64,000 nt of DNA from Arthrobacter sp. ISL-65 (GTDB lineage: Bacteria > Actinomycetota > Actinomycetes > Actinomycetales > Micrococcaceae): the NCBI RefSeq assembly GCF_018613795.1, contig NZ_JAGGPN010000032.1:1-64000 (forward strand), written 5' to 3'. The notes under the pieces were generated by a model. The model was not told the origin of the DNA. It did no database searches and saw only the letters and a list, made by a program, of their open reading frames with translations. The position numbers and the translations under genes were made by a program. Positions 1-64,000 of the stretch are shown here, one piece after another. Within the stretch, counting starts at the first letter, position 1. Every line of letters starts with the position of its first letter.

Positions 1-169
1 CAATGACCGCCTGAATCCGCCTGTTCCTTTCTGAGACGCACTCGAGTTGGCCAAAATCCAACTCGACGTCCGGGCTGAGGCACGCCTTCGCCCGGCTCCT
101 CAGCGTTTGGCCCGCTTCACGGATGGCCCCCTTGACCGGTGCGTCAAGTCGGGTCTCCGGCTCATCACG

Positions 170-205
170 ACGAGTGGCGGCTCCTCCGGGAGCCGCCATT
201 CTCGT
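170..205. terminator. Stem-loop in the 5' intergenic region
   Basis: The arms TGGCGGCTCC and GGAGCCGCCA are nested inside ACGAG/CTCGT, giving a long GC-rich hairpin with no U tract. It lies about 90 bases upstream of the lipoprotein gene at 292. It may be the terminator of a gene left of the window. Apart from this hairpin I see nothing gene-like in bases 1-291. Confidence 0.5.
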
Positions 206-291
206 GAGGTCCCCCCGCGGCAACCTTTCCTCAAGGAATACGCTGCAGAGTTGATAGCAGCCGGCAGGAGCTCCGGATCGAAAGGGCGGCA

Positions 292-663
292 ATGAATATC
301 AGGCGCACTACTCTGTCGGCAGCGGCACTGCTTGGGGCGCTGGCGATGGCCGGCTGCGCTGCGTCAGCTCCCTCTCCGGCGCCAACAGTTACAGCACCCC
401 CAGCACCCGCAGCACCCGTAGCCCAGAAATTCACGGCAGCGACCAGCGGCAAACTCCTGGCGGCCCGGATCATGGCACGCGCCCAGCCCAAGATCCCCGA
501 CGTCAAGATCGCAGGGGTGGAGTGCAAGAACTTCCCAGATCTTAAGGTAGGCACCCACGCCGATTGCCAGATGAGGGTCAACGGCGCCAAGCGCGGGTAC
601 CTCGTCACGTTCACCGAGCGCGACGGCCACTACGTTGTCAAGGCGCAGAAGCTCACCTGGTAG
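292..663 (+). CDS. DUF4333-type secreted lipoprotein
   Basis: A 123-residue exported lipoprotein of unknown function. The N-terminus has two Arg, a hydrophobic stretch and a lipobox (AMAGC, lipid Cys about residue 22). An Ala/Pro-rich linker follows, about residues 25-45. The C-terminal 80 residues contain two Cys (VECKNFP and HADCQMRV) spaced as in DUF4333 domains, and end in a beta-rich segment. An AAAGG ribosome site lies just upstream of the ATG. The gene stands alone, convergent with a small membrane-protein gene. The family assignment is from pattern recognition; no function is known. Confidence 0.8.
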   Translation: MNIRRTTLSAAALLGALAMAGCAASAPSPAPTVTAPPAPAAPVAQKFTAATSGKLLAARIMARAQPKIPDVKIAGVECKNFPDLKVGTHADCQMRVNGAKRGYLVTFTERDGHYVVKAQKLTW

Positions 664-681
664 CAGGGGCGCAGAGGCAAG

Positions 682-831
682 CTACACGCGGGAGGACCTG
701 CCGCGGACGAAGTGGAAGATCAGGACCACCACGGCTATAACCAAAAGCAGGTGAATTAGCCCGCCGCCAATGTTGCCGAGCAGGCCGAGAAGCCAGAGAA
801 CCGCGATAATTATGGCTATCCAAAGCAACAT
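682..831 (-). CDS. Small membrane protein, lmo0937/DUF5670 type
   Basis: A 49-residue protein made almost entirely of two hydrophobic helices around a Gly-rich turn (GNIGGG), ending in a short basic tail (RGRSSRV). This is the layout of the lmo0937/DUF5670 family of tiny stress-associated membrane proteins. An AGGAGA ribosome site sits seven bases before the ATG. It is convergent with the lipoprotein at 292. An inverted repeat at 904-928 lies in its upstream region. Its function is unknown. Confidence 0.8.
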   Translation of the reverse strand: MLLWIAIIIAVLWLLGLLGNIGGGLIHLLLVIAVVVLIFHFVRGRSSRV

Positions 832-903
832 GAGAGTCTCCTTTGTTTGTTCGCGGATGGAAACGCTAGTTCTGCGTCCCGGCCACTCTGCGTAGATAAG
901 CGG

Positions 904-928
904 CTGGCAGTAATGACCTGACTGCCAG
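904..928. promoter_or_regulatory. Inverted repeat upstream of the small membrane gene
   Basis: CTGGCAG and CTGCCAG form a perfect 7-bp dyad with an 11-bp spacer, about 75 bases upstream of the start at 831. The spacing suits a protein operator better than a terminator. No regulator is identified. Confidence 0.35.
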
Positions 929-1098
929 AGGGTCGCCCGTGGGCGCTGCCGGTAAGGATCATCCTCGTAACCCTCGCTCTCATCGGGCCCGACTCCGCAT
1001 CTACTGTGGTGCTTATCAGCCTATGCCCGGATCAGGTTGCCGGAAATAGCCATACCTCGCCTAATTGTCGGGAGAACTATGGACAATCAGAGACCAGG

Positions 1099-2025
1099 TC
1101 ACGACGTCGACCGCGTGTCGAACGCCGCAGCCGATTCCCGCAGAAGGCGGGCCACTGTGTCCACAGGCAGGCTGGCTGACCGTCGCCGGTCGAACCGTCG
1201 CAGAACGATGCGTCGCGTGCCCAGTCCGGGGACGTCCAGGACGTCCACCCCGTCCTGGACGAGGCCGGTCAACGCCAAGGTGGGCACGATGGCAACGCCC
1301 TCGCCCGCAGCGACCAGCGCGAGAGCGGTCAGTGTGTCCTGGTACTGATGCACGGTCTCCAACTGGGCACCCGTCGACTCACGGAGCCGGCCTAGGACCG
1401 AAGCGTTGGCGGCTGAGGACTCGACGCCGAGCCACGGAAGTGGCAGGCGGCCAAGGTCGATGTTCTCGGTCGAGAGCAGCGCACCCGCGGGAACGACCAG
1501 TTTCCAGGGTTCGTCCAGGAGGGGCTCCTCGATCATTCCGGCGCCCAGTGCACGTTGCCCGGCCGTCGTCGTCGAATCGAGCTCGATCACGACGGCGTCG
1601 AGCGCCCGCTGCCGGAGCAGCCGCATCAACGCCGGGAAGTCGTCCTCAATCATCCGGATCTGTAATTGCGGGTACTGGATGCGCCACTCGGGCAGGCGCG
1701 GGATCACCACCGTGCGGACGAAGCTGGTGAATCCGCCCACTCGCACCACCCCCGCGATGTTTGCCCCGCCTTCCATCCGGGCGCGGGCGACGCTGAGGGC
1801 GCGTTCGATCTCCTCGCCGGCTTCGGCTACGGCCAGGCCAGCGGGGGTCAAAACCGAGCCTTTGGGTGTGCGCACCACCAAGGCGTGCCCCGTCTCGTCC
1901 TCTAACTTGTTGAGCTGCTGGGACACGGCCGAGGGCGAAATCCCCAGTTCGTCAGCCGCGGCGAGCACCCCGCCCGTGCGGGCAACCGCAAGAAGTACTC
2001 GCAGCCGGCGCGGATCGATATCCAT
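1099..2025 (-). CDS. LysR-family transcriptional regulator
   Basis: A 308-residue regulator. Residues 1-60 are a winged helix-turn-helix with the family pattern (AADELGISPSAVSQQLNKLE). About 90-295 form the periplasmic-binding-like effector domain. Length is normal for the family. The gene is divergent from the small membrane-protein gene at 2294 with a 268-bp gap, the usual LysR arrangement, so that gene is a plausible target. The start shows no clear ribosome site, so it may be leaderless or start a few codons in. The effector is unknown. Confidence 0.9.
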   Translation of the reverse strand: MDIDPRRLRVLLAVARTGGVLAAADELGISPSAVSQQLNKLEDETGHALVVRTPKGSVLTPAGLAVAEAGEEIERALSVARARMEGGANIAGVVRVGGFTSFVRTVVIPRLPEWRIQYPQLQIRMIEDDFPALMRLLRQRALDAVVIELDSTTTAGQRALGAGMIEEPLLDEPWKLVVPAGALLSTENIDLGRLPLPWLGVESSAANASVLGRLRESTGAQLETVHQYQDTLTALALVAAGEGVAIVPTLALTGLVQDGVDVLDVPGLGTRRIVLRRFDRRRSASLPVDTVARLLRESAAAFDTRSTS

Positions 2026-2293
2026 GTTAAGTAGTTCTAAACCATGTCTTCAGCAGAATGCAATTGATCTAAAGGCCCTTCTTCCTCATAATTGCTGTTA
2101 AAAGCAAGGGCAAAAGAGACAGGCGGGCCCGTCCAGCGAAGGACGTCCCCGCCCGGGCGGCTGAGCACACGCTGTTCCAGCGGTGCCCGAGTCCAGTCGG
2201 CAATGGCGCCCCCTACGAAAACAAAAACATATGGCCCGTCATCTCCACTCCGCTCAGCGGATGGCCGCCGGGCAACAACCCTGAAAGGACATC

Positions 2294-2632
2294 ATGGAAC
2301 TGCTGTGGGAAATCTCCGGTTGGGCAGGCGCTGTTGCGATTCTCAGTGCGTACCTGGCTGTGTCCATGGGTTGGCTGAAGGCCGGCAAGGGCTTCCAGAC
2401 CGCGAATCTCCTCGGTTCGTGTGCCTTCATTGTCAACGGTGCATTCCACGAAGCATGGCCGTCCGTGGTCACCAACGTCGCCTGGTTCCTCATTTCCGCG
2501 GTAGCACTTCTGCGGATGCGCTCCCAGCAGGAGCCGTCGGTTGCTGTTGAGCCCCAGCCGATGCAATTTCCTGGTGTCCCCGAAACCGGCCAGATGGCCA
2601 TCATTGAAGCGCCGCAAGCACGCTGCGCATAA
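2294..2632 (+). CDS. CBU_0592-like small membrane protein
   Basis: A 112-residue protein with three hydrophobic helices, roughly residues 5-25, 37-55 and 58-78, then a polar tail. The pattern (GWAGAVAILSAYLAVSMGWL, then a helix with FIVNGAFHEAWPSV) resembles the CBU_0592 family of unknown membrane proteins. A GAAAGGA ribosome site lies seven bases upstream of the ATG. It is divergent from the LysR gene, and its stop codon abuts a long palindrome that may act as terminator. Confidence 0.75.
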   Translation: MELLWEISGWAGAVAILSAYLAVSMGWLKAGKGFQTANLLGSCAFIVNGAFHEAWPSVVTNVAWFLISAVALLRMRSQQEPSVAVEPQPMQFPGVPETGQMAIIEAPQARCA

Positions 2633-2667
2633 GCGGACGACGGCGGGACGTTTCGCCGTCGTCCGCT
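2632..2667. repeat. Palindromic repeat, family A, copy 1
   Basis: AGCGGACGACGGCG pairs perfectly over 14 bp with its complement across an 8-base loop. It starts at the last base of the stop codon at 2632. Copies at about 4618, 36030 and 38069 share the GGACGACGGCGG core. It probably terminates transcription; there is no U tract. Confidence 0.8.
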
Positions 2668-2762
2668 CTCACGACAATTCTGCTGTTACCGGAAACCAAG
2701 GCTGGTAGGACTCCCCACAATTCCCCTTATGATTTCGGTACCGCCGTTTTCTAGGGAGTGAC

Positions 2763-3128
2763 GTGCGAGGTACAACGGTCCGGCGGAATTCCGCCACATG
2801 GCAGGTCTGGCTCTGGTTGATCGGAGCCGGATTCGCTGTGCTCCTTGCCGGGATCGTCTTCGGACTGCAGAAGGCCGGCCCGCTTTGTGGCAGCCCGCTT
2901 TTACCGGACAGTCGTGCCGCTGAAGCATTCGACGCGCTCCACCGCGGCGCCAAAGCAGCGGCGGACTGCTACCGCAGCATCGAGGCCGCCGCGGTTCCTA
3001 CCTGGATCCTGATTGCGCTGGGCGTCGTCCTGGTTCTGGCGGGCGTGACCGTCCGGATCGTCGTCATCAGCCGGACCGCCCCCTCGATTCAGAAAGCAGG
3101 CGGGACCGGAGACGCCAGCCCGCGGTAA
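2763..3128 (+). CDS. Two-helix membrane protein, unknown
   Basis: A 121-residue protein starting at GTG. Hydrophobic helices lie at about residues 13-35 and 78-100. The loop between them is about 40 residues, with two Cys (PLCGSPLL and AADCYRS) that could form an extracytoplasmic disulfide. The C-terminus is polar. I do not recognise a family. It is convergent with the MFS gene, with 13 bp between stop codons. Confidence 0.65.
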   Translation: MRGTTVRRNSATWQVWLWLIGAGFAVLLAGIVFGLQKAGPLCGSPLLPDSRAAEAFDALHRGAKAAADCYRSIEAAAVPTWILIALGVVLVLAGVTVRIVVISRTAPSIQKAGGTGDASPR

Positions 3129-3141
3129 GAACGCAGCTTGC

Positions 3142-4569
3142 TTATGCAGAGGGTGCCGCAGTCTCCGGGGCGTCTGCGGCCGCCCGCGCATACGATGCCG
3201 AGACCCGGCGGTAGACCGGCGTCAGAAAAGCCGCCAACGCGGCCGCGATCATGATGATTCCAGCCACCAGGAACACCAGCGCGATGCCGCGGGAGGTGCC
3301 CTCGCCCAGGAGCGGGGCCAGTCGGGCTGTGCCCTCGGCGGACCGCGCATACGGGATGATCCAGAACTGGGCGATCGGGGCAATGAGGAATGCGGTGACC
3401 GGCGCCGCAGCGGACTCGAATGCCATGGCGAATCCGAACACCCGGCCTTGGCGGGGCAGGGGCACCACCTGTTGGATGACAGTCTGCTCGGCAGCTTCCA
3501 CGAACGGTATCAGGACCAGGTACAGCCAGATGCCCGCGACGTACAGCCAGGCCCACTCCCGCAGCGTGAACACCGCACCGAGGAGCCCCATCACAGCCAC
3601 GGCGATGAGCAGGGTGCGCAGCGGGTTGGCGCCGAGCCCGAACTTGCCGATCAATGCGCCGCCCACGATGAACCCGGTGGAGCCGAGAGCAAAGACGGCC
3701 CCCCACATCTCCACGGAGAACATCTCCAGCCCGTACGGATCCATCAGCGCCATGTAGACGCCGCCGATGAAGTTGTTGAACGTGGAAAACAGGATGAGCG
3801 CGAACAATCCGGCAATGGCAAGCACGGCAGCGAGCGAACCACGCAGATCGAATCCGCCCTGCGCATCAGTGGCGGCCGCGCGCACTTCCTCCGGCATGCG
3901 CAGGGTGAGCAGGTGCGCGAACGCCAACGCAGTGAGCACCAGGGCGACGACGATCGTCCACCCCATGCCCAGCAGCCCGACGGACAGCCCGGAGAGCAGG
4001 GAGGTGACGATGAACATCAGTCCCTGCACCATGCCCACCAGCCCGTTGGCGTTGGCCCTCCGGTCCGGCTCGATGAGGATGGTGACCGTGGTGGACAACG
4101 CGATGTTCCGCATGTTTTCCACCACCGCACCAACCAGGATGATCAGCATGAAGATCCAGAACCAGGGCTGGGCCAGATCCAGGATCCGGGCGGCGGGCGT
4201 CAGCAGGAACATAACCCCGGACAGCACGAACATCACCAGGGTGAAGGCGGCAGCGAAGCGCATCACGGCCAGCTTGCGGTAGCGGTCCACGAAGGTGCCG
4301 AAGCTGATGCTGGAAAGGGCAATCAACAGCATGTACGCGCCGCCGACCACCCCGGTGGCGATCACGTTGCGCGTCTCCAGGTACACCCAGAACGTCAGTG
4401 CGAACCAGAGGTAGCTGGTGGTGATGTTGGCAAGCGCGGTGTTCACCAGAATTCCGGCGAAGGTGCGGGACCGCTGTGCCGGACTGCGCAAGGAAGTATC
4501 GACGGCGTCGGGATCGGTCAGAGTCGGAGCCTCGGCGTCCTGGACCGGGGCGGGTTCCTGCTCGGTCAT
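3142..4569 (-). CDS. MFS transporter
   Basis: A 475-residue major facilitator with about twelve hydrophobic helices and a charged loop (DRYRKLAVMR) after helix 2, matching MFS motif A. I chose the ATG giving MTEQEP; the frame extends further upstream but that stretch is Arg/Pro-rich and unlike a transporter. A 45-residue acidic and polar N-terminus precedes helix 1. It resembles the EntS/MFS_3 exporter group more than sugar importers. The substrate cannot be read from sequence. It is monocistronic, with a double palindrome upstream of the start. Confidence 0.9.
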   Translation of the reverse strand: MTEQEPAPVQDAEAPTLTDPDAVDTSLRSPAQRSRTFAGILVNTALANITTSYLWFALTFWVYLETRNVIATGVVGGAYMLLIALSSISFGTFVDRYRKLAVMRFAAAFTLVMFVLSGVMFLLTPAARILDLAQPWFWIFMLIILVGAVVENMRNIALSTTVTILIEPDRRANANGLVGMVQGLMFIVTSLLSGLSVGLLGMGWTIVVALVLTALAFAHLLTLRMPEEVRAAATDAQGGFDLRGSLAAVLAIAGLFALILFSTFNNFIGGVYMALMDPYGLEMFSVEMWGAVFALGSTGFIVGGALIGKFGLGANPLRTLLIAVAVMGLLGAVFTLREWAWLYVAGIWLYLVLIPFVEAAEQTVIQQVVPLPRQGRVFGFAMAFESAAAPVTAFLIAPIAQFWIIPYARSAEGTARLAPLLGEGTSRGIALVFLVAGIIMIAAALAAFLTPVYRRVSASYARAAADAPETAAPSA

Positions 4570-4617
4570 GCGTCCCAGTGTACTGACAGCTGACGGGCAC
4601 CGATACGGCCCGTAAGC

Positions 4618-4670
4618 GGACGACGGCGGGACGTCCCGCCGTCGTCCCAATCTGTCCCGCCGTCGTCGGG
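4618..4670. repeat. Palindromic repeat, family A, copy 2 (plus an extra half)
   Basis: GGACGACGGCGGGA (4618-4631) and its exact reverse complement (4634-4647) flank a CG, making a fully symmetric 30-bp palindrome. A third, degenerate half (TCCCGCCGTCGTCGGG) follows at about 4655-4670. It lies between the 3' end of the GH91 gene and the 5' end of the MFS gene, both minus strand. Confidence 0.85.
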
Positions 4671-4691
4671 AGAACACTCCCGCCGGGCCCC

Positions 4692-6032
4692 CTAGAAACC
4701 GACCGTGGGTGTGGCCCTAAAGGCGTTGACAGCCCTATCTGCGATAACTTGGGCGTCACTTCCGGAATCAAGGATCGTATTCCGAGCTGATTCGGAATCG
4801 ACCATGACGGCCGTAACGGCGAGGCCGTCCGAAGCCTCGGTCGTCAAGAGAGCGTCCACCTGAGCCGAGAAGCAGTCGTCACTTGACTTGGAGTGAACGT
4901 CCATCGCCACCACGTGGTTGTTGGAGACGAAGTTGCCAACCCCCGCGATCAGCCGGATGATGACAGGCGTCGCACCTGTCGGCCGGATGCTCTGTGAGTC
5001 GATGATCTGGGAGAAGTGGTTGCCGATGACAGAGTTGTTGTTGCCGCTGACACAGAGAAGTCCGTTGAGGTCGTTCAGTCCGTTGTCGACTCCCAGGAAG
5101 GGCGTCCAGGGCTCATGGTCACGCAGGAAGTGATTCGTGGCCACGAGGTTTTCCGAACTATTCGCTGCGAGAATCAGCATCCCAGGGTAGAACGAATGCA
5201 AACGGTTGTTGGTGACGCTTGAACGCGTGACGCCGTCGAGATGGACGCTGCTCGCGCCACGGGGGAAGACGTTGTTCGCGGTTATCAGGAGCCCGCCATG
5301 GTTCTTCGCGTAGATCGAGTGACCCTTGAAGCCTGCTCCGACCAAGTTGTCGGTGATCTTTGATGCCTGTCCCCACCCGCGCAGCTCGATGCAGCTTCCG
5401 CATTCAGCGATGAAGTTGTCGTGAACGGAAAGCGCGTCCGCGTTGTAGATAGTGAGGGCGTTCTCAAGGTAGACGAACCCCATGCCGGTTACGCGGAATG
5501 AGTCATTGGCGTTTGCGACATAGATACCGGTCTTGCCGTTGACGTAGGTGTTCTCCGGATGCATCCCCGAGCCATCCGAGTCGAAGTGCAACCCGTCGAT
5601 GCAGAAGTTGGAGAACTCGACCGAGCTGATCCGCGGGCTCCCGCTTCGCTCAACGTAGAAGGCGGCTCCCTTGGATTCCTCCCCGTCTCCGCCGAGGGGA
5701 ATGTCGACGAGAATGCGGCTCCCTCCGGGCCACAGCTCATGCAAGTCGGGCCATTCGTCTTCGGGAACGTTGAACCGAATGCTCGACGACGTAAAGCCGT
5801 GTCCCGAGCCATGGATTTTGAGGAAGCTGACATCGATCACCACCTGCGTACGAAGGTGGTAGTCCCCGGGCGGAATGTAGATCACCGCGCCTGGCTTTCC
5901 TCCATTGTTCGCATCGGTTTCGGTCTGCCGGTCCTTGATGTCAGCGATGATGCTGTTGATTACTTCACCGACGTCCTTGTACGGATTGCCGACGGGCCAC
6001 GTAGTCACGTCGTAGTAGTTGTTGCTTGACAT
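4692..6032 (-). CDS. GH91 enzyme: probable intracellular difructose-anhydride III hydrolase
   Basis: A 446-residue right-handed beta-helix protein of the inulin fructotransferase family (GH91). The N-terminal strands and the catalytic stretch (HDNFIAECGSCIEL) are recognisable. D205 and E216 are 11 residues apart, as is the Asp/Glu pair I recall for the Bacillus inulin fructotransferase. There is no signal peptide: the protein starts at MSSNNYYDV right after a GGGAAG ribosome site. Inulin fructotransferases are secreted. Arthrobacter DFA-III hydrolases are cytosolic and about 445 residues, so hydrolysis of imported DFA-III to inulobiose is the better guess. A DFA-I-acting or synthase role cannot be excluded. 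It is the last gene of the fructan locus. Confidence 0.88.
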   Translation of the reverse strand: MSSNNYYDVTTWPVGNPYKDVGEVINSIIADIKDRQTETDANNGGKPGAVIYIPPGDYHLRTQVVIDVSFLKIHGSGHGFTSSSIRFNVPEDEWPDLHELWPGGSRILVDIPLGGDGEESKGAAFYVERSGSPRISSVEFSNFCIDGLHFDSDGSGMHPENTYVNGKTGIYVANANDSFRVTGMGFVYLENALTIYNADALSVHDNFIAECGSCIELRGWGQASKITDNLVGAGFKGHSIYAKNHGGLLITANNVFPRGASSVHLDGVTRSSVTNNRLHSFYPGMLILAANSSENLVATNHFLRDHEPWTPFLGVDNGLNDLNGLLCVSGNNNSVIGNHFSQIIDSQSIRPTGATPVIIRLIAGVGNFVSNNHVVAMDVHSKSSDDCFSAQVDALLTTEASDGLAVTAVMVDSESARNTILDSGSDAQVIADRAVNAFRATPTVGF

Positions 6033-6059
6033 AGGTTCTTCCCTTTGTGTTGTGGTTTC

Positions 6060-6098
6060 TCAGCCCTTGACGGCGCCGAGAGTCAGGCCAGCCACGAG
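6060..6098 (-). pseudogene. Fossil C-terminus of an ABC sugar permease
   Basis: On the minus strand this stretch reads VAGLTLGAVKG then TGA. The intact permease at 8987 ends VAGMTLGAVKG then TAA. The bases after both stops are also alike (AAACCACAAC versus AAACCACCAACAAC). Only about 13 codons remain between the GH32 stop and the GH91 start. I read it as the scar of a deletion that removed a second malG-like permease, or that joined GH91 to a permease tail. Confidence 0.75.
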
Positions 6099-6110
6099 GC
6101 ACCTGCAGGG

Positions 6111-7694
6111 TTAGGTGAGTGTTGAGACCGCGAGCTTCAGTATTGTTGCTGAGCCTCCCTCAGCCGACAGCCAGTTCTCCGGGTTTTTGGTTTCGGGGAA
6201 GATGAGATCAGTCAGGACGACCTTGCCGCCCTGGACGAATATTTCGACCGAGCAGTGGTCCACGACGATGAGCAATTTGAGCACACCGTTTTCAAGGTCA
6301 ACTGGTGCTGACTCGACCGAGGCGAATTTCCCGTGGAAGCAGGTGTTTCCTGATTGTCTGCGGTCAAGGATGAGTTGGGCGCTGGCTGCGTTGTAGCTAA
6401 GAATGGTGCCCTTGCTCCCGTCACTGCTTCCGAAGAGCCGGAAATCAAAACGTTCGGCGCTTCCGGGCAGTATCTCCGCCTCGATGATTTGGGCGCTACC
6501 GGGTACCGCATCCGGCAGCCGGAGGGCTGAATTTCGCAGCTCAAAGGTGTCTGCGTTCATTTGGTCCTTGGCACTAGGCAGCTCTTCTCCTCCGCAGATG
6601 TCGGCCAGGACCGGTTGCTGGATCAGACGGGCGGAGCCGTTGACTGCTGTGAGGCGCACTTCGCGGGCGAGGGTCATCGAGGACCGCCAGGGGGCGGTGG
6701 GCAGCTCGTTGGCGTAGTCCCAGTTGTTCATCCAGCCGATGATGATGCGCCGGTCATCCGGGGCGTTGCTAAAGGATACGGACGCGTAGCAGTCGCGTCC
6801 CCAGTCCAGCCACAGGCATTGTTGCAAGGCATCGAAGCCCGCCTCGGGGTCGGGGAGGGAAGTCACCCCTGCTGGCGCCGCGAGTGAATCGGCGTCCGGA
6901 ATGAACCGGGCGCCGTCGAACTGCCCGATGAAGTACTGGCCGCCGGAACCTCCTGCCACTGCGCCGGGGTTGATGTTTACGATCAGTACCCATTTGATGT
7001 TGTCTGGGTCTCCGTCCACCGCCAGGGGAAAGAGATCGGGGCACTCCCATTCGCCGGCGTCTGCGTTGGCCGGGCCGAAGTCGCTCAGAAAGTCCCAGGA
7101 TTTGAGGTCTTCCGAACCATAGAAGACCACCTTTTGGTGCTGCGCTTCGACGGCGACCATGACCCAGCAGGGACCTTGGTCCCCTTGATGGCGGAAGACT
7201 TTGGGATCGCGGAAGTTCGCGGAGTTTCTGGTGAGGACAGGGTTTCCTTCGTATTTTCGCCACGTCATTCCTGCGTCTGTGCTGTAGGCCAGAGACTGGG
7301 CCTGCGTGCCGCTGTGTTCGGACGCGGCTTTGTAGGCACTGGTGTAAATGGCTACGAGGGCAGGTGCGTCCGCCGTGCCGAAACCGGACGTGTTGCCGTG
7401 GTCGACTACGACGCTCCCTGAGAAGATGTCCTCCGTCTCGTCGCAGGCAATGGCAACAGGGTGTTCCGTCCAGTGCAGCAAATCACGGGAGGTGGCGTGG
7501 CCCCAGGACATGTTGCCCCAGACGTTGCCGTACGGGTTGTTCTGGAAGAAGAGGTGGTACAGGCCGTCGTAGAAAACCAGGCCATTGGGATCGTTCAGCC
7601 AGGTATCCCTAGCCGTGAAGTGGATGGCAGGCCGGAACCTGGAGGTTCCGGCCTGGGCTGTATCCGGGCGTGCGGCGTCAAGGCAACTGGACAT
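6111..7694 (-). CDS. Intracellular GH32 beta-fructosidase (exo-inulinase/levanase type)
   Basis: A 527-residue glycoside hydrolase that should release fructose from fructan fragments. The three GH32 signatures are present: WLNDPNG with nucleophile D35, FRDPKV with D163, and EWECPDLF with acid/base E217. Residues 20-340 form the five-bladed propeller, and about 370-525 the beta-sandwich. There is no signal peptide, so it acts on imported oligosaccharides such as inulobiose. It lies 38 bp after the lacI stop, in the same direction, and upstream of GH91. Sucrose hydrolysis is an alternative. Confidence 0.93.
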   Translation of the reverse strand: MSSCLDAARPDTAQAGTSRFRPAIHFTARDTWLNDPNGLVFYDGLYHLFFQNNPYGNVWGNMSWGHATSRDLLHWTEHPVAIACDETEDIFSGSVVVDHGNTSGFGTADAPALVAIYTSAYKAASEHSGTQAQSLAYSTDAGMTWRKYEGNPVLTRNSANFRDPKVFRHQGDQGPCWVMVAVEAQHQKVVFYGSEDLKSWDFLSDFGPANADAGEWECPDLFPLAVDGDPDNIKWVLIVNINPGAVAGGSGGQYFIGQFDGARFIPDADSLAAPAGVTSLPDPEAGFDALQQCLWLDWGRDCYASVSFSNAPDDRRIIIGWMNNWDYANELPTAPWRSSMTLAREVRLTAVNGSARLIQQPVLADICGGEELPSAKDQMNADTFELRNSALRLPDAVPGSAQIIEAEILPGSAERFDFRLFGSSDGSKGTILSYNAASAQLILDRRQSGNTCFHGKFASVESAPVDLENGVLKLLIVVDHCSVEIFVQGGKVVLTDLIFPETKNPENWLSAEGGSATILKLAVSTLT

Positions 7695-7732
7695 GTCTGG
7701 CGTTCCTCTTGGAAGTGGAAGGGGCTGGCTGC

Positions 7733-8776
7733 CTATTGCCGGGGAGCCGCGATGGAATCGCGGCGCACCAGGGGGCAGTCCAGGATGGTCGGGTGATGTG
7801 CCATGAGGGCAAGGTCGGTCTTGCCTTCGATGGCATCTATGAGGTTTTCAATGGCCCATGCGCCCATCTCATAGTGGGGCAGGGCGACGGTGGTCAGGGC
7901 GGGGTAGAGATTCTCGGCAATCAGCTGCTGGTTATCGAAGCCGACGAACGAGACATCCTGCGGAATCCTGAGGCCAAGCTCGGCGGCCGCCCGGTATGCG
8001 CCCATGGCCATGCGGTCGTTGTAGCAGAAGACCGCGGTGGGCCGGCTGTCCGTGCCCAGGAGGCGCAGCGCCGCCTCGTAGCCGCCGGGAACCTCCGAGT
8101 GTTCGGACTGGACCAGATCCTCGTGGAAAGGGAGTCCGGCCGCTGCCAGAGTCTCCCGGAAGGCCTGGAGCCGTGAATGGGTCGCCGGCACGTCGTCGGT
8201 GTTGTTGATCATGCCGATCCGCGAGTGTCCGGCATCGATGAGGGTCTGCACGGCGGACCTTGCGCCGCCGATTTCGTCCGGAATGACGCACGAAACGGTG
8301 TGGCTGATGTCCTCGGAGTCCACCAGGACGGACGGCAGGGCGGCTAGGTTTTTGGGGACGGCCAGCTTGCGGTGGTACATGGTCGCGTACAGGATTCCGT
8401 CCACCTGCCGGTCCAGGAGATCGGCCACGTCGCTCTCCCGGGAGTCGTCGGTGCCCGTGCTGGTGGAGTTGATGATCATGAGGTTGTAGCCCCGGGCGCG
8501 CGCGGATTCCTCTGCACCGAGGATGATCCTGCCGGCGTGCGGCGTGGTGGCAATTTCCTCGCTGATGAAGCCGATCATGCCGGAGCGCTGCGTGCGGAGT
8601 GCGCGGGCCACCCGGTTCGGTCCGTAGCCCAGACGCTGGGCGGCCTCGTGGACGCGTTCCCTCGTCTCCACGCCGACACGGGCGTACGCAACATCGTTCA
8701 GGACGTGGGAGACAGTCGTGACGGAAACACCGGCGGCGGCAGCAACGTCCTTGATGCCCACTGACCTGTTATTCAT
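7733..8776 (-). CDS. LacI-family regulator of the fructan locus
   Basis: A 347-residue repressor. The N-terminal helix-turn-helix and hinge are clear (IKDVAAAAGVSVTTVSHVLN, then RVARALRTQRSG). The rest is a periplasmic-binding-like sensor (about 60-335). Length is typical. It lies between the transporter genes and the GH32 gene on the same strand. A LacI-type operator at 12259-12276, upstream of the binding-protein gene, is the likely target. The inducer is presumably a fructan fragment or DFA. Confidence 0.92.
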   Translation of the reverse strand: MNNRSVGIKDVAAAAGVSVTTVSHVLNDVAYARVGVETRERVHEAAQRLGYGPNRVARALRTQRSGMIGFISEEIATTPHAGRIILGAEESARARGYNLMIINSTSTGTDDSRESDVADLLDRQVDGILYATMYHRKLAVPKNLAALPSVLVDSEDISHTVSCVIPDEIGGARSAVQTLIDAGHSRIGMINNTDDVPATHSRLQAFRETLAAAGLPFHEDLVQSEHSEVPGGYEAALRLLGTDSRPTAVFCYNDRMAMGAYRAAAELGLRIPQDVSFVGFDNQQLIAENLYPALTTVALPHYEMGAWAIENLIDAIEGKTDLALMAHHPTILDCPLVRRDSIAAPRQ

Positions 8777-8823
8777 GTGTCTCCCACGTCCTTATGGTTG
8801 GTGAAGCTCTTGAGGGGCCGGGT

Positions 8824-8943
8824 TTACTCGGCGTGCATGCGGGTCTGGTACCAGTAGGCTACCGAGGAATAGTCGGTGCCCTGGCGCCAAGCCGTTGAGC
8901 GGGCTATGTGGCTGCCAAAATTCCACGTTTCTTGCGTACCTTT
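8824..8943 (-). pseudogene. Fossil C-terminus of a GH172/DUF2961 enzyme
   Basis: Reading the minus strand, the last 19 codons before a TAA end in DYSSVAYWYQTRMHAE. The pattern DYSSVAYWYQ is the hallmark C-terminal motif I associate with DUF2961, now GH172. The frame stays open upstream to about 8943, but no domain is left, and the permease stop at 8987 follows. GH172 includes alpha-fructofuranosidase/difructose-dianhydride I enzymes, which fits this locus. No start codon or ribosome site is apparent. I infer that most of the gene was deleted. Confidence 0.7.
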
Positions 8944-8986
8944 CGATTTTCCCGTGCGGGTTGTTGTTCGATTCGTTGTTGGTGGT

Positions 8987-9934
8987 TTAGCCCTTGACGG
9001 CGCCGAGCGTCATGCCTGCGACGATCTTGCGCTGCAAGAGAAGGGTGAGGAGGATGACCGGGATGGAGTACACGGCGGCCAGCGCCGTCATGGATCCCCA
9101 GTCCAGGCCGAACTGGGTCTGGAAGTTTGCGATCACCACGGGGGTGGTCTGGGAGCGGATCGCAGTCATCAGGAGGGCGAAAAGGAATTCGTTCCAGGAG
9201 GCCAGGAAGGCGAAGATCGCGGTAACGGCGATGCCGCCGGAGACCACCGGGATCACCACCCGCCAGAGGGCGCCGAGCCTGCTGCAACCGTCCACCGTGG
9301 CGGCCTCTTCCAAGTCGTTGGGAACGGCTTCGAAGAAGCTGGACATCAGCCAGATGGAGAGCGGCAGGGAGATCGTGGTGTGGGCAATGGACAGCGCGAC
9401 AGGAGTGTCGGCGAGGCCCAAGGACGCCATCATGGATGCCAGTGGAATGCCGATGGCCACGGGCGGCACCATGCGGGTGACGAGGGCAGCCATGATGAAG
9501 ATCCGGCCGCTGAGGGTCTTGTACCGGGTGATGCCGTAGGCCGCCGGTACCGCCAGTACCAGCGACAGCACAGTGCTGATGATGGCCGTCTGGACGCTGT
9601 TGATGAAGGAAGCCAGGACGCCGCTGCGGCCCAGTGCGTTGGTGTAGTTCTCCAGCGTCCATTCCCTGGGGAGGATGGTCGGCGGTACCGCGATGGTATC
9701 TATGGGGGTTTTGAAGGATGTGAAGAGCAGGTACAGGAAGGGGAACCCGTAGAGCACCATCGCCGCGGCGAGGAGGACCCAGAGCAGGGTCCGGGTACTC
9801 CGACGGCCTGCTTCCAGGCCTTCCCGGTTGACACCCCGACGCCTATAGGGTCGCGTGGCGGTGTGCACGGCAGGTTCCGTGGGCACTCCGGCCGGCGCCC
9901 CGGCGTCGTGCGTTGTTCGTTCAGCTACGCGCAT
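8987..9934 (-). CDS. ABC sugar permease, MalG type
   Basis: A 315-residue inner-membrane permease with six predicted helices after a 45-residue basic N-terminal extension. The EAA loop reads EAATVDGCSRLGALWRVVIP, where the ATPase docks. It ends in the family tail VAGMTLGAVKG. Its start codon overlaps the stop of the upstream permease (position 9934), so the two are translationally coupled. No ATPase gene is nearby, as is common in actinobacteria that share an MsiK-type ATPase. Likely cargo: fructan oligosaccharides or difructose anhydrides. Confidence 0.92.
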   Translation of the reverse strand: MRVAERTTHDAGAPAGVPTEPAVHTATRPYRRRGVNREGLEAGRRSTRTLLWVLLAAAMVLYGFPFLYLLFTSFKTPIDTIAVPPTILPREWTLENYTNALGRSGVLASFINSVQTAIISTVLSLVLAVPAAYGITRYKTLSGRIFIMAALVTRMVPPVAIGIPLASMMASLGLADTPVALSIAHTTISLPLSIWLMSSFFEAVPNDLEEAATVDGCSRLGALWRVVIPVVSGGIAVTAIFAFLASWNEFLFALLMTAIRSQTTPVVIANFQTQFGLDWGSMTALAAVYSIPVILLTLLLQRKIVAGMTLGAVKG

Positions 9935-10821
9935 CAGCTGTCCTTTCCTGGCCGCCAGATGGTGGACACCGCGACGAATGCGACGGCGAGCATGGCCAGC
10001 AGGTAGAGGGTGCCCATGGCGCTGGCCAGTCCGGGGTCACCAAAGCGGATCATGGTCCGGTAGATCAGCAGGCTCATGGTTTCCGAGGCGGATTGTGGGC
10101 CGCCGTTGGTTTGGATGAGGATGGTATCGAACGCGCGGGCTGCGTCAATTCCGCGGACCACCAGCGCCACGGCGATGACAGGCCGCAGGAGGGGCAGGAT
10201 GATGCGGAACAGCAGCGCTGGTGCGCGTGCACCGTCCAGGCGTGCTGCTTCGATCAGGTCCCCGGGAATGTTCTGGAGTCCTGCAAAGAGCACCAGGCAC
10301 ATGAACGATGTGGTCAGCCAGATGTCTGGGATGGCCACGGAAAAGAGCACGATGCCCGGATCCGACAGCCAGCCGATCTGGTTGGGGTTGGACAGGACGC
10401 CGGCCTGGTGCAGGAGAGTCCCGATGAGGCCGAAGTTGTCGATCATCAGGAACTTCCAGAGGAGACCTGCCACGATAGGCGCGATCATCAGCGGATACAT
10501 AAAGACGGTCCGCCAGATTTGGGAGCTGCGCCCGAGGGCGGTGAACAGCAGAGCCATTCCCAGCCCCAAGGCGAATTCGAGGGTGACCACCACCAGGGTG
10601 TAGGCCAGGGTCCGCCATCCGGCACCCGTGAAGGCCTCGGAGGCGAAGGCCCGGAAGTAGTTGTCCAGGCCCACGAAGTCGCGGGGGCCGCCCGCTATCG
10701 GTGAGATCTTGAAGAAGCTGTCCGCCACGAGGCGGAACAGAGGGAAAGCCACAAAAACTGCAAGAAACAGCGCCGCTGGTGTCATCAGGAACAATGCGAA
10801 ACGGCGATCGGAGATGCGCAC
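9934..10821 (-). CDS. ABC sugar permease, MalF type
   Basis: A 295-residue permease with six hydrophobic helices, the first starting at about residue 8, and an EAA loop (EAARLDGARAPALLFRIILP). It pairs with the MalG-type gene, overlapping it by one base. The binding-protein gene lies 66 bp upstream. A 14-bp hairpin in that gap probably lowers read-through or protects the upstream mRNA, giving more binding protein than permease. Confidence 0.92.
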   Translation of the reverse strand: MRISDRRFALFLMTPAALFLAVFVAFPLFRLVADSFFKISPIAGGPRDFVGLDNYFRAFASEAFTGAGWRTLAYTLVVVTLEFALGLGMALLFTALGRSSQIWRTVFMYPLMIAPIVAGLLWKFLMIDNFGLIGTLLHQAGVLSNPNQIGWLSDPGIVLFSVAIPDIWLTTSFMCLVLFAGLQNIPGDLIEAARLDGARAPALLFRIILPLLRPVIAVALVVRGIDAARAFDTILIQTNGGPQSASETMSLLIYRTMIRFGDPGLASAMGTLYLLAMLAVAFVAVSTIWRPGKDS

Positions 10822-10845
10822 GGTTTTCTCTTCCGCTGGTTGGGG

Positions 10846-10882
10846 CCGCGGCCGGCACCGGTCACCCAGGTGCCGGCCGCGG
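10846..10882 (-). terminator. Intercistronic hairpin between binding protein and permease
   Basis: CCGCGGCCGGCACC pairs perfectly with GGTGCCGGCCGCGG (14 bp, 9-base loop) just after the binding-protein stop codon. There is no U tract, so it is more likely an attenuator or mRNA-stabilising element than a full terminator. Confidence 0.6.
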
Positions 10883-10887
10883 GGGTC

Positions 10888-12171
10888 TTACTTGAGGAGG
10901 TCCTCGATCTGCTTCTTGGCATCGGCGAGGAGGGTGGCGGAGTCACCGCCGGCCACGGCCTTCTGCAGCATGGGAACCAGGACGGTGTCCACGATCTGCT
11001 GCCACTTCTCGGTGGCCGGGCGGGTGGCAGTGGCGTTGCCCTTGAGGGTTTCGATCAGCGGCTTAAAGCTCTCGTAGCCTGCCTTGTCCTGGTACTTCTC
11101 AAAAGCAGAGATGCGGGAGGCCAGGCCCAGGCTGGATTCGATGCCCATGCTGTTGTAGTCGTAGGCGCACTTGACGAACTTCTTGGCCGCGTCCATGTTC
11201 TTGGTGGCCTTCGGGACGGTGAGGTACCAAGGGCCGGGAACGGCCCCGACGCCGGCAGAACCGGCGATCATGGGAGCCGCTCCCACTTTGCCGGCCACCG
11301 GTGAATCCTTGGGAATCTGCCGGTAGGCGTGGGCCCAGAAACGTGTCATCGCCGTCTTGCCCTGGTTGAACAGGTTTTGCGCGGCGGCCCAGTCCACCTG
11401 CGCGGCACCGGAGGGAGCGGATTTGGCAAGGCCGACGTAGAAATCAAGCGCTTCCTTGTGGGCGGCGTTGTCAATGACCACCTTGTTGTTCTCGTCCAGG
11501 ACCATCGGCGAGCCGGCCTGCAGGACGTGGGACAGCCATTCGGTTTCCACACCGCCCTTGACGTCCGTGCCGAACATGCCGTCCTTGGTAAAGAACTCGG
11601 AGATGTCCTGATACTGCTTCCAAGTGGTGGGGGCGGCCAGGTCGTAGCCATACTTGGTCTTGAAATCGGCCTTGTTCTTGGCGTCTTCGAACAGGTCCTT
11701 GCGGTACAGGATGATTTCGGCGTTGGTCCAGGCGGGCATGCCGATGAAGTGCCCGTCCACGTTGGCTTCCTTGACCAGGGCCGGGAAGATATCCTTTTTC
11801 GCCTCGTCGGTGAAAAGCTCGTCAATGGGCTGGACGGCGTCCTTGAAGCTAGGCAGCCATACTGAGTCCAGGGCGGCCACGTCGAAGGAAACGTTGCCGG
11901 AGGAAAATTCGCTGGAGAGTCGGTTGAACATGCCGTCGTAAGGCAGTTCGACGAAGTTGGCGCTAACGCCTGTTTCTTTCTTGCACTGTTCGGCCACACC
12001 TGTCAGTTCGGCGTGGCCACCGGCCTCGACGAGGACGTTGACTGTGCTGGCGCCGGCGCTACCCGACGTTGCAGCCGGGCCCCCCGCGCCGCAGGCGGTT
12101 GCTGCCAGAAGCACCGCGGTGGACAGCCCGCCAATGGCGGTGATCCGGGAAATCGTGGTTCGAGAGGACAT
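10888..12171 (-). CDS. ABC sugar-binding lipoprotein
   Basis: A 427-residue extracellular solute-binding protein (SBP_bac_1 type). It starts MSSRTT, eight bases after an AAAGGGAG ribosome site. The longer open frame upstream has no such site and would spoil the signal. The signal peptide ends in a lipobox ATAC with lipid Cys27. The mature part has the family features (TYLTVPKATKN, KFVKCAYDY). It heads the transporter operon. A LacI operator 88 bp upstream points to induction by the sugar. Confidence 0.93.
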   Translation of the reverse strand: MSSRTTISRITAIGGLSTAVLLAATACGAGGPAATSGSAGASTVNVLVEAGGHAELTGVAEQCKKETGVSANFVELPYDGMFNRLSSEFSSGNVSFDVAALDSVWLPSFKDAVQPIDELFTDEAKKDIFPALVKEANVDGHFIGMPAWTNAEIILYRKDLFEDAKNKADFKTKYGYDLAAPTTWKQYQDISEFFTKDGMFGTDVKGGVETEWLSHVLQAGSPMVLDENNKVVIDNAAHKEALDFYVGLAKSAPSGAAQVDWAAAQNLFNQGKTAMTRFWAHAYRQIPKDSPVAGKVGAAPMIAGSAGVGAVPGPWYLTVPKATKNMDAAKKFVKCAYDYNSMGIESSLGLASRISAFEKYQDKAGYESFKPLIETLKGNATATRPATEKWQQIVDTVLVPMLQKAVAGGDSATLLADAKKQIEDLLK

Positions 12172-12258
12172 CGCTGTCGACTCCCTTTCTTTTGAACGGA
12201 ATCTACGGTTGGGGTGATGAGGTCTGGAACTCAAGTCATTGTCGGTGAAAAACCGTTT

Positions 12259-12276
12259 TGCCAAATCGACTTGGCA
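12259..12276. promoter_or_regulatory. LacI-type operator of the fructan transporter operon
   Basis: TGCCAAATCGACTTGGCA is an 18-bp dyad centred on CG, with one mismatch per nine-base half. That is the classical form of LacI-family operators. It lies upstream of the binding-protein gene and is probably bound by the LacI protein encoded at 7733-8776. Confidence 0.7.
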
Positions 12277-12815
12277 TCAGATTAGGGCCGGTGGCAGAGA
12301 CGTGTCAAGCATCACTCAGAAGTCTTCTGGGACCTCTTGACGACGCGATGACAGTCGCCATACAGTCGGCTGCGGCCGAGGGGAAATCGTTTTGGCACTT
12401 TTGGCAAGATGCCACGTCTTTGCGCCCGGCAGACCACCTTGGCGTTCGGCACCCTCCCCAGCCTTCCGCGCGTTCAATCGGGAAACCTCGGTTCCTCTCG
12501 TCACCAATTCAAAGGAGAACAGATAAAGCCCATCCCGGACGTCGGCCGCAGGAGCGTGCTTCGGGCCTTCTCCCTGGACCAGTTCCAACCGTTCCAGAGC
12601 AGCAACTCCTTCAGGGCAACGCCGTAAACGCGACGCCATGACAGGGCCCCATCGCGGAGAGAACAACGACGACGACGCCGCCCCAGGGTGATGTCCGCGG
12701 CAAATGTGGAGGATCCGGGCTCGCGCCATCATAGTTAAGCTCTTGGGCTTGCACTTATGCGCTTATGGGTACGGTCACCGCATGAATGCAGGACAGAAAC
12801 GAACAGGGGCTTGAA
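12277..12815. other. Intergenic region between fructan operon and ole cluster
   Basis: About 540 bp without a supportable gene. It separates divergent operons. A tandem pair TTTTGGCAC/TTTTGGCAA at about 12389-12406 echoes the TTGGCA half of the LacI operator and might be an auxiliary site. Open frames here are short, lack ribosome sites and resemble nothing I know. Confidence 0.5.
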
Positions 12816-13838
12816 TTGGCAGGGAATGCAACCTTCCGGCATAGCAACACCGCGCTGCTTTCGGTGAGCAGCGTCGAGGCTCCGAGGATCGTGAGTTCCA
12901 CAGATTTCGACCGGAGGCTGGCTTCGACCTTGCAGCGGCTGAAGTTCCCGCCACGGCTGCTGGAGCGCGTTGCCGGCATAACGCACCGCCGCTGGTGGGC
13001 CGCCGGCACATCCTTCGATGATGCGGCAATCGAAGCGGGCGCGAAGGCCCTGGCCGAGGCTGGCATCGAAGCGTCCGAAATCGGCCTGCTGATCAACACC
13101 TCGGTCACCCGGCGCAACCTCGAACCGTCTGTCGCGGTGAAGATCCACCACGGACTAAGCCTGCCGTCGTCGGCCATGAACTTCGATCTGGCCAACGCCT
13201 GCCTCGGATTCGTCAACGGCATGGCCCTGGCGGCCAACATGATCGACTCCGGCCAGATTAAGTACGCGATGATCGTCAACGGCGAAGATGCCCAGGCCAC
13301 GCAGGAGGCCACTTTGGCCAGGCTGCAGCGGCCTGAGACGACCCGCGAGGACTTCAACCGCGAGTTCGCCACTCTCACCCTGGGCTCCGGCGCCGCTGCA
13401 GCGGTGCTGGGCCCGGCAAACCAGCACCCCGGCGCGCACCGGATCGTCGGCGGCGTGATGCGGGCCGGCACCGAGCATCATGAACTGTGCGTGGGCGGGA
13501 TCGACGGCATGGCCACCGACACCAAGGGCCTGCTCGACGGCGGCCTGCAGCTCGTGGTGGACGCCTGGCACGAGGCCCAGCCGGAGTGGGACTGGGGCTC
13601 GATGGACCGCTACGTCACGCACCAGGTCAGCAATGCCTATACGAAGGCCATCATCGACGCCATCGACCTGGACCCGGACAGGGTGCCCATCACGTTCCCG
13701 CACTGGGGAAACGTGGGCCCGGCCTCCCTCCCCATGACCCTCGCCGCCGAGGCGCAAACCCTCGAAACCGGGAACCGCGTGCTGTGCATGGGCGTTGGTT
13801 CCGGTCTGAACACCGCCATGATGGAAATCGTTTGGTAG
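12816..13838 (+). CDS. oleA: OleA: thiolase-fold acyl-CoA condensing enzyme
   Basis: A 340-residue enzyme that joins two fatty acyl-CoAs head to head to a 2-alkyl-3-ketoacid, the first step of long-chain olefin synthesis. The nucleophilic Cys sits in LANACLGF (residue 129). The OleA-specific Glu is in RRNLEPS, and the catalytic His in FPHWGNVG. I prefer the TTG at 12816, six bases after AGGGG, giving the family start MAGNATFRHSNTALL. An ATG at 12786 lacks a ribosome site. It is the first gene of oleA-oleBC-oleD. Confidence 0.93.
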   Translation: MAGNATFRHSNTALLSVSSVEAPRIVSSTDFDRRLASTLQRLKFPPRLLERVAGITHRRWWAAGTSFDDAAIEAGAKALAEAGIEASEIGLLINTSVTRRNLEPSVAVKIHHGLSLPSSAMNFDLANACLGFVNGMALAANMIDSGQIKYAMIVNGEDAQATQEATLARLQRPETTREDFNREFATLTLGSGAAAAVLGPANQHPGAHRIVGGVMRAGTEHHELCVGGIDGMATDTKGLLDGGLQLVVDAWHEAQPEWDWGSMDRYVTHQVSNAYTKAIIDAIDLDPDRVPITFPHWGNVGPASLPMTLAAEAQTLETGNRVLCMGVGSGLNTAMMEIVW

Positions 13839-16486
13839 CCGTCGACTGGCCCGGCGTGGACCCCGAATGGTCGCGCGAAATCGACGTGGCGTCATCTTCC
13901 GCCGCAGATGACCCCGGAACCGTGCGCCGCTGGCATCTGCTCGACAATGGCGCCCAGCTCTCCCGCCGTGGCCTGACTCCGTCCGGCACTCTGCTGTGCG
14001 TGCACGGCAACCCGACATGGTCCTACCTGTGGCGGACCCTGCTGGCCGCCGGAACCGACCCCGCACATGCGTGGCGCGTGGTGGCGGTGGACCAGCTGGA
14101 CATGGGCTACTCGGAGCGCACCGGCACCTTCCGGCGCCTGGCGGACCGGATCAACGACCTGGGCGACCTTACCGACGCGCTCGGTCTGGACGGGCCGGTG
14201 GTCACCGTGGGCCACGACTGGGGCGGCGTGATCAGTTTGGGCTGGGCCCTGGCCCATCCGCAGCAGCTCGCCGGCGTGGTGCTGACCAACACCGCCGTCC
14301 ACCAGCCCTCCGGCTCCGGAATCCCGCCGGCGCTGCGGCTTGCCCTGCACCCTGCGGTGCACCGCTGGGGAACGACGACGTCGGACACCTTCCTGCGGGT
14401 GACGCATTCCTTGGCCCACCCGCCGCTTACCGCTGAGATCCGCAACGCCTTCATGGCCCCCTACCGCGGTGCCGAGCGCCGCACCGGCGTCGGGAACTTC
14501 GTCGCGGACATTCCCGCCGACGCGTCGCATCCCAGCTTCCCGGCGCTCAGCGGTGTCGCCGAGGAGCTGCGCGGGCTGAGGGTTCCGGCCCTGATGCTCT
14601 GGGGACCGCGGGACCCGATCTTTTCCGACCGGTACCTCAAGGACCTCATCGGCCGGCTACCGCACGCAAGAGTGCACCGCTTCGAGGCGGCCGGCCACCT
14701 GGTCGCGGAAGACCGGGACATTGCCACTCCTGTCTTCGAGTGGCTGGCCGAACTTGGCCGGGACAGCGGACCCGATCCTCAACAGACAAACGCCCCGACC
14801 GACGGCGTCTCGCCGCTTTGGGCGCCGCTCACCGAGCTGGCGGCGGGAGCCGCCGGCGGGGATATCGCCGTCGCGGAAATGGCCGCGGACGGCAACGTCG
14901 CCCGCACGCTCAGCTGGCGGGAGCTTGAACAGAGCATCGCCGCCCTCGCGGCGGGCCTGAAGGAAGCCGGCGTACGGCACGGCTGCCGGGTGAGCCTGAT
15001 GGTTCCGCCGGGCGTGGACCTGACCGTAGCCCTCTATGCGTGCCTGCGGCTGGGGGCCGTGGCGGTCGTGGCCGACGCCGGGCTGGGAACCAGGGGCCTG
15101 AGCCGTGCCGTGAAGGGCGCCACCCCGGATTTCCTCATCGGAATCGACAGGGCGCTGGCAGCTGCCGCGGTACTCGGCTGGCCGGGACGGCGCATCAGTG
15201 TGCAGGACCTGCCGGCCGCCCGCCGCCGAATCCTGGGCGCCGAAACCTCCCTCGGCGCCCTCGCCCGGCGCGGAGCGAGCCTCAGCCCGGAACCGCCGGT
15301 AGAGGCTCCGGATCCGGATGCCGACGCCGCCGTACTCTTCACGTCCGGCTCCACCGGTCCCGCCAAGGGCGTGCTCTACACGCACCGGCAGCTGGCCGCG
15401 ATGCGGGATACGGTGGCCGAGACTTTCGGGATCAGACCGGGCGCACGTCTGGTGGCGGGCTTTGCCCCGTTCGCCCTGCTGGGGCCCGCGCTCGGAGCGG
15501 TCTCGGTGACGCCTGCCATGGACGTCACTGCGCCCCGAACTTTGACGGCCCCTGCGCTGGCGGATGCCGCCGCGGCCATAGACGCTACCGTGGTTTTCGC
15601 CTCGCCGGCGGCCTTGCGCAACGTTCTTGCCACCCGGGATGGCCTGAGCGGGCCTGGGCATAAAGCCCTGGAAGGTGTCGTGTTGCTGCTGTCTGCCGGC
15701 GCGCCCATCCCCGAACCGCTCCTGGCGGCGGTGCAGCGGCTGGTGCCCCGGGCCTCGCTGCATACGCCGTACGGGATGACCGAGGCGCTGCCGGTCACCG
15801 ACATCAGCCTCGAACAAATCCAGGCCGCCGATGCCGACGCTGCCGCCGGAACTGTGGAGGGAGCGGGCAATGGCGTGTGCGTGGGGAGGCCTGTGCATGG
15901 CGCCCGCGTGGCCGTCGTCCCACTGGCCGCGGATGGCACCGCGCCCGGGACCGATTTCGTGACGGAAGCTGGGGTGACCGGCGAGATCCTCGTCAGTTCC
16001 CCACACGTCAAGGAAGCTTACGACAGGCTCTGGCTGACCCAGCGGGATAGCAGCAGTCTGCCAGGATGGCACCGCACCGGCGACGTCGGGCACTTCGACG
16101 CTGCTGGCCGGCTCTGGGTGGAAGGACGTCTCGCCCATGTCGTGACGGCGCCCGGTGCTGTGGTGACGCCCGTGGGCGCTGAGCAGGCCATTGAACGCCT
16201 GGACCACGTCGGCCTGGCCGCCGTCGTCGGGGTCGGTCCGTCCGGAACGCAGGCCGTCGTCGCCGTCGTCGAGACCGTACCTCCCGCCCGCAAAGCGGGC
16301 CCTGCTGCGCCGCAGCTTGCCGGGCGCGTCCGCGGGGCGGCCCTTGAGGCGGGCGTTAATGTCTCCGCTGTGCTCGCAGTCCCGGCGCAGCCCACCGACA
16401 TCCGGCACAACGCCAAGATCGACAGGACACGCCTATCCCGGTGGGCTTCACGGGTGCTGGCCGGCGGCCGTCCGGGCCAGCCATGA
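13832..16486 (+). CDS. oleBC: OleBC fusion: beta-lactone decarboxylase plus beta-lactone synthetase
   Basis: An 884-residue fusion. Residues 1-310 are an alpha/beta hydrolase of the haloalkane-dehalogenase type: HGNP oxyanion loop, nucleophile D129 in VGHDWGG, and a late His in EAAGHLVAED. This is OleB, which decarboxylates beta-lactones to cis-olefins. Residues 330-880 are an AMP-dependent synthetase, OleC, with P-loop LFTSGSTGPAKG at about 501-512 and HRTGDVGHFD near 745. The TTG start overlaps the oleA stop by seven bases, behind GGAA. Fused OleBC is the form known in Micrococcus and related genera. Confidence 0.92.
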   Translation: MVAVDWPGVDPEWSREIDVASSSAADDPGTVRRWHLLDNGAQLSRRGLTPSGTLLCVHGNPTWSYLWRTLLAAGTDPAHAWRVVAVDQLDMGYSERTGTFRRLADRINDLGDLTDALGLDGPVVTVGHDWGGVISLGWALAHPQQLAGVVLTNTAVHQPSGSGIPPALRLALHPAVHRWGTTTSDTFLRVTHSLAHPPLTAEIRNAFMAPYRGAERRTGVGNFVADIPADASHPSFPALSGVAEELRGLRVPALMLWGPRDPIFSDRYLKDLIGRLPHARVHRFEAAGHLVAEDRDIATPVFEWLAELGRDSGPDPQQTNAPTDGVSPLWAPLTELAAGAAGGDIAVAEMAADGNVARTLSWRELEQSIAALAAGLKEAGVRHGCRVSLMVPPGVDLTVALYACLRLGAVAVVADAGLGTRGLSRAVKGATPDFLIGIDRALAAAAVLGWPGRRISVQDLPAARRRILGAETSLGALARRGASLSPEPPVEAPDPDADAAVLFTSGSTGPAKGVLYTHRQLAAMRDTVAETFGIRPGARLVAGFAPFALLGPALGAVSVTPAMDVTAPRTLTAPALADAAAAIDATVVFASPAALRNVLATRDGLSGPGHKALEGVVLLLSAGAPIPEPLLAAVQRLVPRASLHTPYGMTEALPVTDISLEQIQAADADAAAGTVEGAGNGVCVGRPVHGARVAVVPLAADGTAPGTDFVTEAGVTGEILVSSPHVKEAYDRLWLTQRDSSSLPGWHRTGDVGHFDAAGRLWVEGRLAHVVTAPGAVVTPVGAEQAIERLDHVGLAAVVGVGPSGTQAVVAVVETVPPARKAGPAAPQLAGRVRGAALEAGVNVSAVLAVPAQPTDIRHNAKIDRTRLSRWASRVLAGGRPGQP

Positions 16487-17466
16487 GGGTCCTCGTCACC
16501 GGCGCTAGCGGGCTGCTCGGGCGGGAAGTGGCCCGGCTGCTGGTCCGCCAGGGCCATGCCGTGGCTACGTTCCAGCGCCGTCCATCAGGAGTCGACGGCG
16601 CTGCGGACTTCTGCGGGTCCGTCACGGACGACGACGCCGTCTGTCGCGCCGTCGCCGGCGCCGAGGGCGTGATCCACCTGGCCGCGAAAGTGTCTTTTAC
16701 GGGCCGTGCCGCGGAGTTCGACGAGGTGAACGTCGAAGGCACGCGCCGCCTGCTCCGTGCCGCCCATGCGGGGGGCGTGCGGGACCTGGTGTTCGTCTCC
16801 TCCCCGTCCGTGGCCAACTCGGGCGCCGCCATCGCCGGGCTGGGCGCGGAGCCGGCTGACCCGGAGCATGCCCACGGCGACTACTCCCGCACCAAGGCCG
16901 AGGCGGAGCTGCTGGCGCTGGCAGCGGACGCTCCGGAATTCCGGGTTGCGGCGGTGCGTCCGCACATCGTCTGGGGCCCCGGCGACACGCAACTGGTGGA
17001 ACGGGTCCTGGCACGTGCCGGCCGCGGCCGCCTGCCGCTGCTCGACGCCGGTGCGGCCCTGATCGACACCACCTACGTGGACAACGCCGCCTCTGCCATC
17101 GTCGCCGCGCTGCACCGCATGGAACACGTCCATGGCAGGGCCCTGGTTGTGAGCAACGGCGAGCCCCGCCCGGTCGGCGAGCTGCTGGCGGGGATCTGCG
17201 CTGCGGGGGGCGTCCCCGCGCCGTCGTGGAGTGTGCCGGGTGGGGTGGCACGGGCGGCGGGAGCGGTGGTGGAGAAGCTCTGGACCTGGGCCGGGCGGAA
17301 AGAGGAGCCGCCCATGACCAGGTTCCTTGCTGAGCAGCTCTCCACCGCCCACTGGTTCGACCAGCGCGAGACCCGTGAACTCCTTGACTGGACGCCCGCC
17401 GTCTCGCTGGATGACGGACTGGCGAAGCTGGCCGAGCACCACAGTTCCCGGTCAGCGGCCGGCTGA
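16483..17466 (+). CDS. oleD: OleD: NADPH-dependent 2-alkyl-3-ketoacid reductase
   Basis: A 327-residue short-chain (extended) dehydrogenase reducing the OleA product to a 2-alkyl-3-hydroxy acid. The Rossmann motif is VTGASGLLG at residues 5-13. The catalytic pair is Y/K in YSRTK, preceded by SSPSVANSG. The ATG overlaps the oleBC stop (ATGA), so I start here rather than at an upstream in-frame codon inside oleBC. It completes the ole set and is followed by a gene-free gap. Confidence 0.92.
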   Translation: MRVLVTGASGLLGREVARLLVRQGHAVATFQRRPSGVDGAADFCGSVTDDDAVCRAVAGAEGVIHLAAKVSFTGRAAEFDEVNVEGTRRLLRAAHAGGVRDLVFVSSPSVANSGAAIAGLGAEPADPEHAHGDYSRTKAEAELLALAADAPEFRVAAVRPHIVWGPGDTQLVERVLARAGRGRLPLLDAGAALIDTTYVDNAASAIVAALHRMEHVHGRALVVSNGEPRPVGELLAGICAAGGVPAPSWSVPGGVARAAGAVVEKLWTWAGRKEEPPMTRFLAEQLSTAHWFDQRETRELLDWTPAVSLDDGLAKLAEHHSSRSAAG

Positions 17467-17803
17467 TGGCCTCCTCACGCTCCCACTAGGAGCGGCTATT
17501 TCCGGCGGCTGATGCGCGAATCTCTCGTGTTGACCGTGCGGGCGGGTGGGATCGAACAATAGGGAAAGGTGGGAGCCGATCAGGGCTGCAGAGGTGCTGG
17601 TGAACGTGCAAAGCGCTTCATGAGCCATTGAGCAACGCATATTCGGTAACCTCAACAGACACCACCATGATCCGGCCCAAACCTCGACTTGTGCCACGGC
17701 CCAAGGCGGGACTACGGTTCACGGGAACAACGGCACATTGGTATGCGTTGCAGTGTCGTGAAAAAGAACATCAGAGAAAACATGAGAAATGAGAAGCACC
17801 TAA
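17467..17803. other. Gene-free intergenic region
   Basis: About 340 bp between oleD and the DUF4193 gene. It is less GC-rich than its surroundings, especially at 17740-17800. I see no gene, RNA or strong hairpin. It must contain the DUF4193 promoter. Confidence 0.5.
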
Positions 17804-18106
17804 GTGGCAACTGATTACGACGAAGTCCGTTCCGACGTCAAGGAATCTCAGGACCGTTCGCTGGAGGCATTGCAGTCTGCGAACGCTCCGGATGCCCGCA
17901 GCGTCGTCACGGAACTGGACGAAGCAGATGCACTCGATGAAGGGCTGACGCCCGGGGGAGAGATCGTCTCCGAGGAGCTCGTCGTTCAGGTCATCCCTCA
18001 GGCCGCGGATGAGTTCACCTGCTATTCCTGTTTCCTGGTCCGGCACCGGTCCCAGCTCGCGCGCGAGAGCAATGGCCAGTCATACTGCATCGAGTGCGAA
18101 GGCTAA
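17804..18106 (+). CDS. DUF4193 protein, zinc-ribbon-like tail
   Basis: A 100-residue actinobacterial protein starting at GTG (VATDYDEVRSD). The first 70 residues are acidic. The C-terminus carries two CxxC pairs (CYSCFLV and CIEC), a likely metal-binding ribbon. DUF4193 proteins are widespread single-copy actinobacterial proteins of unknown role. It stands alone; a family B palindrome 80 bp downstream may end transcription. Confidence 0.88.
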   Translation: MATDYDEVRSDVKESQDRSLEALQSANAPDARSVVTELDEADALDEGLTPGGEIVSEELVVQVIPQAADEFTCYSCFLVRHRSQLARESNGQSYCIECEG

Positions 18107-18185
18107 AATGGCCGCCTGCCAGCGAATGCGGTGAACCCGGTGAAACTGGTGGGTCTCGGTGGTGACGTTTGGGAGTCCTTAAGCA

Positions 18186-18236
18186 CGAACGGACACTTGC
18201 GGCGGCCCCATTGTCTGGGCTACAAGTGTCCGTTCG
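18186..18236. repeat. Palindromic repeat, family B, copy 1
   Basis: CGAACGGACACTTG (18186-18199) pairs perfectly over 14 bp with CAAGTGTCCGTTCG (18223-18236). An inner GCCC/GGGC pair lies in the loop. It sits between the convergent DUF4193 and LLM genes, so it may be a bidirectional terminator. A second copy is at 28662-28716. Confidence 0.85.
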
Positions 18237-18272
18237 CACTAACCGTTGTCCTGGCTCAGTGGGCAGCTAACA

Positions 18273-19340
18273 TCAGCGTGCCGCGGCTACGGGCTGCTCC
18301 TGAAAGGCCGGCACCACGTGCTCGATGAAGAGCTCAAGTGAGCGCTTCTTCTCCTCGTGGGTGAGGCTGTTGTCGGACCAGAGGCTGAACTCGGTGACGC
18401 CGAGTGCCTCGTAGTGGCGGAGCCGCTCGATCACCTCATCCGGCGTCCCGATCATCGCCGTCTGGTGCAGGGACTCGGGCGTGAACTCCGGGCGGTCGGC
18501 GAACTTCTCCGCGGGGCTGGGCTCGAGGAAGCCGTTCTTTGGAGTGGACTTGTTGCCGAACCAGGCATCAAACGTCCGGTAGAACTTTTGGATGCCCTCG
18601 GCCGGACGCCGCCACCCCTCAGGCTCGTCGGCGGGATGGACGTGGGTGTGGCGGAGCACCATGAGGTCCGGGCGGGGGACGCCGGGGTTGTTCTCCACGG
18701 CGGTGTCGAACTTGCGCGCGAGGTCTTCGACTTCCTCGTCGCCCTTCATGAGCGGCGTCACCATCACGTTGCAGCCGTTGGCGACGGCGAACTCGTGCGA
18801 GGAGATGTCGCGGGCGGCGATCCACATGGGCGGCGTCGGCTTTTGCAGCGGCTTCGGGACGCTGGTGGAGGTCGGGAACTGCCAGACCTCGCCGTCGTGC
18901 GCGTAGTCACCTTCCCAAAGTGCGCGCACGGCGGGCACCATCTCGCGCAGGTGCTTGCCTCCGTCGACTGCGGACATGCCGCCCGCTAGGCGGTCGAACT
19001 CGAACTGGTAGGCGCCGCGTGCCAGTCCCACTTCCGCCCGGCCGTTGCTGATGACGTCCAGCAGCGCGGTCTCGCCGGCGACGCGGAGCGGGTTCCAGAA
19101 GGGCGCGATGATGGTTCCGGCACCCAGCCGGATGCGCGACGTGCGCGCAGCCAGGTAGGCGAGCTGCGGCATGGGACTCGGGGAGATGGTGTACTCCATA
19201 GAGTGATGCTCACCAATCCAGACGGTGCTGAAGCCTCCGGCCTCCGCGATGAGCGCGAGTTCCGTCAGGTTCTCGAAGCACTCGCGGTGTGAGACGGACT
19301 CGTCCCACCGCTCCATGTGGACGAAGAGGGAAAAGCGCAT
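18273..19340 (-). CDS. LLM-class flavin-dependent monooxygenase
   Basis: A 355-residue luciferase-like oxygenase that should use reduced flavin supplied by a separate reductase. The bacterial luciferase pattern is clear: an N-terminal barrel strand, GEHHSMEYTISPSPM near 45-60, and RIRLGAGTIIAPFWNPLRVAGE near 70-90. It is the last gene of a six-gene minus-strand operon, overlapping the tautomerase gene by one base. The flavin reductase is probably the product of the divergent gene at 23875. RutA and pyridine-cleaving monooxygenases are related in concept; the substrate is unknown. Confidence 0.92.
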   Translation of the reverse strand: MRFSLFVHMERWDESVSHRECFENLTELALIAEAGGFSTVWIGEHHSMEYTISPSPMPQLAYLAARTSRIRLGAGTIIAPFWNPLRVAGETALLDVISNGRAEVGLARGAYQFEFDRLAGGMSAVDGGKHLREMVPAVRALWEGDYAHDGEVWQFPTSTSVPKPLQKPTPPMWIAARDISSHEFAVANGCNVMVTPLMKGDEEVEDLARKFDTAVENNPGVPRPDLMVLRHTHVHPADEPEGWRRPAEGIQKFYRTFDAWFGNKSTPKNGFLEPSPAEKFADRPEFTPESLHQTAMIGTPDEVIERLRHYEALGVTEFSLWSDNSLTHEEKKRSLELFIEHVVPAFQEQPVAAAR

Positions 19341-19606
19341 TAGTAACTCCTTCGATCTGCGGCGATTCCGGCCGCCGCCTGCTGGGTGGGTGCCTGCTGG
19401 GCGGGAGCCGCTGCTGCCGTGTTGCGTTCGGCGATGGTCTGGTTGCCGCGGGACCAGTGCTCGTGTTCGATTTCGCGGACGATGACGGTGGTGTTTTCGG
19501 GTGCCGCGCCCACAGCGTTCTCGGCGGCGCGGTGAAGCTCGCCGATCAGTGCGCGGAGCTGCTCGGGGGTCCGGCCCCGGGCGATGGAGACTTCGATAAG
19601 AGGCAA
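19340..19606 (-). CDS. 4-oxalocrotonate tautomerase-like protein
   Basis: An 88-residue member of the tautomerase superfamily. After Met removal it begins with the catalytic Pro (PLIEVSIARGRTPEQLRALI). The core is about 62 residues. The last 25, rich in Ala/Gln, form an unusual tail. Basic residues for substrate binding (R11 region) are present. It is coupled to the LLM gene by a one-base overlap and follows the aldehyde dehydrogenase by five bases. It could isomerise an enol or unsaturated ring-opening product. Confidence 0.88.
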   Translation of the reverse strand: MPLIEVSIARGRTPEQLRALIGELHRAAENAVGAAPENTTVIVREIEHEHWSRGNQTIAERNTAAAAPAQQAPTQQAAAGIAADRRSY

Positions 19607-19611
19607 GGTGT

Positions 19612-21099
19612 TCAGCTCCTCATGATGAAGGGGTCGGCGATGGGGGACTCATCGGTGTTGATCCAGATGCTCTTGAGCCTGGTGTATTCCCGGATGCTCT
19701 CGATCCCGTGCTCGACCCCGACGCCGCTGGTCTTGAAACCTTCGCGCGGGGATCCCGGGGACATGGCACGGTACGTGTTGACCCAGACGGTTCCCGCTTC
19801 CAGACGGCTGGCCATCCGGTGTGCCCTGGCCAGGTTGGTGGTCCAGACGCCGGCGGCGAGTCCGTATTGGGTGTCGTTGGCGAGCCGGAGCACCTCCTCC
19901 TCGGTTTCGAAGGGCATGATGGCCGCCACGGGGCCGAAGATCTCTTCCCTCACCACCCGCATGGAATTATCGACGTCGGTCAGCACGGTGGGCTCGAAGA
20001 AGTAGCCACCGAGGGGGATATTGGGACGGCCGCCGCCCGTCAGGACGGTGGCGCCTTCCGAGACGCCCAGATCAACGTAGCTGGCCACCTTGTCGCGCTG
20101 GTCCTGGAAAGCCAGCGGGCCGAGCTCGGTGGCATCGAGGAGCGGATCGCCGATCACGATGCTGCGGGCACGGTTAGCGACGCGTTCCAGCAGTTCGTCG
20201 TAGACGGATTTGTGGGCGAAGACGCGGCTTCCCGCGATGCAGGTCTGGCCCGCCGCGGCGAAGATGCCTGCCACAACACCCATCGACGCGTTGGCGATGT
20301 CGGCGTCGCCGAAGACGATGTTCGGTGACTTGCCGCCCAGCTCCAGGGTGGAGCCGATGAAGCGGGAGGCCGTTGAAGAAGCGATCCGCGCGCCCGTGGC
20401 GGTGCTGCCGGTAAACGAGATCTTGGCCAGCCGCGCGTCGTCCACCAGGGCCGCACCGGCTTCTGCACCGAAGCCGGTGACCACGTTGATCACACCGGCC
20501 GGGAACCCCGCCTCATCGGCAAGGGCGGCCAGGCGGAGGACGGTGGCCGAGGTGTATTCGGAGGGTTTGATGACGATGGTGTTGCCGGCCGCGAGGGCGG
20601 GCGCCAGCTTGCTGGTGGTCAGCGTCAGCGGTGAGTTCCACGGCGTAATGGCACCAACCACCCCCAGTGGTTCCCGGAGCGTGTAGTTCAGGATGGCGGG
20701 CGTGGAACCGGGGATGGTGTCGCCCTGGATCTTGTCGGCCAGCCCGGCGTAGTAGTAGTAATAGTCCGGCATGGCCGCCAGCTGGGCCCGCATCTCCCGC
20801 AGGAGCTTGCCGTTGTCCAGGCTTTCCATCCTGGCGAGTTCATCTGCGTGCTCACCAACGAGATCACCCAGACGGCGGAGCAGGTGCCCGCGCTTGGTCT
20901 GGCTGAGGTTCCGCCAGTTGGGATTTTCGAAGGCTGCGGACGCCGCTGAGACAGCTCGCTCGACGTCGGCCCCGTTACCCCGCGCGGCCTGGTACAGCAC
21001 GTCAAGGGTCGCCGGGTTGGTGCTGTCGAAGTATTCACCGGATGACGGCGGAACAAATTCTCCGTTGATGAAGTGCTCGTAGCGGCGATCAGTGGACAT
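19612..21099 (-). CDS. Aldehyde dehydrogenase
   Basis: A 495-residue NAD(P)-dependent dehydrogenase oxidising an aldehyde to the acid. Family motifs are intact: GVVGAITPWNSPL, FTGSTATGARI, ELGGKSPNIVFGDAD, and the nucleophilic Cys in AAGQTCIAGSR. EEIFGPVAAIMPF follows near the end. Length is standard. It overlaps the alpha/beta hydrolase gene by 11 bases. In this operon it probably handles the aldehyde made by ring cleavage and hydrolysis. Confidence 0.93.
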   Translation of the reverse strand: MSTDRRYEHFINGEFVPPSSGEYFDSTNPATLDVLYQAARGNGADVERAVSAASAAFENPNWRNLSQTKRGHLLRRLGDLVGEHADELARMESLDNGKLLREMRAQLAAMPDYYYYYAGLADKIQGDTIPGSTPAILNYTLREPLGVVGAITPWNSPLTLTTSKLAPALAAGNTIVIKPSEYTSATVLRLAALADEAGFPAGVINVVTGFGAEAGAALVDDARLAKISFTGSTATGARIASSTASRFIGSTLELGGKSPNIVFGDADIANASMGVVAGIFAAAGQTCIAGSRVFAHKSVYDELLERVANRARSIVIGDPLLDATELGPLAFQDQRDKVASYVDLGVSEGATVLTGGGRPNIPLGGYFFEPTVLTDVDNSMRVVREEIFGPVAAIMPFETEEEVLRLANDTQYGLAAGVWTTNLARAHRMASRLEAGTVWVNTYRAMSPGSPREGFKTSGVGVEHGIESIREYTRLKSIWINTDESPIADPFIMRS

Positions 21100-21838
21100 G
21101 TGAGTGCTCCTTGAAGAAAGCAGTAAGCGTGTTGGCTAGCTCTTGGGGACGTTCCACCGGCATCATGTGGCGCGCACCGCTGATGACGGAGTAGGTGCAG
21201 CCAGGGATGGCCGCGGCCAGCCGGGCGCTCATCTCGGGCGTTGACCCAGGGTCCAGCTCGCCGGTCACGGCATGGGAAGGGACGGTGATCAGGGGCAGTT
21301 CGGCGGCGATTTCCGCGTCTGCGGTGGCGAACACGCGGTAGCAGGCCAGGAAGGACTTCGGGTCGTTGCTGAGCAGGACTTCCCGCGTCGCTTCGACCAG
21401 CTCCGCCGGGACGGCGGACCCTCCCGGATACCAGCGGCGGATTGATGCCTCCACTGTTGCCGGAAAATCAGATTCCGCCGAGGCCAGCCGCAGCATGACA
21501 GCGGCGTGCTCCTCGGAAGTGCGAGCGCACACCGAGCCGACCGACACGAGGCTGGCAACCAGGTCAGGCCTGAACCTGGCCAGGTGCTGGGCCACGAGGG
21601 CGCCCAGTGAGAAGCCCACCAAGTGCGTATCCGGCTCGAGTCGTTCGGCGACATCCGCCGCAAGCTCGGCAAGCGTCACCCCAACAGGCGCTTGTGGCCG
21701 GCGCCCGTGTCCCGGGAGTTCCAGGACTTGGACGTCGTATTCCGGTTCGAGAAATTCGCGAAGGGGCCCCCACATCGACCCGTCGAGGCCGACGCCGTGG
21801 ATGAGAGCTATGCGGTCGCGGCTCACGGCGGCTGGCAC
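21089..21838 (-). CDS. Alpha/beta hydrolase
   Basis: A 249-residue serine hydrolase. IHGVGLDGSMW carries the oxyanion HG. The nucleophile Ser is in LVGFSLGALVAQ, in a slightly altered GxSxG (GFSLG). The acid is in TGELDPGS and the His in GARHMMPVERP. The GTG start directly abuts the end of the upstream gene. It resembles 3-oxoadipate enol-lactonase/RutD-like hydrolases, so a lactone or carbamate-type intermediate is a possible substrate. Confidence 0.9.
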   Translation of the reverse strand: MPAAVSRDRIALIHGVGLDGSMWGPLREFLEPEYDVQVLELPGHGRRPQAPVGVTLAELAADVAERLEPDTHLVGFSLGALVAQHLARFRPDLVASLVSVGSVCARTSEEHAAVMLRLASAESDFPATVEASIRRWYPGGSAVPAELVEATREVLLSNDPKSFLACYRVFATADAEIAAELPLITVPSHAVTGELDPGSTPEMSARLAAAIPGCTYSVISGARHMMPVERPQELANTLTAFFKEHSHVH

Positions 21839-22393
21839 CTACTTCGTTTCGGTGGCGAACGCTGCCAGGCGCTGCTGGGGCCGTCCCTGGGCAGCGGCGG
21901 CGAGGGCGATCACGATTTCATCGGCGTGCGGTGCGTCGTTGATCCGCACCTCGATGCTCTGGTGGTGGGAGCGGATGGTGGCGTCGGTGATGTGCTTGAG
22001 CGGGATGTCGAAGACAACACCGGCCGGGCCGCGCTTTTCCACTGCCGGCAGGAGCGTGGTGGCGTTGGCGGCGTCGCGGAAATGATTACCAAAGGCCAGT
22101 GTGTGGATGAGCCCGGAACCGTGCTCGATTTCGCCGTTCAGCCCGACGATGGCGGCCTTGCCGTACGCTTCGGCCGGGGAGCCGAGGGCTTCGAGTACGC
22201 GCGGGGCCAGCAGCGCGCCGATGTCGGAGGCGCTGCCGTCGATGCCGGCGGAGAGGTCTTCGACGAAGCCCTGGCCGGCCCAGGGGTTCTTGACGATGGC
22301 GGCGACGACGGCGACCCGGGCGGCCGGGCTGACTTCCCGGCCCCCTTCGATGAGGACGTCTTCGGTCAGGGTGACGATCTTACGGATGCTCAT
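21839..22393 (-). CDS. 'Amino acid synthesis' family protein (PF06684), paralogue 1
   Basis: A 184-residue protein starting MSIRKIVTLTEDVLIEGG. The family signature regions are NPWAGQGFVEDLS, PAEAYGKAAIVGLNGEIEHGSGLIHT and HHQSIEVRINDAPHADEIVIALA. The PF06684 name is historical; the activity is not established as far as I know. It sits end to end with the hydrolase gene and overlaps its paralogue by four bases, suggesting a heteromeric complex. Confidence 0.85.
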   Translation of the reverse strand: MSIRKIVTLTEDVLIEGGREVSPAARVAVVAAIVKNPWAGQGFVEDLSAGIDGSASDIGALLAPRVLEALGSPAEAYGKAAIVGLNGEIEHGSGLIHTLAFGNHFRDAANATTLLPAVEKRGPAGVVFDIPLKHITDATIRSHHQSIEVRINDAPHADEIVIALAAAAQGRPQQRLAAFATETK

Positions 22394-23001
22394 GAAACAA
22401 GTTCTCCTAGTGTGTCTGCTTTGACGATGGGGTCGGTGAGGCGGTCACCGATGCGGGAGTGGGGGCGGGGCCCGGTTGATGCACCGAGGACGACGACGAT
22501 CTCACCCGGGCGGGGTGCGTCACCGATGCGTGTGGTGATGGTTTGGTAGTGGGTCCGTGTTGCTGCGGCGTTCTTGTGCCAGAGGGGGACGACGAGGGTG
22601 GCGCCGGCGTCGGCCCGGTCATCGGCGAAGCAGATGATGGATTCACCTTCGAAGTACTCCCGGACGAGGTTGCCGAAGAACGGTGTGTGGACGAGCGCAG
22701 CGCCGTGCTCGATTTCACCGTCGGTGCCCACAATCGCGGCCTTGCCGAAGGCCTGGATTGCCTCCACGCCCCCGAGGTTGGCAGCAAGTACATCGGTGAG
22801 TTTGCGCGCCAGCACCGGGGCCAGCTGGACCACTTCGTCGTTGAGGTCATCGGCCGCGTCGCCACCCAGCCAGGGGTTGGTGACCACGGCTGCGGCCGTT
22901 GCGCGGACTGCCGGAACGGCGGGGGAGGTGCCGTTTTCGAGCAGGATCTCCTCGGCGTAGTACACGATCTTGCGGATGCCGAACCCTTGGTCGCTCATCA
23001 T
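22390..23001 (-). CDS. 'Amino acid synthesis' family protein (PF06684), paralogue 2
   Basis: A 203-residue paralogue of the next gene, with the same blocks: IRKIVYYAEEILLENG, NPWLGGDAADDLN, AFGKAAIVGTDGEIEHGAALVHTPFFGN, and THYQTITTRIGDAPRPGEIVVVLG. It is the first structural gene of the minus-strand operon. Two adjacent copies in one operon, alongside an LLM oxygenase, suggest paired subunits in one step of the pathway. The function is otherwise unknown. Confidence 0.85.
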   Translation of the reverse strand: MMSDQGFGIRKIVYYAEEILLENGTSPAVPAVRATAAAVVTNPWLGGDAADDLNDEVVQLAPVLARKLTDVLAANLGGVEAIQAFGKAAIVGTDGEIEHGAALVHTPFFGNLVREYFEGESIICFADDRADAGATLVVPLWHKNAAATRTHYQTITTRIGDAPRPGEIVVVLGASTGPRPHSRIGDRLTDPIVKADTLGELVS

Positions 23002-23053
23002 TTGGGCCCTTCAGTTATGGAGAAGCGCATGGCTTCCTTTCGTGGTGGTCGGT

Positions 23054-23755
23054 TCAGTTCCTGCGGTCCGGCGCAGGGTCGGTCAGAGCCTCTCGCGATG
23101 AGGCATGAACGTGGTTCCTCATGGCGGATTCGGCCCCGAAGGGGTCTTTATGCTCGATCATGTCCAGGACGGCGCGGTGTTCACGTGTGGAGGCTTCGAG
23201 CCGGCCAGGATGTTCAACCGTGCGCAGAACCAGCCGCTGATAGGCGAGCTGGTTCATGAGCCGCTCGTAGTGCTCAACAAGCTTGCGGTTATCGGAGCCG
23301 CGAACGATCGTCCAGTGAAACTCGTGCACCAGCCGGGCATAGGCGTCGGTGTCATGGGTGAGCGAAGCCATTTCGGACTCCTCGAGGTTCCGCCGTAGCA
23401 CGGACAGTTCCTGGACGTCCCCGCGGCGGGCGAGCAGGGATGCCGCGAGACCCTCGAGGGACTCCTTGAGCTGGAAGAGCTCGATGATCTCCCTGCGGGT
23501 GGGCTCCCGCACGAAGGTACCAACCTTCGGGCGGATCTCCACCAGCCCTTCGTGCTGAAGCTGCTTAAGTGCTTCACGGATCGGGGTCCGGCTCACGTCG
23601 AACTCCTGGGCGAGGAAAGCCTCGGGGACGACTGCCCCCGGGGGGAAGTCGCCTCCCAGTACGAGGCGCCGGATCCTATCCAGGAGCCCGTCCCGGTCGC
23701 CTGCTTCCCTGACTACTTCGAGATCATCTTGCATACATGAAAGCCTATGTTGCAT
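23054..23755 (-). CDS. GntR-family regulator, FCD/FadR subgroup
   Basis: A 233-residue regulator. Residues 25-85 form the winged helix (PEAFLAQEFDVSRTPIREALKQLQHEGLVEIRPKVG motifs in sequence). About 95-225 is the all-helical FCD effector domain with metal-ligand-type His residues. It lies upstream of the PF06684 operon and divergent from the flavin reductase gene, so it probably controls both. A Met 21 bases further in (start at 23734) is an alternative start. Direct repeats overlap both candidates. Confidence 0.9.
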   Translation of the reverse strand: MQHRLSCMQDDLEVVREAGDRDGLLDRIRRLVLGGDFPPGAVVPEAFLAQEFDVSRTPIREALKQLQHEGLVEIRPKVGTFVREPTRREIIELFQLKESLEGLAASLLARRGDVQELSVLRRNLEESEMASLTHDTDAYARLVHEFHWTIVRGSDNRKLVEHYERLMNQLAYQRLVLRTVEHPGRLEASTREHRAVLDMIEHKDPFGAESAMRNHVHASSREALTDPAPDRRN

Positions 23756-23761
23756 GCATCA
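23729..23761. promoter_or_regulatory. Direct repeats, candidate GntR operator
   Basis: TTGCATACATGA (23729-23740) and TTGCATGCATCA (23750-23761) repeat with a 21-bp period, two helical turns. The TTGCATRCAT core resembles FCD-type GntR sites. They overlap the possible starts of the GntR gene, consistent with autorepression. Confidence 0.45.
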
Positions 23762-23874
23762 GGGGCGTCAACACCTTTGGGCGATGTTTCTGAAAAGCCC
23801 CAATTTTCAGGGAAATCCGCGGATTTTTATGCTCCTCTTGACCTTGGGGTGTGAGCTGGCTTACCGTCATTGGT

Positions 23875-24813
23875 ATGCAACAGACCTTGGAACCGCTCAT
23901 TACATCGGCTTGGCTCGCGGCCTGGGACAAGGGAGACCTTGATGCCCTCGATGGCCTCGTAGCCGCCGGCTACACGCGCACCAGCAAGGCGACGGGTGCA
24001 ACTGTCGACCTTGCTGGCCTCAAGTCAGAGATCGCCGCGGTCCGGGAAGCCTTCCCCGACCTGCGCACGACGGTCGACGACGTCGTCGAAGGGGACGGCA
24101 CCGTCGCCGTCTTCTGGACCTCCACCGGCACACACACCCATGAATACCTCGGCGTTCCCGCGACGGGACTCACCGTCCAGACCCGGGGCTCGAACATCCT
24201 GGTCCTCGAGGACGGCAGGATTGTCAGCGAATCAGTGACCTGGGACGGCAGCGAACTGCTCGCCGGCCTAGGAATCCGGCCCCTGCGCGGCATCGCCGCA
24301 CCCGCCGTTTCCGACGGCGACGACTTCCCGGAACTCGACCCGGATCTGATGAAGGCCTTCAACCGGCAGTTCATCACCGGCGTTACGGTCGTAACCACCA
24401 AGGAAGGCGAAACCCCCAAGGGGCTGGCAGCCAACTCCTACTGCTCGGTCTCGCTCGAACCGCCGCTGGTGCTGGTGTGCGTCCAGAAGACGTCCAGCAC
24501 CTACTCTGCACTCTTCTCCTCAAGCCACCTCGGCATCAACATCCTGGGAACCGAGCAGCTGGACACGGTGAAGGTTTTCGCCTCGAAAGCCGCGGATAAA
24601 TTCTCCGAGCTCGACTGGCATGAAGGGCCCAAGGGGAGCCCCCTCCTGGACGGCTCCGCGGCTTCCCTCGAGGCCGAAATCCAGGAACGATTCCAGGCCA
24701 AGACGCACACGGTCTTCATCTGCCGGGTCCGCCACGCGGAAACCAGCAGCACGGCACCGATGGTCTACAAGGCCGGACGGTTCTTCGACGGCGCCGAACT
24801 CGCCGAACTCTAA
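23875..24813 (+). CDS. SnoaL-like domain fused to flavin reductase
   Basis: A 312-residue two-domain protein. Residues 1-130 match the SnoaL/ester-cyclase fold (AWDKGDLDALDGLVAAGYTRT, FPDLRTTVDDVVEGDGTVAVFW, GRIVSESVTWD). Residues 150-310 are an HpaC/RutF-type flavin reductase (FITGVTVVTTKEGETPKGLAANSYCSVSLEPPLVLVCV). It probably supplies reduced flavin to the LLM monooxygenase encoded in the divergent operon. The fused NTF2-like domain is uncommon and might bind the substrate. ATG at 23875 is chosen from domain start; a GTG-type extension upstream is possible. Confidence 0.88.
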   Translation: MQQTLEPLITSAWLAAWDKGDLDALDGLVAAGYTRTSKATGATVDLAGLKSEIAAVREAFPDLRTTVDDVVEGDGTVAVFWTSTGTHTHEYLGVPATGLTVQTRGSNILVLEDGRIVSESVTWDGSELLAGLGIRPLRGIAAPAVSDGDDFPELDPDLMKAFNRQFITGVTVVTTKEGETPKGLAANSYCSVSLEPPLVLVCVQKTSSTYSALFSSSHLGINILGTEQLDTVKVFASKAADKFSELDWHEGPKGSPLLDGSAASLEAEIQERFQAKTHTVFICRVRHAETSSTAPMVYKAGRFFDGAELAEL

Positions 24814-24819
24814 AGTTCC

Positions 24820-24859
24820 GGCGCGGCTGACCACCCTCGGACAGGAAACCAGCCGCGCC
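24820..24859 (+). terminator. Stem-loop after the flavin reductase gene
   Basis: GGCGCGGCTG and CAGCCGCGCC form a perfect 10-bp stem with a 20-base loop, starting seven bases after the stop codon. It may partially terminate before the permease gene at 24916. Confidence 0.5.
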
Positions 24860-24915
24860 GACCCAATCTGCTCTCAAGCAGCGCACCGTAGTGCGCTTCC
24901 CACATTAGGACAAAA

Positions 24916-26346
24916 ATGAGCCCAGAAACCATGAGCGCCGCAGAAAACAGCGTCGCCGAAGACCGCGGTTACCGCGACAGCCTCACCAAGATCGAGCCCT
25001 ACGGCATCGAGCACATCCCCGACGTCGAACGCCATGGGAAGCCCCGCTCGCAGTTCTTCCTCTGGTTCGCCGCCGGAATGAATTTCCCCATCGTCGTCCT
25101 CGGATTCAGCGCCACCTACTTCGGCCTCCCCTTCTGGGCTGCAGTCCTGGCGATCGTCCTCGCCGGCGTGACCTCCTCGGCGGGAATGGGATACCTGTCG
25201 GCAATGGGAGTCCGGCTCGGCGTCCCCCAGCAGATGCAGGGCCGGGGACCGCTCGGTTTCATCGGCAACCTGTTCCCGGTGGCATATGTGAACGTGTTTG
25301 CCGGCATCGGCTGGGCCGCCGTGACCGTCATCCTCGGCGGCCAGGCCATCGCGCTGCTGACCGATATTCCGTTTTGGCTCTCCTCCCTGGTTCTCATGGC
25401 CATCCAGCTCGGGGTGGCCGTCATCGGATACAACCTGATCCACTTCCTGCAGCGCATCCTGTCATTCGTTTTGGTTATCGGCTTCGTCTTCATCACCATC
25501 GTGGCGGCCGCCAACGGCCGCGTCGTCAACACTTTCAACGAGTCCGCCCCGGGCTTTGACGGCATCGGCGGATGGATCATCTTCTTCGGCTGGTTCTTCT
25601 CCTTCATCGTCGCCTGGATGCCGTTCGCCTCCGACTACTCCCGCTACCTGCCCAACACCCCCGGCAACCGCCGCGGTGCCAGCTGGGCGACCATGCTCGG
25701 AAACTTCATCACCCTAGTGTGGATGGGCATCCTCGGAACCGTCCTCGGAACGACCACCAGCGCGTCCGACAGCATCGGCGCCCTGAAAGAGGTCATGGGG
25801 CCCTGGGCCGCCGTCGGCCTCGGCGTCGTTGCGCTGTCCTCCTTCACCCAAAACTTCCTGAACGTCTACGGCGGTGCCATTTCCATCCAGACCATGGGCG
25901 TGCCCGTCAAGCGCCACACCGCCGTCGTCTTCATCTGCGTAGCCTCCTACCTCGTGGCGCTGTGGGGCCAGACCGGGTTCAACAACGGCTTCACTGCATT
26001 CCTCAACCTGACCGCCTACTGCATCGCCCCGTACGTCGCGGTCCTCGTGTGCGATTACCTGTTCGGAGGCCGGCGCACCGAGCAGGGCCTGCGCGAACTG
26101 TTCGACAAGAGCCGGAAGTTCGAATGGGGCTTCGTGGCCTGGGCCGCCGGCGTGGCACTCTCCTCCCCGTTCTGGATGTCCTCGATCTACACCGGCCCCA
26201 TCGCCGCCGCCTTCCCGCAGATTGGTGACCTCTCGTACTACGTCGGTGCTGCCGTCGCAGCCGGCGTCTACTTCGCCACCCACCGCCGCCAGCGGCTTTC
26301 CGGACGGGAAATGCTCGACCGCAGCCCCGCTGCCCAGACTCTGTGA
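24916..26346 (+). CDS. NCS1-family nucleobase/cation permease
   Basis: A 476-residue transporter with about twelve hydrophobic helices. The NCS1 pattern is visible: an N-terminal GIEHIPDVERHGKPRSQFFLWFAAGMNFP, then PFASDYSRYLP in the middle. NCS1 proteins import cytosine, purines, uracil, hydantoin, allantoin or thiamine with a cation. Its place beside an LLM/flavin-reductase cluster suggests it imports the N-heterocyclic substrate of that pathway. It is co-directional with the reductase gene. Confidence 0.92.
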   Translation: MSPETMSAAENSVAEDRGYRDSLTKIEPYGIEHIPDVERHGKPRSQFFLWFAAGMNFPIVVLGFSATYFGLPFWAAVLAIVLAGVTSSAGMGYLSAMGVRLGVPQQMQGRGPLGFIGNLFPVAYVNVFAGIGWAAVTVILGGQAIALLTDIPFWLSSLVLMAIQLGVAVIGYNLIHFLQRILSFVLVIGFVFITIVAAANGRVVNTFNESAPGFDGIGGWIIFFGWFFSFIVAWMPFASDYSRYLPNTPGNRRGASWATMLGNFITLVWMGILGTVLGTTTSASDSIGALKEVMGPWAAVGLGVVALSSFTQNFLNVYGGAISIQTMGVPVKRHTAVVFICVASYLVALWGQTGFNNGFTAFLNLTAYCIAPYVAVLVCDYLFGGRRTEQGLRELFDKSRKFEWGFVAWAAGVALSSPFWMSSIYTGPIAAAFPQIGDLSYYVGAAVAAGVYFATHRRQRLSGREMLDRSPAAQTL

Positions 26347-26406
26347 AACAGGCCTGTTCCAGCCGGGAACTCCTCGCCCGATAAGCACCGCAACACTGGA
26401 GGGGAC

Positions 26407-26855
26407 TGGCACGGACTGCGTCACAGTCTGCCCGCGCCGCGCCGTGGTGGCTGTAGTCGTTGAGTGGCGCGGGCGGATCGCACTCTTCAAACGCAGCCAG
26501 TCCGTGGGGCACGAGCGTGGCCTCTGGCACTGCATTACCGGGTACCTCGAGCCCCCTGTGTCTCCCCGACAGCAGGCATTGGTTGAGCTTGAGGAAGAGG
26601 TGGGGCTGACGCCCCAGGACCTGGCCGGCTTTGAGTCCGGGGAGCCATTGTTGATTTCCGACGCCGGCGGCAACCCCTGGCTGGTGCACACCTTCACCGC
26701 GGTCAGCAAGCGGCGCCGGCTGCTGATCAACGACGAGCACGACTCGTACCGGTGGGACGGTTCCCTCCAAGATCAGCCGGTTCTCCAACCGGGTTCCCTG
26801 GCTGGACATAGTCATCCAGGGCGTCGTGCCAAACATAGACAGGAAGGCAGCATGA
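26407..26855 (+). pseudogene. Frameshifted Nudix hydrolase
   Basis: One frame gives a Nudix-like domain: AVVAVVVEWRGRIALFKRSQ, LWHCITGYLE, and the helix VELEEEVGL with the catalytic acidic cluster. It breaks near 26755-26765 (around YRWDG). The natural C-terminus continues in the next frame as RFSNRVPWLDIVIQGVVPN. That frame ends in a TGA overlapping the next ATG (ATGA). A single indel would explain this, so a sequencing error is possible. No convincing start codon is seen; the first in-frame GTG is at 26444. Confidence 0.7.
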
Positions 26856-26990
26856 TTGTCGTCGAAGGCATCGTCGAAGGCATCGTCGAACACGGCGACC
26901 AGCGGGGCAGGCTCGTCGGGTTTCCCACGGCCAACATCCCGCTCGCAGGCGAGGGGATCGAGGACGGTGTCTGGGGAGCGCTCGCAACGG
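26852..26990 (+). pseudogene. N-terminal fragment of a stand-alone riboflavin kinase
   Basis: Starting at ATG 26852 the translation carries the flavokinase signature HGDQRGRLVGFPTANIPLA, then EDGVWGALA. The FMN-kinase fold needs about 130 residues; only about 45 remain before the sequence turns into an unrelated reading frame. A 12-base unit (GTCGAAGGCATC) is duplicated in tandem near the start. The AAGGCAGC leader and the ATGA coupling to the Nudix gene show it was once an expressed pair. Confidence 0.75.
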
Positions 26991-27149
26991 GCCTTTCCGA
27001 ACATCCACTCCCTGACCGAACAACTGCACCAGGACATCCAACAGGCCCGGGCATCGGCCATCGCCCAGTACCCCATGCTCGTCTCCCAAACGGGCCGGGA
27101 CCTGTCCGCCGCGGATTCTGGGAAACCGAACATGAGCTACGCATACTAA
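26987..27149 (+). pseudogene. C-terminal fragment of an unrecognised protein
   Basis: Just where the riboflavin kinase similarity ends, another frame opens: FPNIHSLTEQLHQDIQQARA, continuing to GKPNMSYAY and a stop at 27149. Codon use is typical of this genome, and it runs straight into the ribosome site of the aldehyde dehydrogenase. I take it as the tail of a gene whose front was lost in the same deletion. I do not recognise the family. Confidence 0.5.
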
Positions 27150-27159
27150 GGAGCCCGAT

Positions 27160-28650
27160 GTGGCTGAAGCAAAGACTGTGACCACCGAACGGGAGACCGG
27201 ACTGCTGGAGTCAGTGCCCACCGGGCTGCTGATCAATGGCGAATGGCGGGCCGCGTCCGGCGGAGGCACGTTCGACGTCGAGGACCCGGCAACCGGGAAG
27301 GTCCTGGCAACACTGGCCTCGGCCACCAGCGAGGACGCTCTCGCCGCGCTCGATGCAGCGGACGCCGTCCAGGCGGCCTGGGCGCGGACCGCTCCGCGTG
27401 AACGGGCAGAGATCCTCCGCCGTGCCTTCGAGCTGGTGACCGAACGGGCGGAGGACTTTGCCCTGCTCATGACCTTGGAGATGGGTAAGCCGCTGGCCGA
27501 GGCACGGGGTGAGGTTGCCTATGCGGCTGAGTTCCTGCGCTGGTTCTCGGAAGAGGCGGTGCGTGATTACGGCCGCTACCTGACCACCCCCGAAGGCAAG
27601 AACAAGATCCTGGTGCAGCACAAGCCGGTGGGGCCGTGCCTGCTGATCACGCCGTGGAACTTCCCGCTGGCGATGGCCACCCGCAAGGTTGCGCCTGCTG
27701 TGGCGGCCGGATGCACCATGGTGCTCAAGCCGGCAAAGCTCACGCCGCTGACCTCTCAGCTTTTCGCGCAGACGATGATGGAAGCGGGCCTGCCGGCCGG
27801 TGTGCTGAACGTCGTCTCGTCGTCGTCGGCTTCATCCATCTCCGGGCCCCTGCTGAAGGATGCCCGGCTGCGGAAAATTTCCTTCACGGGCTCGACGCCG
27901 GTGGGCAAGCAGCTGATCGCCGAGGCGTCCCAGAACGTGCTGCGCACGTCCATGGAGCTCGGCGGCAACGCACCGTTCATCGTGTTCGAGGACGCCGACT
28001 TGGACAAAGCAGTGCAGGGAGCGATGGCCGCGAAGATGCGGAACATGGGCGAGGCCTGCACCGCCGCCAACCGGTTCCTCGTGCACGAGTCCGTGGCGGA
28101 GGAGTTTACGGCCAAGTTCGCCGAGGCGATGAAAGCACTTCGCCCCGGCCGCGGCACCGAGAATGGCGTGACAGTCGGCCCGCTGATTGACGGCGGCGCG
28201 CGCAAGGATGTGCACGCCCTGGTGGAGGGCGCCGTGACCGCCGGTGCAACGGTGGTCACCGGCGGCGCACCCGTGGATGGCCCCGGCTACTTCTACCAGC
28301 CCACGGTGTTGGCTGGTGTATCAGACGGCGCCGAGATTCTGCGCACCGAGATCTTCGGTCCGGTCGCCCCGATCACGACGTTCAGCACCGAGGGACAGGC
28401 CATTTCCATGGCCAACTCCACCGAGTACGGCCTTGCCGCCTACCTCTACAGCGGGGACTTCAACCGCCTCCTCCGTGTGTCCGAGCAGATTGAGTTCGGC
28501 ATGGTCGGCTTCAACGCCGGCGTCATCTCCAACGCCGCGGCACCCTTCGGCGGGGTGAAGCAGTCCGGCCTGGGGCGTGAAGGCGGCTCGGAAGGCATCG
28601 CCGAATACACCACCACGCAGTACATCGGCATCGCAGACCCCTACGCCTAG
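27160..28650 (+). CDS. Succinate-semialdehyde dehydrogenase-like aldehyde dehydrogenase
   Basis: A 496-residue dehydrogenase of the GabD type. Motifs: LMTLEMGKPLAEARGEV, KPVGPCLLITPWNFPLAMATRK, FTGSTPVGKQL, MELGGNAPFIVFEDADLD and the nucleophilic Cys in GEACTAANRF. The GTG start sits seven bases after AAGGAG. It probably takes a C4 semialdehyde to the TCA cycle. Its location next to the LLM/NCS1 genes fits the last step of a ring-degradation route, though it could serve other amines. Confidence 0.92.
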   Translation: MAEAKTVTTERETGLLESVPTGLLINGEWRAASGGGTFDVEDPATGKVLATLASATSEDALAALDAADAVQAAWARTAPRERAEILRRAFELVTERAEDFALLMTLEMGKPLAEARGEVAYAAEFLRWFSEEAVRDYGRYLTTPEGKNKILVQHKPVGPCLLITPWNFPLAMATRKVAPAVAAGCTMVLKPAKLTPLTSQLFAQTMMEAGLPAGVLNVVSSSSASSISGPLLKDARLRKISFTGSTPVGKQLIAEASQNVLRTSMELGGNAPFIVFEDADLDKAVQGAMAAKMRNMGEACTAANRFLVHESVAEEFTAKFAEAMKALRPGRGTENGVTVGPLIDGGARKDVHALVEGAVTAGATVVTGGAPVDGPGYFYQPTVLAGVSDGAEILRTEIFGPVAPITTFSTEGQAISMANSTEYGLAAYLYSGDFNRLLRVSEQIEFGMVGFNAGVISNAAAPFGGVKQSGLGREGGSEGIAEYTTTQYIGIADPYA

Positions 28651-28661
28651 ATCCAGGCCTG

Positions 28662-28716
28662 GCGCGAACGAACACTTGTGGCCCTGAATGGCAGGGCCGC
28701 AAGTGTCCGTTCGCGC
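28662..28716. repeat. Palindromic repeat, family B, copy 2
   Basis: GCGCGAACG-ACACTTG-GGCCCT pairs with AGGGCC-CAAGTGT-CGTTCGCGC across GAATGGC, a stem of about 24 bp with two mismatched or wobble positions. It lies between the convergent dehydrogenase and SCO1664-like genes, matching the placement of copy 1. Confidence 0.85.
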
Positions 28717-28739
28717 TGAGCGGGTCGGAGGAGGGTCCC

Positions 28740-29447
28740 CTACACCAGCGGCCACGGGTAACGCATGCCCGTGCGGTCAACTGGCAGCACCGGTTCGTGC
28801 AGCAACCGCCGGACGCGGCGCTGCAGGGCGGTGACCTCCGAGCCGTCGAGGAGCTCCGCCACGTCGGCGGGCACGGAATCGGCGAGCGGAGCGATGTCCT
28901 CGAGCAGGGCTTCGGGGATCGGGTCGCCCGCGAAGTCCCAGATCACGGTGCGGAGTTTGAAGGCCGCGGAGAAGCACAGGCCGTGGTCGATGCCCCACAC
29001 CCGACCGTCGTCGCCGCGCAGCACGTGCCCGCTTTTGCGGTCGGTGTTGTTGGCGATGTAATCGAACAGGGCGATCCGCGCCAGGTCGCGGTGCGTTTCC
29101 GGGACATCGGCGTACAGGGTGAAGTAATGCTCGCCGAAGTCGCAGTCGATGAACCACTGCAGCGACCCGACTCCCAACGGTGCCTCCTCGCGGATCACGG
29201 TCGTCGGCACGAATCCCCAGCCCAGGGACTCGCTGAGCAGGTATGCCGCACGCTCCCGCCGGTACAGTCCCGGCTCGAAATCCGACAGCGGGCGCTCGCC
29301 GGCCTCCGGCTTGTACACCGCATAGGCGGAGTCGTCCCCGCCGGAGACCTCGACGAGGAACGTCTCGTTGCTGCTGCGCGGGATGCGTCCGAGCAGCTCG
29401 ACCTGCCCTTCGGCAAGAAGCGTCAGCTCGCGTCCACACACAGCCAT
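28740..29447 (-). CDS. SCO1664-family protein (PI3/4-kinase-like fold)
   Basis: A 235-residue actinobacterial protein of unknown function. Kinase-like elements are visible: YAVYKPEAGERPLSDFEPGLYRRERAA, then DYIANNTDRKSGHVLRGDDG with an Asn/Asp catalytic-loop look, and WGIDHGLCFS. The family occurs beside MSMEG_4193-type phosphomutases and a DUF3090 protein. Here the phosphomutase gene is immediately upstream (one-base gap), but no DUF3090 gene lies between. Confidence 0.85.
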   Translation of the reverse strand: MAVCGRELTLLAEGQVELLGRIPRSSNETFLVEVSGGDDSAYAVYKPEAGERPLSDFEPGLYRRERAAYLLSESLGWGFVPTTVIREEAPLGVGSLQWFIDCDFGEHYFTLYADVPETHRDLARIALFDYIANNTDRKSGHVLRGDDGRVWGIDHGLCFSAAFKLRTVIWDFAGDPIPEALLEDIAPLADSVPADVAELLDGSEVTALQRRVRRLLHEPVLPVDRTGMRYPWPLV

Positions 29448-29448
29448 G

Positions 29449-30117
29449 TCACGCCCTCAGCCCGCTCAGCGGTTCCGACGTCGAATTCACCATCAGAACG
29501 GCCGGCGCCTGACCGTCTGAATAGGAAATGGCTGAGACCGATCCCGGGCTGATGACAATCCGCTGAAAGTGGTCGAGATCGGTGCCGAGGGCGTGGGCAA
29601 CTGCCGCCTTGATCGGGTCGGCGTGGGAAAAGCAGACGACGACGCCCCCGGCGTGCGCCGCGCCCAGCACCTCGAGCGCTCCGACGATCCGATCCTGCAT
29701 CTGCGTGAAGCTCTCGCCGTTGGGGAAGCGGAAGGCTGAGGGGTTGTGCTGCACGGTCTGCCATTCCGGCAGGCCGGACAGTTCGGCGAGGGCGACGCCG
29801 GTCCACTCACCAAAGGCGCATTCGATGAGGCCGGGCTCCACGCGCACCTCAAGTCCTGTGCTGGCCGCCGTTGGCTCCGCCGTCTCGCAGGTGCGCTCCA
29901 GCGGCGAGGAGTAGACGGCGTCGACCATAAGGCCCGCGAGCCGTTCCGCGACCCGTTCGGCCTGCGCCCGGCCACGCTCGGAAAGATGCAGTCCCGGCGC
30001 CCTCCCGGGCAGCACCATGCCCGTCGTGGGCGTCTCCCCGTGGCGCACCAGAAGGACGAGCGTGCTCTCCGGTCTCGGCGGCGGTGCGGATGGTGCCGAC
30101 GGTGTTTCTGCAGTCAT
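29449..30117 (-). CDS. MSMEG_4193-type histidine phosphatase/phosphomutase
   Basis: A 222-residue protein of the phosphoglycerate-mutase superfamily. The catalytic His is in LVRHGET (H26). A second Arg/His set appears as SSPLERTCETAE and CFSHADPIKAAVAH. I start at MTAETPSAP; the upstream extension is a leucine run without a ribosome site. It shares a transcript with the SCO1664-like gene and is divergent from the MoxR gene. The substrate is unknown. Confidence 0.88.
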   Translation of the reverse strand: MTAETPSAPSAPPPRPESTLVLLVRHGETPTTGMVLPGRAPGLHLSERGRAQAERVAERLAGLMVDAVYSSPLERTCETAEPTAASTGLEVRVEPGLIECAFGEWTGVALAELSGLPEWQTVQHNPSAFRFPNGESFTQMQDRIVGALEVLGAAHAGGVVVCFSHADPIKAAVAHALGTDLDHFQRIVISPGSVSAISYSDGQAPAVLMVNSTSEPLSGLRA

Positions 30118-30263
30118 CAGCAATAAGAGTAGCGGCAGGGGCCCCACTCGAGCTTGCGAGGGAAGGGGGAGCCGCGGAACGGCGTAAGCCGGAGAGGGGC
30201 TGGCGGGCAGGAATCGGAGGAAATTACTCGATTCCCCGCACAGTCAAGGACTACCGTAGAGGG

Positions 30264-31664
30264 GTGAGTGATCGTCCAGATATCTTCACCGTTGGCGAAC
30301 TGCGTGCATCCGGGCACGTCCACAAGGACCTGCGCCACGAAATCCGCGACAACCTGATCGCCGCGCTCGCGGCGGGCCGCGATCCGTGGCCGGGGCTGTT
30401 CGGGTTCAGCCGGACAGTCCTTCCCCAACTCGAGCGTGCCCTGATTGCCGGCCACGACGTCGTCCTGCTCGGCGAACGCGGGCAGGGCAAGACCCGGCTG
30501 CTCCGCACCCTGGCCGGGCTGCTGGACGAGTGGTCGCCGGTGATCGAAGACTCGGAACTCAACGAGCACCCGTTCGAACCGATCACCGAGCAGTCCCGCG
30601 CCCGTGCCCTCACAGAGGGCGACCGGATGCGCGTGGCTTGGCGCCACCGCTCGGAGCGGTACGTCGAAAAGCTCGCGACGCCGGACACCTCCGTCGCCGA
30701 CCTCATCGGCGACGTCGACCCGATGCGGGTCGCCGAAGGCCGCCGGCTGGGGGACCCCGAAACCATCCACTACGGCCTGGTCCCGCGCTCCAACCGCGGG
30801 ATCATCGCCATCAACGAGCTGCCCGACCTCGCCGAGCGGATCCAGGTGTCGATGCTCAACGTGATGGAGGAACGCGACATCCAGATCCGCGGCTACGTGC
30901 TGCGGCTGCCGCTGGACGTGCTGGTCGTCGCATCCGCCAACCCCGAGGACTACACCAACCGCGGCCGGATCATTACGCCCCTGAAGGACCGCTTCGGCGC
31001 CGAGATCCGCACCCACTACCCGATCGAGCTGGACGACGAGGTCTCCGTCATCCGCCAGGAGGGGAAGCTGGTGGCTGACGTCCCGCCTGTCATCCTCGAG
31101 ATCCTGGCCCGCTACACCCGGGCGCTGCGGCAGTCCCCGGCCATCAACCAGACCTCCGGCGTTTCCGCCCGCTTCGGCATCGCGGGCGCCGAAACCGTCG
31201 CGGCGGCGGCCCTGCGCCGGGCCAGCGTGCGCGGTGAGGACGAGGCTGTCGCCCGGATCATCGACCTGGAGACCGCCGTGGAAGTCCTCACGGGCAAAAT
31301 CGAGTTTGAGTCGGGCGAGGAAGGGCGTGAACAGGGCATCCTCGACCACCTCCTGCGCACAGCCACGGCCGAAGCCGTGCGGGCGCACTTCAAGGGTATT
31401 GAGATGGGGCCGCTCGTGGCCGCGCTCGATGGCCACACCACCGTGACCACCGGGGACCAGGTCACAGCCCGGGAGTTCCTGCAGAATCTTCCGTCCCTCA
31501 ACGGATCCGGAAACGGATCGAGTCTCTACGACAAAATCAGTGAGCGCCTGGGCGCGAAAAACGACGGACAGCGCGCCGCCGCCGTTGAACTTGCGCTGGA
31601 AGGCCTGTACCTCGCCCGGCGGATCTCCAAGGAGTCCGACGACGAGGCAACGGTCTACGGCTAA
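30264..31664 (+). CDS. MoxR-like AAA+ ATPase
   Basis: A 466-residue AAA+ protein. Walker A is GERGQGKT at about 70-77, Walker B is GIIAINELPD, and sensor 1 is VVASANPED. These resemble the magnesium-chelatase/MoxR group. I take the GTG giving VSDRPDIFT as start. The next gene encodes a von Willebrand A protein, the standard MoxR partner. Such pairs act as chaperones inserting metal cofactors or remodelling complexes. The client is not evident here. Confidence 0.88.
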   Translation: MSDRPDIFTVGELRASGHVHKDLRHEIRDNLIAALAAGRDPWPGLFGFSRTVLPQLERALIAGHDVVLLGERGQGKTRLLRTLAGLLDEWSPVIEDSELNEHPFEPITEQSRARALTEGDRMRVAWRHRSERYVEKLATPDTSVADLIGDVDPMRVAEGRRLGDPETIHYGLVPRSNRGIIAINELPDLAERIQVSMLNVMEERDIQIRGYVLRLPLDVLVVASANPEDYTNRGRIITPLKDRFGAEIRTHYPIELDDEVSVIRQEGKLVADVPPVILEILARYTRALRQSPAINQTSGVSARFGIAGAETVAAAALRRASVRGEDEAVARIIDLETAVEVLTGKIEFESGEEGREQGILDHLLRTATAEAVRAHFKGIEMGPLVAALDGHTTVTTGDQVTAREFLQNLPSLNGSGNGSSLYDKISERLGAKNDGQRAAAVELALEGLYLARRISKESDDEATVYG

Positions 31665-31694
31665 GTACAGTTTCTGCTCGGTACAGGAGGCACC

Positions 31695-33701
31695 ATGACC
31701 CTGCACAACCGGTCCAAGTACGGCCGGTACGCCGGAGGTCCGGATCCGCTTGCCCCGCCGGTGGACCTGGCTGAGGCACTGGAAGCGATCGCCGAGGACG
31801 TGATGGAAGGCTACTCGCCCCGGCATGCCCTGCAGGAGTTCCTGCGGCGCGGCGGCCGGAACCGCGATGGGCTAGACAACCTGGCCCGGCGCGTCCAGCA
31901 GCGGCGGAGTGAACTGCTGGGCCGCCATAAGCTGGACGGCACGCTCAGCGAGGTCAGGAAGCTGCTGGACACTGCTGTGCTGGAGGAGCGCAAGCAGCTG
32001 GCCCGGGACGCCATGATGGACAACAACGACCGCGCCTTCCGCGAGCTGCAGCTGGAGAACCTGCCCCAGTCCACGGCCGCGGCGGTCAACGAACTGGCTT
32101 CCTATGACTGGCAGTCGAGCAGCGCTCGGGAAGCCTACGAACGGATCAAGGACCTGCTGGGCCGCGAAGTTCTTGACCAGCGGTTCGCAGGCATGAAGCA
32201 GGCGCTTGAGAACGCGACCGACGAGGACCGCGAAGCCGTGAGCGAGATGCTGCGCGACCTCAACGCGCTGCTCGGCAAGCACCGCCGCGGCGAAGACACC
32301 GACGCGGACTTCCGGGAGTTCATGGCCAAGCATGGCCAGTACTTTCCGGAGAATCCGCAGTCCGTCGAGGAGCTGGTGGACGCCCTCGCCAAGCGCGCGG
32401 CCGCAGCCCAGCGACTCCTGCAGTCGATGTCCCCCGAGCAGCGCGATGAGCTGATGCGGCTGTCCGCCCAGGCGTTCGGCTCGGCCGAACTCATGGCCCA
32501 GCTCAACCAGCTCGACGGCAGCCTGCGGGCCCTGCGCCCCGGCGAGGACTGGAGCGGTTCCGAACGCTTCGGGGGCCAGGAAGGACTCGGACTGGGTGAC
32601 GGCACCGGCGTGCTGCAGGACATCGCCGAGCTCGACGAGCTGTCCGAACAGCTCTCCCAGCACTACAACGGGTCCACCCTCGACGACCTGGACCTGGACG
32701 CCCTCGCCCGCCAGCTCGGGGAGAACGCCGCCGTGACGGCCCGCACCCTCGCGGAGATCGAGCGGGCGATGCAGGACGGCGGCTACATGCGGCGCGGGGC
32801 CGACGGCGACCTCAGGCTGTCGCCCCAGGCCATGCGGCGGCTCGGGAAGTCGCTGCTGCGGGACACCGCCAAGCAGCTGTCCGGCCGGCAGGGGCGCCGG
32901 GACACGCGCGTCGCCGGGGCCGCCGGCGAGCAGACCGGCTCCAGCCGCCAGTGGGAGTTCGGCGACGCCGAGCCGTGGGACGTCACCCGCACCATAACCA
33001 ATGCCATCCGGCGCACCAGGGCCGACGGCGGTGATCCGGGCCGCGGACTGCGTCTGGCGGTGGGTGACATCGAGGTGTCGGAGACGGAGGCGCGTACCCA
33101 GGCCGCGGTCGTCCTGCTCGCCGACGTTTCCTTCTCGATGGCGGCCGAGGGGCGGTGGGTGCCCATGAAACGCACGGCGCTCGCCCTGCACCACCTGGTC
33201 TCCACCCGGTTCCGCGGGGACCGGCTTCAGCTGATCACGTTCGGCCGCTACGCGCAGTCCATGGACATCGGCGAGCTCACGGCCTTGCCGGCGTTTCGCG
33301 AGCAGGGAACCAACCTGCACCACGGGCTGCTGCTGGCTGGCCGTTTCTTCCGCCAGCACCCGTCGATGCAGCCCGTCCTGCTTGTGGTGACCGACGGCGA
33401 GCCCACCGCGCACCTGATGGGCGACGGCGAGTCGTGGTTCTGCTGGCCGCCGGACCCGGAGACCATCCGCGTTACGGTCGCCGAGCTGGACCGGCTTGGG
33501 CGTGCGGGCACGCAGGCCACGTTTTTCCGGCTCGGTGACGACCCGGGCCTTGAACGGTTCGTCCGGCGGCTGGCCCGCCGGGTCGACGGCCGGGTGGTGG
33601 CCCCAGACACCGGGGACCTTGGCGCCGCGGTTGTGGGGGAGTACCTCCGTGCCCACTTCCGCGGCCGCGCTTACGACGACGACTGGGCCGCCGGGATTTA
33701 G
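31695..33701 (+). CDS. VWA-domain protein, MoxR partner
   Basis: A 668-residue protein. The first 440 residues are helical and charged, with likely coiled-coil stretches (about 40-130 and 240-260). A VWA domain fills the C-terminus with a complete MIDAS: DVSFS near residue 476, GTN near 538 and TDGEP near 567. It binds a divalent metal and its client. It follows the AAA+ gene by 30 bp with its own AGGAGG site, forming one operon. Confidence 0.9.
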   Translation: MTLHNRSKYGRYAGGPDPLAPPVDLAEALEAIAEDVMEGYSPRHALQEFLRRGGRNRDGLDNLARRVQQRRSELLGRHKLDGTLSEVRKLLDTAVLEERKQLARDAMMDNNDRAFRELQLENLPQSTAAAVNELASYDWQSSSAREAYERIKDLLGREVLDQRFAGMKQALENATDEDREAVSEMLRDLNALLGKHRRGEDTDADFREFMAKHGQYFPENPQSVEELVDALAKRAAAAQRLLQSMSPEQRDELMRLSAQAFGSAELMAQLNQLDGSLRALRPGEDWSGSERFGGQEGLGLGDGTGVLQDIAELDELSEQLSQHYNGSTLDDLDLDALARQLGENAAVTARTLAEIERAMQDGGYMRRGADGDLRLSPQAMRRLGKSLLRDTAKQLSGRQGRRDTRVAGAAGEQTGSSRQWEFGDAEPWDVTRTITNAIRRTRADGGDPGRGLRLAVGDIEVSETEARTQAAVVLLADVSFSMAAEGRWVPMKRTALALHHLVSTRFRGDRLQLITFGRYAQSMDIGELTALPAFREQGTNLHHGLLLAGRFFRQHPSMQPVLLVVTDGEPTAHLMGDGESWFCWPPDPETIRVTVAELDRLGRAGTQATFFRLGDDPGLERFVRRLARRVDGRVVAPDTGDLGAAVVGEYLRAHFRGRAYDDDWAAGI

Positions 33702-33702
33702 G

Positions 33703-34047
33703 TCAGGCGGCTACCAGTACTGGTGCGGCGACCGGCAAAACGGTCAGCTTCGGCGCTGTGATTTTCGGTGCGAGGATGCTGAACCGGTAGTCGCGCTGGA
33801 GCGGATCGACCGGCAGCGGAAGGTGATGGGAGCGGGCGCAGCCTCGGAGCTCTTCCATGGCCTGGGGTTCCACCTCGGCCAGGGTCATATCCAGCTCCAG
33901 TGCCAGCCCCGGAACCAGCGCGTCGGCGCGCTTCATCACGTCGTACAGGCCCTGAATGCTTTGGACAGTCACGTGGCCCTGGGTCTTGACCTGGGCCTTG
34001 GCACCGTAGAGGTCAACGCTGACCAGCACCCGCAGCTTCTCGTTCAC
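33703..34047 (-). CDS. Unknown protein with STAS-like pattern
   Basis: A 114-residue protein. I start at GTG (MNEKLRVLVSV), seven bases after GGGGAG; the longer frame lacks a site. The order strand, helix, strand (ALELDMTLAEVEPQAMEELRGCARSHHL) loosely recalls STAS anti-anti-sigma domains, but there is no clear phospho-Ser motif. It is convergent with the VWA gene, one base apart. I do not assign a function. Confidence 0.6.
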   Translation of the reverse strand: MNEKLRVLVSVDLYGAKAQVKTQGHVTVQSIQGLYDVMKRADALVPGLALELDMTLAEVEPQAMEELRGCARSHHLPLPVDPLQRDYRFSILAPKITAPKLTVLPVAAPVLVAA

Positions 34048-34158
34048 TAATTTTCTCCCCAATTTAGAAAGGGCCACCACGCTGTGGCCCCCGATCACGA
34101 TAGACCAATGTGATGTGGCTAACAAGTCGACGGGGTGCGGGGCTGAAACACGGCCGGT

Positions 34159-34428
34159 TTACTTCTTCTCCTCGACGGGGATTTCTGCCGTTGCCCGTTG
34201 GGTGACTGCCCAGCTCGCGAGGACTTTCAGCGCATCCTCGGAGGGGGTCCCCGGCTCGGCCGTGTACACGTTGATCCGCAGCCCGGGATCAGCGGGGAGC
34301 TCGAGCGCTTCGAAGCTCAGGTCCAGGTCCCCGACGATCGGGTGGTGGAGCCGTTTGCGGCTCGTGCGGTGGTAATTCACCCTGACCCACATGACCGGAT
34401 ACGTGCAATCCAAGTCGGAATGGTTGGA
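34159..34428 (-). pseudogene. C-terminal remnant of an MmyB-type XRE regulator
   Basis: About 90 residues match the end of MmyB-like ligand-binding domains: RTSRKRLHHPIVGDLDLSFE, ALELPADPG, YTAEPGTPSEDALKVLASWA. The helix-turn-helix and most of the sensor domain are absent. Upstream of about 34428 the frame turns to low-complexity sequence. So only the tail survives. From 34430 to 34759 I see no supportable gene. Confidence 0.75.
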
Positions 34429-34759
34429 CGCCATCGACACGGCCAGATGCGGTACCACCGGATGGAAACAGTCGAGGCCACCTTCAGCCCCGAGGGGACC
34501 GTGCCCGGGTTGATCGCCCGCACGCTCACCGACGCCACAATTTGGGGAGCCAGGGCCACCTGGCGCCTGACGTTGCGCTCCTGGTTCGAGCCCCACGGAG
34601 ACGGCTGGGTCATAGCACGCACCGTCGCATCAACATGGTGACTCCCCGAGACCGAACTGCTGGAGGGTACTGTCTACTGAACATCGTTTGTTGACAGGGC
34701 AGCGTCATGACTACTTGGTTGAGACGATGCCATCGCCGCACTGAAAGGCGGGTCTGTGA

Positions 34760-35644
34760 ATGGCGCGAATGCCGCCGGCCACGGTGGAGGTGAGTGCCGC
34801 CGTCGTCCATGCCCTCATCCGGGACCAGCGGCCGGACCTTGCGGGCCGCCCCCTGGTGCGGGTGGCCAACGGCTGGGACAACGCGACCTTCCGGCTCGGT
34901 GACGATCTGGCCGTCCGGCTGCCCCGGCGGGACGAGGCGGTACCGCTGATCGTGCACGAGCAGCAGTACCTTCCCGGCATCGCCCGCCGGTCCCCGGTTC
35001 CGGTTCCTGTGCCCGTCCATGCCGGCCAGGCGACGTCGGACTTTCCCTGGCCGTGGAGCATCGTCCGGTGGGTTTCCGGCACCGCCGCGGTGGACGCCGC
35101 ATCGACGGACCGTGCGCTGGCCGTTGACGGACTCGCCGCCTTTCTCATGTCCCTTCACGTGCCCGCCGACGCGGGTGTCCCGGTGAATCCGGTCCGCGGG
35201 GTGCCACTGATGGACCGGAACGCCGTGCTGCAGGAACGGCTCGGGGACCGGGAACGCTACCCGCGGTCGGCGGAGTTGAGGGCGCTGTGGGCGCAGGCCT
35301 GCGCGGCTCCCGTCTGGGACGGCCCCGCGCTGATGCTCCACGGGGACCTGCACCCGGCCAACATTCTGCTGGCCGCCGACGGGTCGCTGGCCGGCGTGAT
35401 CGACTTCGGCGATGTGGGGGCCGGGGATCCCGCCGTCGATCTCGCCGTGGGCTGGTTGATGTTCGACGCCGGCGCCCGCCAGCGCTTCATCGGCATGTTT
35501 GGCTCCGCAGTGGACGCTGGCACCTGGACGCGCGCCCGCGGCTGGGCCCTCGTCCTGTCCACCGCCATGCTGAGCAACTCCGACGACAATCAGCGGATGT
35601 TCTCCGTGGGGAAGTTCGGACTCCGGCAGGTCCTGGCGGGCTGA
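34760..35644 (+). CDS. Aminoglycoside-phosphotransferase family kinase
   Basis: A 294-residue APH-fold protein. The N-lobe has VANGWDNATFRLGDDLAVRLPRR. The catalytic loop is LHGDLHPANILL near 193-204, and the metal-binding loop is IDFGDVGAGDPAVDLA. Length is typical. Many such chromosomal actinobacterial proteins phosphorylate unknown small molecules rather than antibiotics, so resistance should not be assumed. It appears monocistronic. Confidence 0.9.
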   Translation: MARMPPATVEVSAAVVHALIRDQRPDLAGRPLVRVANGWDNATFRLGDDLAVRLPRRDEAVPLIVHEQQYLPGIARRSPVPVPVPVHAGQATSDFPWPWSIVRWVSGTAAVDAASTDRALAVDGLAAFLMSLHVPADAGVPVNPVRGVPLMDRNAVLQERLGDRERYPRSAELRALWAQACAAPVWDGPALMLHGDLHPANILLAADGSLAGVIDFGDVGAGDPAVDLAVGWLMFDAGARQRFIGMFGSAVDAGTWTRARGWALVLSTAMLSNSDDNQRMFSVGKFGLRQVLAG

Positions 35645-35701
35645 GGTCCAGGGCATGGAGGCCGTGAAGCGCACACCTGAATTCGGCCGCTTCATAACGA
35701 C

Positions 35702-35721
35702 TTGATAAGGGTGCTTATCAA
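35702..35721. promoter_or_regulatory. Perfect 20-bp dyad upstream of small membrane gene
   Basis: TTGATAAG-GGTG-CTTATCAA is a perfect 8-bp inverted repeat with a 4-bp centre, 28 bases before the ATG at 35750. The position suits an operator over the core promoter. No cognate regulator is known to me. A lone half (GGTGCTTATCAGC) occurs at about 1008-1020. Confidence 0.5.
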
Positions 35722-35749
35722 CTTCAGTCGGGCTCAATAGACTTTGTTC

Positions 35750-36007
35750 ATGGAACCGCTGGTGTCGATCTTGTTGGTGTTTGCGGTGGCGCTGCTTTGG
35801 CTCGCTGTTCCGGTGCTGCTGCTCTCGAGGATCAACCGGGATGAGCGTCGGGCCTGGCGGCAGCAGAGGAAGGCGCTGCGCATGAAGGAGCGCGGTAGCC
35901 ATAAGAGCCACGTCCCAAAGCGGGCTGTTCTGGCCCGAAAGCGCGGATTCAAGCTTGCGAGGCGTCGCTCCGAGTCGAAGCCGCCGGCGCGCCCGCCCGC
36001 CAGCTGA
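35750..36007 (+). CDS. Single-pass membrane protein with basic tail
   Basis: An 85-residue protein. One hydrophobic helix (residues 3-25) is followed by a strongly basic tail full of Arg/Lys, ending in a Pro-rich stretch. The topology would place the tail in the cytoplasm, near nucleic acid or phospholipid. I do not recognise a family. A strong dyad lies in the promoter and a family A palindrome follows. Confidence 0.6.
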   Translation: MEPLVSILLVFAVALLWLAVPVLLLSRINRDERRAWRQQRKALRMKERGSHKSHVPKRAVLARKRGFKLARRRSESKPPARPPAS

Positions 36008-36029
36008 CCCGGTAAGGGCACCTAGGAAA

Positions 36030-36067
36030 GAACGGACGACGGCGGAACCTTCCGCCGTCGTCCGTTC
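36030..36067. repeat. Palindromic repeat, family A, copy 3
   Basis: AACGGACGACGGCGGAA (36031-36047) and its exact complement (36050-36066) flank CC; one more G-C pair extends the stem to 18 bp. It is the longest perfect member of the family and lies between two co-directional genes. Confidence 0.85.
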
Positions 36068-36116
36068 GCTAGCGAAATATGCGTACCACTGCTCGGGCGG
36101 CGGTAGGGTGGGGCGC

Positions 36117-36530
36117 ATGGAGATGCGCCTTGAGGTTGTGCAAGTGCCGGTGGCCGATGTGGACGCGGCGAAGTCGTTCTACGTGGAGAAGCTGGGCTTC
36201 GTCCTGGACCACGACGTGGAGCACATCCCCGGCATGAGGGTGGTGCAGCTGACGCCCCCGGGATCTGCTGCCTCGATCGTCATCGGGACGGGAATGACCA
36301 GCATGGCACCGGGGAGTTTGGAAGGGCTGCAGCTCGTCGTACCCGACATTAACGCGGTGCGCGCCCAGTTGCTGGACCGGGGCGCCGGCATCAGCGAGGT
36401 CCAGGACATGGGCGGCGTGCTGTTCGCATTCCTCAGCGACCCGGACGGCAACCGTTGGGTCCTTCAGGGCGCAACGCCCCCGGAGGTCAAGAGCGCGCAC
36501 TTGGACCCAGGCGCCTCGGTTCAGGAGTAA
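36117..36530 (+). CDS. VOC (glyoxalase/dioxygenase) family protein
   Basis: A 137-residue vicinal-oxygen-chelate protein with two beta-alpha-beta-beta-beta modules: VVQVPVADVDAAKSFYVEKLGF and LVVPDINAVRAQLLDRG, then FLSDPDGNRWVLQ. The start MEMRLEVV fits the family; the open frame upstream runs through a palindrome. Specificity cannot be inferred. Related proteins include bleomycin-resistance-like and glyoxalase-like members. Confidence 0.88.
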   Translation: MEMRLEVVQVPVADVDAAKSFYVEKLGFVLDHDVEHIPGMRVVQLTPPGSAASIVIGTGMTSMAPGSLEGLQLVVPDINAVRAQLLDRGAGISEVQDMGGVLFAFLSDPDGNRWVLQGATPPEVKSAHLDPGASVQE

Positions 36531-36557
36531 GAGCCTCTGCGCGAAAGGGTGGATCCA

Positions 36558-37061
36558 GTGTTGCTCTCAAGGACTCGGGCGGCGAGCGTGCTCGCCATGG
36601 TCTTCCTGTTCACCGGCTGCCTGCTCACCGGATGCGCCGTGCCGGCCGACCCGGAAGGAACCCTGGGTAACATCACGGGAGGAACACTCCGTGTCGGCTT
36701 CACGGAAAGCATCACCGAGAGCGGCGAATGGGTCCGTGTCGTTCCAGGCAACGACCCCGTAGGCATCGAGCCGGAACTTGTCCGGAGCTTCGCGGCCACC
36801 CGAGGGGCCGCCGTCGAGTGGCGCAGCGGCAGCGAACAGGACCTGGTGAGCGACCTCAAGCACGGCGACCTCGACCTGGTGATCGGCGGCTTTGCCGAGG
36901 ACACACCTTGGTCCAAGGACGCCGGCCTCACCCGCCCCTTCGTGGAAAGCACCGACGAGCGCGGCAAAACCGTCAAGCACGTCCTGCTGGTCCCGCACGG
37001 CGAAAACGCCTTCCTGCTGGAACTGGACCGGCACCTGCTGGGCAGGGAGGTGACCCTGTGA
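36558..37061 (+). CDS. Lipoprotein with a short solute-binding-like domain
   Basis: A 167-residue exported protein. The signal ends with two overlapping lipoboxes (FTGC and LLTGC, Cys21 or Cys26). The rest resembles the first lobe of family 3 binding proteins (GTLRVGFTESI, GIEPELVRSFAATRGAAVEW, LVSDLKHGDLDLVIGGFAEDTPW). It is about half the usual length, so the second lobe is missing or reduced. GTG at 36558 has AAAGGG eight bases upstream. It overlaps the next gene (GTGA), a cation diffusion facilitator. Confidence 0.75.
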   Translation: MLLSRTRAASVLAMVFLFTGCLLTGCAVPADPEGTLGNITGGTLRVGFTESITESGEWVRVVPGNDPVGIEPELVRSFAATRGAAVEWRSGSEQDLVSDLKHGDLDLVIGGFAEDTPWSKDAGLTRPFVESTDERGKTVKHVLLVPHGENAFLLELDRHLLGREVTL

Positions 37062-38068
37062 GCCCCGCGGACAGCAAAACAGGAGCGCAGTTCGGCCACA
37101 CCCGGCTCCCGGACGAGCAGCACCAGGCCCTGCGCAAAGCCAGGAAGCTCGAATGGCTGACCATCGCCTTCCTGGCCGTGACCGTCACGCTGGTGTTCCT
37201 GGTGCTGGGCAGTTCGCAGGCCATGAAGGCAGCCTGGATCGAGGACCTGCTCTCCTTCCTGCCGCCCATCGCCTTCCTCGTTGCGGCCCGGGTCATCCGC
37301 CGTCCGCCCACCGAGCAGCACCCGTACGGCTACCACCGCGCCATCGGTGTTGCCCACGTCGTGGCGGCCGTGGCTCTGCTCGTGATGGGCGGCTACCTGC
37401 TCGTTGACTCCGGACTTGCACTCATTACGGCGGAACACCCCACCATCGGCGGCATCGAGCTTTTCGGCCACACGATCTGGCTGGGCTGGCTGATGATCGG
37501 CGTCATGCTCGTGATCGCGCTGCCGCCGGTCTTCATCGGCCGGGCCAAGATGAAGGTCGCCGAGAAACTCCACGACAAAGTTCTCTACGCAGATGCAGAC
37601 ATGAACAAGGCCGACTGGATGACTGCAGTCGCCGCTGCCGCTGGAGTGGCGGGCATCGGCATCGGCTGGTGGTGGGCTGACGCTGCCGCGGCCCTCGTCA
37701 TCTCAGCCAGCATCACGTCCGACGGCGTCAAGAACCTCCGCGGTGCTGTCGCCGACCTGATGGACGCCCGTGCGAGAACGTATGACAACGCACGCCCGCA
37801 TCCGCTAGGCGCACAGATTGATGCTGCCTTGGCGGACACCGGGTGGGTCGCCCGGGCCCGGAGCCGGATCCGCGACGAAGGCCACGTCCTCCATGTCGAG
37901 GCCTTCGTGGTTCCGCGCGAGGGTGTAATCCCGTCCCTGGATGACATCGAACGGGTACGCCGCGAGTGCGTCGCCCTGGACTGGAAAGTGCAGGACATGG
38001 TGGTGGTTCCCGTCGCCGAACTGCCCGAGGAATTCCTGCCCGGGGCCACACCCGGCGGCGAACGCTGA
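37058..38068 (+). CDS. Cation diffusion facilitator (CDF) family transporter
   Basis: A 336-residue metal/proton antiporter homologue. About six hydrophobic helices lie between residues 30 and 230. Characteristic are RRPPTEQHPYGYHRA after helix 2 and the helix 5 region DADMNKADWMTAVAAAAGV, which carries Asp-rich metal ligands. A cytosolic domain follows, about 240-336. The GTG start overlaps the lipoprotein stop by four bases, so both are co-translated. Exported metal (Zn, Fe, Mn or Co) is not determinable. Confidence 0.88.
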   Translation: MSPADSKTGAQFGHTRLPDEQHQALRKARKLEWLTIAFLAVTVTLVFLVLGSSQAMKAAWIEDLLSFLPPIAFLVAARVIRRPPTEQHPYGYHRAIGVAHVVAAVALLVMGGYLLVDSGLALITAEHPTIGGIELFGHTIWLGWLMIGVMLVIALPPVFIGRAKMKVAEKLHDKVLYADADMNKADWMTAVAAAAGVAGIGIGWWWADAAAALVISASITSDGVKNLRGAVADLMDARARTYDNARPHPLGAQIDAALADTGWVARARSRIRDEGHVLHVEAFVVPREGVIPSLDDIERVRRECVALDWKVQDMVVVPVAELPEEFLPGATPGGER

Positions 38069-38110
38069 GGGACGACGACGACGGCGGGAACCTCCCGCCG
38101 TCGTCCGTCC
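38069..38110. repeat. Palindromic repeat, family A, copy 4
   Basis: ACGACGGCGGGA pairs with TCCCGCCGTCGT, extended outward by GGGACG/CGTCCC with a two-base bulge in the left arm. It directly follows the CDF stop codon and separates it from the convergent VOC gene. Confidence 0.8.
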
Positions 38111-38133
38111 CGTTTGGGGGGACTGACGAAAGA

Positions 38134-38778
38134 TCAGTCCCGTCCCTGCCACGTGCAAATGTCCACCACATTCCCCTCGGGATCGATAAGGGACACCCAC
38201 GCGGGCGCGTAGCGGTCGCCCAAGATGCGTCCGCCGGCGGCCACGATTGCGTCGATGCGTGCCTGCGCCTGGTCATGCGGAACCGACACGTCCATGTGGA
38301 TCCGGTTGCGCGGCGGAACAAACTCCTTGTCCTGGAACCACGCGGGCGGGCCAATGAGGTTGGGTTCGATCAGGTCCTCGTCCCCGACGGCGACGTAGCC
38401 CAGAGCGGCACGCCAGAACTCCATGACGGCTGGCCGGTCCTCGGCGTCGAACGCGAGCTGGACGTGCTGCACGGACGTAGGGTCCGCCTTCAGCCCAAGC
38501 CTGGCGGCAACACCGGAGATGCTGCGGGCAAGCTCCAGGTCGCGGTCGCTGAGCCCAACACCGGGCGTGATGACCTGGACGGTCACGGTATCCGGCCTGA
38601 GGTCCACCAGCGGGGCGTGGCCGAGCGCTTCGGCAGCCTCCGCGATCGCGGCAACGAACTTGGCGCCGGTGGCGAAGTCGCCCGTTTCGTAGAGGGTTTT
38701 CGCGCCCCAGAAGAGCACGCGCCACTCCCTGACACCGTCGGCGGAAGAGAATTCTGCATCGGAAATCAGTGTGGCCAT
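38134..38778 (-). CDS. Pterin-carbinolamine-dehydratase-like domain fused to VOC domain
   Basis: A 214-residue fusion. Residues 1-95 follow the DCoH/PCD layout (GAKFVAAIAEAAEALGHAPL, VTVQVITPGVGLSDRDLELA). The usual HHP pair reads GHAP, so dehydratase activity is doubtful. Residues 105-214 are a glyoxalase-like VOC domain (HVQLAFDAEDRPAVMEFWRAALGY, NRIHMDVSVP, SLIDPEGNVVDI). I start at MATLISD; upstream sequence is non-homologous. The role is unknown. Confidence 0.82.
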   Translation of the reverse strand: MATLISDAEFSSADGVREWRVLFWGAKTLYETGDFATGAKFVAAIAEAAEALGHAPLVDLRPDTVTVQVITPGVGLSDRDLELARSISGVAARLGLKADPTSVQHVQLAFDAEDRPAVMEFWRAALGYVAVGDEDLIEPNLIGPPAWFQDKEFVPPRNRIHMDVSVPHDQAQARIDAIVAAGGRILGDRYAPAWVSLIDPEGNVVDICTWQGRD

Positions 38779-38897
38779 GCCCCCACTATTCGGAGTCCGC
38801 GGGCAGCGGTCAATGGGCCTGACCCGGTAACTAGTAGGCTTCTTTCGATTGGTCTCGCACCGACGCATTATTGGGAAATCTGTTGGGGGAAAATTTC

Positions 38898-40118
38898 ATG
38901 AAGTACCGCTGGGCCACGTTCACTGCCGTGGTTGGAGCATTCCTGTGCCTGAGTTCTGTGCCGGCAGGGGCAGCGCCTGACGAGGCAATCTCCATCTACG
39001 GCACACCGGTGCGGGTGGCCATTGCTGCGGACGGCACCGCGTACCTGGGCAATTACGGCCAGGGTGGAGGAGTCTTCGTGGTTCCTCCCGGTGCCACCCG
39101 GCCGTCCCGCACCATTAGCACCGGAGGACACAGCACCACCGGGCTCGCGCTCGGCCCGGACGGCACCCTCTATGTGGCCACGGCGGACGGGGACCAAAGT
39201 GCCGTCGGCGTTATTCCGGCCGGAGATGCAAGCCTGGCACGGACCATTCCGGTGTCCGCCGGACTCCATCCGCTGGCCGCCGGACCGGACGGAACGGTCT
39301 ACGTCGCCAACTCCGGGGGGAACACCGTCTCCGTCATTGCGCCGAACGGGACCGCGGTGGATCGGACTATCGAAGTCGGAGCTGGCCCGGCGGAAATAGC
39401 GGTGGCGAAGGACGGTACCGCGTTCGTGACCAACCAGACCGCCGGGACCGTCTCCGTGATCCCGGCCGGGGCGGATACCGTCGCGCGGACCATTGAGCTG
39501 GTCTCCACCACCGGAACGTCAGAGGAGCCGCACGGGATCGCTGCCGGAGCTGACGGAACCGTCTATGTGGCCAACATCAAGTCCGATGACATCGCCGTCA
39601 TCAAACCCGGCTCCGACACCGTTGCTGAGCGGATCTACGTCGAGGGCGGGCCGCAGGACGTAGCCCTCGCACCGGACGGCTCGCTGTACGTGACGAGCCT
39701 GCTGACCCGGAAGCTGTCCGTGATCCGTCCTCACGCCAAGGACGTGGGCGGCTCCATCCCCACCGACGGCGGCCCCGGTCACCTGGCGGTGGCCCCCGAC
39801 GGTTCTGTCATGGTGATCAGCCCCTCGGTTTCACCGCCGGGCGACGGTGCGGTGGTCCGGTACTCCGCGGCGGCCCTGGCAGCGGCGTCGCAAGGTTCGA
39901 CGGCGGCAGCGCCGGCTGCGTCCGGTGCGCCGACGGCGGCAGCACCGGCCGCAACCCCGGCCACGGAAGCGACGGCGCAACCAGCCGGCGGCTCCTCCAG
40001 TGCCCTGCCTGCCGTGGCCGGCGGGGTGGCGGCAGCCGTCGTCGCCGCCGTTTGGATCCTGGTGAAGGGCCGCCGCAGGAAAGCCGGTCTGGCTGCCGGC
40101 GCCGGTCAGGCGGGATAG
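38898..40118 (+). CDS. Secreted, membrane-anchored YncE/NHL-type beta-propeller
   Basis: A 406-residue exported protein. A signal peptide covers residues 1-27 (MKYRWATF to AGAAP). Seven or so repeats of about 40 residues follow, each with GPDGTVYVANSGGNTVSVI-like blocks, forming a beta-propeller. An Ala/Pro/Thr-rich spacer and a C-terminal helix with basic end (KGRRRK) anchor it in the membrane. A binding or adhesion role is likely; no catalytic motif is seen. It is not in an obvious operon. Confidence 0.85.
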   Translation: MKYRWATFTAVVGAFLCLSSVPAGAAPDEAISIYGTPVRVAIAADGTAYLGNYGQGGGVFVVPPGATRPSRTISTGGHSTTGLALGPDGTLYVATADGDQSAVGVIPAGDASLARTIPVSAGLHPLAAGPDGTVYVANSGGNTVSVIAPNGTAVDRTIEVGAGPAEIAVAKDGTAFVTNQTAGTVSVIPAGADTVARTIELVSTTGTSEEPHGIAAGADGTVYVANIKSDDIAVIKPGSDTVAERIYVEGGPQDVALAPDGSLYVTSLLTRKLSVIRPHAKDVGGSIPTDGGPGHLAVAPDGSVMVISPSVSPPGDGAVVRYSAAALAAASQGSTAAAPAASGAPTAAAPAATPATEATAQPAGGSSSALPAVAGGVAAAVVAAVWILVKGRRRKAGLAAGAGQAG

Positions 40119-40160
40119 CGGGCTGTAACATCGTTCACATCCGTCTTTGAAAGGGGAGCA

Positions 40161-41162
40161 GTGCGCGCAACGGTCAAGGACGTCGCGCGCCGTGCCGGGG
40201 TTTCACCCAAGACTGTGTCGAACGTGATGAACGGCGTGGTGCCGGTCAGCGGATCCACCAGGCTCAAGGTGGAGCAGGCCATCCTCGAACTCGACTACGT
40301 GCCCAACCTCTCCGCCCGGGGCCTGCGCAACGGCAGGTCGGGCGTCATTGCCCTGGCACTTCCGGACCTGGCCACCCCGTACTCGGCCGAGATTGCGCAC
40401 CACGTGGTGGAGGTCGCCCACGAACAGGGCTGGAGCATCCAGATCGAGGAAACCGGCTCCGATCCCCGCCGCGAATACGAACTGATGTCCCGGGCGCGGT
40501 CCAACCTCATCGACGGCCTGATCCTCAACCCTGTGGTGCTGGACGAAAGTGCCGTTAAAGTGGGCGTCTCCCTACCGCCGGTGGTCCTGCTGGGGGAGGT
40601 CTCCCAACAGCTGGCCGACCGCGTGTGGGTGGACAGCGTTGCCGCAGCCCGCGACATGACCCTCGCGCTGGCCCGGACTGGCCGGCGCCGCATCGCCGTG
40701 CTGGGAACTGCCGAAGGCCGGCACTCGGCGGCGGCAGTTCTGCGCACCCGCGGCTACCTGGCCGCGCTGGAGGAACTCGGCATCGGCCAGGATGACTCGC
40801 TGCTGATCCCCTGCGAGAAGTGGACGCCCCAGACGGCTGCGGACGCGCTCGCCTCCTACCTTGATTCGCACCCGCTCCCGGACGCGCTGTTCTGCTTCAC
40901 CGACTCCATGGCCATCGGGGCGCTCAGCGTGCTGTGGAGGCGGGGAATCAAGGTTCCGGACGACGTGGCCGTGGCAGGCTTCGACGACATCGCCGACGGG
41001 CAATATGCCGTGCCGTCACTAACCACCGTGTCCTTCGACAAGCGCCTGGTGGCCCGTGAGGCCCTGAGCCTCCTCACCCAGCGGATGGCAAACCGCGCCG
41101 GGGAGCAGCGGGTGGTCACCGTCGACTACAGGATTGTGGAGCGGGACAGCACCGCCTCTTAG
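40161..41162 (+). CDS. LacI-family regulator of the arabinoside locus
   Basis: A 333-residue repressor beginning at GTG (RATVKDVARRAGVSPKTVSNVMNG), eight bases after AAAGGGGAG. The hinge and sugar-binding core are typical (GFDDIADGQYAVPSLTTV). It lies directly upstream of, and in line with, a sugar ABC importer and a GH51 arabinofuranosidase. The dyad at 41198-41213 is its likely operator. Confidence 0.92.
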   Translation: MRATVKDVARRAGVSPKTVSNVMNGVVPVSGSTRLKVEQAILELDYVPNLSARGLRNGRSGVIALALPDLATPYSAEIAHHVVEVAHEQGWSIQIEETGSDPRREYELMSRARSNLIDGLILNPVVLDESAVKVGVSLPPVVLLGEVSQQLADRVWVDSVAAARDMTLALARTGRRRIAVLGTAEGRHSAAAVLRTRGYLAALEELGIGQDDSLLIPCEKWTPQTAADALASYLDSHPLPDALFCFTDSMAIGALSVLWRRGIKVPDDVAVAGFDDIADGQYAVPSLTTVSFDKRLVAREALSLLTQRMANRAGEQRVVTVDYRIVERDSTAS

Positions 41163-41197
41163 GCGCAACTGCGGCTAATCGAGACCGGTACCTCACA

Positions 41198-41213
41198 TTG
41201 TTGGCGCTAACAA
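41198..41213. promoter_or_regulatory. LacI-type operator of the arabinoside operon
   Basis: TTGTTGGCGCTAACAA is a 16-bp dyad centred on GC with one mismatch per half. It is nearly the TTGTTAGCGCTAACAA site typical of actinobacterial LacI regulators of pentoside genes. It lies just upstream of the promoter at 41221. Confidence 0.75.
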
Positions 41214-41220
41214 TTTTCCC

Positions 41221-41249
41221 TTGTGCCTTGTTTTACAACGATGTAATGT
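41221..41249 (+). promoter_or_regulatory. Candidate promoter of the arabinoside ABC operon
   Basis: TTGTGC at 41221-41226 and TAATGT at 41244-41249 are 17 bp apart, close to the sigma-70 consensus. It is 112 bp upstream of the binding-protein start, immediately after the LacI operator. Confidence 0.5.
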
Positions 41250-41360
41250 GAGGTCTGCGTCACACGCCAGCCTTCACTGGACCCGGAATGCAGCGAACCG
41301 GAACGGCTGGCGCAGTGCCACAAGGATTACTTTCAGCGGACCCATCCAAAGGAGTGACGG

Positions 41361-42710
41361 GTGAAGCAGTTTGATTTTTTCGCCGGGAAACAGATGTCCG
41401 GCAAACAGGTGTCCCGGCGGCAGCTATTGGCAGGAACAGCGGCCCTGGGCAGTGTGTTTGCCGCTGCCGGCCTCACGGGCTGCGGCGGAACCGCCTCGGC
41501 AGCCTCTGTTCGGGACATAGCGTTCTGGCATCTGCTGTCCGGCGGTGACGGCATCAAGATGCAGGCCATGATCAGCGCGGCGAACGGGGCCAACCCTGGC
41601 TTCAAAGTCCATCCGACCGTCCTGGCGTGGGGCCCGCCGTACTACACCAAGCTGGCCATGGCGTCGGCGGGCGGCAGGCCGCCGGAACTGGCCATCATGC
41701 ACGCCAGCCGGGTCCCCGGTTACGCACCGGGCGGACTCATCGACCCGTGGGACATGTCCCTGCTGGCGGAGCACGGCGTGACGGCCGAGAGCTTCGCGCC
41801 GAGGATCTGGGACAAGAGCCAGCACGACGGCCAGGTGTTCTCGATCGCCCTGGATTCCCACCCCTTCGTCATGTTCTACAACACCGACGTCGCCGGCAAG
41901 GCGGGAGTGCTTGGCGCCAACGGCCAGCTGCAGGAAGCGAGCTCCCCGCAGGACTTCCTCGCCATGGCCCGCGAGATGCAGAAGGTGACGCAGGCGCACG
42001 GCCTGTCCTTCGGCTACCTGGGCAGCGGATCGCAGATGTGGCGCCTCTTCTACACGCTCTACAAGCAGCACGGGGCGGACATGGAACTCACGCCGGGCCA
42101 GCCGATGAAGGCCGACCGGGATGCCGCCGTCGAATCCCTGGAATTCATGGCCTCGCTGTTCGACGACACCGTCGCCGCAAAGAGCGGGGACATCGGCACA
42201 GGCATCGCGGAATTTGCCCGCGGAGGCTCGGGGATGCTGTTCAGCGGCGTCTGGGAACTCCCCACCTTCAAGAAGGCGGAGCTGCCCGTCGATGCCGCCA
42301 CCATTCCCACGCTCTACGGGACGCCGGCGTCGTACGCAGACTCGCATTCCTTCGTCCTGCCGCGGCAATTGAATGTCGACGACGGGAAGCGGCGCGACGT
42401 GTACAAGTTCGTCAGCGACATCCTCAAGGGGTCGCTGTCCTGGGCCGAGGCCGGCCACATCCCGGCCTACCAGCCGATTGTGCAGTCGCAGGCGTACCGG
42501 GACCTCACGCCGCAGATCCACTACGCCAACGCCGCGGACATCATCGCCTACGATCCCGAGGCCTGGTTCAGCGGCTCGGGTTCTGACTGGCAGACCTACT
42601 TTGCCGAAAACGTGCAGAACGTACTCCTCGGCCGCGACAAGGCCGCCGACGGCTGGGACGCCTTTGTCCGCCGCACCAACACCCTTCTTTCCCGGCCGAA
42701 CCCGGTCTGA
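41361..42710 (+). CDS. ABC sugar-binding lipoprotein, Tat-type signal
   Basis: A 449-residue extracellular solute-binding protein. The signal has twin arginines (SRRQLLAG, R19-R20) and lipid Cys41 in LTGC, so it should be Tat-exported and lipidated. The mature domain has SBP_bac_1 features (IAFWHLLSGGDGIKMQAMI, FARGGSGMLFSGVWELP). It leads a binding protein-permease-permease-GH51 operon under LacI control. Arabino-oligosaccharides are the inferred ligand. Confidence 0.92.
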   Translation: MKQFDFFAGKQMSGKQVSRRQLLAGTAALGSVFAAAGLTGCGGTASAASVRDIAFWHLLSGGDGIKMQAMISAANGANPGFKVHPTVLAWGPPYYTKLAMASAGGRPPELAIMHASRVPGYAPGGLIDPWDMSLLAEHGVTAESFAPRIWDKSQHDGQVFSIALDSHPFVMFYNTDVAGKAGVLGANGQLQEASSPQDFLAMAREMQKVTQAHGLSFGYLGSGSQMWRLFYTLYKQHGADMELTPGQPMKADRDAAVESLEFMASLFDDTVAAKSGDIGTGIAEFARGGSGMLFSGVWELPTFKKAELPVDAATIPTLYGTPASYADSHSFVLPRQLNVDDGKRRDVYKFVSDILKGSLSWAEAGHIPAYQPIVQSQAYRDLTPQIHYANAADIIAYDPEAWFSGSGSDWQTYFAENVQNVLLGRDKAADGWDAFVRRTNTLLSRPNPV

Positions 42711-42737
42711 GGCCGCTGAGCGACAAAGGAGTCACCG

Positions 42738-43730
42738 ATGAGTTCCTTAGCAACATCCGAAAGTGCTGAGCAGGCGCCGTCCCTGCCCGGCCGGTCCAGC
42801 AGAAACCCGTCCCAAACTAACCAGCCCGGAAAGAGCCCAACCAGCACCGCCCAGTCCAGTCCCCGCCGGAGCCGGGACAACCTCAATGGCTGGGGCTTTG
42901 CCGCCCCATTCCTGGCGTTCTTCCTGGTCTTCCTCGTCTGGCCGCTGCTGTACGGCCTGTACATGAGCCTCACCGGCAAGTCCCTCACCGGCGCGAACGA
43001 CAGCCTGATCGGCCTGGCCAACTACGCCGAGGCCCTGGCCGACGCCGACATGTGGCATTCCCTGGGCAACACGCTCTACTTCACGGTGATCAGCACGGTT
43101 CCCCTAGTGCTCGTCGCTCTCGTCATGGCCGCACTGGTCAACGTCGGGCTGCCGGCGCAGTGGCTGTGGCGGCTCTCCTACTTCGCCCCGTACCTGCTCG
43201 CCTCCACCGTTGTCTCGCTCTTCTTCTCCTGGATGTACAACCCGCAGCTGGGCCTGATCAACGACTCGCTCGCGAAGATCGGGTTGCCCAAGGTGGCCTG
43301 GCTGAACGACCCGAACGTCGCCATGTGGGCCATCGTCATCGCCACCCTCTGGTGGACCGTGGGCTTCAACTTCCTGCTGTACCTGGCGGCCATGCAGAAC
43401 ATCCCCGCCCAGCACTACGAGGCGGCATCGCTGGACGGGGCCGGAGCCTGGCGGCAGTTTTTCTCCATCACGCTGCCGCAGCTGACCCCCACGACCGTGA
43501 TGATCGTGCTCCTGCAGATCCTGGCCTCGCTGAAAATCTTCGATCAGGTCTACCAGATGACGGCCGGCGGCCCCTCCGGTTCCACCCGGCCCGTTGTGGA
43601 GTACATCTTCGAAACTGGCTTCACCGGCTACCGGCTGGGCTACTCCGCAGCCATCTCCTACATCTTCTTCGGGCTGATCGTGGCCGTCTCGGTCATGCAG
43701 TTCTTCATCACTCGCCGCAGGAGTGCATAA
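42738..43730 (+). CDS. ABC sugar permease, MalF type
   Basis: A 330-residue permease. A polar 50-residue N-terminus precedes six hydrophobic helices. The EAA loop reads YEAASLDGAGAWRQFFSITLPQLTP. It is co-transcribed with the binding protein upstream (27-bp gap, AAAGGAG site) and the MalG-type permease two bases downstream. No ATPase gene is in the window, so a shared MsiK-type ATPase is assumed. Confidence 0.92.
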   Translation: MSSLATSESAEQAPSLPGRSSRNPSQTNQPGKSPTSTAQSSPRRSRDNLNGWGFAAPFLAFFLVFLVWPLLYGLYMSLTGKSLTGANDSLIGLANYAEALADADMWHSLGNTLYFTVISTVPLVLVALVMAALVNVGLPAQWLWRLSYFAPYLLASTVVSLFFSWMYNPQLGLINDSLAKIGLPKVAWLNDPNVAMWAIVIATLWWTVGFNFLLYLAAMQNIPAQHYEAASLDGAGAWRQFFSITLPQLTPTTVMIVLLQILASLKIFDQVYQMTAGGPSGSTRPVVEYIFETGFTGYRLGYSAAISYIFFGLIVAVSVMQFFITRRRSA

Positions 43731-43732
43731 CC

Positions 43733-44629
43733 ATGGCAACCCAGACCCTTACCCGCCCAGCCCTTAGCAGCACTTCGGCCGCAAAGCTCCGGCAGCCCCG
43801 CAAGAAGATGACGGCCGGCAGGGCTGCCGTCCTTGCAGTCGCCGCAATCCTGGCCGTCCTGTGGCTTGTCCCGTTCGCCTGGGCGACGGCCACCGCTTTC
43901 AAGAGTGAGGCGGACGCCGCAGCGCCGAAAATAAGCTGGATCCCGCCGTCGGGCTTTACCGCCGACGCCTTCGTCAAGGTGTTCCAGGACGGCAACATCC
44001 CGCTGTGGACATGGAACTCCCTCTACACCTCCGCGGCCATCACCGTGATCACGCTGGCCATCTCCGCACTGGTGGCCTACGCCCTGTCCCGCATCGACTT
44101 CCGCGGCAAGAAGGTGCTGATGACGGTGATCATCGCCTCCATCATGATCCCGCCGCCGGTGCTGATCATCCCGCTGTTCTACCAAATGGTGGCGCTGCAC
44201 ATGATTGACACTTCGTGGGCCATCATCCTGCCGCAGGTCATCCACCCCGCCATGGTGTTCGTGCTCAAGAAGTTCTTCGATCAGATCCCGCGCGAGCTCG
44301 AGGAGGCCGCGGTGATGGACGGTGCCAGCCGGATGCGGATCTTCACCCAGATCATCCTGCCCCTCTCACGCCCCATCCTGGCCGCCGTCGCAATCTTCGT
44401 GTTCATCAGCGCCTGGAACAACTTCCTCTGGCCCTTCATCTCCACCAACGACGGCTCCATCCTGACCCTCCCGGTGGGGCTGCAGACCATCAAGAGCGCC
44501 TACGGCATCCAGTACGCGCAGAATATGGCGTCCGCGCTGCTCGCGGCCCTGCCGCTCATCCTCGTTTTCCTGTTCTTCCAGCGCCAGATCATCAAGGGCG
44601 TTGCGACGACGGGACTCGCCGGCACCTGA
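43733..44629 (+). CDS. ABC sugar permease, MalG type
   Basis: A 298-residue permease. I start at MATQTLTRP, two bases after the preceding stop; the same frame is open far upstream but overlaps the other permease. Six helices follow a short basic N-terminus. The EAA loop is ELEEAAVMDGASRMRIFTQIILP. It completes the importer and precedes the GH51 gene by 65 bp. Confidence 0.92.
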   Translation: MATQTLTRPALSSTSAAKLRQPRKKMTAGRAAVLAVAAILAVLWLVPFAWATATAFKSEADAAAPKISWIPPSGFTADAFVKVFQDGNIPLWTWNSLYTSAAITVITLAISALVAYALSRIDFRGKKVLMTVIIASIMIPPPVLIIPLFYQMVALHMIDTSWAIILPQVIHPAMVFVLKKFFDQIPRELEEAAVMDGASRMRIFTQIILPLSRPILAAVAIFVFISAWNNFLWPFISTNDGSILTLPVGLQTIKSAYGIQYAQNMASALLAALPLILVFLFFQRQIIKGVATTGLAGT

Positions 44630-44694
44630 CCTAGGCACCTTCGCTTTCCACTGACTATCAACGAACCTGTTCCACAACCAAGGAGATACCCCAC

Positions 44695-46233
44695 ATGTCC
44701 CGCGCAAGGATCACTCTCGACCGCGACTTCACCATCGGGGAAGTACCCCGCCGCCTTTTCGGCTCCTTCGTTGAGCACATGGGCCGCTGCGTGTACACCG
44801 GCATCTACGAGCCCGGCCACCCGGAGGCCGACGAGAACGGCTTCCGCCAGGACGTGCTCAAGCTCGTCAAGGAGCTCGGCGCCACCGTCATCCGCTACCC
44901 GGGCGGCAACTTCGTTTCCGGCTACAACTGGGAGGACGGCATCGGCCCCCGGGAAAACCGCCCGCGGCGGCTCGACGGCGCCTGGCACACCCTGGAGACC
45001 AACGCCTTCGGCCTGCACGAGTTCGTGGACTGGTCCCGGCAGGCCGGCACCGAAATCATGGAGGCCATCAACCTGGGCACCAGGGGAGTGGACGCGGCCC
45101 GCGAGATCGTGGAGTACGCCAACCACCCCGGCGGCACGTACCTCTCGGATTTGCGCGCCAAAAACGGGCACAAGGACCCGTTCAACATCAAGCTGTGGTG
45201 CCTCGGCAATGAGATGGACGGGCCCTGGCAGATCGGCCACAAGACCGCTGAAGAGTATGGCCGTCTGGCCCAGGAGGCCGCCAAGGCGATGCGGTTCGTG
45301 GACCCGGACATCGAACTGGTGGCCTGCGGCAGCTCCAACTCCGGAATGCCTACCTTCGGGGCCTGGGAGCAGACAGTGCTGACCCACGCCTACGAGGAAG
45401 TGGATTACGTCTCGCTGCACGCCTACTACCAGGAGCACGACGGCGACGTCGGCAGCTTCCTCGCCAGCGCCGTCGACACCGACTACTTCATCGCGTCGGT
45501 GATCGCCACGGCGGATGCCGTCCGCGCGAAGGGCAAGCACAAGAAGCACATCAACCTGTCCTTCGATGAGTGGAACGTTTGGTACCAGCGCGGCCTCGAC
45601 ACCGAGGACCAGCCGCACAACGTGACCAAGGCCGGCTGGCGCGAGCACCCCCGGGTTATCGAGGACAAGTACAACGTGACGGACGCGGTCGTCGTTGGAA
45701 CGCTGCTCAACTCGCTGCTCCGGCATGGCGACCGGGTGAAGATCGCCAACCAGGCGCAGCTGGTCAACGTGATCGCGCCGATCTTCAGTGAGGAGAACGG
45801 ACCGGCCTGGCGCCAGACCATCTTCCACCCCTTCGCCCGGATGGCCGAACTGGCGAAGGGCCAGATCCTGCGCCTGTCCGTCGACTCGGACAAGTACGGG
45901 AACGCCCGGTTCGGCGACACCGACCTGGTGGACGTCAGCGCGACGTGGAACGAGGAGACGGGCCGGGTGGCGTTGTTCTTCGCGAACCGCGGCCTGGAGG
46001 AGTCGGCCGACGTCGAGGTGGCCCTGCGCGGGTTCGATGCCCGGCAGGTGCTCCGGGCGGAGGTCCTGGAAATCCCGGAGGGCGGGGACCGCCTCACGAT
46101 CAACGCCCAGGGCAGCCCGGACCGCGTGGGCCTCAAGCCGCTCGAAGGCGCGAAAGCAAGCGGCTCCGAGCTGCGGCTGAGCCTGCCGGCCTTGTCCTGG
46201 GCCGTCGTCGAGCTGGACGTGGTCAAGAACTGA
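44695..46233 (+). CDS. abfA: GH51 alpha-L-arabinofuranosidase, intracellular
   Basis: A 512-residue retaining glycosidase that trims arabinose from arabino-oligosaccharides. The acid/base is E173 in WCLGNEMDG and the nucleophile E292 in LSFDEWNVW. These sit almost where I recall them in the Geobacillus enzyme (175 and 294). A TIM barrel is followed by a beta-sandwich (about 385-512). There is no signal peptide, so it acts after import. It is the last gene of the LacI-controlled operon, with an AAGGAGA ribosome site. Confidence 0.95.
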   Translation: MSRARITLDRDFTIGEVPRRLFGSFVEHMGRCVYTGIYEPGHPEADENGFRQDVLKLVKELGATVIRYPGGNFVSGYNWEDGIGPRENRPRRLDGAWHTLETNAFGLHEFVDWSRQAGTEIMEAINLGTRGVDAAREIVEYANHPGGTYLSDLRAKNGHKDPFNIKLWCLGNEMDGPWQIGHKTAEEYGRLAQEAAKAMRFVDPDIELVACGSSNSGMPTFGAWEQTVLTHAYEEVDYVSLHAYYQEHDGDVGSFLASAVDTDYFIASVIATADAVRAKGKHKKHINLSFDEWNVWYQRGLDTEDQPHNVTKAGWREHPRVIEDKYNVTDAVVVGTLLNSLLRHGDRVKIANQAQLVNVIAPIFSEENGPAWRQTIFHPFARMAELAKGQILRLSVDSDKYGNARFGDTDLVDVSATWNEETGRVALFFANRGLEESADVEVALRGFDARQVLRAEVLEIPEGGDRLTINAQGSPDRVGLKPLEGAKASGSELRLSLPALSWAVVELDVVKN

Positions 46234-46240
46234 TCCTTCC

Positions 46241-46272
46241 CGGGCGGGCGGCCTTTACGGGCTGCCCGCCCG
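46241..46272 (+). terminator. Stem-loop after abfA
   Basis: CGGGCGGGCGGC and GCTGCCCGCCCG form a 12-bp stem with one mismatch and an 8-base loop, seven bases after the abfA stop codon. There is no U tract, as is common in high-GC actinobacteria. Confidence 0.7.
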
Positions 46273-46276
46273 CGGT

Positions 46277-46350
46277 GCCTACGGCAAGTACATCCGGATC
46301 GGCGGAGGCGCGATCATCCTGCCCGGCGTGACGGTGGGGGAGCTCAAGCC
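46277..46350 (+). pseudogene. Fossil of a hexapeptide-repeat acetyltransferase
   Basis: The plus strand translates to AYGKYIRIGGGAIILPGVTVGE. IGGGAIILPGVTVG is the turn motif of left-handed beta-helix (maltose O-acetyltransferase/NodL-type) enzymes. There is no start, no further repeats, and it runs out into the 3' end of modC. About 25 codons survive between the abfA terminator and modC. Confidence 0.65.
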
Positions 46351-46360
46351 GCTTTGCATG

Positions 46361-47406
<1,046 letters not shown>

Positions 47407-47410
<4 letters not shown>

Positions 47411-48270
47411 TTTGTTCCTGCCTGTAACGGCAGCGCCCGGGGGCGCCGGTAGGAAAGCCCGACGACGGCGACCGCCACAGCGACCAGCACCAGGGAAAGG
47501 GCGACGGCGGCATCGGCGTCGGTTTCCCGCTGCAGGTAGATCTCCAGCGGCAGGGTACGCGTGACGCCCTGGAGGCTGCCGGCGAAGGTCAGGGTGGCGC
47601 CGAATTCCCCCAGGCAGCGCGCGAACGACAACACGGCACCGGAGGCGAGCCCGGGCAGTACCAGCGGGATGCTGACGCGGCGCAGCACCGTGGTGGGACG
47701 GGCGCCGAGGGTTGCCGCGACGGCCTCGTACTTGGTGCCCGCGGTGCGCAGGGCGCCCTCGAGGCTGACCACCAGGAACGGCAGCGCAACGAACGTCTGG
47801 GCAAGAACGACGGCGGTGGTGGAGAAGGCGATCTGGATCCCCGCCAGCTCAAGGCTCCGCCCGAGCAGGCCCTGGCGGCCGAACGTGTACAGCAGGGCGA
47901 TGCCGCCGACGACCGGCGGCAGGACCAGGGGAAGCAGCACGAAGGCCCGCAGCAGGCGCTGGCCTGGGAAACTGGCACGCGCCAGGACGAGGGCCAGCGG
48001 CACGCCGAGTACGATGCACAGCACGGTGCTGGTTGCCGACGTTCGCAGGCTCAGGCCCAGCGCGGTAAGGGAGGGCTCCGAGGTGATGAGCGGGATGAAC
48101 TGCCCCCAGTTGACCTTGGCCACCATGGCGGCCAGCGGCAGCAGGACAAACACGGCTCCTGCTGCCGCGAGGGCGAACACCCAGGGCGGAACACCGGTGT
48201 ATCCGGTGTCCCGCCGGCCTGTTTTGCGGGCTGTCCAAGCCTTGCTACGGGGTGCCGAAGCCGGCGTCAC
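47407..48270 (-). CDS. modB: Molybdate ABC transporter permease
   Basis: A 287-residue permease with five to six hydrophobic helices. The loop contacting ATPase reads [22 protein letters not shown], and [17 protein letters not shown] is the ModB signature. The GTG start (MTPASAPRS), seven bases after GGAAGG, lies within modA, giving a 26-base overlap. Coupled translation with modA and modC is evident. Confidence 0.93.
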
Positions 48271-49048
48271 TGAGGACCTTCCTGCCTTCGCTGCCGGTGA
48301 CCATGGCGATGAAGGCCTTGGCCAGTTCCTTGTTTTTGCTGCTGCCCACGGTGGCGATCGGGTAGGTGTTCACGGCCTTGTCCGACTCACTGAACGGGAT
48401 GCCCTTGACCTTGTCGCCCGCGTTCCGGACGTCGGTGACATAAACCAGCCCGGCGTCGGCTTCCCCTGAGGTGACCTTGCCGAGCACATCACTCACGGAG
48501 GATTCCTCGCTGACAGGTTTCAGGGTGGTTCCGGTGGCCTTCTCCACCGTCTCGGTGGCGGAGCCGCAGGGAACCTGCGGTGCGCAGACCACCACCTTTA
48601 CGCCCGGCTTCGCCAGGTCCGCGAAGGAGCTGATCGACGCCGGATTGGCCGGCGGAACCGCGATCTCCAGGACGTTCGTGGCGAAGTTGCTTGCCGTTCC
48701 GTCGATGAGCTTGGCGTCGGAGAGTTTGGCCATGTTCCTGGTGTCGGCGGAGGCGACAACGTCGGCCGGGGCGCCCTGGGTAATCTGCGTGACCAGGTCC
48801 GAGGACCCGGCAAAGTTGAGCATGACCTTGGTGTCCGGGTTTGCGGCCTCGAACTCGGAGGCGATCTTGGTGAACGTCGTCTTCAGGGACGCGGCGGCGT
48901 AAATAGTCACGGTGCCGGTACCGGCCGCCGTCGAACCGCCGCTCTGGTTTGTGCCGCTCGCCGTATTGGAAGCGGCGCAGCCGGCCAGCCCGGCTGCGAG
49001 GACGCCGGTGGCCAGCAGGGCGCCGATGCGCACGCGGGTGACGTTCAA
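48245..49048 (-). CDS. modA: Molybdate-binding lipoprotein
   Basis: A 267-residue periplasmic-type binding protein. The signal ends in a lipobox LAGC (Cys24). Mature motifs include [42 protein letters not shown] and [13 protein letters not shown], which are standard for ModA. The start is TTG, overlapping the regulator stop (TTGA) behind GGGAAAGAG. Tungstate could also bind. Confidence 0.93.
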
Positions 49049-49455
49049 ATGATGCTCTTTCCCTGGGGTGTTTCGATGATGACGGTGGTGGCTTTGACCA
49101 CGGCGGTGGCCACGGACCCGAGTTCCAGGCCGAGTTCACGGACGGCTTCGCTGCTCATCAGGGAGACGACGCGGAAGGGGCCGCACTGCAGCTCCACCTG
49201 GGCCATGACCTTGTCCGCGGTGATGCCGGTGACCAGGCCAACGAACCGGTTGCGGGCAGAGCTGCCTACACGGGTGGGGTCCTCGGGCAGCTGCGCCTGG
49301 TCGCGGGCGAGGTGGGCGAGTTCAATTCCCTCGACGGCCAGCCGGCCGGAGGCGTCCTTGACCGGGGTCAAGGTCCCGTTCTCGGTCCAGCGGCGGACGG
49401 TGTCGTCGCTGACCCCCAGGAAACGCGCGGCTTCGGAGATGCGGTTTTTCGGCAT
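49045..49455 (-). CDS. HTH-TOBE molybdenum-responsive regulator
   Basis: About 136 residues. The N-terminus is a MerR/excisionase-like helix-turn-helix (RISEAARFLGVSDDTVRRW). The C-terminal 70 residues form one Mop/TOBE domain (RNRFVGLVTGITADKVMAQVELQCG) that should bind molybdate. I prefer the ATG giving MPKNRISEA; a GTG five codons upstream is possible, and neither has a strong ribosome site. It heads the mod operon and probably senses molybdate for it. Confidence 0.85.
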   Translation of the reverse strand: MPKNRISEAARFLGVSDDTVRRWTENGTLTPVKDASGRLAVEGIELAHLARDQAQLPEDPTRVGSSARNRFVGLVTGITADKVMAQVELQCGPFRVVSLMSSEAVRELGLELGSVATAVVKATTVIIETPQGKSII

Positions 49456-49477
49456 GACACCATATTCCACTATCTGC

Positions 49478-49495
49478 GGAGATTTAGGGAGATTT
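49478..49495. promoter_or_regulatory. Direct repeat upstream of the mod operon
   Basis: GGAGATTT occurs at 49478-49485 and again at 49488-49495, a 10-bp period, just upstream of the regulator start. It could be the binding site of the HTH-TOBE protein. Confidence 0.35.
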
Positions 49496-49585
49496 TTAAC
49501 GCAAATTCGACTTTTACCGCAGCTTCCAACGGTTCATGCGACAACAAGGATTGCCATCCGATCTAAGTAGTGCCACTATCTATCC

Positions 49586-49930
49586 ATGGGCGCAATTGAC
49601 TGGCAGCAGGAGCTGACCCGGGCTGCGCTCCCGCATGCAGTGCTCGCGCTCCTAATGAACGGTGAGATGCACGGCTACGCCATGATCGACGTGCTCCGCT
49701 CCGGAGGGTTCCCGAAGACCAAGGGCGGCACGCTGTATCCCTTGTTGCGGCGGCTGGAGGATCAGGGACTGGTCAGCCATGTGTGGCAGCACGACTCGGC
49801 GGGGCCGGGCCGCAAGCAGTTCGCCATCACCGGCGAGGGCCGTGCGGAACTGGCCCGCGCGGCGGACGCCTGGCAGCAGATGGACGAAGCACTCAGCAGG
49901 ATTCGGATAAGCAGACAGGAAACCCCATGA
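49586..49930 (+). CDS. PadR-family transcriptional regulator
   Basis: A 114-residue repressor of the short PadR type. The winged helix covers most of the protein (AVLALLMNGEMHGYAMIDVLRSGGF, GTLYPLLRRLEDQGLVSHVWQ, RKQFAITGEGR). Its stop overlaps the next ATG (ATGA), so it is co-translated with a small membrane protein. PadR and a HAAS/DUF1700-like partner often form such two-gene sensors. Confidence 0.9.
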   Translation: MGAIDWQQELTRAALPHAVLALLMNGEMHGYAMIDVLRSGGFPKTKGGTLYPLLRRLEDQGLVSHVWQHDSAGPGRKQFAITGEGRAELARAADAWQQMDEALSRIRISRQETP

Positions 49931-50313
49931 CGTACGAGCGCGACCTGGCCTTCAACCTTCGGATCCGTGGCATCTCCGAGCCGCAGATCGCCGAAACGCT
50001 GGAGGAGGTGCGGGCCCACGAGGCGGCCACCGGAACGCCGGCACAGGACGAGTTCGGGGCTGCACAGGACTACGCCAAGCAGTTCCCAAAGGGAAGGCGG
50101 CGGTCACGGGGAACGACAGTGACCACCGTCGCCGTGGCAGTATCCCTGGTGTACGTGCTGGCCGTCGTCGTCACGCCCTTCCTGGGCATTGACATCCGGG
50201 AGAGCGTGGGGCCAATAACGCTCCTGCCGGCGCTCGCCGTAATCCTGGGAGGCGTCCTCGTCGGTTTCCTGACCGACTACCTCCGCCCGGCGCCGTCGTC
50301 CTCCCGAACCTGA
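49927..50313 (+). CDS. Small membrane protein partnered with PadR
   Basis: A 128-residue protein. The first 60 residues are helical and charged (LAFNLRIRGISEPQIAETLEEVRAHEAATG), like the HAAS-type helical domain found next to PadR regulators. Two hydrophobic helices follow at about 60-80 and 92-112. It is coupled to the PadR gene through ATGA. Its role may be to signal membrane state to the PadR protein. Confidence 0.8.
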   Translation: MTYERDLAFNLRIRGISEPQIAETLEEVRAHEAATGTPAQDEFGAAQDYAKQFPKGRRRSRGTTVTTVAVAVSLVYVLAVVVTPFLGIDIRESVGPITLLPALAVILGGVLVGFLTDYLRPAPSSSRT

Positions 50314-50331
50314 GCTGTCCTCTCGAACCGG

Positions 50332-50402
50332 ACGTGATGGCGGGATTCGAACCCGCGTCAACGGTTTTGCAGACCGCTCCCTGTCCTCTCGGGCACACCA
50401 CG
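50332..50402 (-). tRNA. tRNA-Cys (GCA)
   Basis: A complete 71-base cloverleaf on the minus strand. The acceptor is CGTGGTG/CATCACG with one G-U pair, the D-stem CCC/GGG, and the anticodon arm GCGGT-CTGCAAA-ACCGT with anticodon GCA. The T arm is GCGGG-TTCGAAT-CCCGC. U73 is the cysteine discriminator. CCA is not encoded. The first pair is C1-G72, where G1-C72 is more usual. Confidence 0.95.
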
Positions 50403-50561
50403 TACCCGTAGCCTAGGCAAGCTCTGGCCGGGTGCGATTTTGTTACGCCTCGCTTCGGCCGGTGAAGCTGCGTTTCAGTGCGCGTCAGTACGTTGCAGCC
50501 GGGGTTGGGAAGCGGGCAGCAAGGTGCTTGATTGGGTCTACACGCTTCGAAAGGACTCGCC

Positions 50562-51077
50562 ATGACGGAACTCTCAGACCTCAGCCCGCGTCGGATCCGC
50601 AACGTGCTGGGCCACTTCGCAACGGGCCTGACCGTGATCACTGCGGCCACCGAGAACGGCCCTGCCGGGTTCACCTGCCAGTCCTTTGCGTCGCTCTCAC
50701 TGGAGCCGGCGCTGGTGACCTTCAGCCCGGCGCGGACCTCCAGCAGCTGGCCGCTGCTGCGCCGGGCGGGCCGCGTCACCGTCAACATCCTTCCGGCCGA
50801 CCACCAGCACCTCGCTGCCCAGTTCGCGCGGTCCGGCGCGGACAAGTTCGCTGGCGTCGACCACTCTCCGTCACCCCTCGGCAACCCTGTCCTCGACGGC
50901 GCCCTGGCCTGGGTGGACTGCGAGCTGCACCAGGAGTACGACGGCGGCGACCACACCATCGTGGTGGCCGCGGTCCACGCCCTGAGTGCCCGTTCCGACG
51001 TCGATCCCCTTCTTTTTTTCAAGGGTGACTACGTCTCCGTGCAGCCACGGGTCAAAATCCTGGAGGGCGCCGCATGA
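50562..51077 (+). CDS. Flavin reductase family protein
   Basis: A 171-residue FMN-binding split-barrel reductase. Motifs: FATGLTVITAATENGPAGFTCQSFASLSLEPALVTFSPAR near 20-60, and GNPVLDGALAWVDCELHQEYDGGDHTIVV near 110-138. I start at MTELSDL, seven bases after GAAAGGA. No partner monooxygenase is adjacent. Its stop overlaps the ATG of a truncated DUF5522 gene. Confidence 0.88.
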   Translation: MTELSDLSPRRIRNVLGHFATGLTVITAATENGPAGFTCQSFASLSLEPALVTFSPARTSSSWPLLRRAGRVTVNILPADHQHLAAQFARSGADKFAGVDHSPSPLGNPVLDGALAWVDCELHQEYDGGDHTIVVAAVHALSARSDVDPLLFFKGDYVSVQPRVKILEGAA

Positions 51078-51235
51078 CACGGGTCAAGGCCACGTCGCGG
51101 CGGCGCGGCCGCCGGCACGTTCCGCCGGGCAGGGACGCCAAATGTACGGCAATCGCGACGGCGTGCGCCTCCGGACGGCTTGACCCCTACACCGGCTACC
51201 GGCCCCAGTTTTCCAGCCGCTCCCTTCGGCGGTGA
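51074..51235 (+). pseudogene. Truncated DUF5522 gene
   Basis: A 53-codon frame beginning with ATG that overlaps the flavin reductase stop (ATGA). It has a basic N-terminus, then GRLDPYTGYR, which matches the start of the DUF5522 core. The conserved continuation with its Cys-rich RHCPY end is missing. Instead the frame runs 40 bp into the convergent debranching-enzyme gene. I infer that the 3' half was lost when that gene was joined. Confidence 0.55.
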
Positions 51236-53373
51236 TCGGCCTGCTCCACCAGTTCTGACATCCATGGCCGGTGCCCCTGGTGGAGCGTCATCCCTTCAGG
51301 CAGCCCTTGGACGGACGGGACGGAATTGGCAATGTCGATGGTGATGCGGCCGCCGCCCAAGGGAGCGTTAGAGATGTGCAGGTCCCCAAAAGACTCGGGA
51401 AGAACTGGATCCATCCACACGCCACCGGCGGAAACGACCGGGTCATACCGCATCAGGCTCGTCACCAGCTGGATCGGTGCGGTCGCTGCCCAGGCCTGCG
51501 GAGAGCACGCCGTCGGATACGGAACAGGGGCGGCGAGCTGCTCCCGGCTAAAACCGCAGAACAGTTCCGGGAGCCGGCCGTCGGAGTATTCGGCCGCGTC
51601 CATGATGCCGGTGGCGATCCGCTGCGCCTCAGCAACGAAGCCATAGCGGAGGAGTCCGGCTGCGACGATTGCGTTGTCGTGCGGCCACACCGATCCGTTG
51701 TGGTAGCTGGCAGGGTTGTAGGCGCCCATGTCGCTGGCCAGAGTGCGCACGCCCCAGCCGCTGAACATCTCGGGGGACATCAGCCGCTTGGCCACCATGG
51801 GAGCCTTGTCCTCGTCAATGAGGCCCTGCAACATGCAGTGACCCATGTTCGAAGCGCAGGCATCCACCTGTCTTTTCTTGCCGTCCAGGGCAATGGCGTA
51901 GTACCCGCGTTCAGGGATCCAGAACTGTTCGTTGAACTGTTTCTTCAGCCGGGCCGCGCGGTCGGCGAGCTCATTACCAAAAGCCGTGTCCCCGGCGTCG
52001 TACGCCAGCCATGCGCGCGAAAGGTACGCGACGTACACGTAGGCCTGGACCTCGCAGAGTGCGATCGGCGGCTCGGCCAATTTGCCGTTGGCAAAGTTGA
52101 TTCCGTCCCAGGAATCCTTCCAGCCCTGGTTGATCAGGCCCTGGTCGTTGAGGCGCTCGTACTCGACGAAGCCGTCACCGTCCCTGTCCCCGTATTTCAT
52201 GATCCACTCGAGGGCGCGGTCCGCATGCGGCAGCAAGGCGGCGATCGTGTCCGCAGCGAAGCCCCAGCGGTTGACCGCCCCGAGCACCATCAGGAAAAGG
52301 GGCGTCGCATCGACGCTGCCGTAGTAGGCCGACTTGCCGCCCAGGGACAGCCCGCTGGAAACGTCGAGCCGGACCTCATGGAGGATCTTCCCCGGTTCCT
52401 CCTCAGTCATGGGGTCCACCACGGATCCCTGACGGTCTGCCAAAGTCTGTAGCGTGCCCAGCGCCAGGGACGGGTCCACTGGCATCGCCATGACTGAAGC
52501 CCAGAGCGAGTCCCTGCCGAACAGGGTCATGAACCAGGGCGCCCCGGCAGCTACCACGACGCGTTCAGGATGGTCGGGGTCCTCGATCCGAAGGGCACCC
52601 AGATCGTCGTAACTGCGGCGCAGGGTGCGTTCAACAGACCGATTGCCCATCTGCAGGACCGGTATCTTCGCCACCCAATCCCGCCGGCGGAGGTCCCTGG
52701 GGGACAAACCGTCGCCCTCGGAATGGACGAAAGCCACCGCCGAATCGGATCCCTCGGTGCTGGGCAGCACGGTCAAGACCGTGCTCCAGTGACCGTGCGC
52801 CGGTACTGTTGCCCGGTACGTCACAGTGTCCGCCGAAATGTCTGCACCAGGGGCCTGGACCACCACGCCCTTCCGGACGCCCTGCCACGCCGCACGAATG
52901 GTGAGCGTGCCGCCGTCGGCCTGCCGGTTTTCGTCCCAGCGCCGCAGGATCCGGGCCTCTTTCACCTCGAAAAGGTCCGCAAAGTCTGCGCCGGTCTTCA
53001 GTGCGATGACGCATTCTGCCGGCTCGAGCGAGTAGTTCCGGACGGTGACCTGCTCCTGGATGCCGGCCCCCACTTCACGCAGCCGCTCCACGATCAGCGG
53101 ACTGTCGGCGTAGCTGTCAGAGCGGGGAACCCGGCCCACAAACAGTGCCCGGTACGGCTCCTTCGTCTCGGCCGCCAGCGGCTCAAGCGCCAGGCCATCA
53201 ACGGTCAGGCTCCAGCCCGAGAGGATGCGCGCGTCCTGCACAAAGAGACCGTGCGGATGGTCGGCACTGATGTCCCCGTTCGGCAAGGAAATACAGAAGG
53301 ATGATCCCTCGACCAAAGTGACCGTCCCGGCCCCCAAAGGGCCCGCCGCCGTATCGGCATTCCATCCAGCCAT
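51196..53373 (-). CDS. Glycogen-debranching-like glycosidase
   Basis: A 725-residue protein. Residues 15-205 are the GDE N-terminal bis domain (GSSFCISLPNGDISADHPHGLFVQDARILSGW). About 250-680 is an (alpha/alpha)6 barrel of the amylo-1,6-glucosidase type (GAPWFMTLFGRDSLW, WKDSWDGINFANGK, YHNGSVWPHDNAI). Asp/Glu in these blocks are candidate catalytic residues. The ATG has GGAGG eight bases upstream, better than the TTG further out. Related enzymes act on glycogen-like or other alpha-glucans; the substrate is unproven. Confidence 0.88.
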   Translation of the reverse strand: MAGWNADTAAGPLGAGTVTLVEGSSFCISLPNGDISADHPHGLFVQDARILSGWSLTVDGLALEPLAAETKEPYRALFVGRVPRSDSYADSPLIVERLREVGAGIQEQVTVRNYSLEPAECVIALKTGADFADLFEVKEARILRRWDENRQADGGTLTIRAAWQGVRKGVVVQAPGADISADTVTYRATVPAHGHWSTVLTVLPSTEGSDSAVAFVHSEGDGLSPRDLRRRDWVAKIPVLQMGNRSVERTLRRSYDDLGALRIEDPDHPERVVVAAGAPWFMTLFGRDSLWASVMAMPVDPSLALGTLQTLADRQGSVVDPMTEEEPGKILHEVRLDVSSGLSLGGKSAYYGSVDATPLFLMVLGAVNRWGFAADTIAALLPHADRALEWIMKYGDRDGDGFVEYERLNDQGLINQGWKDSWDGINFANGKLAEPPIALCEVQAYVYVAYLSRAWLAYDAGDTAFGNELADRAARLKKQFNEQFWIPERGYYAIALDGKKRQVDACASNMGHCMLQGLIDEDKAPMVAKRLMSPEMFSGWGVRTLASDMGAYNPASYHNGSVWPHDNAIVAAGLLRYGFVAEAQRIATGIMDAAEYSDGRLPELFCGFSREQLAAPVPYPTACSPQAWAATAPIQLVTSLMRYDPVVSAGGVWMDPVLPESFGDLHISNAPLGGGRITIDIANSVPSVQGLPEGMTLHQGHRPWMSELVEQADHRRRERLENWGR

Positions 53374-53473
53374 CGGGGCCACCTCCAAGCCACCAGCAAC
53401 AGCGTGCAGTTTGACGCTACGCTTGCTTGCCCTGCCTAGCTAGGGCTTGACGGGCACGACGCCGGGTGCAGAC

Positions 53474-54007
53474 TTACGCCGGGACGGCGCCGGATTCCGG
53501 CTGGACGCCCCACGTCATCTTCCGGATGGTCTCGCGCTGCAGCCCGCTGAGGGCGGCCAGCTCGTAGTCATCCAGAACTCCCCGCCGTCGTGCTCCTGCC
53601 AGGAGGTTCAGGCGGCGGTCTTCCAGGGTGGTCTTGGATTCTTCAAGTTCAGCCAGCTCCGACTTGAGCTGGCGGATCGAGGCAAGGTGCTGCTCCGCCG
53701 GTAGCCCGGACGGGAGAAGGTCGTCGGACGACAGGCCCACGGTGCGGACCGCCCAGCGGGAGAGTTCCGCGGCTTCGGCGAGGCGGGTGACCTTCATGCC
53801 GTCGCAGAGCGCCTGGGCGATCTGCTGGTTCAGCCGGACGGAGAGGGCGCGCATGCTGGTGGCGTTGAAGGAAATCCGCTGGCGGCTGTCCCGGAGCAGC
53901 TTGCGCGTCTTTTCCGCCTGGGCAGCGGCCTTGTCGGGTTTCGCGGTCCCGCGGTAGCGGTAGTAGCCTTCCCGGCGGTGGTCGCGGTGCAGAACAGCCA
54001 AGAGCAC
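53474..54007 (-). CDS. Putative DNA-binding protein with two HTH-like segments
   Basis: About 177 residues. A first helix-turn-helix-like block (MKVTRLAEAAELSRWAVRTVG) is followed by a coiled coil (QLKSELAELEESKTTLEDRR). A second such block ends the protein (LDDYELAALSGLQRETIRKM). The N-terminus is basic. The start is uncertain: GTG at 54007 is too close to AGGAG, and a TTG two codons later fits better. I do not recognise a named family. Confidence 0.6.
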   Translation of the reverse strand: MLLAVLHRDHRREGYYRYRGTAKPDKAAAQAEKTRKLLRDSRQRISFNATSMRALSVRLNQQIAQALCDGMKVTRLAEAAELSRWAVRTVGLSSDDLLPSGLPAEQHLASIRQLKSELAELEESKTTLEDRRLNLLAGARRRGVLDDYELAALSGLQRETIRKMTWGVQPESGAVPA

Positions 54008-54219
54008 TCCTAGGTTCGGATTGACGTCGGACGGCGCCGGACGACGGAGCCGCTTCTACGGCACCTGCCCAGCGGCCCGACTTATGTAGAAGGCTAGGCA
54101 GAACAGGCGGAGGCGCGGAAATACCTATAGTGCGTGGAGCCATAACCAAAAAGTTTGGGTTGGGGTGCTTCGGCAAAGGACGACGGCGGTCCATAAGAGA
54201 CGCTTATCCGTCCACGCAG

Positions 54220-54233
54220 ATTAGGTCTTATCC
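54220..54233. promoter_or_regulatory. Motif shared with the LysR-pxp region
   Basis: ATTAGGTCTTATCC lies 70 bases upstream of the aminotransferase ATG. Near-copies are AATAGGTTTTATCG (59747-59760) and AATAGGTCTTTGTG (59619-59632) in the LysR-pxpA gap. It is a candidate LysR half-site. The surrounding gap 54008-54302 also holds one lone family A half at about 54178. Confidence 0.4.
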
Positions 54234-54302
54234 AGACCGGCCGGGATTCCCTAGTGTCGAAGGGACGAGTATCGCTCCCTCCTGACTCCCTAGGAAGAGA
54301 CC

Positions 54303-55511
54303 ATGTCTGAATTTGAACCTGCATCGCGAGTGTCCCGCATCAAGCAATCTGCCAGCGTGGCCGCAGCGGCCCGCGTGCGTGAGCTGAAGGCAGAAGGGCG
54401 CCGGATCCTGGACCTGACGGTCGGCGAGCCGGACTTCGATACCCCTGAGCACATCAAGGCGGCGGCGGTTGAGGCGATCAGCAAGGGCGAGACGAAGTAC
54501 ACCTCGGTCACCGGCACGCCAGCACTGCAGAAGGCGATCCTGGAGACCATCGAACAGCGCACCGGCATCCACTACACCCCGGCTGAGATCACCATCGGCG
54601 GTGGCGCCAAGCAGGTGATCTTTACGGCGTTCATGGCTTCCCTGGACGCGGGCGACGAGGTTGTGGTTCCCGCACCATACTGGGTTTCCTACCCGGACAT
54701 GGTGCTCGCGAACGAGGGCACCCCGGTGGTTGTCACCTGCGGCGAGGAGTCTGGCTTTAAGCTCACCCCCGAAGCCTTGGCCGGGGCGCTCAACGAGCGG
54801 ACCAAGTGGGTCATCCTCAACACCCCCTCGAACCCCACAGGTGCTGTGTACTCCCCGTCGGAATTGCGGGCCCTGGCGGATGTCCTCGCGAACGTCCCGC
54901 AGGTTTATGTCCTGACGGACGAGATCTACGACCAGATCTACTTCGGCTCCGGCCGAATCCAGAGCCTGGTGGAGGTTGCTCCGGAACTCAAGGACCGCAT
55001 CCTTGCCGTCAACGGCGTTTCGAAGGCCTACGCCATGACCGGCTGGCGGCTGGGTTACGCGGCCGGACCGGCACCGCTCATCGCGGCGATCAACAAGCTG
55101 CAGTCGCAGATCTCCTCCTGCCCGTCCTCGGTGAGCCAGGCCGCCAGCGCCGCCGCGCTCACCGGCGACCAGACCTTCGTGCGGGAAAGTGTTGAGGTTT
55201 ACCGCAGCCGCCGCGACGCGGCGGTAGCCGCCCTGAACGCCGTCGACGGCCTTTCATGCGCGACGCCGGAAGGAGCCTTTTACGCGTATGTCAACTGCGG
55301 CGGCGCCATCGGCAAGACCGCCCCGGAAGGGAAGGTCATCGCCAACGACGAGGACTTCACGCTCTACCTTTTGGAGGCAGCCTCCGTCGCCGTCATCCAG
55401 GGCTCGGCCTATGGACTGGGCCCGTACTTCCGCATCTCCTACGCCACCAGCCTCGATGTCATTGAAGAGTCCATCGCAGCCATCGACAAGGCCGTCCGGG
55501 CCCTCAGCTAA
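54303..55511 (+). CDS. Pyridoxal-phosphate aminotransferase, AspC class
   Basis: A 402-residue class I aminotransferase. Motifs: LTVGEPDFDTPEHIKAAA, VILNTPSNPTGAVYS, TDEIYDQIYF, and the PLP lysine in NGVSKAYAMTGWR (about K241). Length and order match aspartate/prephenate-type enzymes. It is followed 50 bp later by an RraA-type aldolase gene in the same direction. The pair suggests transamination of a 4-substituted glutamate or similar acid before aldol cleavage. Confidence 0.92.
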   Translation: MSEFEPASRVSRIKQSASVAAAARVRELKAEGRRILDLTVGEPDFDTPEHIKAAAVEAISKGETKYTSVTGTPALQKAILETIEQRTGIHYTPAEITIGGGAKQVIFTAFMASLDAGDEVVVPAPYWVSYPDMVLANEGTPVVVTCGEESGFKLTPEALAGALNERTKWVILNTPSNPTGAVYSPSELRALADVLANVPQVYVLTDEIYDQIYFGSGRIQSLVEVAPELKDRILAVNGVSKAYAMTGWRLGYAAGPAPLIAAINKLQSQISSCPSSVSQAASAAALTGDQTFVRESVEVYRSRRDAAVAALNAVDGLSCATPEGAFYAYVNCGGAIGKTAPEGKVIANDEDFTLYLLEAASVAVIQGSAYGLGPYFRISYATSLDVIEESIAAIDKAVRALS

Positions 55512-55561
55512 CCCCCGCCAACGGGCCCGCAGCTTACCCCCACTAAATGAAGGAAAATTCC

Positions 55562-56239
55562 GTGATCCACGTAAAGACCAACATCGAACGACCCGCCGCC
55601 GACGCCGTCCGCCGCCTGGCGCAGTTCTCCTCAGCCACGATCCACGAAGCACAGGGCCGCAAGGGCGCGCTCAGCTCCAAGATCAAGCCGATCGCCCGCA
55701 GCATGTCCTTCTGCGGTCCCGCCACCACTGTCCGCTGCGCCCCGCGGGACAACCTCATGCTCCAGGTGGCCATCCACTACGCCGAGGCCGGCGACGTTAT
55801 CCTGGCCGCGGCGGGGGAGTACGAGGAAGCCGGCACGTTCGGCGACGTCCTCGGCAACGCCATGAAGGCCAAGGGCCTCGCCGGCCTGGTGACGGACTCC
55901 GGTGTCCGCGACACCCAGGACCTCATCGAGCTGGGTCTGCCCGTCTTCTCCGGCAGTGTCTCCATCAAGGGCACCGTTAAGGAAACCATCGGCCCGATCA
56001 ACCACCCCGTGGTTTTCGGTGACGAGATCATCTACCCGGGCGACGTCCTGCGCGGCGACGCCGACGGCGTTGTTGTTGTCCGCAAGGACGAGATCGAGGA
56101 AGTCATCCGCCTTTCGCAAGAACGGGACGACGCCGAGCGCGAGCTCATCGGCCTCTACAAGGCCGGCGGAACCACCATCGAGCTGTGCAACCTCACCGAG
56201 GTGCTGAAGGCTAAGGGCCTGCTGGTGGAGCACGCGTAG
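55562..56239 (+). CDS. RraA-fold aldolase/decarboxylase (HMG/CHA aldolase type)
   Basis: A 225-residue protein of the RraA family that includes 4-hydroxy-4-methyl-2-oxoglutarate and 4-carboxy-4-hydroxy-2-oxoadipate aldolases. The signature includes FSSATIHEAQGRKG, GLAGLVTDSGVRDTQDLIELGLPVF and PGDVLRGDADGVVVV with the metal-site Asp and Arg. The GTG start has AAGGA seven bases upstream, better than an ATG five codons earlier. It would make pyruvate from a hydroxy-oxo-acid. A strong terminator follows. Confidence 0.9.
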   Translation: MIHVKTNIERPAADAVRRLAQFSSATIHEAQGRKGALSSKIKPIARSMSFCGPATTVRCAPRDNLMLQVAIHYAEAGDVILAAAGEYEEAGTFGDVLGNAMKAKGLAGLVTDSGVRDTQDLIELGLPVFSGSVSIKGTVKETIGPINHPVVFGDEIIYPGDVLRGDADGVVVVRKDEIEEVIRLSQERDDAERELIGLYKAGGTTIELCNLTEVLKAKGLLVEHA

Positions 56240-56261
56240 GCGCGTGTTCGCGTAGCGGCAT

Positions 56262-56299
56262 CGCCTCAGGCGGGACAGTCTTCTGTCCGGCCTGAGGCG
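56262..56299 (+). terminator. Terminator after the RraA-type gene
   Basis: CGCCTCAGGCGGGACAG and CTGTCCGGCCTGAGGCG form a 17-bp stem with one mismatch and a TCTT loop, followed by TATCTTT. It ends the aminotransferase-aldolase operon and also faces the HNH gene. Confidence 0.85.
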
Positions 56300-56385
56300 T
56301 ATCTTTGCTGCCGTGCTTCGCCTCTTACGCTTCGTTCTACTGTCTGTGCCCCCGGGGCCGCGGCATTGCCGTCCGGCCTCGCCTG

Positions 56386-58098
56386 TTACGGCGCTGGGCC
56401 GCCACGTTCGGGCTGATGTGTTTCGCGCACCCCGGTTCCGGGCCATCCAGATCCGGGTAGCGGCGGCGCCGTGGAGCGGTAGGTGTGGCCGGTGGGCGTG
56501 GTGAGTTCGATGGTGTGCCTTGGACCTGGTCTGGGCTCCACTTTCCAGCCGGGGAGTTCTTTGGTGTGGTTGCAGGCTTCGCACAGTCCCGCGCCGTTGC
56601 TCAACGAGGTGGGGCCGCCGTCGTGCCAGGGGATGATGTGGTCGTGGTGGCGGATTGGGGCGTCGCAGTAGGGCGTGCGGCAGGTGTCGTCGCGGATGTG
56701 GATGAAGCGGCGCAACGGTGCCGGGAAGAGCCGCCGTCGCGTGTCCATCGCGACGAGGTCCCCGGTCCCGGGGGCGGTGTAGAGCCGCCGGATCCAGGTC
56801 TTCAGCTCCTTGACGGCGGTTGAATCGACCTCGCGGGGCTGGCCGCAATCCGGTCGGCCCGGATGCTGGAACTGGGCGGAATGTTGTCCCTGCGTGATGA
56901 GATCGCGTGCCCAGTCTGCGGGGACGATGCCGTAGCCGGGTATCCGGGCGGGTTCGGTGTCGACTTGGAGGAGGGTGCGGTCTGTCATGACGAGGTTGAG
57001 TTCGATGCCGGTGATGCCGGCGGGGGTGCCGGTGGTCCGCTCGACCAGGGTGTCGGCCTTGATCTGGTCGCGGGAGCGCGGGTCCCCGGCGGCCCGGAGC
57101 TTGTCCGCGTGCCGGGTCAGCGCCGCGGACACGGCGACACCCTGCTGAACAGGCAGCAGCGCCGTCAGATACGTCATGCAGTCCGGCGCCGGGCGCAGGC
57201 TCACCCTCCGTTCCGACGCGGCATGGCTCGCCCGCTGGGCGACGGAGCGGGGATCCCGCCGGATGGCGGCCGCCCGGACCGCTGCCACCACAGTGCGGGT
57301 CCCGGCGCCAACGAACGTTCCGGTGTCGGCGGCGAGCTCCGCATCGACGGCGTACCGGTCCTCGACCGTCAAACAGGCGGTTTCTTTCGCCACGTACATG
57401 ACGCGCTCTTCGTTGAGCTGTCCGGTGTCCAGCGCGGTCAAAGTGTGGGGCATCTCCATGAGCGCCTTGGCTGTTCCGAGCAGCCGGCCGCCCCGGTTTG
57501 GGGACTCGCCCCGGGCCAGCGCGATCTGCTCAGCCGCGCCCGTGCCCCTGTCTTTCCCGCGGTCCTTGCCCAGGTTCTCCGCGGCCAGTGGCGCCCGGTC
57601 CGTGGATTCCTGCCGGAGCCGGGCCTCGAAGGTCACGGAAAGCCGCGCCTGTTGCCCGGCGGCCCAGCTCTTGAAGTTCTCGTAGCCACGTATCTGGTCG
57701 ATCAGCCCGGCACTGTCAGCCGTGAGGTCACCTTCCGGGAGAAACCAACCCGAGGTTGTTCCACGGTCCTGAGCGCAGGAACCAGAAGCGACGTGCCGGG
57801 AGGTAGCGGCGACGGAGGGAACGCTGGCGTCAAAAGGGCCGCCGTCACATTGGTCCTCGTCGAAAGGGCGGTTGGCAAACAGGGCCTGAGGAAACGGGTC
57901 CTCCGGAAATGATGCCGGATACACGGCTTCGAGGTCGTCGTCATTCGGAAGCCCGTTGTCGGAAAACCCGTCATCCGCGAACGCATCGAAGAGGAAACCG
58001 GCGTCATGTAGGTCCTTAGGAAAGGCGTCAGCGTGCAGGGCGGCGCCGTGCGGCGCCGCTGCTGTCAGTGCTGAATTCCCGATGCCTTCCATGGACAC
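56386..58098 (-). CDS. DUF222 / HNH endonuclease domain protein
   Basis: A 570-residue protein of the mycobacterial 13E12-repeat type. About 110-430 is DUF222. The HNH nuclease is at about 470-525: DDTCRTPYCDAPIRHHDHIIPWHDGG then LCEACNHTK, with both CxxC-type zinc pairs. The first 85 residues hold an acidic, Phe/Asp/Pro-rich low-complexity insert that is unusual. Such genes are multi-copy in Arthrobacter; their role is unknown. Confidence 0.92.
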   Translation of the reverse strand: MSMEGIGNSALTAAAPHGAALHADAFPKDLHDAGFLFDAFADDGFSDNGLPNDDDLEAVYPASFPEDPFPQALFANRPFDEDQCDGGPFDASVPSVAATSRHVASGSCAQDRGTTSGWFLPEGDLTADSAGLIDQIRGYENFKSWAAGQQARLSVTFEARLRQESTDRAPLAAENLGKDRGKDRGTGAAEQIALARGESPNRGGRLLGTAKALMEMPHTLTALDTGQLNEERVMYVAKETACLTVEDRYAVDAELAADTGTFVGAGTRTVVAAVRAAAIRRDPRSVAQRASHAASERRVSLRPAPDCMTYLTALLPVQQGVAVSAALTRHADKLRAAGDPRSRDQIKADTLVERTTGTPAGITGIELNLVMTDRTLLQVDTEPARIPGYGIVPADWARDLITQGQHSAQFQHPGRPDCGQPREVDSTAVKELKTWIRRLYTAPGTGDLVAMDTRRRLFPAPLRRFIHIRDDTCRTPYCDAPIRHHDHIIPWHDGGPTSLSNGAGLCEACNHTKELPGWKVEPRPGPRHTIELTTPTGHTYRSTAPPLPGSGWPGTGVRETHQPERGGPAP

Positions 58099-58205
58099 AG
58101 TCTGCCAATGGCCACTGACATTAAAAGGGCCGATCAGGCATCAGATGCGGCCGGGATCAAAAGACTTTCTGGAGCCATCTGAGAAGTGGAAGTGGGTAGC
58201 AGGTG

Positions 58206-58233
58206 AGGGCGTTCCCAGCCCTGGGAACGCCCT
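58206..58233 (-). terminator. Terminator stem-loop
   Basis: AGGGCGTTCCCAG and CTGGGAACGCCCT form a perfect 13-bp stem with a 2-base centre. It lies 37 bases after the stop of the small minus-strand gene at 58270. Confidence 0.8.
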
Positions 58234-58269
58234 GTGCTGGTACCCAGTTGGGAGGCAGGGCAGCGCCGG

Positions 58270-58503
58270 TTAGACGCGGTGGGGGACCGGGTAGGCCGGG
58301 GCGCCGAAGACAGCGTCCTCCAGGTACCAGACCGTCGACCCGTCTCCGCTGACCGGCATGATGCTGCCCTCGAAAACGAAGATGGGCGCTGCGGACCGGT
58401 CCTCTGGCCGCCAGAAACCATTGGTCGGGCAGTGCGACCCGGTTTTGGCCATAAGCCCCACGCTCGGGTCAGAAGTTCTCCTGGCGGTGCTGATCTTTTT
58501 CAT
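58270..58503 (-). CDS. Small protein of unknown function
   Basis: A 77-residue protein with a GGGGAG ribosome site before ATG. The sequence TGSHCPTNGFWRPEDRS is followed by FEGSIMPVSGDGSTVWYLE, a Cys/Trp-rich compact beta-type pattern reminiscent of small SH3-like proteins. No signal or membrane segment is visible. It has its own terminator. I do not recognise a named family. Confidence 0.65.
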   Translation of the reverse strand: MKKISTARRTSDPSVGLMAKTGSHCPTNGFWRPEDRSAAPIFVFEGSIMPVSGDGSTVWYLEDAVFGAPAYPVPHRV

Positions 58504-58626
58504 GGCTGGCTCCCCGTTGATTTGTTTGCGGAATATGAGTCACCGCAATTTTTGGCTTGCCACCAATATTAGAATCACGGGGGCGTGATTACTAAGACAA
58601 ATGATGAGTGCCCTAATAAGCCAAAC

Positions 58627-59550
58627 CTATGAGCGGCCGTACTTATCGTTGAGCATTTCCTGGAGCATTTCCTTCAGCACCAGGAGTACGGCCGATGCCG
58701 CCTCCGAGAGGGGATCGTGATCGGGTGTGCACAGCGCGATCTTGCACTGCAGGGCAGGGTCCACAATACGCAGGACGTGGAAGTCCTCTTCGTGGAACAG
58801 TGCGTCCGCAGCCGACTTGGGCAGGATGGTGGCCCCGAGGTCGGCACGGAGCAGCCGGGTCAGCGAGGGCACCGACTCCACCTCACCCACCAGCTGAAGT
58901 TTGAGGCCCTTGCTGTCAAAACCTGCCTCCACGGCCTGACGCAGCGTGTGGATCTTCTCCGGAAGGAAGAGCCCGTGCCGGGCCACCTCGTCTAGCATGA
59001 TCTCGCCGTTCTCCGCGTTAACATCCGGCCTGGCGGCGTTAACCACCAGGTGCAGGTCCTCGACGATCATCGTGGTGAAAAGGACACCGCGGATGGGGCC
59101 CGGCTCGTAGATGAGCGCCATGTCCAGCCGGCCGTTCTTGATCGCCTCGCTCAGGACGCCGCCGTAGATTTCCGTGACGTGCAGGACGATGTCCGGGTAC
59201 CGGCGGGCCACTTCGCTGATGATCTGCGGGGTGAGGCTCGATGCCATGCTGTAGGGCGCAATGGCAATGGACACGCGCCCAGACGGCGCCGCCCCTGACT
59301 TGGCAACGTCCACCCGGGCCTGCGCGACGAGCCGCAGGATGGACTGGGCATGGCGGTACAGCGTGTGCCCGGCAGCCGTGGGCTGCACGCCCTGCTTGCT
59401 GCGGATCAGCAGGCGCTGCTTCAGGTCTGTCTCCAGCGCCGAAACCTGCTGGCTCAGGGCCGGCTGGGCCACGTGCAGCGCAGCCGCGGCCTTGGTGATG
59501 CTCCCCGAGTCCACGATCTGTACGAAGTACGCAAGCTTCCTGGTATCCAC
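58627..59550 (-). CDS. LysR-family regulator
   Basis: A 307-residue regulator. The N-terminal winged helix is typical (SGSITKAAAALHVAQPALSQQVSALE). The effector domain spans about 90-300. It is divergent from pxpABC with a 545-bp gap, so it probably controls that operon. A motif shared between this gap and the aminotransferase promoter suggests a wider regulon. The co-inducer might be 5-oxoproline or a related acid. Confidence 0.92.
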   Translation of the reverse strand: MDTRKLAYFVQIVDSGSITKAAAALHVAQPALSQQVSALETDLKQRLLIRSKQGVQPTAAGHTLYRHAQSILRLVAQARVDVAKSGAAPSGRVSIAIAPYSMASSLTPQIISEVARRYPDIVLHVTEIYGGVLSEAIKNGRLDMALIYEPGPIRGVLFTTMIVEDLHLVVNAARPDVNAENGEIMLDEVARHGLFLPEKIHTLRQAVEAGFDSKGLKLQLVGEVESVPSLTRLLRADLGATILPKSAADALFHEEDFHVLRIVDPALQCKIALCTPDHDPLSEAASAVLLVLKEMLQEMLNDKYGRS

Positions 59551-59866
59551 GGGCGCCCTCTCTCTCTGCGGCGTCCTGAACCCGCAAGGTCATAACGGGA
59601 TGCTATGGAGGGACACGCAATAGGTCTTTGTGTGATCCACATCGCTGACACTAGGTTGAACCCAGAACGCTATTTCATTAAGGGTACATTCTATCCCCCC
59701 GGGCCACATGCAATTTCCCGATGGGGTCGGATGCACTTTGCATAGGAATAGGTTTTATCGAAATAGGTGAATTGTTTTACATTCGCGAAATAAACGCCTC
59801 ATATGTTCAATGCAACGAGGGTGGGCCGGCAAGGGCCGAACCCTCCTTAGCGGGAAGGAGACGGTC
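59551..59866. promoter_or_regulatory. Divergent control region, LysR / pxp operon
   Basis: AT-richer DNA. It holds AATAGGTCTTTGTG (59619), AATAGGTTTTATCG (59747) and a further AAATAGG (59761), the last two 14 bp apart in direct orientation. The phrase GTCTTTGTGTGA also recurs at about 59922. These are candidate LysR and promoter elements for both directions. Confidence 0.4.
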
Positions 59867-59974
59867 ATGGACTCCACTGCGGCGGTGGTCATAACCGGCA
59901 CCTATCCCGTGACACCGATTACGTCTTTGTGTGAGCCAAATCCCGGTGTCAGACTTTTTTCCAGAAGCCGGTAG
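59867..59974 (+). CDS. Possible 35-codon leader ORF upstream of pxpA
   Basis: A short frame (MDSTAAVVITGTYPVTPITS, then SLCEPNPGVRLF) with an excellent AAGGAG ribosome site seven bases before the ATG, better than most genes here. It ends 121 bases before pxpA. It matches no family I know. It could be a regulatory leader peptide, a small protein, or the front of a decayed gene. Confidence 0.4.
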   Translation: MDSTAAVVITGTYPVTPITSLCEPNPGVRLFSRSR

Positions 59975-60095
59975 CCCGGCAGCCCCGGAACGGAACCCCT
60001 CACAGGGCCAATTCGGACACACCTCATCACCAGCGCAGCTGATCCCTTTGCCCCGACGGGCAGGGCCGCAGCTAACCACCCCAGGAAGGCAGATA

Positions 60096-60884
60096 ATGGG
60101 ACCCACAGTTGATCTCGTCGCAGATCTCGGAGAAGGCTTCGGCGCCTACTCGATGGGCGACGACGCTGCCCTGCTCGAGGTGGTTTCCAGTGCCAACATC
60201 GCCTGCGGCTTCCACGCCGGTGACCCGGACATCATGCACGCCACAGTCGCCGAATGCGTCCGCCGCGGGGTCAGCATCGGCGCCCACCCGAGCTTCCCGG
60301 ACCTGCGGGGCTTCGGCCGGCGCGCCATGGACCTGACGGCGGACGAGGTCCGCAACGACGTCTTGTACCAGCTCGGTGCCCTGAGCGCGTTCGCCGCGTA
60401 CCACGGCACCACCGTTGCCCACATTGCGCCGCACGGCCGCCTCGGCAACCTAGTCGCCACCCGCGCCGACTACGCAGCGGCCGTGGCCGATGCCGCCGCC
60501 CGCCTGAACCCCGGCCTCATCGTCCTGGCACAGGACGGCGAACTGGCCACCGCTGCCGCTGAACGGCAGCTCCCCGTGGGCATCGTCGGCATCGCCGACC
60601 GCGCCTACGAGGCCGACGGCACCCTGGTGCCGCGGGGCCGTCCCGGCGCCGTGATCCACGATCCTGCCGCCATCGTTGCGCGCACCGTGCGGATGGTCTG
60701 CGAGGGGCTCATCGAGACCGTCGCCGGCACGGACCTGCCGATTGTGGCCGACACCGTCCTCCTGCACGGGGACACGCCCGGCGCGGTGCAACTGGCCCGC
60801 CAGGTACGCGCCGAACTGGAGAACGCCGGCGTGACCATCGCCCCGCTCGCCCAGGTGCTGGCCGCCAAAGTGAAGGCCGCCTGA
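60096..60884 (+). CDS. pxpA: 5-oxoprolinase subunit A (LamB/YcsF)
   Basis: A 262-residue subunit of the ATP-dependent 5-oxoprolinase, which opens 5-oxoproline to glutamate. The family opening is intact (VDLVADLGEGFGAYSMGDDAAL, SANIACGFHAGDPDIM). I start at MGPTVDL with AGGAAGG upstream; the open frame extends further but is non-homologous. It is followed by pxpB one base later. Together with B and C it forms the bacterial complex. Confidence 0.94.
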   Translation: MGPTVDLVADLGEGFGAYSMGDDAALLEVVSSANIACGFHAGDPDIMHATVAECVRRGVSIGAHPSFPDLRGFGRRAMDLTADEVRNDVLYQLGALSAFAAYHGTTVAHIAPHGRLGNLVATRADYAAAVADAAARLNPGLIVLAQDGELATAAAERQLPVGIVGIADRAYEADGTLVPRGRPGAVIHDPAAIVARTVRMVCEGLIETVAGTDLPIVADTVLLHGDTPGAVQLARQVRAELENAGVTIAPLAQVLAAKVKAA

Positions 60885-60885
60885 G

Positions 60886-61611
60886 ATGGCTGCCACCCCA
60901 AAACCAACTCCGGTGGAGATCTTCGAGTCCGGGGATTCGGCCCTGCGGGTCGTTGCCTCCTCCGCTGACACGGAGGCCAACTGGAGCACCGTCCATTCCC
61001 TCGCGCAGTGGCTTGAGACTGCAGGGGCCGACGGCGTACACGGCGCAGTGCCGACGTACGATTCTCTGCTCGTGGAATTCGACCCCGGGGTCACCTCTGC
61101 GCGCCAGGTCCGGGCCTTCGTCCTCCTAGGCCTGCGCCAGCTGGAGCACGTCGGTGCACCCGCCCGCACGGCTCGCGAATTCAGCGTCCCGGTGGTCTAC
61201 GGCGGCGAATACGGCCCGGACCTCGAGCGCGTTGCCGAGCACCAGCAGCTCTCCGTGGAGGAGATCATCGCCCTGCACACGGCCAAGTCCTACGTCATCC
61301 GTTGCCTCGGCGCCCCTGCCGGCTCGCCCATGATGGACGGCCCTGATTTTCCGCTCCCCGTTCCGCGGCTGAAGGACCCCCGGCTGTCTGTTCCTGCCGG
61401 TGCCGTGGCCGTCGCCGGCCGGCAGGCAGTCATCGCCCCGGCGGTGGCGCCGGGCGGATGGTGCGTCATCGGCCAGACCCCGCTGACCGTTCTTGACGCC
61501 GCCAGCGAACCGCTGGTTCCCTACCTTCCCGGCGACCTCCTGACGTTCCGCCAGATCCAGCCGGAAGAGTTCGCGGACTACGCGGGCCGGAAACTGGAGG
61601 CAGCACGATGA
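60886..61611 (+). CDS. pxpB: 5-oxoprolinase subunit B (KipI-like)
   Basis: A 241-residue subunit of the CT_C_D type: VPTYDSLLVEFDP, VPVVYGGEYGPDLERVAEHQQLSVEEIIALHTAKSYVI blocks, and AVAGRQAVIAPAVAPGGWCVIGQTPLTV. A 15-residue N-terminal extension is seen. Its stop overlaps the pxpC start (ATGA). It is homologous to the first part of allophanate hydrolase, but the pxpA context favours 5-oxoprolinase. Confidence 0.93.
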   Translation: MAATPKPTPVEIFESGDSALRVVASSADTEANWSTVHSLAQWLETAGADGVHGAVPTYDSLLVEFDPGVTSARQVRAFVLLGLRQLEHVGAPARTAREFSVPVVYGGEYGPDLERVAEHQQLSVEEIIALHTAKSYVIRCLGAPAGSPMMDGPDFPLPVPRLKDPRLSVPAGAVAVAGRQAVIAPAVAPGGWCVIGQTPLTVLDAASEPLVPYLPGDLLTFRQIQPEEFADYAGRKLEAAR

Positions 61612-62621
61612 GCGGGTCGTTGATCATCCAGCAGCCCGGAAACTCCGTGGTCACGGACATGGGCCGCTTCCGCGGACCCCGGTTCGGGCTTCCCGTCAAC
61701 GGGGCACTCGACCAGTTCTCGGCACGGGCGGCGAACATCCTCGCCGCCAACGCAGACAACGCCCCGCTGCTGGAAATAACCGCCCTGGACTTCCGCATGC
61801 AGGCCACCACCGACCTCCTCATCGCCGTCACCGGCGCACCGCTGACGCTCACCGTCGGCGGGCGCGAATGCCCGCAGTGGGAACCGGTGTCCGTACGTGC
61901 CGGGGAAACCGTGGCGGTGCGCCGTATCACCGGCGGGCTCCGCTCCTACCTTGCCGTCCACGGTTCGGTGGAGGCACCGGAACTGCTGGGAAGCTGTGCC
62001 CCGGATACGGTCATCGGCTTCGGACTCCGGCTTTCCGAGGGCACGGAGCTGAAGACCTGCAGGAGCGTCGGACCCATCCGGCAGCCATACTTTGACCTTC
62101 CGCTGTTCCGGCTGGGGCTGACCCGGCCCGAGTTCAGCAGCAGGGCGGTCATCGACGTCACCGACGGTCCGGACGTTGACGAATTCGGCGAGACGGCAGA
62201 GCTGCTGTTCAACACCGAATACACCGTCAGCGCCCGGAGCAACCACATCGGACTGCGCCTCGGCGGGGTGCTTCCCGAACGCCAGTCCACAGCCGAAGTG
62301 CTGTCCCGCGGCGTCCCCATGGGCGCCATCGAGGTTCCCTCCCGGGAAGAGCTGCTGGTGCTGCACCGGGGACGCGGCGTCACCGCCGGGTACCCCGTTC
62401 TGGCAGTGGTCACCAGCCGCTCGCTCGACACTCTTGCCCAGGCCCGCCCCGGGCACGCCATCACCTTCCGCAAGACCACCGTCCCCGAAGCCACAGCAAA
62501 GCATCGGGCCGCAATAAGGGAACTGGAAAACCTCCGTTCCCGAGTCAGCACAATCTTCGCCCTCCTTGGCATCGGCAAAGAGCCCGGATGGCCGGAACTC
62601 GTACCGGCAGCCGGCAGCTAA
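61608..62621 (+). CDS. pxpC: 5-oxoprolinase subunit C (KipA-like)
   Basis: A 337-residue CT_A_B-domain protein: TDMGRFRGPRFGLPVNGALDQFSARAAN near 15-45, GLRSYLAVHGSVEAPELLGS, RSNHIGLRLGG, and GAIEVPSREELLVLHRGRGVTAGYPVLAVV. Length fits the family. It is coupled to pxpB by ATGA, with a transporter gene 48 bp downstream, so the operon combines uptake and ring opening of 5-oxoproline or an analogue. Confidence 0.93.
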   Translation: MSGSLIIQQPGNSVVTDMGRFRGPRFGLPVNGALDQFSARAANILAANADNAPLLEITALDFRMQATTDLLIAVTGAPLTLTVGGRECPQWEPVSVRAGETVAVRRITGGLRSYLAVHGSVEAPELLGSCAPDTVIGFGLRLSEGTELKTCRSVGPIRQPYFDLPLFRLGLTRPEFSSRAVIDVTDGPDVDEFGETAELLFNTEYTVSARSNHIGLRLGGVLPERQSTAEVLSRGVPMGAIEVPSREELLVLHRGRGVTAGYPVLAVVTSRSLDTLAQARPGHAITFRKTTVPEATAKHRAAIRELENLRSRVSTIFALLGIGKEPGWPELVPAAGS

Positions 62622-62669
62622 GGATCACCGATGACCTCCCCTCGAACTAAGTCCAAGTTAGGAATGAAA

Positions 62670-64000
62670 ATGTCTACACCAACGCGTGCGAGTGCACCGC
62701 AGCATGACCGGCTCGATGCGAGGCAGGCCCGGAAAGTAGTGACCGCCGGGTGTGTCGGAATCTTTGTGGAGCTCTACGACAACGGCATTTTCGCCTTCAT
62801 GGCCGGAACGCTTGCGCTCGTGTTCCTGGCTCCCGGCAACCCGGACAACGCACTGCTGTTCGTCTTCGCCGGCTACGCCATATCCTTCTTCGTCCGCCCC
62901 CTCGGCGCCGTCGTCTGCGGCATCCTGGGAGACAAGATCGGACGCCAAAAACTCTTGGTCTTCGTCATCCTGCTGATCAGCGTCGCCACCGCCGGCATCG
63001 GGCTCCTGCCCGCCTACTCGGCCATCGGCATCGCGGCCCCCGTGCTGCTTGTGCTGCTTCGCCTGCTCCAGGGCTTCTCCGTCGGCGGCGAGGCTGCCGG
63101 CGCCATGACCTTCCTCGCCGAACACGCCCCTGAAGGCAAGCGCGGCATCATCACCTCCTACGCCCAGATCGCTTCCTTCGCTGCCCTGCTAACCGGCACC
63201 CTGGTCGCCTTCTCCATGTCGCCCTGGCTCACGCAGGCAGCGATCGACGGCGGCGGCTTCGGCTCGTTCGCGTGGCGCATCCCGTTCCTGGTGGCCATCC
63301 CGATGGGCGTCATCGGCTGGTACATCCGCAAGGCGATCAGCGACACTCCCAACTTCGTAAAGCTGAAGGAAGAAGGCGGGCTGTCCAAGAACCCGCTGAA
63401 GGAAGCCTTCGCCTCCGCCGAACACCGACGCGCCATGCTCCTGGCCCTGTTCATTCCGCTCATGAATGGCTCCGGCTACTACGTCCTGTTCTCCTACATG
63501 CCGACGTTCCTTAAGGGCAAGCAACTCAACTTCACCATCGCCGAAGCCCTGCTGGTCACCGCCTGCAGCCTCGTGGTCATCTGCATCGCCATCCCGTTCA
63601 TGGGCGCCCTGTCCGACCGCATCGGACGCAAGAAGGTCATCGCTGGCTCGGCAATCGCCATGGCCGTCCTCGGCATCCCGTCCTACGCCCTCATCGCTAC
63701 CGGCGAGATGGCCCTGGCCATCCTGGGCGCCTGCATCATGGCCATTGTGTTCGCCGGTCACACCGCGGTGATCCACATCCTGATCGTGGAACTGTTCCCC
63801 ACCCGCGTCCGGTACTCGGCCTACGGCCTGGGCTACAACATCTCCTCGGCACTCTTCGGCGGAACCGCCCCGCTGCTGATGACCTGGCTGATCTCGTCCA
63901 CGGGCAACGTCTACATGCCCGCGTTCTACGCCGTCATTACTGCGCTGGGCACGCTGGCGGCCGTCAGCACTGTCAAGGACCGCGCGCACCTTCCGCTGCG
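62670..64000 (+). CDS. MFS transporter, MHS (metabolite:H+ symporter) type, partial at window end
   Basis: At least 443 codons, open to the end of the window. Twelve hydrophobic helices are nearly complete. Motif A copies are DKIGRQKL after helix 2 and DRIGRKKV after helix 8; LLRLLQGFSVGGEAAGA and VELFPTRVRYSAYGLGYN are MHS/ProP hallmarks. ATG 62670 has AGGA six bases upstream. By context it imports 5-oxoproline or another substrate of the pxp operon. Confidence 0.92.
   Translation, partial: MSTPTRASAPQHDRLDARQARKVVTAGCVGIFVELYDNGIFAFMAGTLALVFLAPGNPDNALLFVFAGYAISFFVRPLGAVVCGILGDKIGRQKLLVFVILLISVATAGIGLLPAYSAIGIAAPVLLVLLRLLQGFSVGGEAAGAMTFLAEHAPEGKRGIITSYAQIASFAALLTGTLVAFSMSPWLTQAAIDGGGFGSFAWRIPFLVAIPMGVIGWYIRKAISDTPNFVKLKEEGGLSKNPLKEAFASAEHRRAMLLALFIPLMNGSGYYVLFSYMPTFLKGKQLNFTIAEALLVTACSLVVICIAIPFMGALSDRIGRKKVIAGSAIAMAVLGIPSYALIATGEMALAILGACIMAIVFAGHTAVIHILIVELFPTRVRYSAYGLGYNISSALFGGTAPLLMTWLISSTGNVYMPAFYAVITALGTLAAVSTVKDRAHLPL

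Follow-up and report, generated by a model that had tools for sequence, protein, structure and literature searches.

One of the closest described systems is alphaFFase1 of Bifidobacterium dentium (PDB 7v1v), a DFA I synthase/hydrolase of family GH172/DUF2961 (PF11175). As described in the available part of PMC8605356, alphaFFase1 uses DFA I but not DFA III as a substrate, and its catalytic residues are Glu270 and Glu291. Another is the DFA-III hydrolase pathway of Arthrobacter, in which an intracellular GH91 DFA-III hydrolase (DFA-IIIase) is combined with GH32 (available parts of PMC11538131 and PMC8605356). A putative DFA-I pathway of Streptomyces davawensis is likewise comparable and is described, in the available part of PMC8605356, as a three-stage route with a DFA-I-forming GH91 enzyme, GH172, and GH32. 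We found no report of the GH172 relic presented below in the open-licence literature.

The locus studied here lies in the window, which is the whole stretch of 64,000 nucleotides of Arthrobacter sp. ISL-65 DNA that was analysed. It resembles the published Arthrobacter pathway in having a DFA-IIIase, a GH32 enzyme, an ABC importer, and a LacI-family regulator, all encoded on the minus strand. Read along that strand, the locus carries genes for an ABC solute-binding protein (10888..12264), ABC permease 1 (9934..10821), ABC permease 2 (8987..9934; PF00528), the LacI-family regulator (7733..8776; PF00356 and PF13377), a GH32 beta-fructofuranosidase (6111..7694; PF00251 and PF08244), and the GH91 DFA-IIIase (4692..6032). 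The GH91 protein matches the DFA-IIIase 5zks with 833 bits over 446 aa, compared to 358 and 349 bits for other matches (358 for a DFA-III-forming inulin fructotransferase), and it is classed as a DFA-IIIase. Its gene is the only GH91 match in the 75 contigs of the genome, and therefore the strain may feed on DFA III that other organisms produce.

Permease 2 and lacI are the upstream and downstream neighbors of what we call the slot. In the window, a scar of about 0.1 kb sits there, between the sugar-importer gene and the repressor gene. We are very confident that a GH172 gene was lost from this importer-lacI locus by internal deletion, and that a DFA-IIIase is there now.

The GH172 relic in the window

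From sequence comparison, the minus strand of 8824-8943 is confirmed as a relic of a GH172/DUF2961 gene. One frame of minus strand 8994-8824 reads ...QETWNFGSHIARSTAWRQGTDYSSVAYWYQTRMHAE*, with its stop codon at 8826-8824. A sequence-only reading of this DNA had taken DYSSVAYWYQ before a stop as the signature of GH172/DUF2961, and the family call was right, as judged by a DNA match to an intact gene and an orthologue in the slot. The same reading had treated all of 8824-8943 as a C-terminal fossil. This is correct for 8884-8824; 8943-8886 is the start of the gene, read in the frame of its end.

The C-terminal stub (QGTDYSSVAYWYQTRMHAE plus TAA) occupies 8824..8884 on the minus strand and matches the intact Kocuria polaris gene at DNA level. 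Aligned with the end of the intact gene, window 8905-8820 gives a 55-bp ungapped match with a score of 60 (best of 200 shuffles, 31). In eight congeners the stub runs on as ...HAHHEELPPVEERLPRRWPEHGLWDE* or a decayed form of it, and relative to congeners the window has a 69-bp deletion between 8831 and 8830. The N-terminal stub ([M]EFWQP.SPLNGLA) occupies 8886..8926 on the minus strand and matches the start of the intact gene. Window 8986-8900 scores 30 against that start (best of 200 shuffles, 28), which is narrow taken alone; the N-terminal call is made because the stub is in the right place and congeners read ATG-EFWQP like the intact gene. The start codon is GTG in the window and ATG in congeners, and the region of the old start codon reads MEF[WR]QP in six of eight congeners and MEPEQP in two. 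Thus each stub has its counterpart in the intact Kocuria gene of the same slot, and the relic descends from a GH172 gene.

An internal deletion of about 0.95 kb has brought the two stubs together in different frames, and eight congeners have the same junction. Slot alignment places a leader with purine-rich GAAAGGTACGCAAGAAAC at 8927..8986 (minus strand), where it separates the permease stop from the former GH172 start codon. On the other side, 8777..8823 (minus strand) is an intergenic tail with the lacI ribosome-binding region.

Profile comparison with GH172, which the sequence-only reading had proposed, gave no Pfam score for this short piece. Pfam matched zero families in window 8827-8943 (minus strand), PF11175 included, and it scored neither the 39-aa window piece nor the 58-aa version from a relative; pieces this short at the end of the model are uninformative. 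The case for GH172 therefore comes from orthologues and not from a profile match of the window piece. A peptide that arises by chance from intergenic DNA would agree with so short a piece going unscored, but the DNA score is about twice that of the best shuffle, both ends of the gene are present, and intact orthologues in the same slot refute it; we give this explanation practically no chance.

Intact orthologues and loss in the genus

Intact members of the family are useful for reconstructing the ancestral gene order. A family-wide PF11175 search covered 395 genomes, and 17 had a match. In Kocuria polaris CD08_4 (G416), the GH172 protein starts MEFWQPNSPLNGLA and ends GNDFSSVAYWYQTGTHAHHEELPSVEERLPRRWPEHGLWDE, and its gene lies directly before lacI in the order GH91, GH32, solute-binding protein, permease 1, permease 2, GH172, lacI. 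The window proteins are 62% (solute-binding protein), 71% (permease 1), and 72% (permease 2) identical to those of Kocuria. The Kocuria GH172 protein has 373 aa and matches PF11175 with 284 bits (8.5e-85), and its best match among solved structures is alphaFFase1 (7v1v; 265 bits). In the alignment to 7v1v, Kocuria Glu247 and Glu269 correspond to the catalytic Glu270 and Glu291, and the positions of alphaFFase1 Trp267, Glu270, Glu291, Asp292, and Trp298 are conserved. Among 27 genomes of the genus of G416, the slot GH172 was found in G416 only (E 1e-30), suggesting that it is patchy in that genus too.

A scan of named genomes considered the best 80 of 539 relatives, 23 of which were mapped. As the sequence-only reading had expected of sister genomes, relatives such as Kocuria polaris, Kribbella, and Micromonospora carry an intact GH172 between permease and lacI. 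Homologues of the solute-binding protein and of both permeases adjoin GH172 in 20 of 20 intact loci of 66-100% identity (L115-L133 and L139; best 80 of 539). Within the same best 80 of 539, the importer genes are upstream of GH172 in 17 of these loci and downstream in three, and lacI is directly downstream in 10. Among the matches listed, the loci with lacI are from Kocuria, two Kribbella, Nonomuraea, three Micromonospora, Actinoplanes, Dactylosporangium, and one metagenome bin. Importer adjacency was absent at the three distant GH172 loci mapped (L134, L164, and L184; 49-56% identity; best 80 of 539). In a tree of 57 rows, the 20 slot-type loci form one clade with 100/100 support, separate from alphaFFase1-type genes, except that the row of L132 represents the second, alphaFFase1-type GH172 of that locus. 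L132, from a Chloroflexi genome bin, has alphaFFase1-type and slot-type GH172 genes together (1138-2490 and 6001-7119), which suggests two different specificities.

The ancestral locus would have had the order solute-binding protein, permease 1, permease 2, GH172, lacI. Its importer may have taken up a difructose anhydride or a related alpha-fructofuranoside, which an intracellular GH172 would have opened under a LacI-family regulator. In the window's lineage, an internal deletion of about 0.95 kb then joined the first 14 or so codons of the GH172 gene to the last 42 or so, and the scar eroded differently from one species to another. Today the GH91 DFA-IIIase and GH32 of the same locus presumably carry out the hydrolytic step. 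An intact slot GH172 and a DFA-IIIase were not seen together in any of the loci mapped (best 80 of 539, and the slots of the genus). We infer that the lost enzyme hydrolyzed the imported sugar and that the DFA-IIIase took over its role.

The slot was compared across 206 genomes of the window's genus. Ninety-seven contain the permease gene (E of 1e-120 or lower), and adding G010 and G053, where the permease match is in pieces, gives 99 slots. An intact GH172 before lacI is absent from all 99, and in 36 a DFA-IIIase gene lies between permease and lacI (37 lacI genes when counted from lacI, as L107 contributes a second one). When the gene end was used to search the 206 genomes, stubs and other GH172 types were found. 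A PF11175 search of 150 of the 206 gave 23 matches in 22 genomes, consisting of two fragments and intact genes of two other types, as judged by their ends.

Start, junction, and end are common to nine loci (the window and L096-L103), and L104 and L290 have the same junction in a shorter form. Stubs with only the end precede lacI in G116, G028, G189, G147, G022, G150, and G156 and at the second lacI of G102. They follow the permease, the DFA-IIIase gene, or other DNA, suggesting that the gene eroded several times or that the stub moved with lacI. In 131 plasmid records there was no GH172 match of at least 60% identity to the slot enzyme. Two plasmids of Arthrobacter sp. StoSoilB13 carry the lacI, with no stub at E 1e-6.

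Before the second lacI of G102 (L112 / L023) is another GH172 end, where an inner loss removes DYSSVAYWYQ but leaves FHIEDPVRF and LPPVEERLPRRWPEHGLWDE in one frame. In L022 (G016) a GH172 of a third type (YRWHIPDPIYF) is truncated, with a 111-aa frame covering model positions 174-235; this truncation is an independent loss of another GH172.

Decay of the scar and a candidate control element before lacI

Substitution patterns and broken frames are useful for distinguishing remnants from working genes. In the nine full scars, changes at codon positions 1, 2, and 3 of the hybrid frame number 26, 38, and 27, and there is no third-position excess either in this frame or in the old frame within the end stub. 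Stops or shifts break the old frame in four of the nine copies, two of which (L102 and L103) are near-identical. Together with the internal deletion, these features identify the scar as a pseudogene remnant.

An alternative is that the scar is a working small gene, in which translation of the hybrid frame would begin at the former GH172 start codon and could give, for instance, a leader peptide. The frame has 44 codons in the window and 36 to over 70 elsewhere, and it mostly ends shortly before lacI. It is open in 11 of 11 scar copies (the nine full ones, L104, and L290) despite divergence and several indels; the window has GTG in place of the earlier ATG start, and both the 69-bp window deletion and a 3-bp deletion in L098 keep the frame. 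However, changes are most numerous at codon position 2, opposite to what coding constraint would give, and three copies carry frame-shifting indels of 2 and 14 bp. The copies are also related and GC-rich, so open frames may come cheaply, and no such frame was seen in the other slots inspected. We regard a working small gene as very unlikely and favor a decaying remnant.

Scar identity is 0.77-0.99 in 36 pairs; in 35 of these, permease 2 is at 0.40-0.74 at four-fold sites. Selection on the whole scar was set aside as the source of this difference, since sliding comparison indicates a recombined block of scar, lacI, and GH32 that is common to several species and excludes the permease. Six loci still have similar lacI genes (L096, L097, L098, L100, L102, and L103), with scar identity of 0.80-0.99 and lacI four-fold sites at 0.86-1.00. 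Among their 15 pairs, the scar is less alike than the lacI four-fold sites in 10, equal in one, and more alike in four (by 0.05 at most). Pairs with L099 show the opposite, with the scar (0.81-0.92) more alike than the whole lacI (0.46-0.58) and the whole GH32 (0.48-0.69). In the sliding comparison, the high identity of L096-L099 extends into the first 200-300 bases of lacI. The L099 pattern fits a putative recombined tract.

The window lacI is 0.64-0.83 identical to that of L098 over most of its length; the flanking scar is 0.86-0.94 identical and most of GH32 about 0.97. The window LacI protein is 86-88% identical to LacI of G028, G116, and G156. The window lacI is thus foreign to its surroundings, pointing to a swap of the regulator alone.

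Part of the relic may have a second role. GTAGCCTACT (8853..8862, minus strand) is the codons of SVAYW, and it is kept upstream of lacI in many congeners, including many short slots of about 70 bases. In 101 lacI upstream regions (100 loci), GTAGCCTACT is exact in 48 and present with at most one mismatch in 59, compared to 8 of 2020 shuffled regions. Among 50 direct permease-lacI slots chosen regardless of the motif, GTAGCCTACT is in 38, of which 33 have it as AGTAGCCTACT; the most widely shared 10-mer there, within the ribosome-binding stretch of lacI, occurs in 41. The slots of L230, L260, L231, L298, and L290 are intermediates between the short form and the full scar. Many short slots before lacI (e.g., L277, L282, and L240) also have a GC-rich inverted repeat, GCCCC...GGGGC, after AGTAGCCTACT.

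In the 33 loci with AGTAGCCTACT, it lies 53-58 bases upstream of lacI. This set was picked for holding AGTAGCCTACT, which is invariant there by construction. Four-fold sites of lacI in these loci average 0.61 identity, and 6 of 138 such columns are invariant, suggesting that AGTAGCCTACT is kept and not merely recent. AGTAGCCTACT is an 11-bp palindrome with one central base, and it is the GTA codon that creates the palindrome. The corresponding Val codon is GTC, GTT, or GTG and never GTA in the 18 of 18 intact orthologues read (20 loci, two off-pattern; best 80 of 539).

These data raise the possibility that part of the relic was co-opted, with GTAGCCTACT/AGTAGCCTACT serving as an operator, a promoter part, or an RNA element; we hold this tentatively, at about one chance in three. 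In its favor, GTAGCCTACT is nearly as frequent as the lacI ribosome-binding stretch, and the palindrome depends on a codon absent from the intact orthologues. On the other hand, the motif is absent, even allowing one mismatch, in 42 of 101 lacI upstream regions, and its exact form is absent in 12 of 50 slots. Some 50 10-mers within the lacI coding sequence (about 1040 bases) are as widely shared. The GH172 origin of the short form depends on the intermediates L230, L260, and L290, and most short matches alone barely beat shuffles or fail. The alifold pairing CCUAC-GUGGG has no covariation. Unlike an operator common to the importer promoter, AGTAGCCTACT does not recur elsewhere in 19 longer loci. 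With zero or one occurrence per longer locus, in the slot only, a LacI operator shared with the importer promoter was rejected. The fuller proposal, that selection kept the SVAYW codons as a lacI control element while a DFA-IIIase replaced the enzyme in the importer locus, seems rather unlikely. It is nevertheless a concrete candidate for a coding sequence turned control element; if true, a regulatory site arose from ten to twelve bases of a defunct enzyme gene.

The lost enzyme and comparison with known systems

The slot enzyme is not an alphaFFase1 orthologue. It belongs to a separate clade, its protein ends after LPRRWPEHGLWDE, and it has 265 bits to 7v1v, compared to 554 bits for a gene elsewhere in the window's genome (contig C4, 72984-73766; L001 / L095). 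This second gene is an intact alphaFFase1 orthologue located between importer and GH32 genes. To our knowledge, no member of the slot GH172 clade has been assayed.

Neighboring GH91 genes may indicate the substrate. Nine of the 20 intact loci (best 80 of 539) have a GH91 in view, eight within 6 kb plus that of Kocuria. In eight of these nine (best 80 of 539), the GH91 has no leader peptide by eye; identity to 2inu is 47-59%. The DFA-I-forming enzyme of A. globiformis S14-3 is also leaderless and is 49.8% identical to a DFA-III-forming one (available part of PMC5448860). This likeness weakly favors DFA I. The ninth locus, from Nonomuraea (L118), has a GH91 with a leader and counts against DFA I; a Nonomuraea enzyme is listed as DFA-III-forming in the available part of PMC11538131. 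Scarred or stubbed congeners G170, G006, G116, and G156 keep a leaderless, DFA-I-like GH91, though their slot GH172 is gone. We consider the chances evenly balanced that DFA I was the substrate of the lost enzyme. The sequence-only reading had gone further and held that loss of a GH172 would imply an ancestor able to use a second class of fructose anhydrides. This is unproven, because the alphaFFase1 orthologue is intact in the same genome and the slot enzyme comes from a different GH172 clade.

Comparison with the known systems indicates both shared and distinct features. The slot orthologue keeps the catalytic positions of alphaFFase1. It differs in having 373 aa and ending about where the long C-terminal helix of alphaFFase1 begins, and in its linkage to solute-binding protein and permease genes and often to lacI; of this enzyme the window has two stubs only. 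The GH172 of the S. davawensis pathway is reported as 51.4% identical to alphaFFase1 in the available part of PMC8605356, and by this identity it is probably nearer to the C4 gene than to the slot clade. Neither the GH172 slot nor its relic is among the parts described for the Arthrobacter DFA-III pathway in the available parts of its publications. The slot clade, with at least 20 intact loci in Actinomycetota, Chloroflexota, Bacillota, and Pseudomonadota, is tied to one kind of importer. Intact and decayed states can be seen side by side, as expected of a fructan-anhydride locus that swapped its hydrolase and kept its importer and regulator.
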